Source of the DNA: Hyaloraphidium curvatum | Taxonomy: Eukaryota > Monoblepharomycota > Hyaloraphidiomycetes > Hyaloraphidiales > Hyaloraphidiaceae | Length of the DNA stretch: 64,000 nt | Direction of reading: 5' to 3' | Assembly (NCBI GenBank): GCA_025558095.1 | Contig: JAIVFI010000003.1 | Location: 558,001 to 622,000, forward strand | In this document: piece by piece, positions 1 to 64,000 of the stretch | Layout of the letters: each line of letters starts with the position of its first letter | Numbering within the stretch: position 1 is the stretch's first letter | Notes under the pieces: model-generated | The model's input: the letters and a program-made list of their open reading frames with translations, nothing else | What the model was told of the DNA's origin: nothing | Database searches by the model: none | Position numbers and translations under genes: made by a program

Positions 1-1457
1 GTCAAGCTCGGTATCCGGATGACGCACCTCGACCTGACCGCGCTGCGCGGCAAGCAGCAGGGGAGTCCTGCCGCGGTGGTCGCACGCGTTGAGAAGCTCC
101 TTGTCTTCCACGGCCAGAGTACGCAGCACAGAAACGGATCCCGTCAGCGCAGCGACATGGGCCAGCGTGTATCCCTCCTTGTCCGCCTTCATGAGGTCGG
201 GACGGCGCGTGAGGAGCAACTCCACCACCGGCAGGCGCTGCTGGTCAAGAGCCAGAAGCAGGGCAGTGGCGCTGAAGGAGTCGGTGGCGTCCAGCAGAGC
301 CGGCTGGACCGCAAGCAGGCACCCGCAAACTTCGACGTGTCCGCGGAGGGCCGCAACATGGAGCGCAGTCCGGCGCGTTTCATCGGTGTGCTCAGGCTTC
401 GCTCCCTTCTCGAGGAGGAAGTTGACGATGTGGAGGTGCCCGTTGCTGCACGCCTCGATGAGCGCCGTCCATCCACGACCGTCCGCCCAGTTCACGTGCT
501 CCGACTGCGGGTAGTGGTGGAGCAGCGACTTGACGCAGCTGCAAAGCCGCGTAAGTTGGTGCGCTGCACCATGGGCAATCGAACTCACTCCAGGTGACCG
601 TTGCGAGCCGCGAGCTGAAGAGCCGAAAACTTGGAGCGGTTGGTGGGGATGTACCTCGAGCCCGAGTCCAGGAGCAAGTCAACGACTAGCAAACGGCAGC
701 TTCAGTCTTTGTCCTAACCGAGGGTCGCTTTAAGGGCCCACCAGGGGTGCTCCCGAAGCATGATGCGTGCATGAGCGGAGTGAGTCCATCCTGGTCTTCC
801 ACGTCGACATTTGCTCCACGGTCGAGAAGCAGAGTAACGGCTGAAGCACAGGTCAGAAGATGCAATGGGGACGTCCGCGCGACTCACTCGAGAGCTTTCC
901 ACCGATGGCTGCCCAGATGAGGGCATTCTTCCCCTTCCCGTCTACGGTTTTCAGGTTGGCCTTGTTGTTGAGGAGCAGGCGGATCATGTCGTCGCGTCCT
1001 GGGAGAAACAGTGTCATTGGGTGTTGTTTCCATCCCTCTCCATCCGGCGCCCACCTTCTTGCGCGGCAAACATGAGTGCGGTGTGGTGGAGCTATAGATG
1101 GGTCCGTCAGTCCGACAGCTGGGAGTCCGACCGGGAAATCCGACCCACAGTGTCAATCTCGCAGTCGGCCGACATGCCCTTCTCAATGAGGTGGGCCAGC
1201 GCGTGCAGGTCGGCCCTCTGCGTGGCCGCGCACCATTGCTGCACTTCGGGCGATGCCTCCTCAAAGACGCCAATGGAAGCCGCATCGATCTTGTGGCGCT
1301 TGGCCGGCGGGTCGACTGCCGGGCGGGGTCCTGTCGGGGCCTGCACAACCGGCGACAGTGGGCTAGACGGCGCGCTGTCCTTGCCGCTGCCGGGAGCTCC
1401 GCCGAGCTTGGCGCCCTTGTGCATGCGCAGCGAGCCGAAGCCCAACGCGCTCTTCAT
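1..1457 (-). CDS. Ankyrin-repeat protein, 3' end cut by window edge
   Basis: The chosen ATG (MKSALGFGSLRMHKG) opens a roughly 80-residue polar leader. Ankyrin repeats follow, spread over several exons joined by short introns. Visible repeat cores include HHTALMFAAQEG, GKNALIWAAIGG, DGLTPLMHASCFGS, GWTALIEACSNGHLHIVNFLL and RGRTPLLLAAQRGQVEV. The first intron is 57 nt (1092-1148, GTGGGT...TATAG), and splicing it restores the repeat frame exactly. At least eight repeats are seen and the reading runs off the left edge, so the C-terminus is missing. Ankyrin arrays bind protein partners; no catalytic domain is visible, so the cellular role is unknown. It is divergent from the channel gene at 1718, with 260 bp between the two starts. 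Confidence 0.85.
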
Positions 1458-1717
1458 CGCGAGGACTGTTTGGGGGCTCTGTTTACGTTGGTGGGGAGCG
1501 GCGGCGTCAGGAGCTGCCGCGCGAGCGCGCGGGCAAGAACGCCCGGGACGCCACGTGCCTACACACGATGTCTTCGATCGTCGTGGGTTTGAGTGGCACA
1601 GGTCTCGCGATGGGGCGCAGGAGCAATGGGATTCGAGGTGCGAGTGCTGGGTGGCTGACGTGCGCCAAACGGGGTCCATGCGGTCCAGGACCTAGGCGAG
1701 ATTCCGCGGCAGTCGCA

Positions 1718-3280
1718 ATGCTGTCGCTCCTCAGAAACCCAGGATCCCTCTTCGGCATTGCTTGTGCCCTGTTTCTTCTCTTGGGATCCTCGGTCGTCTC
1801 CGCATCCTCGCGCCGTGTACCGCGAAATGGGAACCTCCGCTCCTACGGCAAAGACGGGGCGGTTCCGGCCTTCGCATCGCCGCGTCGGGTACCGCGAAAC
1901 GGCCAGGAAAGCAACCTCCGTTCACACGGCATCGATGAACCAGTGTCGATGTTCCGTCGGCAGAACGGAACGGCGATTCAATGCCAGCTCGAGCTGTTCA
2001 CGCAACTAATCGGCACCTTCTCCCTCGCCGATGGGACTGCAGTGTGGACGGGCTGGATCTCCATGCTCTGCAACGCCAACGTGACCGTGTGGGATTCGGT
2101 CGAGCTCCTGAACCTCGAAACGGAGTTCGGACCTCTCGTCACCAACAGACAAGCTGGCATAGTAGATCCGCCGGCCGCCCTGGGGCCGGGGTTCACCTTC
2201 TTCAGCACGGCAAAGATCCGTGTGCCGATTCTAGTCGACTCCGACTTGACGTATTACCCGTACGATCGCGTTTGGGTCCCGATCACGATGGAGGCGCTGG
2301 AGGAAACATCGGCGCTGCGCGTGTCGTTCCCCCAAGAGAACGCCATCATTGCCGATACTGACTTTGCGACCGACGACGAGTTCACTCTGTACTCAACGCG
2401 GGCCATCGTCGTCACGGAGACCATCGATTACCAGTTCCGGTATCTGGGAGGCCGCAATGCAACCTACGACCGCATCACCGTCGTCTACTCATTCTATCGG
2501 TCAGACTACGTCAATTGGATACAAGCAATGCTTCCTACGTTCCTGTCTTTCGTGCTGAGCATGGGTGCGCTCTTCCTGAGCGTCGTCGTCGATTTCGAAG
2601 CTCGGATGGGTATTTTGGGCGCAAGCGTCTTCGTCGTCGTGCTCAACATCAACGTGCTGAACGCTTTCTTGGGCTTCCCGAGTGTCATGACCACCGGTGA
2701 CCTGATCAATCTTGTGACAATGTCAATCATCGGGCTGGTCATCGTGGAAACCATCTGGGAAAGGTGGCTTCAGTTGCGCTTCGAAGAGCTGAAGGAGGCC
2801 GAAGAGAAACGCCTCGAGGAACTGGAAGAGGTCGAGAACCGGAAGCTGGACGCGCAAGAACTGGCAATGGCAATCTCGAAGACCATTGCCGAGCTGGACG
2901 ATGACGGAGATCAAGGCGGGCTGCGAAGGAGATCCGCGGACCCTGCGCAGAAAAGCGATGGAGTGGCCGCCGCAGGAGTGATGCTTGAGGTCCCCAAAAC
3001 CGAGGCGCCGCTGTCTGCACCGAGGCAAACGACAGGAACGCCTCTGGTTTCGCCTACGAATCGGACTGCCACGGCCACCCCTGCACGAAAGACGTCCAAG
3101 GGGTGCTGCAACCTCATCCCGAACATGGAGAACGTGCCACTCGATAAGTACGAACAGGCCCTGCTTCACCTCAGTCTGGCCACGTTCGTCTTTTTCATGG
3201 TGGCATATATTGCGATCAACATAGGGCTTTTGGTGGGATACCGACCTTCGCCCTGCTACGAGGACGAGATTTGTCGTTGA
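1718..3280 (+). CDS. Pentameric ligand-gated ion channel subunit, Cys-loop-less (GLIC-like)
   Basis: Single 520-codon exon. Residues 1-29 are a signal peptide (LFGIACALFLLLGSSVVSA), followed by a short tandem repeat (RRVPRNG at 32-38 and 56-62). The extracellular ligand-binding domain spans about 85-262. Its signature loop reads DLTYYPYDRVWVPI, matching the family FPFD region but lacking both disulfide cysteines, as in prokaryotic GLIC/ELIC. Helices: M1 about 267-289 with a conserved proline, M2 about 296-320 (pore), M3 about 327-346, M4 about 483-507. The M3-M4 loop is long (about 136 residues), charged and partly coiled-coil (EELKEAEEKRLEELEE). By family, five subunits form a plasma-membrane channel; the ligand and ion selectivity cannot be read. 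It has no introns, unlike its neighbours. An upstream in-frame ATG exists, but 1718 is the one that directly precedes the signal peptide. Confidence 0.85.
   Translation: MLSLLRNPGSLFGIACALFLLLGSSVVSASSRRVPRNGNLRSYGKDGAVPAFASPRRVPRNGQESNLRSHGIDEPVSMFRRQNGTAIQCQLELFTQLIGTFSLADGTAVWTGWISMLCNANVTVWDSVELLNLETEFGPLVTNRQAGIVDPPAALGPGFTFFSTAKIRVPILVDSDLTYYPYDRVWVPITMEALEETSALRVSFPQENAIIADTDFATDDEFTLYSTRAIVVTETIDYQFRYLGGRNATYDRITVVYSFYRSDYVNWIQAMLPTFLSFVLSMGALFLSVVVDFEARMGILGASVFVVVLNINVLNAFLGFPSVMTTGDLINLVTMSIIGLVIVETIWERWLQLRFEELKEAEEKRLEELEEVENRKLDAQELAMAISKTIAELDDDGDQGGLRRRSADPAQKSDGVAAAGVMLEVPKTEAPLSAPRQTTGTPLVSPTNRTATATPARKTSKGCCNLIPNMENVPLDKYEQALLHLSLATFVFFMVAYIAINIGLLVGYRPSPCYEDEICR
1808..1942 (+). 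repeat. Imperfect internal tandem repeat in channel N-terminus
   Basis: Two diverged copies of about 63-70 bp encode RRVPRNG-(N)LRS-G-D-V just after the signal peptide. At DNA level both contain a TACCGCGAAA core and an AACCTCCG(C/T)TC segment. The repeat lies outside the conserved ligand-binding fold. Confidence 0.75.
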
Positions 3281-3315
3281 AACCAGTGGCATCTGGGTTT
3301 AATTCACGCATGCAA

Positions 3316-5968
3316 CTAAGTCTTGAGCCCAGCCAGAGCCTCTGAGAGCCTGTCGTACATTGCGGTGCCCTCCCAATTGTTCTTGGCCCTGCCCAGCGTA
3401 GTCCGCAGCACCATGCGCGCCTGGTACGCCCAATCCTTCACCGCTGGTTCTTCTTTCCCGTCTGCGGTCACTGTCCGAGGGCCCAACGTGCGCAAGGCAT
3501 TCGCATAATCGAGCACGGCGTTTGCCAGCTCGGAGAAGCCTTCCTCCGAGCTCTCGGCGGCAGCTCCGGCGGCCAGCGTCCGATACGCCTTTTGGTAGCA
3601 CTCGATGGCCTGGCGAGGTGCATCTTGCGCTGCCCGAAACTTGCCAAACGCCGTCCAGACCGCAGCCACGCCGGCGACCTTGTCCGTGATCGACTCGAAC
3701 GCTTCCGCCATCCTCTTTGCGAGGAAAGCCGAGTCATCCGTCTTCCCATCCAGCTGCTGGATGACCTTGTCCGTCAAGATCCCGAGGACTTCCTTGTCGA
3801 CGCTTTCGCCCCCGTCCTTCTGCCATCGGAGCTCAACGATCCGTTCCAAAGCCTTCACGGCCTCCTTGAGCTGGTTCAGATCGGTGGCGACGTATAAATA
3901 GTTCTGCCAGATCTTCCAGTTCTCGTAGTCCTGCTTCAGCGCCTGCTGCAGAGCGACGTAGGCATCCTGTGCCTTCCTCTGGCGGATGTGGACAGCGGCA
4001 AGGTTCGTCCACGCTTCCGCATTCTCGTGGTTCAGCGACACGACACGCGTGAAGGCCATAGAGGCGGTGTCAAAGTCCTCCACTTGCAGTGCCGCGCAAC
4101 CCAGGATGAACCAGGAGTTCTCAAAGAGCGGGTTGATGGCCAGCGCTTTGCTGTAGCAATCCATGCTCTGCCGCCACTCGTTCCGTTTGAACCAGTAGCG
4201 GCCCAGGGACCGCATGGCCCGGGAAAAGCGCCGGTTCGCGGCCTCCGAGATCTCCCAGGCATGTTCCCAGTGCCTCGGGTCTCCCGTGACGTCGCCCAGA
4301 AGGCACCACAGCTTCGGGCTGTTTGGCGAGACCTCGAGCCGCTTCCGTATCAGCTCCTCGGCCTTCTTCGCCTTCTCCAGCATTTGGTAGCACTCGATTG
4401 CATCTTCCCACAGATGCAGGCGCTCGAAGATTTCCAGCGCCGAAACCGCCATGCCCAGGCCCATCCACCTTTCCCCAACTTCCCTCTCGAGCTGCCAGAT
4501 CGGGGGCATGTCAACGGACCAGATCAATGCCAGGCGCTCCGCAGCGGTAGCCGGGGCGGCGGTGGTTCCTGACGAAGCAAGGGTATAGTACTGGTCGACG
4601 AGCGCTTGGAGCTGCAGTATGGAACGCTCGACCGTGCGCGACTTTGTGGATTCGAGCCGCGATCGCAAGATCAACGCCATGGTGTAGATCGAAAAGTTCC
4701 TGTTGGGATCGTCCAGGATCCGACTGACGTAGGCCAGCATTTCCTCCTGCGTCAAACCATGCGCCGGGTTTGTGTTGCGCACGTTCAAGCTGGGCCCAAG
4801 AATCAGGTTTCGACCGCCTCCCTTGAAGGTGCGGAAACTCACCAGTGAGCAAGCAAGATTCCTTGATCGACAGTTCGCAGCGGCTTGGTCTTGGAGCCGT
4901 CGGCGAACTTGATGGACTCGAGCAACAAGTCGTCGTTCAACATAAGGCTGCTTGGGGCCCCATTGCCGTTGGCTGCGCCGGTTACCGCGTCGGAAGCCAC
5001 ACGACTCTCCGCTACGACGATCAGCTGCGCCTTGTCTTGTTGCTGAAATCGTGTCCGCTTTCCCAGGGCTCCGCTCAACAGCCAATGGAGCCCGGACGCC
5101 TGCTGAGCTTTCTCGAGCATGGCCTGCGCAGAAGCTGACATAAGCAGAGCCCTAACGGAAGTCGCCAAGTCATCGCACCTTGGCGCGCTGGTCCTGCTTG
5201 TGGTAATGGTAAACCAGGCCGTACTCGAGAAAGAAGAAAGCGCGGAGATCCGATTCGTCTGAAAGGCCTTCCAAAGCCGCTTCCATTTCCTCCATCGACT
5301 CCAGCGTCTCCTCAAACAGAGTAGCAGCAGGGTTGTCCAGGATTCGTTGCTGGACGAACAGGGCCCGAGCCCTCCACCACGCCAAGGAGCGCGGGGCGCC
5401 TAGCGACTGGTCCGCAAACGCTTTCTTCAGTCCCGAAAAGATGCCAAGAGCCAGAACGAGAAGCGTGAGGCCCCTTGTGAGGCCGTAAGCTTCTTCATTG
5501 TCGGCGGAAAGAGCTTCCAAGAGCAGCTTCGCGGGCAAGCCGGACGCCAACTCGGTCCCGTAAGCGACGCTCCCAAAGATCACATCATCGCTCCATTGAG
5601 TCGGGGAAGGCCCGGTCCAGTTGTGCTGCACAAACAGCTTCAACGCGGCGATCCCGACGCAAAGGAACGACAACGCTTTGTCCGGCGACGCAGCGGAGCC
5701 GGCTAGGGCTTCCGATACGGTGCTTGCCAGCAATGCTACGGGATCTAGGGTACTGTGTTATGATAGATTAAAGCAAGGAACGGAACCGCCCACCTCTGGA
5801 CTCGGCGGACGAGATCCGGGGCAAGAGGTTGCCGAAGAGACTTTCGGCGTCGCTCCCACGCAAAACCTCCGAGTACTGGCCTTTCAGGACATCTCTGACA
5901 GGCAAAGGAATGCTCTCTAAATTCTCTTCTGGCTTCGGTACGGCCCCGAGGAGGAGTAGAGCTTCCAT
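3316..5968 (-). CDS. TTC27: TTC27/Emw1 tetratricopeptide-repeat protein
   Basis: Four exons. The N-terminus (MEALLLLGAVPKPEEN) is followed by the family signature LKLFVQHNWTGP. The TPR-rich C-terminal half carries motifs such as WFILGCAALQVEDFDTASMAF and AWTNLAAVHIRQRKAQDAYVAL. Introns remove 44-70 nt. In the third, splicing 53 nt (GTGAGT...GGCCCAG) joins LLAHC to LNVRNTNPAHGLTQEEM in frame. Overall length (about 800 residues) and order of conserved blocks match TTC27 and yeast Emw1. Emw1 has been tied to cell-wall integrity and the mammalian protein to ribosome or chaperone-related functions; the biochemical role is unsettled. The start is divergent from LCMT1, only 67 bp away. Confidence 0.92.
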
Positions 5969-6035
5969 GTCGGTTGTTGTCGATTGTTGTCGATCCTCTC
6001 CGATCGGACGGTTGACCCAGTTCGCCGCCCGCGGA
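5969..6035. promoter_or_regulatory. 67-bp shared upstream region of TTC27 and LCMT1
   Basis: The two inferred ATGs face away from each other with 67 bp between them, so both promoters must lie here or inside the neighbouring coding sequence. No TATA-like element stands out. This is inference from the gene layout. Confidence 0.4.
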
Positions 6036-7269
6036 ATGTCCGACGACGCGGTGCGCAGCACGAACGACGATGCGCTCGCTGCCAAATGGTGCGTCCAGGT
6101 TGCCTTTTCATGCGGGGTTCAGACGGCCCTTGCTCAATTCTGCACTGCGACAAGCTCCGCGGTGGACTGCGGCTACTTCCACGACCCGTTCGTCGGCCTG
6201 TTTCTCCGTCGAAAGCAAAGAAGGGCCCCGATCATCAACAGAGGTGGATTGCTGTGGCTTGGCCGGCGACGTGGAATGGCTTCGACCCTAGAACGCAGGA
6301 TCGTATATTCGGTTCGCTGCTGTCAGCGCCCTGATCGAGCAGTTTCTCGAACGGACGAAGGGTGCCCACCGACGGCAAATCCTTTCCATCGGAGCGGGTT
6401 CCGACACCCGGTACTGGCTCCTGAAGTCTCGGGGGCTGGGATCGAATCTGTCATACTATGAAGTGGACTTTCCCGAGATTACCACCCAGAAGCTCGGGGT
6501 GGTACGCCGACACGCCGCTCTCAATGAGAGCATCGAGGGCCCCGAATACCGTAGGACCTTGTGGCCTCTGTTACCTGTCACCTTGAGCCTTACGTACTGT
6601 CCCCGGATGTCGGCAGTCAAAGGCGGCACCGGCCTCAAATCCGCGGATTACGTTCTGTGCGGAGCAGATCTGCGCTCATTTGACACTAAAGTGCTGCCTA
6701 TGCTATCCCAGCAGGGGTTCTCCGCCCACGAGCCGACGCTCGTCTTGGCGGAATGCGTCCTGGTGTACCTTGAACCCTCGGTGTCGACGATCATCGTGCG
6801 ATCCTTGGCAAATATGCTGTCTGAAGCCGTCATGGTCTGCTACGATCCGATACTACCTCACGACGCTTTTGGAAAGATGATGGTGTCGAATCTGAAGGCG
6901 AGGGGCCTCGAGCTGCCGGGCTTCGAAGGCTTCGGAGGCACTGAGGCTCACAAGCGACGATTTCTGGACAATGGATGGACGTATGCCACAGCGATGGACA
7001 TGGAGCAGGTGTACTACCGATGGGTTGCAGAAGACGAGAAGTCAAGGTGCGGGTGCATTGTGCCTCTCCTTCTTCTTCGCAGCTCACGCGGCCTCCCCAG
7101 GATTTCGCGGCTGGAAAAGATGGACGAAGTCGAGGAGTGGCTCTTGCTATCCAAGCACTATGCCCTCTCATGGGGGACGGTCGCGAAAGATGGAAGCAAC
7201 AGACTCGACGTGTTCGCGGCGGAGATGGGGAACATCGTACCATCCCAATTGACGGCAACGACTCCTTAG
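6036..7269 (+). CDS. LCMT1: Leucine carboxyl methyltransferase (PP2A methyltransferase)
   Basis: By family it uses S-adenosylmethionine to methylate the C-terminal leucine of the PP2A catalytic subunit, which controls holoenzyme assembly. The start MSDDAVRSTNDDALAAK is spliced to SAVDCGYFHDPFVGLF and then to the RRAPIINRG motif. SAM-binding residues appear as LSIGAGSDTRYW, followed by YYEVDFPEITTQKL, LCGADLRSF and LVLAECVLVYLEP, all in family order. The last intron (54 nt, GTGCGG...CCCCAG) joins AEDEKSR to ISRLEKMDEVEEW. Length is about 350 residues, normal for LCMT1/Ppm1. The stop lies 28 bp from the convergent FCF2 stop. Confidence 0.9.
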
Positions 7270-7297
7270 ATGCTCTCAAAATCCACCACGATCCCCA

Positions 7298-8122
7298 TCA
7301 GCGCCGCTTCTTGGCCTTGCCCCGTCCCCGGATGGGCAGTTTGCCGCGTTTGGCGCGCTCAGCCTGCAGCGCTTCAAACCGCTGCTTGTATTTCTTCCGC
7401 GCCTCCACGTCGGCCAGCAGTTCGTCCACGAGCGTCTTGTCGCGGTCCCGCTTGGGCACCCGGGCCGAGTAGTACTCCCCGGCACCCTCGATTAGCGTCC
7501 CGACCTGGAAGAACTTGGGCGCCTCGCCGCCCTTCTTCCCCGGTCGTTTGTAGTGACGCTTCGGGTCGATTACGTGCCGCATGTTGAGGATTTGCAGGTG
7601 CTGCTTTATCTCGGGCGTCATCTCCTGCGCGGGGAGGTCAAACCACTTTGGTCCCGAGGTGGCCTGCTTGCCTTAATTAGTTTCCAGCAAGTCCTGTCGA
7701 GAACGGCCTCCTACCGGTGCCTGGGCTCCTTTCTTTCCTCCTTTGCCCGTCGACTCTTCCCTGGGAGCTTTTGCCTGCCGCAGTGCGTCCGCTCTGACCG
7801 CGGCGGAAGGAGGCTCCAGACCGCCCGTCACTGGGCCTTCCCGTCGCTTCATCTTCTTCTTTCCGGATTCAGACTCGGTCTCGTTTTCTTCATTCTTCCT
7901 TAGAAGCGTCGTTATTGGTGCGGCGGAAGGTGGCCTGCGGTCGGCACCGAAGTAGTTCCGTGAGCCCAGGCAGCCCAGAAAGCAAACAAGCACCGACTCG
8001 CTGCTGCTTGCTGTAGTTCTTTTGCGCTTCAGAGACTGCGTCGCGGCCTCCAGGAGGCTGTCTAGCAGCTCGTCGTCCGACATCGCAATCGCAATGTTTG
8101 GGATTGTTGACGCCGACGACAT
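7298..8122 (-). CDS. FCF2: Fcf2-type pre-rRNA processing protein
   Basis: The C-terminal exon carries the Fcf2/DNTTIP2 domain: KWFDLPAQEMTPEIK, MRHVIDPKRHYKR, FQVGTLIEGAGEYYSAR and LVDELLADVEARKKY, ending in a basic KAKKRR tail. The 5' part is acidic and lysine-rich (SDDELLDSLLEAATQSLKRKR, then ETESESGKKKMKRR). A 51-nt intron with a CTAAT branch-like site (GTAGGAGG...GCAAGCAG) joins them in phase. By family it acts in the nucleolus in early 18S rRNA processing (SSU processome). The start could instead be the internal ATG at 8083 (MSDDELL). A GTGCTTG...CGCAG segment in the 5' exon looks intron-like, but removing it breaks the frame, so it was kept as coding. Confidence 0.87.
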
Positions 8123-8161
8123 GATCGAGTGATCAGGCGGCGGTTCCCACCACGTCACCCA

Positions 8162-9187
8162 ATGGCCTCCACCGACACCGGCCATACCGAGCTTCCGTCC
8201 GCCTCGCAGGGCTCGCAGCTCGCGGCAGGATTGGCCGTGGACCGGGCCGAAGAAGCAGCGGCCGACCGGCTCGCTCGAGTCCTCGGAGATCAAGAGCCCG
8301 CCGTTCCGCCTCAGGGGGAACACAAGGGCGGTCGCATATCCCTTCCGCCGCCGGCGACGGCTTCGACAACCGCCGTCGGTGGTGTTTACGACAAGAACGA
8401 GGAGACAGCAGCCCGCCACATGGAACAGGCGCTGTCCATTGCGCAGGGACCGCCTGCGACTCCGGAGAGACCTCCCCCGCGTGATCGGGACCTTGGAACG
8501 AAGAGTTTGTGACGTGCTGACACCTTCTCGTCCATCTGCTCATTCTGCCGACCAGGTAACACTCTGTCCGCGGAGGCGACTATTGCGCCCCACCGCAACA
8601 CGGTCTCTGATGCCTTTAAGGACGTGGAGTCGCGTCTGTCCAAGATCCCGTGGATGAACGTGAGAGGAATGCATAGCTCCTCAGACTGAGCATTACACAC
8701 CATGTTCTCAGACACTGGAGACACGCACTGGAATGGCCAAGAGCTTGATCGCCACGATCCTCTCCTCCCTTCTCCTGTTCACCCTCTTCACCGGGATGTG
8801 AGTACCGATCGGCGGTCGACGCTGCACATTAAAGCCTAAGACGTCCCTGCATTAAGCGCCATCCGACCGCTCACGGTCGCCTTTGCGCTCGCGTACCCCA
8901 CCTACCGTGTGATCGATCTCGCGCAGCGCCATCAGCTGGAGCGCGAGTGGCCGCAGTGGCTCACGTAAGAGGGCCGGCTCTTGTCGCTGCGACGAGAACT
9001 AACGACGAGGCCTAGGTACTTTGCCATCGTCGCTCTCATCAACGCGGCCGATTCATTTGCACGCCCTCTGCTGCTTTTCGTCCTGCCCTCGTTCGATCTC
9101 ATCCGCTTGGTTGTCATTGGCTGGATGGGCGCACTCCCCGGAAATAACGGAGCTGCGACTCTTTTCAACAACATCCAAGAGCGGTAG
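8162..9187 (+). CDS. YOP1: Yop1/REEP5-type ER-shaping membrane protein
   Basis: TB2/DP1/HVA22 family reticulon-like protein; by family it bends ER tubules with hairpin membrane segments. Conserved parts in order: WMNTLETRTGMAKSLIATIL, the hydrophobic LLLFTLFTGM, AYPTYRVIDLAQ, QWLTYFAIVALINAADSFA, LLFVLPSFDLIRL and GNNGAATLFNNIQER at the stop. Introns are 50-62 nt; one has an AACTAAC branch-like site (CAC|GTAAGAG...GCCTAG). The N-terminal exon is longer than in yeast Yop1 and low-complexity, and its junction (donor GTTTGTGACG) is the least certain part. It starts only 39 bp from the divergent FCF2 start. Confidence 0.85.
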
Positions 9188-9263
9188 CAATCCTGAGCGA
9201 GGCTCAAGAATGAGCGACAAAGAGGGTCTTGAGATGAACAGCATGTACATTCCAAACTTGTCT

Positions 9264-11345
<2,082 letters not shown>

Positions 11346-11486
11346 GGGGTTGCGCAGTTTCAGCTGCTTTTAGAGAGATTTCCGGGACGTTGTCAGTCTC
11401 CTGCTCCACTCGGCAACCTCACAGCAAACTCGATTTGGGGTCCTGGTCATTTGCGGCCACGAGGTCGTGCTTCTACTTTAAGCATT

Positions 11487-11690
11487 CGCCCGGCTAATGG
11501 CCGTGCAGACCGACGAGTCGGCCGAAGCTCTTCTGAAGCCTGTTGAAGCTGCTACTCCTACACCCGTACCTGCCCCCGCCCCCGTCGCCGGAGCAATGAC
11601 CAACAATGCCGCGCCGGCGACGGTTCCTGGCGGATTCTTGCAATCCGTGACCGATAGCACCTCCACGGCGGTCAGCGGCATGCTATCCTT
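11487..11690 (+). repeat. Duplicated PRA1 5' segment, copy A
   Basis: From the shared CGGCTAATGGCCGTGCAGAC onward, this stretch matches the 5' end of the PRA1 gene at 17926 with many substitutions and small indels. Both encode MAVQT..(P/S)AE.LLKP.EAA, a Pro/Ala linker, then MTN.AA.AT.PGGFLQSV. Similarity ends near residue 50, before the PRA1 membrane domain. Confidence 0.8.
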
Positions 11691-12012
11691 CCCATCTGCG
11701 CCGGCCCCGATGCGCGCCGCTTCGCCAAGGGGCCGGGCTGGGGAGCGCTCGCCGCGCTGCTGAGCGGCTTCGGCATGACCGTGGCCTTTGTCGAGACCTG
11801 GAGGCAGGGCATGGCGAACCTGGCCAGCATCGGACAGATACCGGGGATCGTGCTGGACGGCCAGCAGTTCCAGTACGCCGGCGGGCTCGGGGCAGCCATC
11901 GCTGCTATCCCGACCTCGGCGTTCGGCGTGCAGCTGGAGCTCTGGCGCGGGTTTCAGGTGCCGGGGAAGAAGAGGCGGGGAACGAGGACGGGCTCTACGA
12001 CTGGATGGACTA
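11497..12012 (+). CDS. Unresolved gene with PRA1-like N-terminus
   Basis: The first about 50 codons duplicate the PRA1 N-terminus at 17932. Downstream sequence bears no likeness to PRA1: one frame reads RFAKGPGWGALAALLSGFGM, then GLGAAIAAIPTSAFGVQLEL, which is Gly/Ala-rich and membrane-like. After a likely TTTCAG acceptor near 11957, another frame gives an acidic tail, EEEAGNEDGLYDWMD, with a stop at 12012. Introns must link these frames, but I could not place them with confidence. It may be a chimeric gene made from the duplicated PRA1 exon or a decaying duplicate. Span and product are tentative. Confidence 0.4.
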
Positions 12013-12603
12013 GCGAGCCGGCGGCATGGTGCGCGGTTCTCGATGTTGTCAGAGACAATTGGTTGGTCGATTGTGCTACATACTGCATCTCTCCCTGATT
12101 CTTTGTTTTACAGCGGTCTCCCGTAGTCGTCCTTCTCTTTCTCTGTTCCTGTCCCTCCTCTCTTCCCCATCTCGGTGCTCACACCAGCGCTGGCGCTGCT
12201 GGCGCTCTTTCTCGCCAACAGCGGCCGCATGCGGCGCGTGTAACCCCCCAATCCCCTGGCTCCTCTCCCTTGCAGCTTCCCCGACCGACCGCATCGCCGC
12301 CACGGGTTCCCTCCCGTCTTCCTCTCTGGCCTGGGCCAAGGTGCCCTAGGCCACCGACATGATCGAGGCGAGGCATCCTCAGCGGTACGTTCCCGAGCTG
12401 CGCGGCGTACTCGGGGCGCGGTTCGGCGCGGGAGGGATCTGGGCCAGCCTCGAGTCGTTGGACGAGAGCTGGCCGCCGGTCGAGGAGCGGAAAGCTGTGG
12501 TCGGCAGGGTGGGTGAGGTGGCGGTCTGGAATGCGACGCGGGTGGGCTTTCTGTTTGCTCTAATCTCTCTATACGGTCTGTCTCTCTGCGGTTCTCCATT
12601 CTT
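12013..12603. other. Region without a confident gene
   Basis: Contains a pyrimidine-rich stretch (12120-12180), a short hydrophobic reading (LTPALALLALFLANSGRMRRV, stop near 12242) and an isolated plus-strand ATG at 12360 (MIEARHPQRYVPELRGVLG) that opens about 60 plausible codons. The last reaches a GTGGGC donor-like site, with no downstream exon that makes sense. These could be exons of one gene or noise. Confidence 0.35.
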
Positions 12604-13924
12604 CTACCGTCTCCCGCCCTCCCTCCTTCTCGTCTCCTCCCTGTCCTTCTGAGCTTGCTGCTCAGACTTCCTCCGCCGCTGCTGGCGCTCGTGCTCGGCC
12701 ACGGCAGCCGCGTACTCGCCTCCCTCGGCCCTCTGGCCCATCCACCTCTCCCCGAGAACCTCCTCCACCGCCCGCGCCATCCCCATCGCGAGCGCCCCCT
12801 CCGCCGTGTTTTCCTGGCCGATGGCACCGTCTGCCGCCGACGTCAGCTCGGCCAGAGCTCGTACCAGCTTGCGCACGGGCACGCCCTGGAGACGTGGCAC
12901 GAGCGCGTCGGCGGTGCGGCGCACGAAGGCACCGACGGTGCCTCCGACGGCGGATCCGATGGCGTCGCGGGGAGAGATGCGGGAAGATTCGACTGCGGGG
13001 ATCCGGCCATCGAGGGGAACGGCGAGGAGCTCGGGGAGCAGGAAGCGGCGCTTGATCGCCCTCTCGATCTGAAAAGACGGACCCTAAGCATCAGAGAGCC
13101 ACACGGTCTTGACCACCAATCCTCACCTCGTCCGGCAGATCCTTTTCGGTGTGCACTCCATCCTCGGCGTCGGGTGCAAAGCGCTCGAGCTGCTCGCGCA
13201 GCGCCTGCGCCTCCGCCAGCCTTGTTGCCTCCCGCTCTGCCGCAAACCGATCCGCGTCCTCCTCGTTCTTCCTCTGCCAGTCCTCCACGTGGCGGTCGTG
13301 ATGGTGCAGGCGCCTCCGTTCCATCGGTCTCTGCCCCTGCTCCGCGAGAACGAGCTCCTGTTGCCGATCGATCGCCTCCTTCTCCCCCTTCGCCATCCTT
13401 TTCTCTTCGCGCTCCCTCCGCCCAGGATTTTTGGCTTCACTCTTTTTGCGCCTCCCTTCATCGGGCCCCGGCACGATCCCCGACGCCGCCTCGGGTGCGG
13501 GTGCGGGAGGCGCAGGGGGCGGCGAGGGCGGAAGGCGGGAAAGCGGCACCGCGGGAGGCGGAAGAGGACGACGAGCGCGCGGTAGGGCCGGCGGAGGAGG
13601 AGCGAGAGTACCGAGGGGCACGAATTGGGGGTTGCAGTCCGAGGGCGCGGAGGTAAACGCGTCGAGGGCGGGTCGCGCGACGGTGAGGTCGAACTCCTCC
13701 TCTGCACGCGATCGCCACCCGTGCGCCATGTGCGGAAGCCAGTCTGCGCTCGCGCCGTCCCACGGCTCGGCGAGCCTGGTCCACGGGCCGCCGTCGAGGG
13801 CGAGCCGCCAGACGGAGCCGTCGGGCCGCACCAGGCACCACCCGCTGTCCAGGCCGGGCAGGCCGGGCAGGCCGCGGACGTACGCGCACCCCACGGCGTC
13901 GCCAGGCAGCGTCGAGCGGTCCAT
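12604..13924 (-). CDS. Hypothetical proline-rich, coiled-coil protein
   Basis: Two exons, joined by splicing out GTGAGGATTG...TTTTCAG, which joins DLPDE to IERAIKRRFLLPELLAVPL. The N-terminal about 90 residues look globular (SGWCLVRPDGSVWRLALDGG; WLPHMAHGWRSRAEEEFDL). A proline-rich linker follows, then a long charged helical region (RKKSEAKNPGRREREEKRMA...). The second exon has a Gly/Ala-rich stretch (RDAIGSAVGGTVGAFVRR) and a basic coiled-coil end (AAVAEHERQQRRRKSEQQAQ). I do not recognise the family. A plus-strand open frame over the same DNA lacks any family signal and is judged antisense. Confidence 0.6.
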
Positions 13925-14922
13925 GGCGGGTCGTCGGGGGGTGTCGATTCACCGATCTCTGATCACGAGGGGAGAGGGCGCTGCGGCGGGATCGGTGTCC
14001 CGCGATCGAACCGGCGAACGCGGCCCCGGATCAAACAGCGTGGGCGCGTGCCCCGCCCCTTCCGACAGTCTCATCGCGCGCGGAAAGGCCGCGCAAGGCA
14101 GTCCCGCCGCGGCGCGCGTCCGCCCGCACGGCGGGGAGGCGTCCCGCGTTCGAACCCGCCGACGGGGTCGCGGCACCTCGTCCGCCCGCAGGTTCGTGCC
14201 CGGACCGAATCTCAGCCCTCTTTTGGACCGCCGCTTCCGTGGGAACGCGCGGCAGTGTTCCACGCGCAGGGCGAACGGCGCGCAGTCAGAGGAGAACCGC
14301 TGTCGGGGTCCACGGTCCCTGCGTGGGCCGGCTTGTCGGCGCCTCGCACCATGCCTCTCTCGACCACGTCGTCGGCGCACAACTGCATGTGCGGCGCTAT
14401 GGATCGCGTTCTGACCCGCTCTTCCCTCCCCCCCAGGTACACCGACGCTCGCCCGGCGCGCGTGCGAAACCGCACCGCAGCACGAGTCGAGTCCGGCACT
14501 GAGGCGAAGGTGAGAACGCGGGAAAGGCGTAGAATCTGCGGCCTGCAAGGCCCCCGGAAATGTCGGAAAGCGACGGTGGCTTTTTCGCGGGGCCGGCGGC
14601 CACGGAAGCGTGTCTGCGCGACGGGTGGGCGCTGAGCGGTGCGAGAGCACGGCTGGTTACCTGGATATGCCAAATTCGTGCTGTCGATCCATGTGTGAAC
14701 ACGGGGAGGCACGACCGATGTAACTTCTCCGTTTTGCGGTGGGGTGGCGGTCCCGTGCTTCGGCCGGGCCGCAGGGGGGGAACCTATGCCGGATTCCGGC
14801 AGGGGTCACCTCAGGCATAGATTTCCGATTCTGCGCGGTGCTCGCGATGCGTGTAGAGGCATGGGAGGAATGGTTCCGACGCTCAACGATCCCTGCGTCC
14901 CTGCACAGCCTCATCCGCCGAA
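13925..14922. other. GC-rich intergenic region, no gene seen
   Basis: About 1 kb between two divergent genes. Long open frames exist on both strands, as expected at this GC content, but none shows domain-like composition or a family match. TTCGAA-containing stretches near 14010 and 14150 resemble tRNA T-loops, but the flanking arms do not pair. Confidence 0.6.
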
Positions 14923-17590
14923 ATGTCGAGTCGCCCGAGCAGAAGCACGTCGAAGCGCAAACAGCAGGAAGACGCCAACGGTAAGATATGCTATGCAGGA
15001 ACGGCTTCCATCGCTGACCGGAGATCTCAGACCCCAACGCCAGCGCCAAGCCCAACGCCAAGGAGCCACGCCTCGGCAGCGCAGAGCCCAGAGGCGAGCA
15101 GGTCCAGGAACGTCAGCGGCCCAAGCGCAGGGTCGGCAAGGAACCCAAGGGTGCGTTTCCGAGTGCAACTTGTTGCGCAGCGTCTGTTGACCAGTCGTCG
15201 GGCTCCTCAGCGATCGAGGTCGAACCCCATGACCTCGCCCCGCAGAATCGCGACGTTGTGGTCGACGTCGATTCACGCTGGCTTCAAGCTGCTTCCGACG
15301 TGGAGGGGATGAAAAGCGTCAACGTCCTTCTACGCAAGCTCTCGGCGAGGGACGCACTTGGCGGGAAAATGCCGCCGCCAGTGATCTTTCTGTCAACAGC
15401 TCTGCTTGCTCAGTTCGGGGGCATCGAGGACGTCGAAGGCCTGCAAAAATGCATTTCTGTACTCGCAAACGTCCAGATCAAGTCCCTGGAACACGGCATG
15501 GGGGTATTCAACCGATTCATCCGCGAGGCCTGGTACCCTGCCGCAGCGGAAAAGAAGTTGACGTTCGAACACTCGAATGATTCCCTGTGGAACGTGCTTC
15601 TCTGCGCCGGTGTCACCGAGGCGGGCCGCAAGGCGCTGGTTGGTCGCACGGACGAGGCGGTCCGAACCTTCAAGGGCCACGAGGGCCTCCACGATGCGGC
15701 TCACAACCTGCCGAGCTCATGGAGGGACGGCTTCAACCCGAATCAAGGAATCTCGTCACTCCAATTTCAGTTCTCCAGTTCACTTTACCGCGGAGGCGGC
15801 ACGGCAAAGCAAGTGACGCTCTGCCTTTCGGCCGCCACGTTGAAACGGTTCAACACCGGTGTGGAAGAACCCCCGCAAGCCCTGGAGGACATCCTGCTAT
15901 TCCTGGCAAACGAATCCAAGGACATGGAAGTGCAGCTTGCTCTTGTGCAGCACGCCCTCGGGGTCTTCAACAAAACCGCGATTGCAGACGGAAAGACGTG
16001 GTCCTCGGAGGAGAAGCTCCGGGCGGCCGCCTTCCGTGCGATGATGTGCACGGACGAGGTGGTTCTCGGAAGGCTTCTGGTGGCAGTGACGGCAGGCGAG
16101 TGTTTTCGTTCGTGTTTAGACCGGTTACCGACCGAATGCCCGTAGCGCCCGCTCGGAATCCTACTGGCGGAAGCTGCGAAAACCCGGGATGTCAAGCTGA
16201 ACAAACCTCCAATCACTGGCACGAAATGAGACAGGGCGACGACACAATCCTAGTGTGCGGCGCCTGTGCACGTCATTTCTACGATTTCGAGGAGCTCCCG
16301 GTTCGGGATCCCGATGACGTCAAAAGGCTCCGCGCTCTGGCAACCGATCCACACCTGGCTGCGCAGCGCACTCGGGAGTTGATCGATAACCGGCCGAGAA
16401 CCGACAACTCCTCGGACTGCACGATTTGCGGCGGACAATTCAGAACCCGTGTGACTTTGGTGAAGACGTGGCCAAAGTCCGGCTCTGACGTTCCCGGGGT
16501 AATCAAGATGGCCGTGCGCCGAGGGCACGAGACCGCTGGCCTCGGCGAGGAGGGCACGGAAGTGCACATCAACGTCCTTTGCGCCACGAAGCTCTTGGGC
16601 GTCCAGTACGATCAGCTGCGGGACCGCCTGTTCCTCAAGGGCACGTGGATGTTCGGCACTGAGGCCCATCACTTCGCGAACTTCGCGCCGCCGCCAGACC
16701 TGAGGTCAGATTTCCCCGACTACTCCAACGAGATTCTCGATGACTTTGAGGACTCTCCCGAGGCGTTGATGAGGGAAATCGCGGCGTTCGCCGGTTGGAC
16801 TCGGACTCTGCCCGAGGGGTGGGAGGCGAAGCTTGCCACCGAGGACGGGTTGGAGGTCGGGGGGGTTTGCTGGCGAAGCAAAGATGCTGTCCTCTGTGCG
16901 CGCTTCGGAGGCATCTGGTTCGACATGAGTTTCGCCAAGGCGCGCGGAATCTCGGTGGCCGATGTCGAAAAGGACCGCGAGGAAGGCGCAATGGCGGGAC
17001 ACGCGAATCCCGCCGGCGCCTACGACGGCATGATGAGGCGCGGCTTCATCCCTTCGGCTGCGTGCACGTCGACCTGGTGCGGTATCTGGGCCGGCGCCTC
17101 GGTTGGCTACCTCCGAGTTTGGGATCCCGCCCGTGCAATATCCGCCGGTATCGGCCATTGCACCAGCAAGGCAGACCGCGCGGGAAACGTTTTGGACGGT
17201 GTGAACATTTGGGCACTTGCTGATTCGGAACGCGTGGTGATGGGCGAGGGCAAGGTGGCTCCGAAGGAGAGCAATTCGGGATGGGACTTTGACAAGTCGC
17301 TCAGGGGAACCTATGAGCACCGCGATTACGATGCCGAGGCATCTGTGAACGCGGCGATCAACGCCCAAGACCAATTCCGGGGCGGCTGCAACGCCGTTTG
17401 GGTCAGGCTGTGCGGGCAAGACTGCCTGCGTGTGCAGCAGGCTTGCCCCTCCTACATCTCGATCTGCACCGACGAGGGCCTTCGGGTCCTGGGTCTGAAG
17501 AGGGAGGACGCGGAAAGGGCACGGAAGGTGTGGGGTTCCTTCAGGATGCGGTTCTGTATCAAGCTTAGGAACCCGAGGCCGCAGTTCTGA
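14923..17590 (+). CDS. Unknown protein with GATA-like zinc finger
   Basis: Four inferred exons. A basic start (MSSRPSRSTSKRKQQEDAND) is followed by a polar linker, then a helical domain of about 290 residues (VDSRWLQAASDVEGMKSVNV; QLALVQHALGVFNKTAIADG). A probable GC-AG intron (16096-16145) leads to a finger C-x4-C-x20-C-x2-C (CENPGCQAEQTSNHWHEMR, then VCGACARHFYDF), close to GATA-type spacing. A second CTICGGQF...C region and a Trp/Gly-rich C-terminal domain (GWTRTLPEGWEAKL; YDGMMRRGFIPSAACTSTWC) follow, ending CIKLRNPRPQF. About 830 residues. DNA-binding regulator is a guess from the finger alone; no overall family is recognised. It could be two genes if the GC-AG junction is wrong. Confidence 0.65.
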
Positions 17591-17931
17591 ATACCAACGG
17601 CAGAGTACCAAACGGCAGCGTTGACCAGCTTGACGTCGACCACGTCCGCGACGTCTTGGGCCAGGCTAGCAGGTGGTCGCCAGTCAAGATTGCCGGAGAG
17701 AAGCCCAAGATGCGGCCCGTCCACCATAATCGTCATCTGATCCGGACATCGTTCAATGGAAGACCAACGAGATCGCGCAGGGCCAACGTCATTCTTATCT
17801 TCGAACAGTCCGAAAGAGCTCAGGACGCTTTGCCTTTTTGGAGTGATGGCGACACCGCTCCGAACACGCCCGCCGCCGCCTTGCGCTCCGCAAGCGCGAC
17901 ACAGCATTCGCTGCTGGTGTCGTGACGGCTA
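17591..17931. other. Intergenic, upstream of PRA1
   Basis: 341 bp. Just before the PRA1 ATG it shares AGCATTCG and CGGCTAATGG with the region upstream of 11497, so the duplication includes some 5' flank. Nothing else recognised. Confidence 0.5.
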
Positions 17932-18090
17932 ATGGCCGTGCAGACCGAGGGTCCCGCCGAACCTCTTCTGAAGCCCGCGGAAGCGGCTCCTGCTTCTGTC
18001 CCTGGTCCAGTCGCCGCAACAATGACCAACAGTGCTGCGGCCGCCACGATACCCGGCGGATTCTTACAATCTGTCTCGGAAACCACCACG
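17922..18090 (+). repeat. Duplicated PRA1 5' segment, copy B (source gene)
   Basis: Counterpart of 11487-11690. Here the segment continues into an intact PRA1 reading frame, so this copy is the likely source. Confidence 0.75.
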
Positions 18091-18698
18091 GGCATACTGA
18101 CACAAGACAGAATCTCTCTCTTGAAGAAGTACTCGAACGACTCGTTGGCGAAGCTGCGGGCCTGGCGGGACTTCTTCGACCGAACGAGGTTCTCCAAGCC
18201 TGCAAACCTGCAGCAGGTTTCGACCCGGGTCAACTTCAACCTCCAATATTTCCAGAGCAACTACCTCCTCATTATCCTGGGACTGCTGATATACACGCTC
18301 ATGTGTGTGAAGCTCGCGGTGATCCCGGCCAGCTGTTGACGTCCCTGTTCTGCCAGCACGAACCTCTTCCTCACCCTGACCCTCGTCATCCTCCTCGTCT
18401 CTATCTTCAACATCTCTCGGATGACGCCCAACACGCACACTCCCATTTTCGGGACCCGGCTCGTCCTCACGCAGCAACAGGCCTACGTCATTCTTGGCGT
18501 TTGTGTCATCCCGCTGCTGTGGATCTCTTCTGCCGGCTCTGGTTAGTAGCAGCGCGTGCCGGCATTGCTGACGGTGTTAACGGGCCCCTATTCTCGTCAG
18601 CCATCTTCTGGATCATCGGTGGCGGCTCCTTTATCATTCTTTCTCACGCGGCGCTGCTTGAGCCCACAGTGGAGAGTGGATTCGAGAATCCGGTCTAA
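17932..18698 (+). CDS. PRA1: PRA1-family (prenylated Rab acceptor) membrane protein
   Basis: Three exons, about 210 residues. A Pro/Ala-rich N-terminus is followed by the PRA1 core: LAKLRAWRDFFDRTRFSKP, VSTRVNFNLQYFQSNYLLII, and hydrophobic hairpins LGLLIYTLITNLFLTLTLV and QAYVILGVCVIPLLWISSAG, ending in AIFWIIGGGSFIILSHAALL. The introns (GTGTGTGAAG...CTGCCAG and GTTAGTAG...CGTCAG) restore the frame exactly. By family it sits in Golgi/ER membranes and helps deliver prenylated Rab GTPases. Its first about 50 codons are duplicated at 11497. Confidence 0.9.
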
Positions 18699-18902
18699 GC
18701 GGTCGGCTGAGGCTCGGTGTTGGGGCAATACTTCGGACATGTGCTCATTGGCGAGGCGGATCATCATTCCCGTACTGTAGTCCTCCTATAGAACGTCTTT
18801 CCATTACGCTGTGATATCTTTCGATCGAGCAACATACATCAGAAAACAATCAAGACATACAGCTTCCTCCGACACCACGCCGCAGCCTCCTCCGAAGCAA
18901 CT

Positions 18903-21900
18903 TCACTTCGCAATCCCCTTGTCATCCAGCGCCTTTGCGCTGATTGCAGCGATCCTGTCCTTGAACGCCTTGCCCACAACCGCCCGGTACTGCCCGATCG
19001 TCTGCACGAGCTCCCCCACATCCTTGGCGTCCTGGGCCGCGAGCCAGTACTGGTCGCGCAAGGTCATGGCGTGCACTGAGTCGGCCTGACCCGGCGGGGT
19101 GGGAAGCAGCACCAAGCGAGCAAACTGGTCCACGCGTTCGTCCGACCACCCGCGGCCCTCGGTTTTGCGCCGCGACTTGCCGCGCAGCTCGTCCTGCGGG
19201 AGCACCAGGTCGGGCTCCGATTGTGGGGCAAGCGGGACCTGCTGCAGCTCCGCGATCGCACGCTCCGCGTCCTCGCCCTCGATGCCCACGGCGGCCAGCG
19301 CTGCGCGGCACCGTTCCACCACGGCGGCCGAATCGTCCCGGTAGAGCGCCTCGCTCGCCGCGAGCCGGCCTCCGGTCTTGTCGATCGTCTGGTAAACGTC
19401 GTAGCTCACGCCCGGCGGGATCGGTTCCAGGTTAGACGGCGTCACGCAGGTCATGTCCACCTCCTTGCGCAGGCAGTGGTCAATGTCCACGGCCGAAAAG
19501 AACGCCACCGACTGCGCGAACTTCGGTGAGGAACGCAATGTTAAAGCAGAGGGGTTCAACGTACCAGGGGAAGATCGTCGATCCCGCAAGCGCTGGCAAA
19601 CATGGACCTGACCCAAAGGTTGGAGATCTGCAGCGCCAGCGCGGCGCGGTGCTGGTCCTCCTCCGTCACGAGGAACCGCAGCTCGTCGTGGATGGTGATC
19701 ATGAGGCGGCAGTTGATGCCGAACCGCTTGGAGACGTACTGCACGCTTGCAAGGAGCATGTGCAGGTAATCCACGCCCGAGGACTGGACGACCCAGTTGA
19801 CGCGCGACGTCAGATACTACAGCGACGGGGCGGTTGCTGAGCCTGGGGACCAGTCTGCATGCAAGCGAATGGGCCCACCTGGTTCTTAACGTTCTCCGGC
19901 AGAAGCGCGTTCGGGATCTCGCAACCCAGCACCGGCGTCTTGGGCTGTGCGTCCGCTGCGACCTCCTCCATCTGGTTGAAGAGGAAGGACTCGGTGCCCC
20001 CGAAGTGGAATTTACGCAGGAACGGGTTGCCCGCCCCCTGCCCCTTGAGCTCGAACGACGATGTCTTGCCCTTGGTGCTGGCGAACAGCGCCGACGCCTT
20101 TTCCATAGCCCCCGCCTCGTCGATATCCGGGTTGAACTGCATGAGCAGCTGCCGCGTGTGCTTGAGGCCAGCGCCGTAGATGCGCGAGTAGTTGAAGATC
20201 TTCGCCTGGTCTCTCGAGATGCCGAGAATCTGAGCCGTGCGCGAGTGCACGTCCGTCCCCTCGGCTTTGGTCCCCTGCAGCGTCATCCACCCGATGGCCG
20301 TGCCGCCGTGGATGCCGACCTGCTTGTCGCCGAGCAGGCTGGCGATCCACAGCTCCTGCGAGTCCACGTCGGCGCCCACGATCTTGTACCCCTCGGGCGC
20401 CGCGATCTGCGCCTTGAGCTCGGACCCGATGCGGTTCTTCTTGGCGTTAGACGCCGTCATCCACGTCTTTTCCACCGCGCGGCGGGTGACTGTGCCCATG
20501 GCCACGACCTGCGGCACGATGGCGCCGCCCTGGTTGTCCGGCCGCAGCGGGTACCCGAGCTCGCTGCGCGAAGGATCGTCCGCGTCGGGCACGGACGAGC
20601 GGATGACAAACTGCTCCGCGACCCGCATCCGGTTGCCGAGCCAGTAGGTGCACTCGGCGTTTGTCCGCAGGATCGTCTTGGCGTCGGGGTACTCGCTCGA
20701 CAGCACGCCGTCCTCGAAGGCCTGGATGAAGGCCTTGCTCAGCGGGTTGCCCACGTTGTTGCCCTCGCCGTCCTTGTGCGGGATGCGGATGTAGATGTGG
20801 TCCGTGTCCGCCGCGGCCACGGGATCGAGGACGTGGCCCGAGGGGCGGTTGTCGGGGTCGGCCGTGAAAAGCACCGGGACGCCCTTGCCGGCTCTCTCGG
20901 ACTCCTCCTTCGGCACGCGGTAGGTCCACCCGATCTCGGAACAGTAGTAGAGCGGGAAGCCGCGCCACTGCAGTCGCAGCAGGTACGGCACGCAGCGCTT
21001 GCTCGTCGTGAGCCGGATGCGCTTCTCCCCCGCGTCCCACAGGTCCGCGTACCACCGCGGCTTGCCGTTGGTAGCCCGCTGCTTCGGCGTCGGAGACGAC
21101 GTGGCCTTTTTCGGGACCACGGGCTCCCAGTCCAGGTTGCGCAGCCACGGGTCGTCCTTCCACGAACCGTCGTCCATGTGGTCCCGGATGGCCGTCTCGG
21201 CGAGGCGGACCAGGGTCGCCTCGATTTCCGCCGCGCGAGTGCGGTACGCCTCCTCTGAGCGCTCCCCGTACTGCTTCCAGCGCGAGTCGGTGGGCAGGAA
21301 GGCAGACCCCATGCTGAGCATGCCGGCGAACGAAACGGGGTGGGGGCACTTCTCAAGGAACTTTGGCAGGACCACCTTGTACACCTCGTGCGTGGTCAGG
21401 ACGTCGGTGGCGCAGTACTTGAAGAGGGTCTGAAAGTCCTCACGCACGTCCTCGAGGCTGCCCGTGACGAACACGTCGCGGGGCGCCTTGTCGAGCTTGC
21501 GCTTGAGGTAAAGGTTCGTGACCCACTCGAGCGAAGACATGGCGGACGTTTCGATCCACGCCAGCGTGGGGTCGGAAGGGCTCGGAGAGCCCTCGAGAAG
21601 GGTAAACTCGGCGTCGGCGGGCGGCCCGCCCTCGTCGAGCTCGGGAACCGCGCCGGCCTCCTCGCCCGCCAGCGCGGCCGCCGCGTCGGCCGCCGCGCGT
21701 TTCTGGTAGGCCAGCCAGATGCCGCGCTGCTGGGACGACAGGCCGCCGACGGCCGAGTGCAGCGACATGGTGTCGACGAAGCGCGTCCGCGTGCCGTCCA
21801 AATGGTACTCTTCCCAGGTCCGCGCGCGGTCGTAGCCCACGTTGTGGCCCACCACAAGCCGCTCGGTCCTGCGGTCGCCCAGCGAGATGAGCTTGGCGCG

Positions 21901-22704
21901 CAGCGGCAGGTCCGCGATGGCGTCGTCTTCGGCAAACAGGCAGGGTGACACCCAGCCGTACCAGGCCTCTGAGCTCGCGGCGCAGGCCATGACGGGCAGC
22001 GGGCCCTCGAGCACGACCGTTTCTACGTCGAACACGATCTCGCGCTCGAGCGGCGCTTCCACGGGCTGGGACGATCCGTCGGGCAGGTACCGCGTCCAGC
22101 CGGGCCTCTTGCTCCAGCGTTCGGGCATCGGGGGCAGGTCCGCGCCGGCCAGCCTCGAGGCCATGGCGCGGTACGGCATGGCCTCGTGCATGCCGACGGC
22201 GTGCATGTGCTCGGCGATCGAGTTGCCCAGCAGGGGCGGCAGCGCCAGGTCGACCGCCGGCACGCGCGAGGTCTTTCTGTTCTCGAGGCCGTGGCGCCTC
22301 AGGTGCTTGCGCGACGTGTACACCTGCTCGGGGTGCGGCGCGCGGCGCGGCGGCGGGAACAGCTGCGAATGCAGCGCCGGCGGCAGCATCTGGATGCCGA
22401 CGTGGTTCGTCCGCAGCGCGGGGTCGGCGGCCTCGCCAACGACGGCCTGCGCGGCAGCCTGCTTCGTCGCCTGGTCCGTCCCCGCCTTAACGCCTTCTTT
22501 TGCTTTTGTGTCCCGCGGCTTAAGCTCCGGAGCCTTTGGCGGCGGCGGCCTGGGAGGCGAACGCGCCCGGTCGGGCGGCCGCGGCGGCAGGCGCGTCTGC
22601 TTCCCCGGCAGCGCGTCCTGTCGCCGCCGCTGCGCGACCACGGCGCACGGCGCGCCCACCGCCCGCCGCAGCGGCGCCAGCGGCACGGAACGGGGAAGCC
22701 GCAT
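18903..22704 (-). CDS. POLG: Mitochondrial DNA polymerase gamma catalytic subunit
   Basis: Replicates mitochondrial DNA. Exons are 19879-22704, 19565-19814 and 18903-19520, about 1,230 residues. The Arg-rich N-terminus ([19 protein letters not shown]) fits mitochondrial import. Proofreading exonuclease motifs: I FDVET (about 225-229), [28 protein letters not shown]. Family-A polymerase motifs: [49 protein letters not shown]. After intron 1 the conserved [19 protein letters not shown] continues the frame. All key residues are present, so it should be an active proofreading enzyme. It is divergent from MGM101 across 416 bp. Confidence 0.97.
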
Positions 22705-23120
22705 GGTGCTTCGGGGGACGCAACTCGGTTGTGCTGCGGACGATCAGCGCTGGTCCGGAGTCGGGCGGCCAACCAAGTCTAGGCAAGGCGGGCCCAGGGA
22801 AGAAGTCACCTACTTCCTGAGGAAATCAAAGTGCCTTACTTGCAATCCGCGTGATGCCGGTGTCCGTCGGCTGTCCGATCCCCTCGTGTCTCTCCGTCTC
22901 TCCCCGAAGAAGTGAAGGCCTGCAGTGTCCGCTCAACCCAAGATCTGGGCCTCAATTCCGAGGGACATGCAGTCAACTGTACCTCAGTGAAGCTGCAACG
23001 GTGGGAAAACGCGCCTTCCATGGTTCGAGTGACGCCTCCACTCCTGAAGTCGTCGCGGCCCCGGGCAGGGCCCGTCGTCCCACCGATCGCCGTCCGCACC
23101 GCCTTCCGACGCGTCCAACG
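22705..23120. promoter_or_regulatory. Shared 5' region of POLG and MGM101
   Basis: 416 bp separate the start codons of two mtDNA-maintenance genes transcribed outward. This layout would allow co-regulation from one bidirectional promoter. No specific binding site is claimed. Confidence 0.45.
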
Positions 23121-24073
23121 ATGCGGCCACCCGTCTCCCTCCTCCGCCCGCTCTCGGGGCGCCCCTTCTCGTCGGCCCCCCTCGCGCGGCAGGCCCGCCC
23201 GCCCGCGCCCGCGGACCACGAGTACAAGGCGCAGCACGAGGAGCGCCCGCCCGCGGACCTGTCGCAGTCCTTCGCGGGCATCTCCGAGTCCGCGTTCCCG
23301 CCCGAGGCGACAGAAGTGCTGCTGGCGGAGGTAGACGCGGTAGACGTGGAGGTGCTGCCGGGTACTTTGGGGCTCGTTCTCGCGGCGAGGCAACGGACTG
23401 ACGCCGGCGCGCTTCCCGCCAGACGGCGTGCCGTACCTGCCGGAAATCAAGTACCGGCGGATACTGAACAAAGGTGGCGCGCGTTTCTCGCCCCCTGAAG
23501 GCCGCATCTGATCCCACTCGTTCGATCCAGCCTTCGGACCGGGCGGCTGGGCGCTGGTGCCCCGCAGCCGGCATCGGATCACGGACAAGACCGTGGAGCG
23601 CGAGTACGCGCTGTTCTGCCTTGGCCGCTTTGTTAGCCAGGCCGTCGGCGACGCCGCGTGGGTCTCCCCGCCGCCTCCTCTTCCCTTCCAGCCCGCTCAC
23701 GCCCCGTTCCCTCAGATACTTCGACAAATCCGGCATCGCAACCGCCACCGAGGCCGCCAAATCCAAGGCCCTCATGCGCACCTGCAAGGACCTCGGGGTG
23801 GCGTCGCAGCTGTGGGACCCGCTGTGGGTGCGCGCGTTCAGGGAGAACGAGTGCGAAAGGGTGGCGGTGGAGCACGTGCGGACGAGGCAGCAGAACCGGG
23901 TGTGGAGGAAGAAGGGCGGGGAGGTTGGGTACCCGTGGGAGGAGGTCAAGGCGGGAGCATCGTCGGGGGGCCCGAGGACGTGGGTTTCGGGGACTGGGAC
24001 GAGGACTTTCGGAACGTCGGGCACGGGCTACACGGGATCTGCAGGGGCAGCGAAGACCTATTACAAGAAGTAA
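23121..24073 (+). CDS. MGM101: Mitochondrial genome maintenance protein Mgm101
   Basis: Single-strand annealing protein of the mitochondrial nucleoid, needed to keep mtDNA. Exons are 23121-23361, 23423-23473, 23531-23657 and 23716-24073. The N-terminus is Arg/Ser-rich (MRPPVSLLRPLSGRPFSSAP), typical of a presequence. The core is highly conserved: LSQSFAGISESAFPPEA, LPEIKYRRILNKAFGPGGW, EREYALFCLGRFVSQA, then YFDKSGIATATEAAKSKALM and RTCKDLGVASQLWDPLWV. The C-terminal tail is Gly/Thr-rich low complexity (WVSGTGTRTFGTSGTGYTGS), longer than in yeast. The family is chiefly fungal. Confidence 0.94.
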
Positions 24074-25319
24074 GGCTGTTGGGGCACTGGCTATGTACTC
24101 TTGCGTGGACCGGGAAATGAGAGATCGGTTGAGGAGAAGTTGGTATTGGGCGCTACAATTCCGGTTCGAAACGACGCAGCAAGTAGGTCGTGTCCAACGA
24201 CGGATCTGCTTTCAGACCGCCGCCAGCTTTGAGCTTCGAAGCGTAATGGGCAAGCCGTGATCAGAGCGATGTTGATCAGGCGCCGTCAGCCCAAACACAC
24301 TCCCGCAACACACGCTCCCACGGTTTTCCATGGCCGCCGTGACTCCCGCTCGCGCCTCAGCAAGGATAGAAAGCGAATGAAACGGATTGTAATGCGGCCG
24401 CCCCGTTTTGGAGCCGGAGGGGGATTGGGGGATCCGCGGTTCCAAATGCTGTTGTCCCCGACGGCCTCGGCTCCCGAAACTTCAATCCCGCTGAGCTGAA
24501 CACGAATGCGCGGCACCCGGATTTTAAACATTTTTCTGAGGTGATCCGGGGGTCGATAATGGGTTCCGCTCGGTGGAATGTCCGGATCAGGCCCGCCGGT
24601 TCGTTGAACCACCTCTCGGGGAGAAATTGCAGCACACAAGTTCTTTCGGCACGTTTCCAGCTTTGGTCACGGTTTAGAATTGGCCTCAAATGGCTTGGGC
24701 ACCGCGGATCCGCTCCCTGCCTTGATCTGCCGACGCTCGCTGCGCGCGAGTTGGATTCCGGAACGAATACTCTTCTTGCAACCACGGAAGACAAAGCATG
24801 GGCCATGGAGCGCCAGAATTTGCTCATCCAAGACGGAATGTAAAGCTGACGTGACTGTTGGGCTCCAGTTCCTCGGTTGACGAATTCGGAGCGCCACGCC
24901 ATCGGTCCGATGAGGCTTCTCGGCCGAGTGGAGCTCCAGAAGCCAGCCGCTCGCCGGCGGAGCGTGGCAAGATGCCCAGGAGACTCCAGCGCGTCGAAAG
25001 ATCCGGGGGGAGGCCCGGGAATCCTGCGGGCACCCCGCCGCTTCCCGGCGCCGCGCCGCCCCCGGCGGTGCCTCCCTGAGGCTCGCAGAGGTCCCGCGAC
25101 GACCGAGCGGAGCGACCCTCCAGGACCGCGTGCGAGGCCAGGGAGCAGCAGAGGGGCCGCGTGACCTAACCTAGCGCTCCGCAAGGTACATAAGGCGGCG
25201 GCAATTGAAACTGAGAGAATTGCACTCGACACCGCAAACACTGCCCCGGCTCTTCGCGCCGCAGCACCCGTGCTTTGCCTCAACGTGTCCTGTGCTCCGA
25301 GTTCCAAGCTCGAAACAAC
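24074..25319. other. 1.2-kb intergenic region, no gene recognised
   Basis: Base composition is lower in GC from 24110 to 24860 than in the flanking genes. A long minus-strand open frame (24357-25637) crosses into the exons and introns of the next gene and has no domain-like content, so it is rejected. The last 150 bp are presumably promoter and 5' leader of the gene at 25320. Confidence 0.55.
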
Positions 25320-27236
25320 ATGCTCAAGCAGGCCCTGCGCAGCGCGCAGCGCTTTTTCACCGAGGTGAGGCCCGGCGGCGGGTGCGCCACTTTTCCCTCT
25401 GACGCCGTCCCGCCCTCCCCAGTCGATACCCGAAGCTGCCGAGACGGTCATCGACTCCTTCAAGGCCATTTTCGCCGAGGTGGGTGTCGCCGCCGGGGAT
25501 ATGCGAGGGCGAGTGCACCCTTTGTTGACACCTCCCCCCGCCACGTCGCAGATGAACGACGACTCGCCCGCCCAACCCGAGGCCGCCGCCGCCGTCGCAA
25601 GCATTGATACCCCTACGGAGGAGCAGGTAGGGCGCATCTGAGCCTGCGCTTCTCGCCCGCAGCCGCTGACCTAGTGCCACCTGTCACGCAGACCGCAGTC
25701 GTCGCCCCCGTCCAGACCATCGAGCTGCCCAAGGCCGCCGAAGTCTCTGCCATCATACCCATCGCTTCGATCGTCGCTCAGGTGCGTCGCTGCCTTGCTT
25801 CGATGGAAGCCATCCCTGACATGCGTCTCCACTTCAGCCGTGCACCCAGACCGGCATTGGCATCGTCAAGATCCTCAAGGACAACTCGAACACGCAGACG
25901 TTCCCTGCGTTCGAGCCCAAGGACATCAAGGACTCCGTGTCCGACGGGCTCGCGCTGGACGAGGTGGTGAGTTGCATGCGCAGTCCCTCGACGATGCATT
26001 TCCTTACCTTTGCGCTCCTTGCAGATCATCCCGACTCGCCTGCACTCGCTCAAGCACCTGCGCGAGTCGATCGAGCTCAGCACCGCGAGCATCGAGACCG
26101 ACGTCGCCGAGGACGCCCTTTCCAAGTGCGAGACCGACAGCACCTACAGCGCCGTCTCGGACATCTTCAACGACTACGCCCTCGACATCAAGCTCGCCTA
26201 CGCCATCGAGCCCATCATCTTCACCGACAAGGACGAGCAGAACGCCTCCGCCGTCGCCTCCGTCGTCGACCTCTACGCCGAGCCGGTCGAGCAGCCCGCT
26301 CCGGAGCCGGCCGCTGCGCACGACATCAAGCCCGCGGCCGAGCCCGAGGCGGACCAGCTGCAGATCGAGGCATGGGCCACCCTCGGCCTCGACGTCACCA
26401 GGGACGGCGCCGTCGACGCCTACTCCGACTCGGACTCGACGGCCGCGCCCAGCCCCACCTCGACCGCCTCCAGCTGCGGCTCGGACGACACCGTCAACAT
26501 CATCGACCAATGCCGCATCAGGTTCGAGATCCTCAAGGCAAAGGTCTTCAAGCCGCGCAAGGCCGCCCCGGCTCTCGCCAACCCCAAGAGCCCCGCCGCC
26601 CTGGCCATTGCCGACAACATGCTCGAGGTCTTCTCCGCCCCCTTTGAGCAAGGTGGCGCCTTCGACAACTTCCTCACCGTCCTCGCCTCGATCGAGGAGC
26701 TCGGCAAGACCAGGAAGGCGTGTTACTTCGACGGCCGGGCCCGCGAAGCCCTGGCCCTGCTCAAGACCCTCCGGGGCGTTCGGGACTGGCTCGCCTCGTC
26801 GTCGGGCTACGTGCGCCGCCTCAGGGCCGTGCACGATGCCATGGACGGCATCACGAGCGTGGCCTACGCCTTCCTCGAGAAGGTCGAGCAGCACCAGATC
26901 CAGCTGCGAGGCTTCGCGAGGCAGGTGGACCAGGACATGGGCCGGGCCTGCCTGCGGGTCGCGGACGCGCTCGAGGGGGTCAGGACCGGCCTGAGGACGC
27001 TCGTGCGCGGCCTGGTCGTTGTCATCCAGCAGATCAAGATGGCTTGCGGCAAGCGCGTCCTGTCGTACCGCTGGCATGGCCTGCGCGACGAGCACATTGT
27101 CAGGCTCCTCCTCGCCGTGGGGGACCTGAGCTGCTTCGTCGAAGGCGGCAGCCTCGAGTCGGAGCAGGAGATTGTGCGCAGGGGAGACTGTTTCTGGGAC
27201 GCCGAGGCCTACGTTCCCGGTGCGCTGCTCGCGTGA
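25320..27236 (+). CDS. Unknown six-exon protein
   Basis: The start MLKQALRSAQRFFTE lies in a tiny first exon. Four further small exons follow (SIPEAAETVIDSFKAIFAE; MNDDSPAQPEAAAAVASIDT; TAVVAPVQTIELPKAAEVSA; TGIGIVKILKDNSNTQTFPA) and a large last exon from IIPTRLHSLKHLRESIELST to GDCFWDAEAYVPGALLA. Every junction is phase 0, so exons could be skipped without a frameshift. The large exon has a Ser/Asp/Pro-rich linker (YSDSDSTAAPSPTSTASS) between two mostly helical, Ala/Leu-rich blocks (LAIADNMLEVFSAPFEQGGA; FLEKVEQHQIQLRGFARQV). No signal peptide or membrane span. Family not recognised. Confidence 0.65.
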
Positions 27237-27483
27237 CCGGACGGGGGCCCGGATGCAAACCGGACTGGACTTGAGCCAGAGCAAACAGCACGATACCCGA
27301 TCGTATCTTCAGACACAGCTATATGTAACCTACGCACGATACCACAAAACACCTGATACCTCATCGCTGTGAGTGTCCGTGTCCGGGTCCCAGACGAGAG
27401 ATCGGTGAGGCGGCCGCTTCGAGACGCGTCGCCCAAACATCCACTCCGGACGCCCGTTGCGACGCGTCCCTCGCCTACTTCAC

Positions 27484-28328
27484 ATGCCGCCCCGGCACCC
27501 CGCGTTCGCTGCCGCGTTTCCGCGCCCGCTCCGGACCGCCGCCCCGAGCGGTCCCGGCCCCGCCCCCGTCGGCCCGGGACGGCCGCACCGCTCCGTCCAT
27601 CGCGCGCCGCCGCACGCCTCCCCCGCGCGCGTCCGCCGCCTCTCCTCGTCCCCTCCCTCCCCCGCGGCCCGCCCGTCACGGGAATACTTCTACCACGTCG
27701 ACGTGCACGGCCAGCTCTTCCTCCGTAGGCCGCCCTCCGTACGGCCGCCCCAGCTTGGCTGAGCGACCTCCGCCCGGCCGCCCCGCCCAGACGAAACGAA
27801 AATCAAGAACTTCACCTCGTGCTTCAAAGACCCGGCGTTCCTGCGGTTCTTTTTCACGCGGCTGCGGGCGTGCAGGCCCGGGGAGGGCCCCGGGGGTTGG
27901 CCGTGGGTGAGCCCGTGCGGGGGGGAGAGGAACTACGTGCGCAGCGAGGACGTGCCGATCGTCTACACGGATCTCGTGGAACGGCAAGGCGGGAAGTGGA
28001 TGCTGCTCTGGGCGGGGACGGAGGAGGTGCGTCCGGGGGCCGAGGGCGGCTGTGCCGGCCGATCCGCAACAATTGATCCCGCGCCGGCCAGGTGCCCTTC
28101 GATCCCTCGCGCGTGCACGTCTCCCCGCGGGGGTACATGTACCATCCCTCGCCTTCCGCGGTGGGGACGGCGCCGGACCGGGGGCTGCCGCCGCTGGCGC
28201 TGCTGCGGAGCGCGGCGGCGCTGAAGCACCTCGGCCCGCGGCTCGGCGCGGGCGGGCTGCGGTGGGAGGGGGAGGAGCATCCGCTCGTGGAGCTGGATGG
28301 CGAGCCGGGGGAGGGGATGGGGGGTTGA
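27484..28328 (+). CDS. UPF0598 family protein (C8orf82-like), probably mitochondrial
   Basis: Three exons. The Arg/Pro-rich N-terminus (RTAAPSGPGPAPVGPGRPHR) could be a mitochondrial presequence. Family blocks: REYFYHVDVHGQLFL spliced to HETKIKNFTSCFKDPAFLRF, then FFTRLRACRPGEG, VSPCGGERNYVRSEDVPIVY and, after a second intron, VPFDPSRVHVSPRGYMYHPS. Human C8orf82 shows the same order. Molecular function is unknown in any species as far as I know. The C-terminus is Gly/Glu-rich. Confidence 0.85.
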
Positions 28329-29540
28329 TTTGCTGCGGGGGGAGAACGGATCTCGGGTCGTCCCGGGGCTGCACTCACCCAGCCGCCTCGATGAAATTCG
28401 CCGGGCGTCTCCCACGACGTTGGGCGGCGGAGGCCAGGCATCCGCGTGCCCCGGCCCCAGGGATGGGGCGATGGAAGGCCGGCTTTTTGATGCGGGGGCC
28501 GGCGCCGGGCAGGAGGCCCCGCGCTCGACGGGAGGGGGACATCACGTGAAGGGTGTTCAGCCGCTCGTTGAGCAATCGACGGGTTCGGGGCTTCCACTTG
28601 GGGATGGGGTGTTCGGGCGCCCAGGACGGGTGCGGGACGCCTTCTCGCCCGCGATCCGGTCGTTTCCGAACGGGCAATGTGTCGCGCGGGGGCGGGAGAC
28701 GCGGTTGAGGCGGCGGGCGGATGGCGGTCGGGGCTCTTTCGGGCGGTGGCCGCGGCGCGGCGGACGGGGCGCGCGCCGGTGCATGCAATTCCGCGTCACG
28801 CCGCAGCGCGTTTCTGATCCGTGTACACGGCCAATCGATGCATTCGCAGCGGTGCGCGGGCGAAGCCGAGTTTGGTTTGGCACGGCGTCTTTTTCGGTTT
28901 GCCGACACCGACCGATCCAGCCCATCTCTGCCACTGCGTCCGGCCAAACACGGCGCGGCGGGGTCCGCGGGGGCCGCAGGTGAGCGCACCCACGAGAGCG
29001 GCATGCGCGCGGGGCGGGGCGGGGCGGGCTGCGCGGCGCGGGGGCGGCCGGGAGGGCGAGCCGGCCAAACAACGCGGCGGCGTCGGGGCGGCGGCCGCTC
29101 CCGTGCGCGCGCGGCCGGCGCACGCGTTGCCTGCCGGTCGGCGATGCCGCGATGGCGCGCGGCGCGGCGGCGCGGGCTGCGGGTGCCGCGGGGCCCCGCC
29201 GGTCGGCCCCGCACGTGCGGCGGCCGCCGGCGATCGCGCGCACGCGGCGCCGCCCATCGCGGTGCCGCGGCCGCCGCGCGATCCGCCGCATCCGATCTGC
29301 CCGCGCTGGAGCCGCCGCCGGGGTGCCGCCCGCCGGGGCTGCCGGCCCTCCCGCACCGGCTGCGGTGGCGCAATGCCGCCCCGCATCGCCGCCCCCTCGT
29401 TCCGCCCGGCTCGCGAGCTACTGCTGACTCCTGTCCCTCCCGCCCCTCTATTTCCGCAGATCTCGTGCCCCGGGCCGCGTCGTGCGACCGGCCGCCCCCG
29501 AGCCCGCCCCGCCCGCCCGCACAACACGGCACCCCCAAGC
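28329..29540. other. Very GC-rich 1.2-kb region upstream of the RRM gene
   Basis: Extreme G+C with CGGCG-type runs, especially 28990-29420. It likely holds the promoter and a long 5' leader for the RNA-binding protein gene at 29541. Open frames up to about 540 codons on both strands reflect composition; none has a recognisable domain. Confidence 0.5.
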
Positions 29541-31466
29541 ATGGCGGGCCCGTACGCTTTCGGCGGGGCATTCGACGGCCTGCAGCAGGTGCAGCCGTAC
29601 GGCTATCCGCCGTTCGACCAGCAGTGGCCGCCGGACGACGTGCCCTACGCACGCGGATACCCGCAGCAGGCCGCACCGTACCACCAGATGGACCGCTTCG
29701 CCGGCTTCCACGACCAGCAGCCCGGCTACCCCCCGCAGCGCATGCACTCGCCCGCGGGTTTCGCGGACCCGATGCAGGCGCGGCACCGCCTGGGCCCGGC
29801 GAGGGGCATGCGCGGGCTGCCCGTGCCGGCGGGCTACCAGGACTTTGACGCGTTCGGCGCCGCGGCGGCCGCTGCGGCCGCCGCGGGGTACTACCCCGAC
29901 GTGCAGGCCAAGCTCGAGCCCGTGGACACGCTGCACGTCTCGACGCCGCACGACCGCAGCCTGGACCGCGCCGACCTGTGCGACATCTTCTTCGCCATGC
30001 CCGCAATGAAAAAGATCAGCTTCCACGAGAACTACGTGTTCGTCCTCTTCGACAGCGTGGCCGCGGCGAGGAACGCCATGCTGGCGCTGCAGCAGGGGCA
30101 GGCCGGGCCAAAGGCCACGCTGCTCACCGTCACGTTCGCGCGCCAGTCGTACCGCGACAACTACTACCACCCGGACGAGGTGTACCTGCCCAGCAAGCGC
30201 CTGCATCTGACGCACGTGCGTGGATTTCCCTGCGCATGCCGTGATCGACGAGCTGACTCCTTCCGTGCATCTTCGGCTTTCCGAATAACCTGCCTCCCTT
30301 CCTGCCGTCCCTTCCTGCCGTGCATCATCGCTGCCCCCTTTGGCGAATAGTTCCCGAAAAACACGCAGGCGCGCGAGCTCGAGCGCATCTTTTCGCGGTA
30401 CCGCGGCTTCGAGCGCCTCGAGCACAACATCAAGTGGGCCTACGTCGACTTTGTGCACGAGAACTTTGCCAAGGAGGCCATGGAGGAGCTCAACACGCAC
30501 ACAAACCTGATCGTCTCGTACGCCAAGCCCGGCGCCGGCGATATGCGCGCGCAGCAGAGCCGCGCCGAGGCCGTCTGGGCCATGCAGTACGCCGCCCGCC
30601 TGCGCGGGCTGGGCTTCGACGGGGACGGGTACAAGCGCGCCGCGCCGCCGCGCATGCCGACGCTCGAGGAGCTCCGCGCGTCGCCGGCCGGCGTCGCCGA
30701 GCTGGGCCAGATCCTGCACCAGCTGTCGCTGGCGGACGCGGCCAAGCGCGGCGGGTCGCCGGCGTTCGACGTGCTAGCGAGGCCGCGCACGGCGTCGTCG
30801 AGCCCGGGGCTGCTGCCGGCGGAGAGGCACCCGTCGGGTCCGCTGCTGGCCGCCAAGGACCTGCAGGTTCGTCGCGTCGCGATGCATGCGATCCTGTGCG
30901 CCGGCTGACCTGCTTGTACCCTCGTTTCCCTCAATCTTCCGTGCCCCTCCATGCTCCTTCGTCGCATGCGCCAGATCGAGGACGGCGGCGGCGACTACCG
31001 CATCACGATGGAGCCGCGGCCGGCCCACGCCGTGGACCGCTCCGTCTCGGTGTCGCCGCTCTCGATGCGCGAGGCGCCCGCGATCATGCAGACCTCCGCC
31101 ACCCCCGTGGCCAAGCACGGCATCATCCGGCGCCCGACCGGGGACGGCGAGCAGAAGGACAGCTGGTCTGGCCTCTCGACGCCCGGCGCGAGCCCGACCA
31201 CGTCGCCGCCGCTGGCCCGCGACTCGGCCTTTGCCTCGAGCGCCGAGACGCTGCTCTACCCCGCCGAGTCGCCCTACTCGTCGCCCACGCTGTCGTCCGT
31301 CTCGGATGAGATCAGGGAGCGCCAGCGGGCCAAGGACGCCGCGCACTCGGACGGCGAGTCGGGGTGGAGCTTTTTCAAGCATGGCATGGACATTGCCCGC
31401 TCGCGCGGGGGGTCCGACTCGGAGGACGACCTGGACTCCGAAAAGACGACGGCCGAGACGGCCTGA
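29541..31466 (+). CDS. Tandem-RRM RNA-binding protein
   Basis: Three exons. Residues 1-125 are Gln/Pro/Tyr-rich and disordered (PPFDQQWPPDDVPYARGYPQ), with a nine-alanine run. RRM1 about 129-202 (VDTLHVSTPHDRSLDRADLC; NYVFVLFDSVAAARNAML). RRM2 from about 220 has RNP2 LHLTHF and RNP1 IKWAYVDFVHENFAKEAM. The intron falls inside RRM2's first strand (LTH|FPKNTQ). The C-terminal third is Ser/Pro-rich with many SP/TP sites (SVSVSPLSM; STPGASPTTSPP), suggesting phosphoregulation. Overall style resembles fungal RRM post-transcriptional regulators; the exact orthologue is not clear. Confidence 0.82.
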
Positions 31467-32036
31467 AGGGATCGGGGCCCGGCGCCCGCGCAGAGGGGGG
31501 GCGCGGGCGCCGGCGGCACTTTTGAAACGCGTGGTTATCTGGGGAAAACGTCTTTATTTGGAACTGTTCTGCGTCTTCAGCACCTGTCATCATGGCTTTT
31601 GGTCGCCGCGAGCTTTTGTCAGCAAAAAGGGGCCTTTCGTCGCACACTGCCATCGCCCCGGAGGGGGGCAACGAAGCGGGCCGCGGCGCCGCGCCGTGGG
31701 GGCGGGCGCCGCGGCCGGGATACCTGCACATAATCACACGCTGACTCTCCTTCATCACTCCCTGTGCTCCGGCCGCGCCGACACGGCGGCGCGGCCCCAT
31801 ACCCGAGATTCTGGCTCTGGCAGGTGCGCGGGACGGTCACGGAAACAAGAACAAGAGGGGTCGGATGTACACTAAGAGAATACCTTTGTAGTCCTAAACC
31901 TGGGTCGAACTATAGAACACAACAGTGTCGGTTTGTTCTACGTATTCCCGGCTGCTATCAAGGGCAGAGGTGCGTGTGATCACGAAAAATCACTTCCTCG
32001 TCCGCCCTCCAATTCAGCACGCTGCCAGCCCCAAAA
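31467..32036. other. Intergenic region between RRM and Skp1-like genes
   Basis: 570 bp holding the 3' end of the RRM transcript (GTCTTTATTTGG near 31550 is AT-richer than its surroundings) and the promoter of the next gene. No coding feature is supported. Confidence 0.5.
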
Positions 32037-32941
32037 ATGCTCGCCACCGACGCTCCCGAGGCCACCACTGCCCCTGCTGCTCCCACCGAGCTCGAGGTCA
32101 AACTCGTCGCCCTGGACGGGAAGTGCGTCTTCGCGATGGCGGGCCCGCGGGGCCGAGGACGGCCGTCCCGCCCTGGGCCCGTGCCGGGTTCCCGGCCCGA
32201 GCAAAACCGTGCTGACCTTTCTCCCACCTTTTTGCTTGCCACGATGTGGCCCGCAGCTCGTTCACGGTCCCCTTTTCGGTGCGTGCTTCGATGAGCGCCC
32301 CGCGACCGCGGTCCCAACCTGCTTCCTCCAGCTCCTCAAGTCGGCCGAGAAGCTCGCCGTCTACATCCAAGGCGAGCTGACCAAGAAGAAGGCCGCGGGC
32401 GAGTCGAACGCGCCCATCGAGGTCAAAGTGCCGCATTGCACCTCGTTCACGATTGAACAGGTAGGTTCCTCGCTCAACGCCAACTTCTTGTGTCGCTGAT
32501 CCGCCGAAACAGGTGCTCCGGTGGCTCGAAATCCACGCCGACGACGCGCCCTACGACGAAAAGACCTTCGTGCCCGACATCACCCCCTACGCGGAGCTGT
32601 CCGAGGCCGACCTGGTCCAGTTCATGCTCGCGGCCGACATCTTCGGGATCCCCGCCCTCGCGCACACCGCCGGAGCAAAGTTCGCGTGGGTTTGGTCGCT
32701 GTATCGGGTGATCCGTGCACCGACGCCCTTTCCCATTTTCAGGGAGTTGCTCAACAACAGCGAGGACCCGCAGAAGCTGCTGGACATGCTCAACCCCGAG
32801 GAGCTCGAGGAGGTCGAGGTCGCCGATGAAGACATGGAGGAGGGTGGGGACGAGGCCGCAGTGAGCGCCATCGCCGCCGCGGCGGCCTCGGCGCCCAAAC
32901 CGGAGGAGGCCGAGAAGGCCGAGGAGCCCGCGGACAAGTGA
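32037..32941 (+). CDS. SKP1: Skp1-like SCF ubiquitin ligase adaptor
   Basis: Five exons. After a Pro/Ala leader: LEVKLVALDGN-SFTVPFS, LLKSAEKLAVYIQGELTKKK, IEVKVPHCTSFTIEQ, VLRWLEIHADDAPYDEKTFV, then ELSEADLVQFMLAADIFGIP and ALAHTAGAKFA. This is the POZ fold plus the Skp1 dimerisation helices, followed by RELLNNSEDPQKLLDMLNPE and an acidic Ala-rich tail. Introns fall inside short fold elements, including a tiny SFTVPFS exon. By family Skp1 bridges cullin-1 to F-box proteins. The sequence is divergent and the usual C-terminal WCE..K motif is missing, replaced by the acidic tail, so it may be a Skp1 paralogue. Confidence 0.75.
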
Positions 32942-33197
32942 GGAGAAGCAATCAAGGTGCACGATGTAAAATCCAGCTTTGCACGAATCGAGGAACGGAA
33001 AGGACTCTGTTTCGACGTCGCTAGTCGTTGAAGTTATGAAGGACAGCCATATGCATAAATCGACGAAGCATGCCAGAGTCTGCCTGCAGTGCAGCAGAGC
33101 GCTGAAGAGGAGAGGTGTCGAGAGAGTTTTGGGTATCGGTTGGGCGAACGGTGGTCGCATCGTGGTGGTCGGCTTTTGGCGAGATCACGGGATCCAT

Positions 33198-34661
33198 TCA
33201 AGCGTTCTTTGGGCCGAGCACGCTGCGGCCTTGCTCGCGCTTGAGGGCTTCCATGTTGGCGACGACCTTGAGCTGTGGAACGAGAGGTGAGCGACCAAGC
33301 CGGGGAAGCCAGGACAGGGCCACCAACCAAAGCCTCGCGGACAAGAGGCGGAGCAGCCGCGCCGCGCTGGTACGTCGAGGCCCCCGTCGCCGGCACGGCT
33401 TGGATGGCAGGACCCCTCGACTCCCCGAGCTTGGGCTTGGCCGGCTCGGTCCCCGCCGCGCGCGCGTAGCCTTGGCCGATCACCCCAGGATTGCCCGTTT
33501 TCTCTCCCTTGGAAGTCCTGATCGGCGTCTCGCTCGTGAACGGATCGTCCTTGGGCTCCTTCATGCGCACGGCCTGGGCGACGCCGGAGGAGATGAAGGA
33601 CCACGGGCCGAGGGTCTGCTCGCGCCGCCAGTTCTCGGGCTCCGGGGGCCTCGGGCGCTCCTCCTCCTTGCGGTTCGAGAGCGCGCACGAGATCTTGCGC
33701 GGGCCGACCTTGCGGTGGTTCATGGCGGCGACGGCCTGCTTGGCAGACGCGGGATTGGAGTAGCAGACGAACCCGTAGCCCTGCCGCGAACGGTGAGTTG
33801 CATTGTAAGCACGATCATGGCTCAGTGACGTGATCGCTTACCCTGTGCGCACCCGAGGCGTCGCGCACGATGCGGACGCTGACGATCTCGCCAAATGCGG
33901 TGAAGAGGTAGTAAAGGACCTGCGCGACGGCAATGCTGGGTCAGCAGATCGATCGTGCTTTCGAGTCACCCAGGCAACACACCTTTTCATCGACGCCCGC
34001 ATCGAGGTTCTTCACGTAGATGTTGCTGTCGGGGTCGATGATCTTGCTGGCGACGCCCGGGGCGATCTGAGGCACGCGGCTGGCGTTCTTGGCGTTTTGG
34101 AGCACGTTCTGGGGCACCGAGGCCCGCATGGTGAGTCCGCTCAGGAGCAGGCCGTGGAGTTTCCTGTACGCTTCGGTGGCTGTATTGAGAGTCAGAAAGC
34201 AGAAAAGGTTAGACGGGTCGACTTGATCGTGAGGTCGACTCACCGTCGAATTCGTCTTCGAAGTAGAGCGTAGCGTACGCCGGATCCACGTCCCTGACGA
34301 GCTCGATCTTGGCGGCATGGAGAGGCTCGAGGACGCTGGCCAGCTTCGCCTGTAATTGCAAGGGCGCCGGGCGATCAGTGCGGTTGATCGGCGGGTGCGA
34401 AAGGGCTGCCGTGGACCGCAGGTGCAGTACCTCAGAGACCTTGGTGGAGATGTTGGAAAGGAACACCTTGACCAACTCGTGGTGCGGTCCGTCGAGCGCG
34501 TCAGCCCCGTCCGCGAAGCCGTCGTTGCCGTCCCCGAACTGCGGCTGGTCGGGCGACGAGTTCAGCGCGGTTGCGGCTGTGGAGGTCGGCGGCGACTCGG
34601 GCAGCGGAAGCGCAGGCAGCTGCTTGTCCGCGAGCGCGGTGAACGGGCGAGCGGAAGCCAT
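33198..34661 (-). CDS. PABP-like protein with two RRMs
   Basis: The start MASARPFTALADKQLPALPL precedes an acidic linker and RRM1 (HELVKVFLSNISTKVSE...; ATLYFEDEFDG). RRM2 reads SNIYVKNLDAGVDEK, VLYYLFTAFGEIVSVRIVRD, GYGFVCYSNPASAKQAVAAM and GPRKISCALSNRKEEER, very close to poly(A)-binding protein RRMs. The tail is Pro/Gly-rich, and a last intron (GTTGGTGG...TTCCACAG) joins VREAL to LKVVANMEALKREQGRSVLG before the stop. Four or more short introns interrupt the RRMs. Only two RRMs and no MLLE domain are seen, so this is a PABP relative rather than canonical Pab1. RNA binding is inferred. Confidence 0.78.
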
Positions 34662-34937
34662 TGCGGCGGTGCGCGGGCGAGGTGCGGAGCGGAGCGGCGT
34701 GTGAAGCGACGCGCGACGTGACACTGCGCGGCACGGCCAGGGCACGGCGCGCGCTGCAGAACACGCGGTGAACGAGATCGCCCGAGCGCACGGTCGGCTC
34801 GTCTGGCGCGTCGGGCTCGAGAGGGGAGCGGTTTTGACGGTGGTCGTGACTGATCGACCCATCGCCTCACCCCCGCGCTCAATGACCAACCATAAGGCTT
34901 CTCGTCCAGTCTGAAACTCTATCATTCTCCGCGTCTA

Positions 34938-35864
34938 TTACAGTTTGCTACTGATCAGCGGCACAGCGGCCCCTCCGTTAATCTCTGCGGGCTCGGCAAG
35001 CACTCGTTCGAGAAGACCGTTAAACTCTTCGGCCTTCTCATACATTGCCCAGTGCCCCGCTCCCTTGATGATGGTCTTGCTCATGACGTTGGGAAGCCCA
35101 TCAAGGACCTGCCACAGCTCGTCCAGCTTCCCCAGGTAGAGAAAGTCCTTCTCGCCGTAGATCGCGTCGAGCCTCGTTTGGGGGCGCTTCTTCAGCGCCT
35201 GCAGCGCAGCATCCGTCCCCAAAGCCGGTCCGCGCTTCCGCATCCTATCGCGCTCCTGGTTCCATTGGTGAAGCCAGACCGCGAGATCGTCCGCGGCGGC
35301 GGGATCCGCAACCATCAGAATCTCAAGATTCCTGCGGTGCGCGGCGGGTCGCTCGGCAGGCGGCAGCTGCGTCCATGGCACCAGCTTCGGCCTCGGGCCG
35401 CGCACGCCAAACGCGGGAGCACCGACGAGCACCAAGCGGCGCACGAGCGACTCGTCGAGATCGAGAACGAGCGATCCCATCATCCCGCCAAAGGAGAATC
35501 CGACAATGTCCGCAGGACGTCCATCGAGGATGCGACGCAACCCGGCCACCACATGCGGGGCCGCCTCGAACACGCCCCCGCCCCCCGGCACGGGAAGAGC
35601 GTCCGAGTCGCCAAAGCCGGGGAGATCGGGAACAATAACGAGGCGCTCACGCGCGAAGCGGGGGATGTTCCGAATCCAATGAGTCCAGCTCCCCGATCCC
35701 CCATGAAAGAACACCAGGGGAGCAGTTCCTGCCACGGGCGTCCCCCAAGTCCTCCACACGACAGTCACTCCGTCGTTGTGTGTCTCGGAGACCGTCGAGG
35801 CGGCGAGGAGCGCGGAGATTTCATCGGGCACCGGAGACGGCGGAGAGCTAGCCTTGCGCTGCAT
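34938..35864 (-). CDS. Alpha/beta hydrolase-fold protein
   Basis: The start MQRKASSPPSPVPDEISALL leads into the fold: oxyanion-hole loop PLVFFHGGSGSWTHW, ERLVIVPDLPGFGDSD, nucleophile elbow DIVGFSFGGMMGSLVL (Ser in GFSFGG), acid region DAIYGEKDFLYL and catalytic His in IKGAGHWAMYEKAEEFNGLL. All triad positions are present, so it is probably an active esterase, lipase or C-C hydrolase; the substrate is not evident. Single exon. In-frame ATGs continue upstream (for example 36008, MSKTSRQ), which would add a polar Ser/Glu-rich leader and leave only 25 bp to the COX7A start. Confidence 0.85.
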   Translation of the reverse strand: MQRKASSPPSPVPDEISALLAASTVSETHNDGVTVVWRTWGTPVAGTAPLVFFHGGSGSWTHWIRNIPRFARERLVIVPDLPGFGDSDALPVPGGGGVFEAAPHVVAGLRRILDGRPADIVGFSFGGMMGSLVLDLDESLVRRLVLVGAPAFGVRGPRPKLVPWTQLPPAERPAAHRRNLEILMVADPAAADDLAVWLHQWNQERDRMRKRGPALGTDAALQALKKRPQTRLDAIYGEKDFLYLGKLDELWQVLDGLPNVMSKTIIKGAGHWAMYEKAEEFNGLLERVLAEPAEINGGAAVPLISSKL

Positions 35865-36033
35865 TGCTGAGCGATTTGCTTTGAAACTCTCGGCCCGAGA
35901 GGAGCCGGAACTGTGGCGCGAGTTTTCGCTAGGACGCTCTAAGGCACTTTCTTCGGGGTTAGGGCGTTCCTCGTAGTTGCGCTCGCCCTGCCTCGAAGTC
36001 TTGCTCATCGACCTCGCACCTTGCCCGACCGCC

Positions 36034-36537
36034 ATGGGAATCGTCCGCTCGCTCCTCGGCCCCGGCGAACGCGCCATCCGCGCGAAGGCCATCGCCGACC
36101 GCATGTTCTGGCAGGTGAGCAGCGCGGGCGCCACGCGGGCCCCCACAGGCGCGGGCACATCTCGGCGCCGCGCACCGGACGCGGATTCCCTGGGAGCGGG
36201 CTGTTGAATCGGCGCTGTGCGGCGCACGGGGGAGGGACGGCGCGGGCATCCGCCGTCGCGGGCGCCGGATGACGCACCGCGGGCCGGACCGCCGGGGAGC
36301 ACTCTGGCGGCACGCATCCGGAGCTTGGCGCGGCTCGTTGGACCTCCGGAGCACGGAACAACATCTGACGGACTTGTTCTGGTGCAGCAACCGAGCGACG
36401 TGCCCGTCTTCCTCCGCGGGAGGGGCGACAAGGGCTACTACACCGTCTCCTACGGCCTCGCCCTCGGCGGCGTCCTGTACGCCTTTGTCTGCGCTGCCCA
36501 GATGGCTCTGGTTGGTGTCCATTGGACCGGATGCTGA
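36034..36537 (+). CDS. COX7A: Cytochrome c oxidase subunit 7A-like
   Basis: Exons 36034-36114 and 36388-36537 give a 76-residue protein. A basic amphipathic start (MGIVRSLLGPGERAIRAKAI) is followed by QQPSDVPVFLRGRGDKGYYT, matching the family hallmark (D-x-PVHLKGG), and then one membrane span, VSYGLALGGVLYAFVCAAQM. Length, the single C-terminal helix and the motif all fit subunit VIIa of respiratory complex IV in the inner mitochondrial membrane. The intron is 273 nt, several times longer than typical here. Confidence 0.8.
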
Positions 36538-36679
36538 GTCGCTTTCTCACGCCGCGTCCCACCGCAGAGGAAGTGAACGGCTTCGGGGACCTTGCGGGCA
36601 TTGCGCGATGTGCTCCTCGGACGCAGATCGCTCCGTGTAGGCGCGGGGGCTTCTGTTAACACTACTGCCATATTGCTTT

Positions 36680-38224
36680 TCACACTGCAACATTGGCTCC
36701 TGCCAGGGCCGCCGTCTCCTTCTTTTTCTGGCCATGGCGGATGCCCGCATCCCCGTCCCCCTGCGCAGCACCGACGCCGGCCGTCCCATTGGAAAGCATG
36801 AATTCGCCCTTGAGCCTGCAAAACTTCCAGTGCTGCCAAAGTGCCCTGCGCTCGATGAAGCACCGTCCGCATCCGTCCTCCGCGGTCCGCGGACAGCGCA
36901 TCTCGAGCCCCAGCACAGGCTTCAGGTTCTCGAGATGCATCTGCATGCCCCACGGCTGGTCGACTACCGCCAGGCCGCATGTCCCGCACGGGAAAAAGTC
37001 GTAACCCGCGTCCTCCTTCTCGAGGCCGTTCCTCCTCCCCGCCTCCTCCTCGTCCGCACCCTCTTCTCCGAAAAGCGCGACCAGTTCGCCGCGCGAGACC
37101 CGGTCATGCTTGTTGGTCCGGTGCTGGAACAGTCGGTGTTCGGAGCCGTATCGGCGACCGCAGTCTTCGCAGACGTGCTTGAGCTCCGGCTCCGGCGACC
37201 AGTCCGCTCCTTCGACCTGCAGCACGTGGATCTGGTACACGTGCGAGCCATGGGCACGGGCGGTCGCAAAAGTCCTCGGGCAGTGCGGGCAGGCAAAGGG
37301 TTTCGCAGCGGTTGCAGGTGCAGCTTGCCGTTTTGCGGCTGGGGAAGGCCTCGCATCTTCGGAGGAGGCAGGCGACAATCGTCCATCCACCGCGCCTTCC
37401 GCCTCTCCCAATGCTTCTCCATTTGCGTCCCCTGCGACCTCCTGGCCCTGACCCGGGGCTACCTGGCCCTCCTCGGCAAACACCCAGCACCAGCTCCTCA
37501 TCTCGCTCCCCGTGTGCTTCCTCGTCTTTTCGTTCTTGAAGCTCTGGCCCGTCTTGTTCCTTTTCGGCTCGTAGCCCGGGTATTCGCGCTCGTCGAAGCC
37601 CTCCTTGGACCGGTGCGCCAGGAGTCCGCCCTTGGTCGCCTGCGAGACAATCTCCCACCGCCCGTCCTGTCCTTCGAGCAAAGACACCTGTACCCTGCCC
37701 CCGGACACAATCCGGCCCGCTGCGCTCCGGAAAAAGTGGGCGAGCAGGCACCGGTGCAGCCGGAAGTCTTCGGTTCCCAGATGCGGATGGTTCCATGCGA
37801 TGCGGTCGAAGCGCGTCCGCGGGAAAACCGAGTCCAGGTCCCACGCATTGACTTCATGCATCACCCGCGAAGCGTCGTCCGAGTCGGGCGGCACGCCGAT
37901 GCGCAGTGAGGCGGCTTCGCAGGCCTGGTCCAGCGAAGCCAGCAGAACACGGGAGTCGTGGTACTTAGACACCACCTGGGCTCGCGTGTCGAAAGAGGTC
38001 GCCACAAGCTGAACGAGGTGCGGCCGCGTGCGGTACAGGTCCGGAAGATCCAGGAAGAACGCGGCGGGGCCGGCCACCTCCCGTTCGTCCCAAAGGAAGT
38101 GCGCAAGTGCTCTCGCAAAGGCAAAGTTGCCCTCGCCGAGGAGGAGCACGCGGAACAGGGGCAGCCCTTCGTAAAGAAGGGATTCGGCGGGGCCGTCCGG
38201 CCCTGGCTCTGCCGTAGCGGTCAT
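36680..38224 (-). CDS. BMT5: BMT5-like rRNA methyltransferase domain fused to C2H2 fingers
   Basis: 514 codons, one exon. The N-terminal half is the DUF2431/Bmt5 methyltransferase: SAM loop RVLLLGEGNFAFARALAHFL, VVSKYHDSRVLLASLDQAC, FDRIAWNHPHLGTEDFRLHR and the substrate-region GYEPKRNKTGQSFKN. By family it methylates N3 of a uridine in 25S rRNA in the nucleolus. The C-terminal part has C2H2-type fingers (CPHCPRTFATARAHGSHVYQ...; CEDCGRRYGSEHRLFQHRTN...) and a last Cys-rich module (CGTCGLAVVDQPWGMQMH). Yeast Bmt5 lacks such fingers, so this is an enlarged architecture. Confidence 0.82.
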   Translation of the reverse strand: MTATAEPGPDGPAESLLYEGLPLFRVLLLGEGNFAFARALAHFLWDEREVAGPAAFFLDLPDLYRTRPHLVQLVATSFDTRAQVVSKYHDSRVLLASLDQACEAASLRIGVPPDSDDASRVMHEVNAWDLDSVFPRTRFDRIAWNHPHLGTEDFRLHRCLLAHFFRSAAGRIVSGGRVQVSLLEGQDGRWEIVSQATKGGLLAHRSKEGFDEREYPGYEPKRNKTGQSFKNEKTRKHTGSEMRSWCWVFAEEGQVAPGQGQEVAGDANGEALGEAEGAVDGRLSPASSEDARPSPAAKRQAAPATAAKPFACPHCPRTFATARAHGSHVYQIHVLQVEGADWSPEPELKHVCEDCGRRYGSEHRLFQHRTNKHDRVSRGELVALFGEEGADEEEAGRRNGLEKEDAGYDFFPCGTCGLAVVDQPWGMQMHLENLKPVLGLEMRCPRTAEDGCGRCFIERRALWQHWKFCRLKGEFMLSNGTAGVGAAQGDGDAGIRHGQKKKETAALAGANVAV

Positions 38225-38409
38225 TGCGGAGGACTGAAAATCAGGGAGTCGTTCAGTTGACTTCTTTGCTTCGCCGGACAGTCAGAGATCGGACGATGTC
38301 AGGGCGTCTTGGCAACATTTTCACGCGAAGATCAGCTCGCAATGTCATTTTCACAGTGGCAATCGCCAATAGAAGACAAGAATCCGCCACTTTTGCCCGG
38401 CCGCCCCGA

Positions 38410-39883
38410 TCACAGGGCGTTGCCCACCGCCGCAGGCACGTAGCCCACGGGCTGCTGATACTCGGCGTACGGGGTCCGCTGCATGCCCCAACCCTCCTGC
38501 ATGGGATCGGGCGGGCGTTGCGGCGCCGCGGCGTAGGCGCCGAGGTAGTCTGGCTGCGCCGCGGCCATCCTCGCCGAATCGGAAAACGCGGCAGAGGGCG
38601 GGTACATCGGCTGCCCCGGCGAGCGCCCGGGAGATCGTTGCTGTTGGGCGATGGGTGGAGGGGCGAGGGGATACGGTTGCGGTGGCGGTGGAGTCCGCTG
38701 TGGTGCACCGGCGGCGCGCAGGTAGTCCGCCGATGGAGACGCCTGATACGGCGCCGCTCCGTGGAAGGAAGGTGTCCCCTGCTGAGCAGGAGCTCCATAG
38801 TTGGAAGCAGCCTGCCGCGTGTCTGCCGGCGGCGCGCCGGATTGCGGGTGCCCGCCGCCGCCGCTACTCTGCGCCGCCGCGCCCTGGTAGGCTCCCGACG
38901 GGCCCGACGAGGAAAATCCGCCCCCTCCAAAACCGTTCGCCCCGTCGCCGCCGTCCGTATCCGGCGGGCGCTTGCGGTTGTCGAACCGCATGCCCGCGTA
39001 GTCCGCCTGCGCCGCCGTGTCGCGCAGGACCAGGCCCCGGTCCGGGACCCCGCGCGCAAACACCTCCGAGGCATGCCGCAGGAGCGCGTCGCCCATGCGC
39101 TGCAGCTCCTCGATGGTCACGTGCAGGTTAAAGTCGTTGAAGATGAGGAATTCGAGCTCCAGCTGGTTGAGCTCCATGACAGGCAGCCCCCCGACCTGGT
39201 CCGTCCAACCAAGGCGGCAGCAGGAGCAGGCAGGCGGAGACGAGCGCGACGACCGTTAGTGTATGTTTGGGCCCTGGCACAGCAGCCCCCACCTTCGCGT
39301 AGTGCGAGTTGAGGAAGAAGACGTCGGAGAACAGCTTGCTGGCGACCATGACGCCGGTGATGACCAGCCTGTGCACGTTGTACGAATTGATGATGAGCAC
39401 CTTCTTCTTGCGCTTCTTGGACATTGTGAACTCGACGCCGTCGTCGTCCGAGCCGGGGCGGCCGATTGCCAGCGGGCCCAGCGCCGGCGGCTCGACGCCC
39501 TCCGCGGGCTGCCGCGGGCCGAACGGCTGAAAAGCGTGCAGGCCCTGCGTGATCGCGCCGGGCGACGGCGGCGGCGGCGCGGCCTGCGGGGGGGCGGGGG
39601 AGGGGGCGTCCGCGGCGTCCAGCAGCGCGTTTGCGCGGCGCGAGATGCGGTCGAAGTACACGAGCACGGCGAGGAACACCTCGTTTCCGCACGGCGCGTA
39701 CTTGAGGATGCGGCCCAAATAGGCGAGCACGTCGATGGTCGGCACGGTGCGCGCGTGGAACCGCGTGAGGTCGCCGCGGCCGACGCCGTCGTTCGCCGCC
39801 GTGAGCCGCTCGACGTGCGCCGCGACGAGCCGGATCGTGTCGGCCGGCGCGCACGTGCCGAGGTCGAACGTCGGCGACGCCAT
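38410..39883 (-). CDS. Pho80-like P-type cyclin
   Basis: Two exons. The cyclin box has TVPTIDVLAYLGRILKYAPC, EVFLAVLVYFDRISRRANAL, then, after a Pro-rich insert, KKVLIINSYNVHRLVITGVM and VASKLFSDVFFLNSHYAK. The intron (GTGGGGGC...GGACCAG) joins to VGGLPVMELNQLELEFLIFN-DFNLHV, a Pho80/cyclin-U hallmark. The C-terminal half is a disordered Gln/Pro/Tyr/Gly-rich tail (YGAPAQQGTPSFHGAAPYQA). By family it binds a Pho85-type CDK, linking nutrient or phosphate status to transcription. An insert of about 60 residues inside the cyclin box is unusual. The chosen start is MASPTFDLG; upstream in-frame ATGs exist. Confidence 0.87.
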
Positions 39884-40206
39884 TCCCGCGGGGGACGCTT
39901 GAGCGGGTGGAGGCGCACGCGTCGACCACGCCCCGACCCTGCGCAACCTCCCAAGGCTGGCCACGATCCACTGCTCAGAAAAAGATCGCATTTCCTGCAC
40001 AATTTCACACATGCTCTAACCGGTGCAGCTTGCCGGCGAGTTCGGCACGGTCCCAGGCCGCAGCCTTTAGGGATCGCGCTTCATGACGCCCCCGTTCCGT
40101 CTCGGAGATCGGCTCGTCGCCGATGCCCGGGGGCAGAGTGCCAGCTCGCTACGCCGTCCTCGACATTGGGGCGGCGCGGGCCCAGATGGACCCGCGCCTA
40201 CCGACC
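39884..40206. other. Intergenic, between cyclin start and SelK-like stop
   Basis: 323 bp, presumed cyclin promoter plus the 3' end of the SelK-like transcript. No coding feature supported. No SECIS-like element is apparent downstream of the SelK-like stop by eye. Confidence 0.45.
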
Positions 40207-40721
40207 TCAGGATCCTCCACCTCCCGGCATGCATGCCGGATCGGCTGCGGTGCTCAGTCCGTGCACGTTGCCTCCCATGCGCCTCGTCGGCCCGCCGCCG
40301 GACCGGTCCCATGCCGATGAAGAGCCGCGCCTGCCGAGCTGCGCGCTGCCGTTGCCGTTGTACGTGCTCGCGGCCTTGCGCGGCGCGGCAGACGCCGAGA
40401 CCGGCTGCGATGCCGCCTGGGGCTGCGAGTGCGGAGCGAGTAGAGAGGAGGAAAGGCGTCGTTGATGTGGCAGGCGTCGAGGGCGGCCAGGGAACGGCAG
40501 GAAGTCAGCCAACGTCAGAACCCCTGCGCGGCCCGAGGGGCCGCGGGCCCTCCCGAAGCCCTCCTCGGCCGAAAGGAGCAACGCACCGAAAGCAGCGTCA
40601 TGAAGAAGAGGTAGATGATGTTGAGCAGCTGCCAAAGGTAGCCCTGGGCCGACTGGAGGGGGTTCCTCCAGACCTCCTTGGTCGGAGCGTCCACCGTGCC
40701 GTCACCGAGGACATACGGCAT
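40207..40721 (-). CDS. SELENOK: Selenoprotein K-like ER protein, Sec replaced by Gly
   Basis: Exons 40587-40721 and 40207-40422 encode 116 residues. The N-terminus MPYVLGDGTVDAPTKEVWR matches SelK, followed by one membrane span, LWQLLNIIYLFFMTLLS. The cytosolic tail is Gly/Ser/Arg-rich and contains PTRRMGGN, equivalent to the SelK RRMG motif, and ends MPGGGGS where animal SelK ends in M-A-G-G-Sec-G-R. The Sec position is therefore Gly (residue 114), and the only tail cysteine is at 109. By family SelK works with p97 and ERAD and with palmitoylation in the ER membrane. Loss of the redox residue suggests only a scaffold role is kept. Confidence 0.75.
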
Positions 40722-40887
40722 CGCGGCGACGTAGGAAGGTACGCCGGAGCACGCAGAGTGCGGGAGACCGACCCACGGCCTGCCCGAGGCCAATGTCGTG
40801 GCGGTGTGTCACCGACTCCTCCCAGTGCTCCGCCGCCTGCACGTTTCCACCAGCATCTCCGTCTCGAATCCCTGCACACACGCTTCG

Positions 40888-42009
40888 ATGGCCCCGCTCG
40901 TCCTTGTCGAGAAGGATGGTCCGATCACAATCGTCACGATAAACAGGTCTCCGCGTCATATGCGCCGGCAGTCGCGGAGGAATGCTGACGCGTAGTTTCG
41001 TGCCTCCCACACAGGCCGGAGGCGAAGAACGCCGTGGGTATCACCCCCGGTGCCTCCGTGTACTTTCATCGGACCCACGGGCGATCTCTCCGGCCTCCAG
41101 GTCAACAGGCCGACTGCCCAGGCGCTCGCAGATGCCTTCCGGGACTTTGACCGCGACGAGAGCTCCAGCGTCGCGATCCTCACTGGTGCCGGGGGCACGT
41201 TCTGCGCAGGAGCAGATCTTCGGTAGGCTTTTTAACCCGTGTGAGCCATTGCGGACGGCTGACCCTCAAGGGCGCGCAACAACGCAGTGCCGTGCTCTCG
41301 AACGATCCCCAGCTGATGAATCGCATGGAGACGGACATGTTGGCCGACGGACCCATGGGCCCGACGCGGATGGTCCTCAGCAAGCCGGTGATCGCCGCCG
41401 TGGAGGGCTTCGCGGTCGCAGGGGGCCTGGAGCTGGCCTGTTGGACGGACCTGCGGGTGGCTGCGGAGGACAGCGTGTTTGGAGGTGCGCTAGTGGAGGC
41501 ACGCTGACCGGAGCATCTTTGCTGAACGGCTTGGGGACCGACAGTGTTCTGCAGGTCCAAAGGAGTACCGCTGGTAGACGGCGGCACCGTGCGGTTGCCG
41601 AGATTGATAGGAATGTCTGCAGCCATGGACCTGATCTTGACTGGTGAGCGGTTAGCCTTGGAGCTCGTTCTGCTGTATCTGATCGGCGAGTTGGTGCACC
41701 ACAGGACGGGACGTGCCGGCAAAGGAGGCCAAGGCCATGAATTTGGTCAACCGCCTCGCGCCCAAAGGCCAGGCACTCGCCGAGGCCAAGAAGCTCGCCG
41801 CACTGCTCGCCTCCCATCCGCAGACCTGCATGCGCAACGACAGGCGGTCGGCCTACGCTGCGGAGGGACGATCGGAGGGCGACGCGCTGCGGGAGGAGTT
41901 CGCCTTGGGGCTGGCGAGTTTGCGGACTGCCGACCAGCAGGGCGCGATCTCGAGCTTCTTCTCGGAGAAGAAGAAGGGGGAGATATGGACCGGCGGATCA
42001 AAGCTGTGA
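40888..42009 (+). CDS. Enoyl-CoA hydratase/isomerase (crotonase) family enzyme
   Basis: Six exons of clean family sequence: MAPLVLVEKDGPITIVTINR-PEAKNA, VNRPTAQALADAFRDFD, AILTGAGGTFCAGADL (oxyanion-hole strand), DGPMGPTRMVLSKPVIAAVE, GFAVAGGLELACWTDLRVAA, VFCRSKGVPLVDGGTVRLPR, DLILTGRDVPAKEAKAMNLV and NRLAPKGQALAEAKKLAALL. About 265 residues. The subclass with WTDLRVA and VPL-DGGTVRLPRL is common in bacteria and fungi. By family it acts on acyl-CoA thioesters in fatty-acid or amino-acid breakdown; the exact substrate is unknown. No obvious targeting signal in the chosen start; the C-terminus GGSKL is a near match to a peroxisomal PTS1 (SKL). Confidence 0.93.
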
Positions 42010-42121
42010 TCGGGGCGTGCTTGATTCGAGAACAACTTTCCACCCTGGTTCCAACGACAATTCCGACTCTTCTGGCTCCGTTCCCGGGCGTTTCCGCACT
42101 CCATCCGACAATATCGGTGCG

Positions 42122-44404
42122 ATGCATCGTCCGCGCAGCCGCCGTGTTTCCGGGCGCCCGGGCTGCTGCCACCACCACCACCACCGGCACGAATCCCGGC
42201 CGGCACTGGACGTCGAACACCTCCCTGCGTCCGTGGACGCGTTGCTCGAAAGGCATCGCGAGCCACCGAGGGATCGAAAGAGCGGCGAGTACCGCATCGA
42301 GGCGGCTCACGGGACCTTTGCGATTCGCGGCGCGGCGGTTCCTCACCACGTGGGGCCCTTGCCATTCCTCGTCGTCAGAGCTCACCTGATGTGTTATATG
42401 CATTTGCAGAGGGTTCCCGATGTCTTGGTCCGACTTCGAGCGGAGAAGATGGTGTCGACGGTGGTCGTCGACGCGCTGGTTTCGGACGAAGGTGGTAGCT
42501 CAACGAGTTCGGCCCGGGTCATGTCGAATGCTCACCAGTGCCTTCAGGTCTCGCCGACGTTGTCGATGCGCTAAGGCACAGCAGGAATGTTGCTGCTCTC
42601 GAGATCAAGGTGTCCAAAATCGGGTAGGCTACACAAGCCAGTCCCTGCAGCGCCAGCCAACGTTCCTTCGCATCAGTGCCAGGACTGCACGAGCGCTATC
42701 TGAGCTCTTGAGCACAAGCAGCAGTCTGCAGAGGTACGTTCATTTCTTTGCGAGGGCCTCAGTCATCCCCGACCCTTCCAACCAACCAGCATCGCGCTGG
42801 AATGGAATTCTCTTGGGGCCGACACGGTCGCCGTGCGGATTCTGGCCGATGGGTTGGCATCCAGCGCGTCTCTTCGAGCTTTGGACCTCCGTAACAACCT
42901 CTTGGGGGATGACTCGATCCACATCCTCTCCGAGGGTCTGAAGAGGAACAAGGGGATTCGAACGATCGGTAAGATACCTTGACGGTGGCGCGCAAGCATG
43001 TTCTCAAGCGGTCGTCAGACCTGCGCTGGAACAGGCTGACGTCGCACGGTGCCAGCGTACTTTTGCACCTGCTTTATCACAGCACCTCGATCCAAAACCT
43101 CGAGCTAGCCGGCAACGAGGTATCCAACGAGCTGCTGGACAGCATCGCCGACCAGCTCGGCCAGCGCCGCCGCGAAGCCCCTCGACCGGCTTGCAGGGAA
43201 CCCGCAGAGCCGGACCTCGTGGAAACGTTCGAGTGTCTGAGGGCCACAAACAGGGATACCATGTCTTATCTTGGACAACAGCTGGCCAAAATGGAGCAGG
43301 AGCGTTCTGGGCTTGTGCTGACCAGCTTGCCGCCGCCGAGGGGGATCTCGAGCGCGCGAGACAAGACTGCCGGATGTGGCAGGAGCGAGCAAGGGTGTCT
43401 GAACAAGAGAAGATCAACTACGAGAAGGGCATGGAGAGCATGCAGGAGGAGACTGGCCTGCTGATCAAGACCTTGCAGGAACAGCTCGAGTCCGAAATGC
43501 AGGTGTGTGAAGGCTTTCGTGAAGGTGCGCAAGCTTACGCCTTGCCCATGGTCGGGAAGAAACGTCGCTCTGCTGCTCAGGCAGCACAGTCCGCGGCAGC
43601 GGACCAAACTCGCAAGATTCATCAGCTTGAAAGCGCACTGAAGGAAGCGGCGGGGAGACTGAGGAGCTCGGAGAGGCACAGTCGCGACATCGGCGAGGAG
43701 CTGGAGCGGCAGCGAATCCGAGTCCTAAATCTTGAGCAAGAATCTGCAGGTGAGGCGCCTCTCTTATAGTCAAGCCCCTGTTTGTCTGTTTTAAACCGGC
43801 CCTTGCGTGCCCAGAGAAAGTTGCTGCCGCGGAACGCATGTGTCAAGCAAGGCTGAGTGACGGCGAAGCACTTTGGAAGAACAGCGAGGAGCAGCTTCGC
43901 AGGGACTGCGAGGAGCAGCTCAGGTCGCTGAAGATTGCACATGATTCGCTGCAGGCCGAGCTGGATCGAAGCAACAATTCGAACGAGAGAACCTGTAACC
44001 AGCTCCAGAACCAGTTGCAGGGCTTGACGATCGCCAAATCCGAACTGACGGCGGAGGTGGCATGCCTCAGGAGTGAGGCGCAGGAGCTGTCTCGCTCCAA
44101 AGCGATCGTGGAAAGCGAATGCGAACGTTTGAAAGCGGAGGTCAGGAGGTTCCAGGAAGCGAGCGAAGCCCGTGCTGCAGATCTGGCAGGCGCGGTCGCC
44201 GATCGTGACCGCCTCGAAAAAGCCGAAAGAGCGTGGCAACGAACGAAGTGGGACCTGGAAGCAGTGATCACCAGGCTGAAGGACAACATCGAAAAGAGGG
44301 ACGAGCAAATGGAAAACCACCGCGCAGCAAGGGATGAGGCCGAAAGAAGGATCGACGACGCTGTCGCGATCCTGGCCTCGAAAGGAAGGCGGGTTCCCAA
44401 CTGA
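42122..44404 (+). CDS. LRRC45: LRRC45-like leucine-rich-repeat and coiled-coil protein
   Basis: Many short exons. RI-type leucine-rich repeats: VVDALRHSRNVAALEIKVSK, RISARTARALSELLSTSSSL, ISIALEWNSLGADTVAVRIL, LRALDLRNNLLGDDSIHILS, DLRWNRLTSHGASVLLHLLY and NLELAGNEVSNELLDSIADQ. Repeat order and wording (LEWNSLG, LDLRNN, DLRWN, LAGN) parallel animal LRRC45, and a long coiled coil follows as in that protein (LERARQDCRMWQERARVSEQ; ECERLKAEVRRFQEASEARA). LRRC45 is a centrosome linker/centriole appendage protein. The start and a few mid-gene introns are provisional. The frame ends ASKGRRVPN at 44404; part of the last exon is duplicated just downstream. Confidence 0.83.
44178..44382 (+). repeat. 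205-bp direct repeat, copy 1 (inside LRRC45-like last exon)
   Basis: Starts CAGATCTGGCAGGCGCGGTC and ends CTGGCCTCGAA. Compared line by line with 44425-44629 and found identical. Encodes coiled coil DLAGAVADRDRLEKAERAWQ through DDAVAILAS. Confidence 0.95.
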
Positions 44405-44424
44405 TTCGCTAGTTGACTCTTCTT

Positions 44425-44629
44425 CAGATCTGGCAGGCGCGGTCGCCGATCGTGACCGCCTCGAAAAAGCCGAAAGAGCGTGGCAACGAACGAAGTGGGA
44501 CCTGGAAGCAGTGATCACCAGGCTGAAGGACAACATCGAAAAGAGGGACGAGCAAATGGAAAACCACCGCGCAGCAAGGGATGAGGCCGAAAGAAGGATC
44601 GACGACGCTGTCGCGATCCTGGCCTCGAA
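44425..44629 (+). repeat. 205-bp direct repeat, copy 2 (downstream of stop)
   Basis: Exact copy of 44178-44382, offset 247 bp, which is not a multiple of three. It lies after the stop at 44404 and 55 bp before the convergent bHLH stop at 44685. It is bracketed by a 10-bp direct repeat ACTCTTCTTC (44416-44425 and 44629-44638). Confidence 0.95.
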
Positions 44630-44684
44630 CTCTTCTTCGTACATGGCGCGCACACGGCAAAAAGACAAGAATGGCGAGGCAGCT

Positions 44685-47327
44685 TCAGCTGTCGCGCTCC
44701 TCTTCCGAATCGTCCATGTCTTCATCCGCCTCCGCATCCCCTTTGTCCGCAGCAACCGACGACGCCGAAGCGGCGCGCGCAGCGTCAAGAGGTGTCGGAA
44801 AACGCGGAGGCGGCTCTAAACCAGCCGGCGTCGGCCCAAATTGCGGCGAAGGTCTGCCGTGCGAACCGCCTCCAAGCGACCGAACACTCCGGGCCTCGTA
44901 ATCCCGATCGTCCCACTCGCCATGCCTTTGGCGCCGCTCCTCGCGCTCGCGCTCTTCCCGATTGCGCCGCCACCTGCGGTACTCTTCCCACTCCCTAAAC
45001 TCTCGCTCGTCCTGCGCCATTCTGTCTTCCATAAGGGCATCGCCTTCCCTGCGGCCCTCTCTCTCTTCGCCGCGATCGCGATCCGCGGGATGTCCGCTTC
45101 CACGCGAGCGGTACTCGTCGTAAAGCGGCCGGTCGTAAAGTTCCTGCCTGCCACCACGACGAAGATGTGACTTGAGCTCGTCAACCTCTTCCCTGAGGCG
45201 CCGCACGCTATCCTCAGTCTCTCTTTGCTTCGCAAGCAAGGTCCGAATGTATTCCGATGCTGCCGCAACGGGGTCAGCCGTCAGTAACGGGAAAAATCAA
45301 GAAAACCCACATTTCTTCAATATGAAGACCTTGCTTGGATTCTTCTCGTCCCTTACCTGATCTTGCGGTAGCAGGTCCCGCAGGTTGTCAAAGCACTGAC
45401 GCAGTGAATCACGCCGCTTTTGCTCGGCGACTTTGTGCGACGACCGCCGCAGCTCGATCGGAGTGTTCGCATCGGTAAGCTGAAACTGCAACCCAACGTC
45501 CGTGGGACCCAAAGGCGGGGTCAAAAAACGCGGTCCCGCTTGCATGTCGAGCCGATACGGTCCCATGTTGAGCATCGCAGACGCAGGTGATGGTGCCTGA
45601 ACGAAATGCGGGGGAAGCTGGGCGGGGCGGCCCATGTTCATCATTGAGGCGGGGGTTGCCGGAGGACCCATGATGGGCGGCGGAAGCGCTTGGATCTGCA
45701 CAGGCCCGCCCTTTGCAGCCAGCATGAGGGGCGAATCGCTCTTGGAACCAGCGCCAGCGGCTACTGCACCCATCGACGCTGGCGAAGCGGCGGATGGGAC
45801 GGCATACAACTGAGGCAGGAAAGCGCCTGCAGAGCCAGGGGAGAGGACGTCGTTCGGTGAGAGAGCTTGAAACACGAAAGGAGGGGATAGGGCGGGGTTG
45901 CTCGGCGGCTGCCCCTTCTCCGGCAGTTGCTCCAAAGAAGATGTGCGAACAACGGACGGCGGTGACGTCTTTGCTGGGCCGAGGGCCGGGGAACCGCCGC
46001 TCTGCGCCGCCCCGCCCGATTTCGCGGTCCGTCGCCTGCCAGACAGCGGCACCTGGTACGGCGGCGTAGTCGCGGTAGGAGGCGGCAAGCCCTGGAAATT
46101 AGTGGAAGCGACGTTTTCCCCGTCGCCCGGTCCGCGTTTCGCAGTGACAGAGACGCGGGTTGGTCCAAAGCCGGGAGAGCGTGTGCTCGAATCGAGAGAG
46201 TCCCCGACAGTCGGTCGCAAAGCCGGCGAACTCAACGGCGAAAGCGCAGCCCCATCACCGTACGCCATTGCCAGAGACATCCGCTGAAAGTCGAGTGAAG
46301 GTGTCATGGCTGGGCTGACCAAAGGTGAGAACCGCACCTGAAAATAAAAGGTCAAAAGCAAAGTCAGCTCAGACTCGACGCAACGCAGGGCCGCTCGTCC
46401 TACCGTGCGATCGTCCTCGATCTTCTCGTCCAAAATGACACCAGAGTCGGGTACAGCCGACCCCGACTTGATACCGCGACCACGTTGCGGCGAGGGCTTG
46501 CTAGACCCGCCTGGGGTCGCTTCCGCCGCACCAGCACGGCGCTTCCCTTTCGATCCGGGCTGCCTCGGCGGCGACTCGGTGGTCTCCAAATCGTCCGCCG
46601 CGGCACCACTCGGTCCATCCGCGCTACGGCCCAGATCTTCGGAACCTTCCGCCGGTCTTCCGCCAGAAACATAGTCGCCCGGCTTAGCGGATGTTACAGA
46701 CCGATGACGGCGTCGCCCAGAATCACGCTGTCCCGGCGTCGCCTCCGGGGCAGGGCCCACAACACCGTCAACCTTCTGAGCCGAGGCTGCAGCTCCCGAA
46801 GAGGCCATGGCATTCTGAAAGGCCATGAGGAAGTCGGGCTGCTGGAGGAGGAGGAGCTGCTGGTCGAGGTTCAACGAGTTCCAATCGACGATAGTGGCGG
46901 CCTCGCCGGATTGCGACCCGCCTCCACCCGTGCTTCCCCCTATACTCTCGGCGCCCAGATTCGCGCTACCGTGTCTGAAAGACCTCAACTGTCCATCGAT
47001 GCTGCCGCCCGCGGCATTCGCCTCCATGCCATGAAGAAAGTCCAAGCTCTCGAAATTGACGCCCATCCCCAGTCCCAGCGATGCCAGGTCCGCAATGTTC
47101 ACGCTTCCGTCCGCGCCGTGTGGAAAGGGAGCCATGGCCGCGGCATCGGCGCCGCCGCGTGTGCCGTGGCCGAGGAAAGGAGTCGCCTCGGACAGTGACC
47201 TCAGGTACTCGCTCGCAAACTGCGTAGGGGACAGCGGCATGGCCGCCTGATCGGTATCCCCTACGGCTCCAGGAGTTCCGGGGTCCCGCAGCGGGCCATC
47301 GTTGGGCTTGGCCGGTCCGGCGGCCAT
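44685..47327 (-). CDS. bHLH leucine-zipper transcription factor
   Basis: Three exons. A long disordered N-terminus with Gly/Ser/Pro-rich, possibly activating, segments (LDQQLLLLQQPDFLMAFQNA; many SP sites) precedes the DNA-binding region RRSSHKVAEQKRRDSLRQCF-DNLRDLLP. The basic residues H, E and R expected to contact an E-box are present. Helix 2, KVFILKKSSEYIRTLLAKQR, is completed only by splicing the intron whose acceptor is GCGGCAG, and continues into a zipper-like ETEDSVRRLREEVDELKSHL. The C-terminus is Arg/Glu-rich coil (REFREWEEYRRWRRNREERE) with an acidic end. About 850 residues. Targets cannot be inferred. Confidence 0.87.
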
Positions 47328-47557
47328 GTGAGGAATACGGCCGTGCAGAGCGGCCGCACACAAAGCACCGTAGCGACACGCGGCGGAGGCCTATCCGAGG
47401 GTCACGATAGGCCCTACGACCGCAAAGCAACGCAGCCGAGGCCGCCGCGGCGAGCAGTGGCCACCGACCGCCTGCGCTGCCCTGACGCGCCACCAGCCGC
47501 TTTTGGAAAGGGGTGATCCGGCAGGACCGAAACAAAAAGTGCATCTATGTATCTTCA

Positions 47558-50527
47558 TCATGACGACAAAGCAGCGCGAATTATTGCATCGTAGTGTTTG
47601 GCATGCACCTCGCGGTCGTGCCTGGCTAACCGCGTGACCTTCTTGCACAGGTCCGAAACCTCGGCGGCGACCGCATCCAGCCCGCTGCTGACCAGACTCT
47701 GCGCCGTCGGCAGCGTGCCCGACTGCAGCGTCTGGCGCACCCGATCCTGGACACGCCTGCTCATCATCGTGAAGACGGTGTCCTTGTACGTCAAAGTCTT
47801 GTCCACCATGCTCTTGACCAGCGCTTCCTGCTCCGCAGCGAGCCTGGAGCCGGCCGATTTCTCGGCGAGGATCGCGTTCATGGTCGCTACGAGCTCCACG
47901 GAAAGGTTGTCGACGGTGGTGCCGCCGTCCGGGTCCCGGAGCAACGTCATCAGGCGCGATTTGAGGCGTCCGGCCGCAGCGTCGTTCGAACGCAGCTCGG
48001 CGATCAGGTTTTTGGACAGCACCAGAAGGGCGGCGACGATGGTGATAGCCTGCCCTTCGTTCTGCATGCCGAAGATGCGATCGGCGTCCAATGATAGCGT
48101 CTCGGGGCAGTTGACCGCGTTGACGGCGGTGCTTCCAAAGACCAACGAGAGGAGACCCTCGTTGTAGACGTCCTCGAAACGCGGAGCGGCCACGGCGTCC
48201 GAGCTCTCCGGGTTCCGGGCCGCGGCCACGGTCAGCAGCGACATGGCAGCCGATTGGAGCCACTCGCGCGTGCGGTGGAGGGTCACCCGGCCGGCCTCCA
48301 GGGCCTCGTCGAACTTGCGGCTTTCATACGACACGGCTTCAGTCGCCAACTGCGGCCTCAGCTGCTGCAGCCTAAAGTTGGCGAGGTCGAGCTTCATGTC
48401 GTCGAGCGTCGTGAGCAATCCGTCCCAAGCACCTGCGAGATCCGAGTCGACAATAGCGACCAAGTCCCTGATCGCGCCATCCCTCGCCGGGGCGCATAGC
48501 TGCAGCATTTTTCCGAGGATGAAGCCCGTGCTCTGTCGCATATCGTAGATGCGCCGGGAAATCTGCTGCGAAATCAGCTCCAGATCGAGGACCTCGTTGA
48601 TCTGCTGCGCGACGCTGCCGTTTTCCCGCAGCATGGAGATTAGGGCCTGCAGAGCCAATACTAGTCAGAGAGAGAAAAACATGTGACGCGACGACCACTG
48701 GCCTTTTTCGCCTCGTCGATGAGGCCGACCGCGTAACGTCCATACTCGCCGACAGCAAAGTCTTCCCTCACAGCATCGAAAAAGGCCCTGCGCGCTGCCG
48801 ACCTGATCCCTTCTTCCAAGGCGCTGCGCTTCGGTGATTGCAGCTGGAAATCGGGATCCATGACCAGCTCGTGCGCCAGCTGCTCGTTCGATCCGAATGG
48901 CATGGCCGCCAGGCTGGCCCAGATCTCGCGCATGTCGTTGAGTCCACCAGGGTTAGGGACATCCGCTCTCGCCCCGGACGCGACGGAGGCCTCGATCGCG
49001 GCAGCGAAAGACGAACTGCGGCTCAAGTTGCGAGAAGGCGAGTTTGGTACGCTGCCGTTGCGACTGCTGGTGACTGAGTCCGTCCTCGCAGACGAGGCTC
49101 GCTTCTCGTTCGATGACGGAAACCGCTTCGGTGAGCTACTGTAGGTATTGGCAGGCTTCCGGGGGGGAGAGCCGGGGGGAGATGCGACGAGGCGTCCGGG
49201 CAGATCCTGGGGTGCAGAAGCGACGGCATCCTCGACCGCGTCGAGGTCTTCATCCACAAGGCCAAGCTCGGCTCTTGCGCGATCGGCCGCGGCAACGAGA
49301 CGTGCGATGCCATCGTCTCCGGCAATCTGCTTGATCCTGCTGCGGATCTGATCCTGCTGCTTCTCCACCCTCCCGTGCCATTCGACGTCGGCGTGCAGCT
49401 CGGCGCGAACGGAAAGCCAGAGCCGTTCAAGGTCCAGCCAGTGCGCGATGAACTCCCCGACCACCTTGTGCGTGTCCTCCCTCTTCCATTCCTCGAACGC
49501 CTCATAGAACTGGACCCAAAGACCGAGAAAAACCAGCAGGGCTGAGCTAAAGTCCTTGGGAGCGACATCGGTCCCAACTTCGGTCGCCAGCAACTCGAAG
49601 GATTCCAGCATCTTCTCCGCAAGAGACTTGATCGCCTGCGGAGATACGTCAGCGACGGACAACGGGTGAGGTTCCGACGCCCACAGTTTCCGCAGGACCC
49701 TCCTGGTGAAGAATGGCCGATGTGTGCCCGACGATGACATAGGCGCTCAAGAACACGCGCGCAGGGTTCTTGAAGTCCACACGAGCAGACTCCGGAGATG
49801 CAGACTTCACACCGAGCAGGAACCGAGCCATAGCCTTGATGGTAGACGGCTGTTGGATCTTGTCCACCAGCTCCGCGAATGCCGTCTCGCGTGCGGATGA
49901 CAGGCTGAGCTTGCACTTTGCCATTTCCCGCACGAGCGCGCTGTACTTTTGCTGGCGCCACACGGCCTGTAGCACCCTTGCAGCAGCTTCGCGCTTGGAG
50001 CGCTCCTGTTCGGCATTGAGGGCTTCATCACCCTGGTCCCCGGTGCTGGAGCTCGTCCGATAACGCAGGCGCTTCGAGGGTTGCTCCCTCGGCGTTTTGG
50101 CTTTCTTCTTCTCCAGTTCGAGCTCCTGCAGCTTCGCCTTGTTGCGCTCCACCTCCTGGAGCTTCTGCAGGAGCCCCTCGCGGCGCGCGGTGACCTGACC
50201 TTCCAAGCGCTGCTGGTTCTGCTCGAGAACCTCCTCGATTCGCTTCAACTTGGCACGCAGACGGGACCGCCGCTCGTCCAGGAAAGCGGCTCGGTTGTCG
50301 CTCGCGGAGTAGAGTAGAGGACTGCGATGCTCGGCCCGAGCTTCGAGGTGCCGCGGCTTTGCGGCCGGGCTCTGCAAGTCCTCGGCGGCGACAAAGAATG
50401 CCAAAGAGCCGGAAACGTCCGCCCTTGCCTCGCTGCCTTCCCTGGAGCAACGCGGCGCGGGAGATGTCGCCTCGGCGGGCGTCGCCTTGCCGCTGTTCGA
50501 CACAGAAACAGTCGTCTCCGAGTCCAT
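47558..50527 (-). CDS. TCP11-family protein with coiled coil and IQ motif
   Basis: Three exons. The N-terminus has a long coiled coil (RAKLKRIEEVLEQNQQRLEG; ERNKAKLQELELEKKKAKTP) then an IQ-like motif (AARVLQAVWRQQKYSALVRE), suggesting calmodulin binding. The T-complex-11 domain runs on: ARVFLSAYVIVGHTSAIL, spliced over 52 nt (GTGGGCGTC...CCGCAG) to AIKSLAEKMLESFELLATEV, then DLELISQQISRRIYDMRQST, LCAPARDGAIRDLVAIVDSD and MKLDLANFRLQQLRPQLATE. Relatives include animal TCP11 (sperm flagellar function) and yeast Sok1 (cAMP-related). A Ser-rich insert (SSSPKRFPSSNEKRASSART) is probably a regulated loop. Localisation is not visible. Confidence 0.88.
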
Positions 50528-50681
50528 GCCGAGAGCCAAACCCGGAAACGACTTCCGCAGAAGGGCTCCCCGACCGACTATATTCGAAGAGGGGCTTTGG
50601 AGTGAGGTCTCACGATTTTGGTGCTTTGACGCGCCAGCGGAGTTTGGCTGAAGGACCCCAACGCGAGAACCCCCTCGAAGT

Positions 50682-52679
50682 TTACAAGACCGGAGACGGC
50701 GCCCGCTCGGCGGCACCGCGCTCTACGTCTTGGTTCTGTCCGAGTTCGTCCAAAGCATCCGACAAGATGGCTGCCTCGTTCGCGTTCCCGCCCCCCGCGA
50801 GCCCATCATGTCGATCACCAGGGAAGTCATCGGCCTGATAAGGATCCTTCAGCTCGTCGACTGGATCGTCCTTTCCGTCTTTCATCGAAGGGTTTCCGGT
50901 CGCCGCGGCCTCTCCGATCAGGTTGTCCCCGGCGATCTTGCGTGTTTCGGGCACCACAGCGGGAGGCTCCCCCGGAGCGTGCGTCAACTTGGCCAGGATC
51001 TCTTCGCGCAAGTCCACGATGACTTGAGCGAGCTCCATGGCGTCGGTCTTGAGAAGGGCAACGTCAAGCTTCAGCCTTTTGTTCTCCGTCTCGAGTGCAT
51101 TAAGCCTCTGCAGAGGAGCGGCATGAAGCACCACGGCCAACAGCTGCAGACTTCGAAACATACGATCTTCATGGCTTCAATCTCCTGGAGGTCCGGAGCT
51201 GGCACCTGCACCACCGGATCGCGCGCGGAAGGTTCCATTGCGTCGAGATCGCCGGGCTCCAAATCTGTCGCTTGGCGGGCCTCAACTCGTGCTGTTGTCC
51301 AGAAAGCGGCCATCCTACCGTCGGATCCGAGGAGAAGAGGCCTACCCCTTCGTGTGCGGGGCTGAAAAGCGACGCTCGGTGACGTGGCCGACTTCTCGTT
51401 GGGTTTCTCGCTCGTGCCCAGACGCGAATGAGCAGACGGCCGAGAAGCACGAGACGCATCGTCACGTGCGCCGTCGTTGGCTGGCAGCCGCCCTGGATTT
51501 TGTTTCACGGGAGGTGGACCGTCCTCCAGGGTCTGCAGTTCCGCCCTCGTCGCACCCGCCCGATCTTGCTCTTGATCCAAATCGTTCGTGCGCTGGTCGA
51601 AGGCGGCGGCCACGGAATCTCTGTCTTTGTGCGCCGGGCTTGAGAACGAGTAATGGCTCCCATTCCGCTTGCTGATTTGCGACACCAGAGGGCTGTTGGA
51701 CAGGACCAATGGATTATGATCAATATGACTGCCCGGGTTTGCGCCTCACCTGACATCCCGCTCGCTTCGTTGATCCACCGGGGAAGATTGCGCTCCCTTC
51801 CAAGGGCGCCTCGGTGACGGGTCTGCGGTGATCTCGAAAGCTTCCGGACCCCGTTTCTTTGAAGGCAAATCATCACGGTCGAAACCAGATGTGCTGTACT
51901 CGAGCCTGTTCGATTGATCAGCAATGAAAGCTTTGCTTCCAGGCCCGCGGTCACCTTTCCGGCTCAGGGCGGTAACCGATCTCACTCCTTTCAAAGACCG
52001 GGTTCCCGGTTTCCTCGTCGAAGTCCCGAGGGTCGTAATGCGTGCTGCGTTCCGTCTGCGAGTAGTTGGCGCCTTCGGACCACGTGCGGTACTGCGCAAA
52101 GTGGCGGTCGTTTTGATACGGCTTGCGCATGGACGACGAGCGGGCTGGATCGATGTCGAACGCTTTGCGGATGCGCCCCGATCCCCGATCGTTCTCTGTG
52201 AAAAAGACCCACAGCTCACCGCGTTAGTGTCCGTGGTGGTTTATGGTCTTATCAACTCACCTCGTACGGGTTCCCGTGCGAGGTAAAGGAGGTCGAAGCT
52301 GCGATTTGGGGCGTCCGCCGCGGGCCAACCGTCTCGCGCGACCCCGCCGTGACGGCCGCGATCTTGATCATGCACGGCGTGATCGCCTCTTCCGGCCATT
52401 CCCCCGCGTGGAATGGAGGACGCGAGTCTGACAAGCGATCCGATCAAATCTCCAGGACTCGGTCTTCCGGTAGACCCACTGCTTGAGCCGCTGATTCTGG
52501 AAGAACTCGCGCTGCTTTAGTTGATCCTGCTTGATCTGCAGCTTGTTTCTGAGTGGCGAGCGTGACAGCGGCAGGGCCGTCGAAGGAAAGGAATGAAGTG
52601 CAAAGCACGCGTTCTTAGGGCTTCCGGGTCCTCGCGCGACGCTGGGGAAGCAGTACTTTCCGCTGCTCATCCAATTCAT
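50682..52679 (-). CDS. Unknown disordered/coiled-coil protein
   Basis: Inferred from splicing-compatible segments: a helical stretch (LQIKQDQLKQREFFQNQRLK), RPPFHAGEWPEEAITP...HGNPYE, NDRGSGRIRKAFDIDPARSS, SMRKPYQNDRHFAQYRTWSE-GANYSQTERSTHYDPRDFDE, RLEYSTSGFDRDDLPSKKRG, PLVSQISKRNGSHYSFSSPA, and a terminal coiled coil, RLNALETENKRLKLDVALLK. Introns such as GTGACCGCGG...CGAACAG and GTGAGGCGCA...CAACAG keep the frame. The Tyr/Arg/Asp-rich central part has the look of small microtubule- or flagellum-associated proteins, but I recognise no family. The first exon and the junction near 52450 are uncertain. Confidence 0.6.
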
Positions 52680-52841
52680 TCTTTCCTCAGTAGAGGGGAA
52701 CCTGTCACGCGTGATCGGCGACCGAGACTGGCCTGGGCGAGCGATGATTGGTGCCGTCACGCGTCGCGTCGCCGCCCTCGTCTCCCGCTGGTCCCGCTAG
52801 CCCACCTCTGCCAGGCAGTAGTTGCTCAAAGGAACGCAACG

Positions 52842-54174
52842 ATGGCGGAGGCCGTCATGGCATCTTCCACATCGGCCCGCTTGGAGCAGTACCTGCTCCT
52901 TATCAAGGTCTCGAACTGCCCGGGTCGCTGCCCGAACGCCGATCTGACCACTTCGCTCTCTGGCTACGGCCCGGGACGCGGACATCATGGAATCTACACA
53001 TTCTTTCGACTTGTTTCTGTCACATGGATCAGAGTGCCAAGGGAGCAGCCGCGGCGCAGCTCATCCAGGACGCGCTTGGGGCTCCCGGGGTCTTCGTCTT
53101 TGCCGAACTCCTGGACCATCCCAACGTCAAAGCTGTGCGTTCCAAAGCCATGTCCCCATGGAGAATATCTATGAACGCGTCGCTTGTCTTCTGCAGCTCG
53201 AGAATGATCCTCAGCATGGAGCCGCCGTGGAACTGCTGAAGCTCTTCGCGTACGGCACCTACGAAGACTACAAACGTCGGTTGCTTCCGGACGCGCTGCA
53301 GTGGGCGTTGCTTGACGGCGAGCAATTCACCAGAGAACGCGGCATCCCTGCCCGCACTGACGCCGGCCCAGGAAAAGAAGCTGAAACACCTTACCCTCGT
53401 GACGATGTCCGGGGAGCAGAGGGTACGCAGTCTTCGGGACACGGGGACATTTCCGTGATCTCACCGAGTGCTTCGCAGACGCTGGACTACGAGCGGCTGA
53501 TGCGGACGCTCGACATCCCCACCATCCGCGATCTCGAGGACCTCATCATCGACGCGATCTACCAGGACATCCTCCGGGCCAAGCTCGACCAGCAGAGGAA
53601 GCAAGTGGACGTCGAGTTTGCGATGGGAAGGGATCTGCAACCGGGAGGGAGCGCCCAGCTGCTGCGGGTATTGGGGGCATGGTGGGACTCGGTCGGCTGC
53701 CGGCGTCATACGGCATTTGACGAACGGAAACTCAGGTCGACGACTTCGGAGAAGCTGTTAGAGGCGCTGGAGAATGCGATCCAGCAGGTTTCGCAGACCA
53801 CGCAGGAACACAAGGCATCGAAGGAGGCATACGAGAAAGACCTGGAGAAGGCAAGCACTCTTGTCCGCAGACTTCGGCCCCTTCTCATCCCCACGCCAGG
53901 CAAAGGCGTCGCTGAAGAGCGGGAAGGGTCAGCAGGCCATGCAGCCTACCTCGATGGATTTGCTGGACATGGACGACGGCGCGTCCGGGGACTGGGAGGG
54001 CGTCGAACCGCTGTCGCAGGGTTCCAACCAGCGGAGTCGTCAGTCGAAGAGGTCTGTTGCGGACCATTGTTCACATCGCAGGCTCCTGACGCGCAGTCTG
54101 TACAGGGCGCCGCACAAGCATCGGGGCGCAGGGCGCCGCGGATGACGCTTCGGCCGGGCAGGGCAGGGGTCTGA
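52842..54174 (+). CDS. COPS7: COP9 signalosome subunit 7 (PCI domain)
   Basis: Multi-exon. MAEAVMASSTSARLEQYLLL is spliced to SAKGAAAAQLIQDALGAPGV-FVFAELLDHPNVKA, then ENDPQHGAAVELLKLFAYGT, LPALTPAQEKKLKHLTLVTM, then TLDYERLMRTLDIPTIRDLE, DLIIDAIYQDILRAKLDQQR and VDVEFAMGRDLQPG. This is the CSN7 PCI winged-helix module in order, followed by a coiled coil and an acidic linker (DLLDMDDGASGDWEGVEPLS) ending in basic SRQSKR. By family it is part of the nuclear CSN complex that removes Nedd8 from cullins. The last one or two introns and the exact stop are uncertain (54050-54174). Confidence 0.88.
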
Positions 54175-54273
54175 GTCGTGATTGAACTTTGTCGTTGGCA
54201 TTCGCTCAAGCGGCGCCTCATTCGGTGTACACCAGCAAGACTATACCCATTGAATACCGTCAAAATCCGCCTA

Positions 54274-55497
54274 TCATCTGCGGCCGGTGTCCACCTTGGC
54301 CTTTCCGGCCTTCGTCGCCGCCACCGGAGCTTTCTTCGTCGCGCCCTTGGCCTGCCCGGCCCCAGTGGCCACCATTTTCTGGAGCTTCATGAACTCCTCC
54401 TTCATCTTTTTGATGTGGAGGTCCACCTGTGAATGGGGACGGTGAGGGACCCAACGGGGCGTCACCGCATCCGTGCCCACCTCGCGCTTCTGCACCCCGT
54501 CCTTGGGGACAAAGTTGTGCAGCGCCGCAGAAAGGATCTGGTCGGGATTGAAGGCAAACTCCGCTGCTGGCAGGTATGCCGGCTGCTTGCTGCTCGCCGG
54601 CGCTGCGTCCGCGCTCTTTCCCCCGACCAGTGGGTCCACGGCATCCTCCTCTCCATCCGTCGGCGTTGGGCCTGCGCCGCCACGACCGCCGGAGTTTGCC
54701 CGCAGCGGGCTGCCGTTGATCGAAAAGAGGCGCTCGTTCTTCCGCGGCTTGCGGATCGGGCGGTTCGCCACCGACGGCGTCTGCGGCAGCATCTGGTTGA
54801 AGACGATCGGATCTTGCTGCGACACCGAAAAGCGGGAGGATGCGCGGGTGGCGCGGCCGCCGTTGTCGTCCTCTTCGTTCTCGTCGACCGTGCGCGGCCG
54901 CTTGGCCGGCGAGACCTCGTCCGGAGCGGTCTGGTCCCGTTTCCTGGCAGAGAGGGACGGGTGTTGGCACCAGACCAGGGGTTGCCGCTGGAGATTGCTC
55001 ACCGCTTCCGAGAGGGGGATTCGAAACCGGCTTCCCCGGCAGCAGCGCCGGCGACTCCGTGCCGCGGGGGCATGAAGCTTAGGCGCACGCCGTCCTTTCC
55101 CCGCAGCACGCTCGCCAGGTCCGGGCCCTTGCCCTGTGCGACGTCCCGCATGCGCATGGCGCGCGCCTCGGCCGGGACGCGGTCCAGGATGGCCTCGCAG
55201 CGGATGACGAGCGCCCTGCAGAGCATGTCGACCATGTCCTCCATCTTGCGCGAGCGCGCCGCGGCTGCCGGGCCGTGAGCCGCGCCTCCAACTACCGCCG
55301 GCCGCCGCACCTTCGCGCTCGAGCGTCTCCAGCATCTCTTTCTTGCGCGCGGCCTTTGCGGCGCCGTCGAGCGCGGGCGGGGCGACCTCCGCGGCGGGCG
55401 CCCCGGCCGGCTCGGGCGGCGACGGCGCGGCCGACGCCGCCGCGTCCGCGCCGTCCGCGGCATCGCCGGCCTTCTTGGCGGGCTTCCGGCGGCCCAT
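54274..55497 (-). CDS. Borealin-like chromosomal passenger protein
   Basis: The start MGRRKPAKKAGDAADGADAA leads to KEMLETLERE, which splices (GTGCGGCGG...CGGCAG) to AAARSRKMEDMVDMLCRALV and CEAILDRVPAEARAMRMRDV. This resembles the N-terminal helix of Nbl1/borealin, which bundles with survivin and INCENP. Middle: basic and acidic linker (SPAKRPRTVDENEEDDNGGR), then KNERLFSINGSPLRANSGGR, resembling borealin's short R-I/L-x-x-I-N-GSPL motif. C-terminus: LHIKKMKEEFMKLQKMVATG and a Lys/Ala tail. About 380 residues. The match is by motif order and style, not strong identity, so orthology is tentative. Confidence 0.65.
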   Translation of the reverse strand: MGRRKPAKKAGDAADGADAAASAAPSPPEPAGAPAAEVAPPALDGAAKAARKKEMLETLEREGAAAGGSWRRGSRPGSRGALAQDGGHGRHALQGARHPLRGHPGPRPGRGARHAHAGRRTGQGPGPGERAAGKGRRAPKLHAPAARSRRRCCRGSRFRIPLSEAVSNLQRQPLVWCQHPSLSARKRDQTAPDEVSPAKRPRTVDENEEDDNGGRATRASSRFSVSQQDPIVFNQMLPQTPSVANRPIRKPRKNERLFSINGSPLRANSGGRGGAGPTPTDGEEDAVDPLVGGKSADAAPASSKQPAYLPAAEFAFNPDQILSAALHNFVPKDGVQKREVGTDAVTPRWVPHRPHSQVDLHIKKMKEEFMKLQKMVATGAGQAKGATKKAPVAATKAGKAKVDTGRR

Positions 55498-55739
55498 GCT
55501 TCCGAGGGGAGGGGAGCTAATTCGGAGGGATTGAAGGTCAACATCCGCGAGGCGGCGCGGAGTCCAACTGCACACGCATGTGCGGCCACGCGGCCGAAGC
55601 AGCCGGCGGGTAGCAGCTCCTGCTGTCTAATAGGAGAAGACGCGCGTCCCCCCGCCGCCGCTTGTCGGGCCACGCGTCTTGGCCACGCTGGACGGACCCG
55701 GACCGCCGACTGCCACGTGAAACCCTCCCCCTCCTCACG

Positions 55740-57342
55740 ATGTTCTCCATATTCTCTCGGAAGGTGCTTTTCGCGTCGATGTGGGGTTTCCCGGTCGTCC
55801 TCAGTCGCCGTCGCGCCGTTCCCAGAAGGACCCCACGGACGAGGAGTACGAGCGGACCCTCGCCGATCTGGACGGCAAGATACGGCGGGCCGAGCGCTCG
55901 CTCTCGGAGCTGAAGCAGCGGGAGAGCAGGTCCATCGCGGACCTTGCCTTCTACTGCGCGGCGCTCTACGTGCTGTACCTCGGCTTCTACATCCTCGCCG
56001 TCTACCTCCCCGGCGACCGGAGCGGCTACTCGGAGCTCACATGGGTCGGGCTCACTTTCCTTGCCATAGTGCTGCCGGTGATGTGGGTCCTGCGGCTGGA
56101 GGCTGCTTTCAGCGCATTTCTGACGCGTCACGGGCCAGAATGTGGTACTTTGTCCGGTTCGTGCGATGGCTTCACAGGCGGCGGCAGGCCTCCACAAGTG
56201 GGTGGCAGCCGTTGGACTTTCGGCGCAACGGAAACTGAGGCCATGTCGTGTCGACCACCGCAGTGAAAGATTTGGAGGCCCTGCGCAAGTCCCAGAAGGA
56301 CACGGTCGAGGAGCTGAAGAAGCGGACAAAGTTCGACAAGACCAAGAATCTGATCGAGAAGTACGGCGGCGATTCGGGCTCCGGAACCCCGCGGAGACCA
56401 TTATCGGGGCCCAACGGTGCCCAAGAGGTGGGTCTTTTGCAACGACTGTCTGACAGGCGGCGACTCAGCACGCCCTACTGGCCAGGTTGGCCCAGCCGCC
56501 GGCGTGCCACAAGCACGCGATTCCCCTGTCCGCCGAGGGCCGCCGCCTTTCGCGACGCCCGCTAAACCCGGTGCTTCTCCGGATCACGCCTCTCCCGCCA
56601 AGGGAATGGAGGCTCTTTCCCCTCCGCACATGCCCGGCGGGTTGGTTTCACCTCCCAACAACCGAGTCGGCGGGCCCGCTTTGGGTAAGGCACGCGAACG
56701 AAGCCGCAGCTGAGTCGCTCACAGATTGGGGCAGATCCGAGCCTGCGACCCGCCGGTGTTCCGCCTGGAGCGCCGTCGAACCCCGCTGCTTTGGTCTACG
56801 ACACGCCAAAGGCTTGGTACGACAAGCTCTTCGACGCCCTGATCGGACCCGCAGAGGGTCCCAACTCCAAGTACGCGCTGATCTGCTCCAAGTGCTTTGC
56901 ACATAACGGGCTGGCTGTGGCGGAGGAGTTTGAGGATATTCGTGGGTGGCTTCCGGGTTGGCGTCACGATTCGGCAGCGCTCACCTGCTCCGCAGAGTAC
57001 TACTGCCTGCGCTGCGGCCACTTCAACAGCCGAAAGAAACAGCACCAGCAGTCCGCCGCCTCGCCGACGGAGGAGCGCCGAGGGCGGTCGCAGAGCGCGA
57101 CGCCCTCGCTGCGCGGATTCGAGGAGCTCGGACTCGGACAGCAGGGCGGATCGCCCGTTCGCGGCGATGCCCGCCATTCGGAGATCGCCCAGGAGGCGGA
57201 TCGCCTGCCATCGCGGCGGCAGGACAGGACTCTGAGCGCGGACCGGGGGATGGGGCTGCGGGACGACGGGAGCGATGAGAATGTTGACCCGATGGACGTC
57301 GATCCGGGGTCTCCTACGAAGGCGGGGCACGGGTCGGGATGA
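55740..57342 (+). CDS. LNPK: Lunapark ER three-way-junction protein
   Basis: Exon 1 MFSIFSRK is spliced to KDPTDEEYERTLADLDGKIR and a coiled coil (RAERSLSELKQRESRSIADL), then two membrane spans (FYCAALYVLYLGFYILAVYL; LTWVGLTFLAIVLPVM). A second coil follows (ALRKSQKDTVEELKKRTKFD), a Pro-rich linker, then the Lunapark zinc ribbon: WYDKLFDALIGPAEGPNSKY, ALICSKCFAHNGLAVAEEFE and, after an intron, YYCLRCGHFNSRKKQ. Two CxxC pairs are intact. The Ser/Glu/Asp-rich tail ends in an acidic cluster. By family it stabilises ER tubule junctions and opposes reticulon/atlastin action. Confidence 0.92.
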
Positions 57343-57413
57343 GTGCGAAGCTTGCACGGTGATCTTGCTTCATGGAAGGAGGAACGGCAGTGTAACGAGA
57401 GGCTGTGGATCAG

Positions 57414-59300
57414 ATGGCGGCAGATCTTGAGACATCACCGCGACAAACAATGAGTGTGTCCGCCTCGTCGCGGCTCGATGCCGCCGCCAAGGAGGCTGCT
57501 GCCGGGGTGGAGCAAAGGTTTTTTTTTGTTCATCGCCGGTCAGCAATGCAATCCAACCTTGCCGGACCAACAGGAGGCGACTGGGATCCGATGAGGAGCT
57601 ATGGAACCTCGTCCTCCTGGTCGTTGATGCCTGCGAGCGTGCTGTGCCTCCTCATTCCATGGGCTCCTCGGGGCAAGGAGATTGGGATGAATTGTCTTCC
57701 GATCTGTCGGCGGCCCTCCGTTTTGTGAGGAACGCCTGTGCCGGGATCCCAGCGAACCAAATGAAGGCGGAGTACGGACTTCTCTGTCTCCCTCCATGGC
57801 CCCGACACTCATGATCCATCAACTTCTTCCAGGGGAACACGTGTTCACGTACGCACGCGCGCCTTTGTGGACGCGTGGACGGCAGAGGCGCGGCGCGCGG
57901 ACTTGGCCCTTGTCTGGATCCAGATGGTGGCCAACATGATGACGGGCAATGCGGAGAGCCAGGAGATCATTTGGCCGTGGGTTGTGAACGAGGCGGCGGA
58001 CGTCCTGCTGTAGGTACACCGCTGGCTGCAAGCGATTCTTGGAAGCCAACGAGCTCTTCAGCAAGAGTCTGGACATGGGAGACCCGAAGCTCACGAGCTC
58101 TGTGCTAATTCTCATTCACAATGCCACGTCTGGCAGTGAGACGAATACGTGGGAAATCTTTGCCGTTGGAGCCGCGAGCTTGCTCACTCTGACGGCCGTG
58201 GACAGGGACCGTCTTGCGAGCAGCAAAGCCGGCCCTGAACTCTTTGTCCGCCTCTCAACGCTAGCAGCAGCCCACGCGGACGACGATAGTTCCAACATCT
58301 TCGATTTGTGGTGCGTCTTCAATGCCCTTTCTTGGAACGTGCGGGCTAATACCAGGCCAGTTATCTGATTCTTCAGACGCTCGTGGAATTTGGACACGCG
58401 GGAAGCATCCTGAAGGCTCATTCAACAGATGTCGACGAGTCCGCCCTTCTCCGCATTACGCCAGCCCAGTTTTCTTGCATCAAGATCTTGGAGGGCATGG
58501 CCTCCTCGCGAAGTGCGGTGACAACGAAGCTCTTTGGCCCCGATGTTCTCGCTATCGTAGCTCAATGGTTCCGACGCGCGTACGATCGGACTACGGATAT
58601 CTTGGTGGGCCTCACCGCGACCGAGGATGGAGATGCCGAACAGCGTGGACACACAGATCTGGAAGCTCTTGCGGTTCTTCTGCGTTTGTTTGGCAAAATG
58701 CTCCAAGCGATGGCCGTCGACGTCAAAGAGCGCTGGTCGGCGGACACGGACCTGGTTGGGACTCTGATTGGTGCGTCTCAATCACGAGACCGGCGAGGTG
58801 TTCCCTCATGCGTGCTCCATAGCATTACTGAAGGATCTGGATGCCGCGAGGCCGCGCCGTAAACCGGATCCGAAGAAGCCCCCTACCGCGACCACGGCCT
58901 CGTCACCTGCCTTTCTGCTGAAATCCGACGTGATCAATGTCCTCGGCAACTTCTCTTTCGGATCGCGCGTCATCCAAGACGACATACGCGAACGGGGCGG
59001 CCTCGCCATGATCCTCGATCACTGCAACTTGGACGACGAGAATCCATGTGAGCTCGGACGGGCCCATTGGCCAAACGCATCTAGAGCCGCCCCGCAGTCA
59101 TCCGCGAACAGGCCATTCTCGCAATCCGGAACCTTCTGGAACGGAACCCAGCCAATCAAGATGTAGTCCGATCCATGGAGGCGAAGCAGGTCCTAAACGA
59201 GGAAACTTTGGACGAGCTCGGCATCGAGGCGCGCATTGACGGTTCCGGACGGCTCAAGCTCGGGAAAGGCTCCGCCAGCGGATCGCACAACGCGTCTTGA
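57414..59300 (+). CDS. ATXN10: Ataxin-10 / Ctr86-like armadillo-fold protein
   Basis: Multi-exon, helical throughout. Diagnostic blocks: LSAALRFVRNACAGIPANQ (family R-N-C/A-x-x-G-x-P-x-N-Q), IWPWVVNEAADVLL, GDPKLTSSVLILIHNATSGS, and the C-terminal ataxin-10 signature DVINVLGNFSFGSRVIQDDI-RERGGLAMILDHCNLDDENP followed, after an intron, by REQAILAIRNLLERNPANQD. The ATG at 57414 was chosen as the first in frame. By family it is a cytosolic scaffold linked to cytokinesis and cell survival. The stop is 31 bp from the convergent DDX49 stop. Confidence 0.87.
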
Positions 59301-59331
59301 AGAGGGAACGATGGTTTGATGCAAGCGTACA

Positions 59332-61333
59332 TTAAGCCTCGGGAACGATTGCAGACTTGGCGCGGATTCGTTCCTTCTTGGCATTCAGCTCCCGCTTTGC
59401 GCCAAAGTTCAGGTCGGCCAAGTGCAGGTTCGCTACCCGCTTGGCAACGCTGACGGCCTCCAACAGATCGAGAACCTTGTTCTCCGGCACCATCAAGGCC
59501 TCGAGCTTCTTCCCGATCTTCTTTTCGACATTCAGGAGCAGGCCAACGTCGTGCTCGGTCACCATGGCGATCGCTCGGCCGCCCCGGCCAGCTCGGGCCG
59601 TACGACCAACGCGGTGGACATAGTCCGTCGCGTCGGCGGAAATGTCGTAGTTGATCACGACCTCCACTTCGGGAATGTCGAGCCCCCTGCTTCCGACGTC
59701 CGTGGTCAATAGAACGCTGATGATGCCACTTTTGAACTTCATCAGCGCCGCAATCCGCTCAGCCTGGCTCATTTGCGCGTGCAAGGCCGTCGACGCAATG
59801 TCCAGCTCGCGTAGCATTACGCGCAGTCTTTCGCACGTCAGGCTTTTCCCCACAAAAATGATGACGGACTTTCCAGCGCATTCCTCCTTCAGCAAGTACG
59901 TCAAATAAGTCTCCCGTATGGAGTTGGGCACGATAAGGAAGCGCTGGTCAAGTTTCTCCACGGTGTCGAATCGGTCGGCACAGTGATGGACAAAGACCTT
60001 CCTGCCACCGGCCTTGGATTGCTCCTGCACCTCCCCAATCTCCTTGGTCATGGTCGCGCTGAACAAGAGAGTCTGCCTCCGCGCCGGCAGCCGGGAAAGA
60101 ATGACCTCCAAGTCGTCCGCGAACGTCGTTTCAAGCAAACGGTCCGCTTCGTCGAGAACCTAGGAAGAAGCAGTTCGCAGCGATTCGAAAGCTATCGCGC
60201 GTTGAACGCACCAGAAACTTGAGCCGGTCCAAGTAGATCGGACTTCCCGATCGCGTCAGGTGATCCACCATGCGACCCGGAGTCGCAACCACCACGTGTG
60301 GCCTCTTTGCCAGCTCCAAAGACTGCTTAATCATGTCCATGCCTCCGACAATGACGGCCTGCCGCAGGTTCATGCCGGCGCCTAGGGCGCGGAACTGCTC
60401 CGCGATCTGGAAAGCCAGCTCCCTAAAAGACAATCAGGATTGGCCAAGTCGCGTGGGCATCGGCGCACCTTGTTGGCGTCAGCACGAGAGCAAAAATGCC
60501 GTAAGGATCCTCCGACAACTTCTGCAGTATCGGCAGCGCAAAAGCCGCCGTCTTGCCACTCCCAGTCTTGGCGCTCCCTACGACGTCCGACCCTGCGGTT
60601 GACAACGTTTCAGTGACCAGTACCAACGATGGCCACAAGCCAGCAACATCATTCGGGGCTCAGACAGCTCCAATAAGTGTTCCACATCGACTTTCAGGCG
60701 ATTTGTTGCGTAATTCGATGTTTCTTCATCCCAGCCCCTCCGCAAAGCGACTCTCCTCCGCAGCTCACCTTGCAGGATCCGGGGGATACACGCTGCCTGA
60801 ATCTCAGATGGAGCTTTGATACTCATATGCGACATCTGGTCTGTGAGCCATTTCGAGAGGCCCAAATCGGCAAAAGTGGTGCCCGCGGCAACAGAGCTCG
60901 TCCCTTCCTCGCGGTCGCCGTTTCTTTCGACACTTTCCACCGCTGCCAAAGTCACCGAGGGCTTCTTTTCCGATTTGTTTCCGCTCCGAGTCCCCGCAGG
61001 AGGTCGTGCGATGTTTGCTTTGGTCTCCGGAGGGTCATCGGCCGGCGACGAGTCTGCCCGGGCCTCCTTTCGACCCTTGGGCGTGAAGGACGCTGCTTTC
61101 AAAGTCCGTATCTTCTCCATCCCCTTTGATTCCAGCAGGTCGTCCACGGTGAGCTGGTGCTCCTGCTCGCTGTCGGAACCGCTGGCCTCGAAGCCATCCT
61201 CGAGACCGGAGCCGGGGCCCGCGTCCGACTCCTCCCCGCTTTCCTCATCGTCCTCAAAATCATGTCGGCTCACAGTTTTGCTGTACTGGGCGGAGGACAG
61301 GCCCGTCCGCCGCTTCTTGGCCGCCGGAAGCAT
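59332..61333 (-). CDS. DDX49: DEAD-box RNA helicase DDX49/Dbp8
   Basis: The acidic/basic N-terminus ([20 protein letters not shown]) precedes the helicase core: [21 protein letters not shown] motif [11 protein letters not shown], motif [84 protein letters not shown] and [16 protein letters not shown]-terminus [15 protein letters not shown]. Four or five short introns. By family it is a nucleolar ATP-dependent helicase in 40S subunit biogenesis. The residue before [13 protein letters not shown] is Ser rather than the usual Arg of GRD, a minor oddity near an intron junction. Confidence 0.92.
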
Positions 61334-61518
61334 GTTGTTGTCGATTGTTGGGAGTGAGCCCGATCCGAGTCATCACTCTTTCAGTCTTTCCGGCCACGTT
61401 TCATCGAAATGGAGGCAGAGGCGAGGTATGTATCTACAGTATAGCTCACTACAAGAGCTCTAGGTATCAAAGGTCATGCCAGAGTGCAGACAAAGATCGA
61501 AAATTGGGACCCTCAGCG

Positions 61519-62734
61519 CTACCAATCGCGAGCCGCGTTTTCAGTGGCGAGCCACTTCGTGAGGTATTCGCAGGTCATCGGGGTGATGGGTCCGTCATCG
61601 TCGCATTGGTCGTATACGGGGCAGGTCCCGCACGGGAAGTCCGTCCACGCCGTCGTCTTCCCGAACCGATCGCGGATCGTCTTGTAGACGAACAGATCGT
61701 CTCCCTCGTCGTCCGAGCCAAAGCCGCTTGTCCGCAGCTTCTTCTCGATCTTGCCGTCGAAAACGAGGCGATCGAGGATCACCTGCACGTCCTCTTCCCG
61801 CAGGGCGGTGTTGACGACCTTGTACTCCTCGATCGCGGCGACGATCTTGAGCAGGGAGGGGTACTTGGCGTAGCTGGGCGGGAATATCAGCTGCGGATCG
61901 CCCTTGGGAAAGCTCTTCAGGTGAATTGGGATGTCAAGCAGAGAGATCAGCGATGGAAGTGCACCATGTCGCGTGGAACCAACATATTTGAAGATGAACT
62001 TCTCGACCCATTCGGACACTTTGGTGATAAACTCCAGGTCGAACTCGTGGTCCGTGTACCACGTTCCGCCGGATACTTCCTCCGAAGGATCCAGCTCGAA
62101 AAGCATGTACACCTTCTTGATGGGATTCTGGGCACGAGAGCGGTCAGAGCTTGCGACCAACGGAACAATCCACTCAAGGCCACCTTGACGGATTTCACGC
62201 TCTTGATGAACTGCTTCTTTTCCAGGCTCTTTATGGCATCCTGTACGATCTTGGAGTGGATATTGGACTTCTGCTTCAGGTCCTTGACCCAGATGCCCTT
62301 GTTTCCGGCGTTCTTGATGTGCCCGTAGATCATCTTCTCGTGCACGTCCATGGTGACCAGTCTACGACGTCGAAATGAGCTCCAGAAGCCGATGCAGCCG
62401 AACGGTTGCCCCACTTGGCCACCTCTTCCTGGCTCTTGGCCTTGAAGGTGACGTTACCGCCACTCCCGGCCCCCCCGACGGCATCTATCCGCGATTTGTG
62501 GAGCAGGCTATTCAGAATGGCCCCCAACTGCTTGATGTTCCTGTCCGGTAGCCGCTCAAGGATGGCATCGGAACCGATGGCCTGCGGTGGAGCAATTGGT
62601 CCTCCGCGTCGCTCCAAGCGCCCGAGGGACCCCACGTGGCCGTACTGAAGCAAGATACTGTAGACCCGTTCCTCATCGTGGGTCAGAGAGAGCTCTGCCG
62701 GCTCTGGCTTCGCCGGCTTCGCCGAGTCCGTCAT
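61519..62734 (-). CDS. POLR3F: RNA polymerase III subunit C34 (RPC6/Rpc34)
   Basis: Three or four exons. The first winged helix is in SLTHDEERVYSILLQYGHVG and ERLPDRNIKQLGAILNSLLH; the second is MDVHEKMIYGHIKNAGNKGI-WVKDLKQKSNIHSKIVQDAI, ending KSLEKKQFIKSVKSVK. After an intron: NPIKKVYMLFELDPSEEVSG-GTWYTDHEFDLEFI. The C-terminus has an iron-sulfur type cysteine set (PCGTCPVYDQCDDDGPITPM-TCEYLTKWL). By family it helps open promoters and contacts TFIIIB in Pol III initiation (tRNA and 5S genes). Confidence 0.93.
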
Positions 62735-62790
62735 TGTTGAATTGGTCTCTCAAAACGGCGTCGCGAGGCGCCAACCCTCACAACGCGACC
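62735..62790. promoter_or_regulatory. 56-bp gap between divergent RPC34 and 62791 gene
   Basis: Only 56 bp separate two outward-facing start codons, so regulation is probably shared or overlaps the coding sequence. Layout inference only. Confidence 0.4.
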
Positions 62791-64000
62791 ATGAGCAAGG
62801 CCAGCACGCGCCAATGGCAGTCCGTGAAATACTCCAGATGTCGGGACGGCGGCACTTGGGTGCATCTGGAGCAGGAGATCGGCGTTCGTTTGGACGGAAG
62901 GCAGCTGTTGGTGGAAACGGACAAGGACGGAGGAAACCTCGAAAACCTGGCCCTGGATGCCAAGTCTCTCGGCAAATCCCAGCTAAAGGGTCTGCGAAAA
63001 GGCGCTGCGATCGGCTTTAGGTACGAAGAGAAGGTTCGGCGAGCACACGGTGGCGATCGGGACGCGCGGCGACGTGATCTTCCCACCGCAGGACAAGACG
63101 CGGAAGTTCCAGCTCAAGTTCTCTACCGAAACTTTTGCTACCGCCTTTCAAAGTGCCGTCGGTCAGTTCGTATCCATTCGGGACATAGCGGAGCAGCAGG
63201 ACGGCCAGCGGCAGAACGGACCAAGCGCGGAGAAGAAGCCCGAGGCGACGCAAAAGGCCGAGCAGAACGGCAAGGCGCCGCCGCAGGCTATCCGCCAGAG
63301 CTCTCTTCGAGCCGGATCTGCGTACATGTCGCTCGCACAGCCCTCGTTCGTGTTGTCGCAGCCGTTTCAAAGCGCATTCGTCCCTGCCTGCCAGCCCACA
63401 GCAAGCCACCCGCAAGACGACAGCCGATCTGACAGCGTTGGAAGCACCAGATTCTCCCAATCGCAGATTCAGCACATGCCGTCGCCGGTCGCTGGCCAAG
63501 CTTTGCCCATGATTCTGGGCCAGACCCCGACGGAGCAGCCGTGGTCGCAGCCGATCTACTTCAATGCTCCTCAGAATGTCGAGTACATGTCCCAGCAGCC
63601 CCAGATGGTCCTGGTGCCCTCGAGCCCAGCTCTCCATCACGACAACAAGATCGTGACGACACCCGTGCGATCGACGCCCATGCATGGCCACATGATGCAA
63701 GGAGGGCAGATCTTCCAAACACCAACCTCGGCGTACCGCGTCGGGAACGAAGTCTTCTTTGCGTCGCAGGCGTCGCCACTGTTGCAGCGCACGGGGCCCC
63801 CGCTCGTCATGCAACATCCGAGTCCTTTGGTTGCATCACAGGCGGTGCAGGATGGCATGTCTCAAGCGCAGGACTCTGGCCCCTCGCAGCTGGCCGCGGA
63901 TGCGGCGATACCGATGAGCCAGAAGAGACACATCGAAGACGACCCAATGAAGGCCGCACTGCCCGGCGAACCGATCTCAGAGAGCGCACGGAAACGGCCC
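62791..64000 (+). CDS. Unknown PH-like domain protein with Gln-rich tail, 3' end cut
   Basis: The start MSKASTRQWQSVKYSRCRDG leads to GTWVHLEQEIGVRLDGRQLL and GAAIGFR, then (new frame) FGEHTVAIGTRGDVIFPPQD and KTRKFQLKFSTETFATAFQS-AV. The pattern of beta strands ending in a (R/K)-FQLKF strand and a helix recalls the PH-like domain of fungal Rec114, a meiotic recombination initiator, but this is weak. The rest is disordered Gln/Pro/Ser/Met-rich (LPMILGQTPTEQPWSQPIYF). A frame change near 63021-63033 needs either a very short intron or a sequence error. Runs off the right edge, so it is incomplete. Confidence 0.55.

Follow-up and report, generated by a model that had tools for sequence, protein, structure and literature searches.

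Does a fungus encode a pentameric ligand-gated ion channel (pLGIC) of the prokaryotic type and, if so, where did the gene come from? The question is raised by a 64-kb stretch of genomic DNA, hereafter the window, in which an initial annotation placed a Cys-less ligand-gated channel gene at 1718-3280 (+). That annotation described the surrounding genome as fungus-like and such channels as considered absent from fungi, in line with the surveys of Tasneem et al. (PMC549065, 2004) and Jaiteh et al. (PMC4795631, 2016), neither of which reports a fungal pLGIC. A search of the literature, with subscription journals mostly outside it, found no later report of fungal or chytrid pLGICs. Our analyses indicate that the gene very probably encodes a Cys-less pLGIC subunit whose lineage is a eukaryotic offshoot of a bacterial subfamily, in a fungus, a reading based on sequence comparison and structural modeling.

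The host genome and its contents

The host assembly comprises 31.9 Mb in 55 contigs and contains 96 matches to Zn2Cys6 clusters and four chitin-synthase loci. Its EF1A carries the opisthokont insert GWKKEGKAGEVTGK, is nearest to that of yeast and lacks the two-residue animal insertion. Judged from these features the host is a fungus, and the impression of a fungus-like genome was thus correct. A photosynthetic or algal host is unlikely, as no light-harvesting proteins were found in the genome. Contamination is also unlikely, because the contig is 1.15 Mb long and the neighbors of the channel gene on it are ordinary eukaryotic genes; a gene for a mitochondrial-type DNA polymerase exonuclease is found inside the window. 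Many host proteins have two Zn2Cys6 clusters per frame (e.g., C35:28125-28361, C26:535805-536101, and C4:54798-55133), an uncommon architecture seen repeatedly throughout the genome.

Anatomy of the channel gene

The open reading frame runs from the ATG at 1718 to the stop codon at 3278-3280 and encodes 520 amino acids with no internal stop, within a longer open stretch of 637 codons (1367-3280, +). Its GC3 is 0.72, versus 0.69 in the LCM neighbor gene. An ankyrin-repeat-like gene (853-1152, -) is located just upstream on the opposite strand. The coordinates, the YYPYD motif and the four hydrophobic segments given in the initial annotation were all recovered (Table 1).

Table 1. Features of the channel gene in the window, with the evidence for each
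Feature	Position	Strand	Basis
Complete pLGIC subunit gene, single exon	1718..3280	+	520 codons plus stop; frame, homology, fold
Signal peptide / hydrophobic N-terminal helix, residues 1-31	1718..1810	+	Sequence; modeled helix 8-31
Extracellular beta-sandwich ligand domain, short bacterial type, residues 85-261	1970..2500	+	Alignment, profile-profile, AlphaFold2
Cysteine pair C89 + C118, beta1/beta2	1982..2071	+	Paralog alignment, AlphaFold2 model
Pro loop, residues 173-187, V...YPYD...V, Cys-loop cysteines missing	2234..2278	+	Sequence, alignment
M1, residues 263-284, with P273; pre-M1 R261 just ahead	2504..2569	+	Alignment, model
M2 pore helix, residues 293-318	2594..2671	+	Alignment, model
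M3 and cytoplasmic extension as one ~70-residue helix, residues 326-396	2693..2905	+	AlphaFold2; also single-sequence model
Disordered cytoplasmic segment, residues 397-474; CC463/464 near its end	2906..3139	+	pLDDT <50 for most of 398-462
M4, residues 475-506	3140..3235	+	AlphaFold2 model
C513 + C519, post-M4	3254..3274	+	Common to the C23 paralog (and C11); not in C22

In the Pro loop, YYPYD occupies residues 179-183, of which Y180, P181, Y182, and D183 fit the F/YPxD pattern of the superfamily. Cys-loop receptors have two disulfide-forming cysteines that flank this loop with 13 residues between them. At the corresponding positions (-7 and +7 from Y180) the window protein has V173 and V187, so that both cysteines are missing, as had been noted, and by this feature the protein is not a Cys-loop receptor. 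We compared it with the superfamily-conserved residues listed in Table 1 of PMC4795631. The pre-M1 Arg (R261) and the M1 Pro (P273) are both kept, and the beta9 aromatic position appears to be Phe. At the M2-M3 loop position where 88% of the superfamily has Pro and 3% Gly (PMC4795631), the window protein has Gly (G319), with a Pro two residues further on. The M2 residues are E-2', A-1', R0', G2', A6', F9', L13', and N16', of which F9' is likely the hydrophobic gate.

The segment between M3 and M4 is long, as had been claimed, although its modeled length is about 125 rather than the 136 residues given earlier, and the AlphaFold2 model shows helix over its first ~45 residues. A weak match of this segment to EF-hand-like and lanmodulin/S100 proteins was rejected, since DDDGDQGGLRRR breaks the EF-hand pattern. 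In the ligand domain, a C-x28-C pair (C89 and C118) is kept in four of four paralogs and is not found in the other aligned channels. Judged from the modeled strand limits, C89 lies opposite C118 on the beta1-beta2 hairpin, and the pair probably staples beta1 to beta2.

Profile and fold evidence for pLGIC identity

In single-sequence searches, the window protein alone matched nothing in Pfam-A, NCBIfam, or the PDB, and its assignment to the pLGICs therefore needed independent support. We built a family profile from the window protein and its three relatives in the same genome (on contigs C22, C23, and C11), and an independent pLGIC profile from channels of bacteria and animals and from other fungal ones, with this window family left out. 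The independent profile scored the window protein at 19.4 bits and its two intact paralogs at 28.5 and 40.9 bits, whereas 600 shuffled controls reached at most 5.5 bits and reversed sequences about -2. When searched against 794 bacterial genomes from two phyla, the source of the bacterial relatives discussed below, the family profile retrieved the bacterial pLGICs L105 (E 6e-13), L106 (3e-10), L089 (2e-9), and L090 (4e-8). Profile-profile comparison with the bacterial short-ligand-domain group to which these belong gave a probability of 99.3% and E 1.5e-20 over 246 columns; the profile of that group itself matches GLIC (E about 4e-16). Motif scans of genome_contigs and viral_contigs with the family alignment yielded no relative, a result that, with motifs this short, excludes only close ones.

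Structure prediction, suggested in the initial annotation as a check, agreed with these results. AlphaFold2 run on a 29-row alignment produced a model with 205 residues at pLDDT ≥90, in which a beta-sandwich ligand domain is followed by four transmembrane helices. A fold search of this model against the PDB gave a VIA Z of 21.5 (302 residues, 3.0 A), and 50 of 50 among the matches listed were pLGICs. A model from the single sequence was of low quality (pLDDT 42.5), contained helices only, and was kept out of the fold search. As the 29-row alignment was seeded with pLGICs, the fold constitutes strong but not fully independent evidence. The pLGIC fold was also matched by giant-virus entries of BFVD, namely A0A5J6VL22 (Megaviridae environmental sample, E 5e-13) and A0A7S9SUV3 (Virus NIOZ-UU159, E 1e-9).

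Three pLGIC lineages in the host

Beyond what had been annotated, we found at least 12 further pLGIC loci, which brings the host to at least 13 genes in three lineages: the window family, nine animal-like genes, and one GLIC-like gene. Counting that of the window gene, Pro loops at 13 of 13 loci lack the Cys-loop cysteines. The nine-gene family has its nearest matches in animal glycine and GABA-A receptors (E about 1e-25), to which it is also sister in the tree. Its nine Cys-less loci (in L051, L052, L053, L054, and L055; contigs C6, C1, C37, and C39) match Neur_chan_LBD, several are arranged in head-to-head or tandem pairs, and their N-terminal YDxxTRP motif is also seen in glycine receptors. 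The third type, on contig C4 (L050:1350-2474, -), is GLIC-like (E about 1e-14 in the PDB), has a single exon, and shows no evident signal peptide. In fungal databases, the nine-gene family may already have been picked up by automatic annotation; the window family has no Pfam match and would likely escape it.

Relationship to bacterial channels

The closest relatives found for the window family are bacterial short-ligand-domain pLGICs of Actinomycetota, Pseudomonadota, and Myxococcota (L105, L106, L089, L090, L092, and L087). Like the window family, they have a short extracellular domain, a [YFW][WF]xx[AM]K-like segment ahead of the Pro loop, R(M/V)GxxxGAxF in M2, and TLxD at the opening of M3, and L105 and L106 also have Gly in place of the canonical Pro of the M2-M3 loop. 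They have neither the C89/C118 pair nor the long M3 helix, lack an M3-M4 segment of ~125 residues, and are only about 15% identical to the window family. GLIC (the Gloeobacter proton-gated channel) and ELIC share with the window protein the pLGIC fold and the absence of Cys-loop cysteines, and GLIC also has E-2' A-1' before M2; however, GLIC is a member of the bacterial group with long ligand domains, lacks a large cytoplasmic domain, and does not come out nearest in the tree. Animal Cys-loop receptors (GlyR, GABA-A, and nAChR) share the fold, the Pro loop, the topology, and a cytoplasmic M3-M4 domain, but have the Cys-loop cysteines, form a separate branch, and carry a cytoplasmic helix that precedes M4 rather than continuing M3. 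Cys-less Pro-loop receptors of eukaryotes, which the window protein resembles in being Cys-less and eukaryotic, have been reported from protists and invertebrates, none of them fungal (PMC4795631).

Two fusion proteins were seen among the bacterial pLGICs. One, in an Archangium MAG (L069:1911-4184, +), has SBP_bac_5 fused on its C-terminal side; the other, in a Desulfobacterales MAG (L072:384-2696, +), has an N-terminal Peripla_BP_6. N-terminal PBP-I fusions to pLGICs are already known (PMC549065), while the SBP_bac_5 fusion may be less known.

In the main tree of 38 rows, which included seven of the nine animal-like fungal genes, the window family joined L105 and L106 with support of 100/95, within the bacterial short-ligand-domain group (100/96), whereas the animal-like fungal genes joined the animal receptors (95/91). 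A tree of the Pro loop-to-M3 region with long rows removed agreed (96/93 with L105/L106 and 100/98 with the bacterial subgroup). A single clade of the window family, the nine-gene family, and animals was disfavored, with p-AU of 0.032 on the full alignment and 0.023 on the Pro loop-to-M3 region, for groupings named after the first tree had been seen. The window family thus groups with actinobacterial and proteobacterial pLGICs, apart from the animal-like genes of its own host and from animal receptors. The profiles, the profile-profile comparison, and the tree all uphold the prokaryote-type designation.

Paralogs and intron history

The window family consists of three intact members (the window gene, C22, and C23) and one degenerate copy (C11). 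In the C11 copy (L049; G000:C11:572957-573558, -), exon 1 runs directly into mid-exon 5 with a frameshift, a junction that removes the Pro loop, M1, and M2. The M1 proline is not present in the C22 subunit. All three paralogs bear introns, whereas the window gene is a single exon, which had been taken to fit acquisition from bacteria. This argument does not hold. C22 and C23 have one intron in common, which in both interrupts M2 at an identical codon position and in the same phase (GCA-AG^C / GCC-AG^C). In the tree, the window gene is sister to C23, with C22 outside. The lack of introns in the window copy is therefore probably secondary, which contradicts its use as a sign of recent transfer, and bacterial ancestry is supported by the sequence rather than by the single exon. 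The M2 intron could be explained by one gain followed by loss in the window copy or by two parallel gains.

Intron 2 of C23 (L048, minus strand 2164-2222) is a tandem copy of coding sequence that equals it exactly in length (59 nt) and matches it at 94% over 50 nt; each copy contains AG|GT. It would represent a textbook case of a fresh intron gain, caught recently.

Alternative origins and fates

The placement described above makes the window family a bacterial-type lineage and suggests that transfer from bacteria is likelier than vertical descent from a protist ancestor. Vertical descent would make the family an old eukaryotic Cys-less lineage that was lost in most fungi, with the bacterial grouping produced by ancient duplication or long-branch attraction. 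We regard this as possible but the less probable course. Cys-less pLGICs occur in many of the 22 protist genera that have pLGICs, seven protist sequences fall among prokaryotes, with low support, in the published tree, and gene loss is frequent (PMC4795631). Moreover, branches in the 38-row tree are long, about 4 changes per site between the window family and its bacterial relatives, and the profile search for relatives covered bacterial genomes of two phyla; protist members of this branch could exist. Nevertheless, the trees reject joining the window family to the animal-like fungal genes and animals (p 0.02-0.03), and the best matches come from a specific bacterial subgroup with which motifs in M2, the M2-M3 loop, and the region before the Pro loop are held in common.

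Descent from an animal-type Cys-loop receptor by secondary loss of the cysteines is most improbable. Nematodes and ciliates provide known cases of such loss (PMC4795631), and the best PDB sequence matches of the family profile, themselves weak, are GABA-A subunits (E 0.015); yet the family matches the short bacterial group far better than animal receptors (hhalign scores of 84 and 48, respectively), and the trees strongly separate it from both animal receptors and the host's animal-like genes, placing it outside the animal Cys-loop clade. It is unlikely, if less so, that the protein has kept the fold but is no longer a ligand-gated channel, and is instead an orphan, auxiliary, or non-conducting subunit or else a retrocopy in decay, derived from one of the intron-bearing paralogs. 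The missing introns and the decay of the C11 copy would fit such a fate; the 520 intact codons, at about 44% protein identity to the nearest intact paralog, and the retention of the Pro loop, the pre-M1 Arg, the M1 Pro, and the M2 residues speak against it.

Proposed history and mode of action

Under the favored scenario of bacterial transfer, the gene would have passed from bacteria to an ancestor of the fungal host and then undergone duplication, intron gains, and a probable re-loss of the intron in the window copy. In the course of this history, the beta1-beta2 cysteine pair would have been added and M3 extended as a helix into the cytoplasm. The mature protein is predicted to enter the secretory pathway and, by analogy, is most likely a ligand-gated cation channel at the cell surface. 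Its pentamers could consist of this subunit alone or include the C22 and C23 subunits. A small extracellular ligand would bind at subunit interfaces; the Pro loop and the pre-M1 Arg would couple binding to the pore, which would open at its gate, the F9'/L13' ring. All steps past fold and topology are extrapolated from the superfamily. Cation selectivity is favored by the acidic -2' residue, which is Glu in the window protein, Asp in both intact paralogs, and Glu in GLIC; as L105 and L106 have Ser at this position, it may not be ancestral.

Implications for pLGIC evolution

Taken at its broadest, the analysis points to an unreported fungal pLGIC repertoire of three lineages, one of which came from bacteria independently of animal receptors and was re-engineered in a eukaryote, where it gained a new disulfide between beta1 and beta2 and a long M3 helix reaching into the cytoplasm; eukaryotic pLGICs would then have more than one source. 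We give this full reading about even chances. With at least 13 genes in three lineages, one of which falls within bacterial channels and another of which is sister to receptors of the glycine/GABA type, both the reported absence of pLGICs from fungi and the single origin of eukaryotic pLGICs discussed in PMC549065 and PMC4795631 become directly testable. How Cys-less channels are stabilized in the eukaryotic secretory pathway is a question raised explicitly in PMC4795631; the window family suggests that such a channel may be stabilized there by a cysteine pair placed elsewhere. As an opisthokont without nerves, the host also offers a setting for studying what pLGICs natively do.
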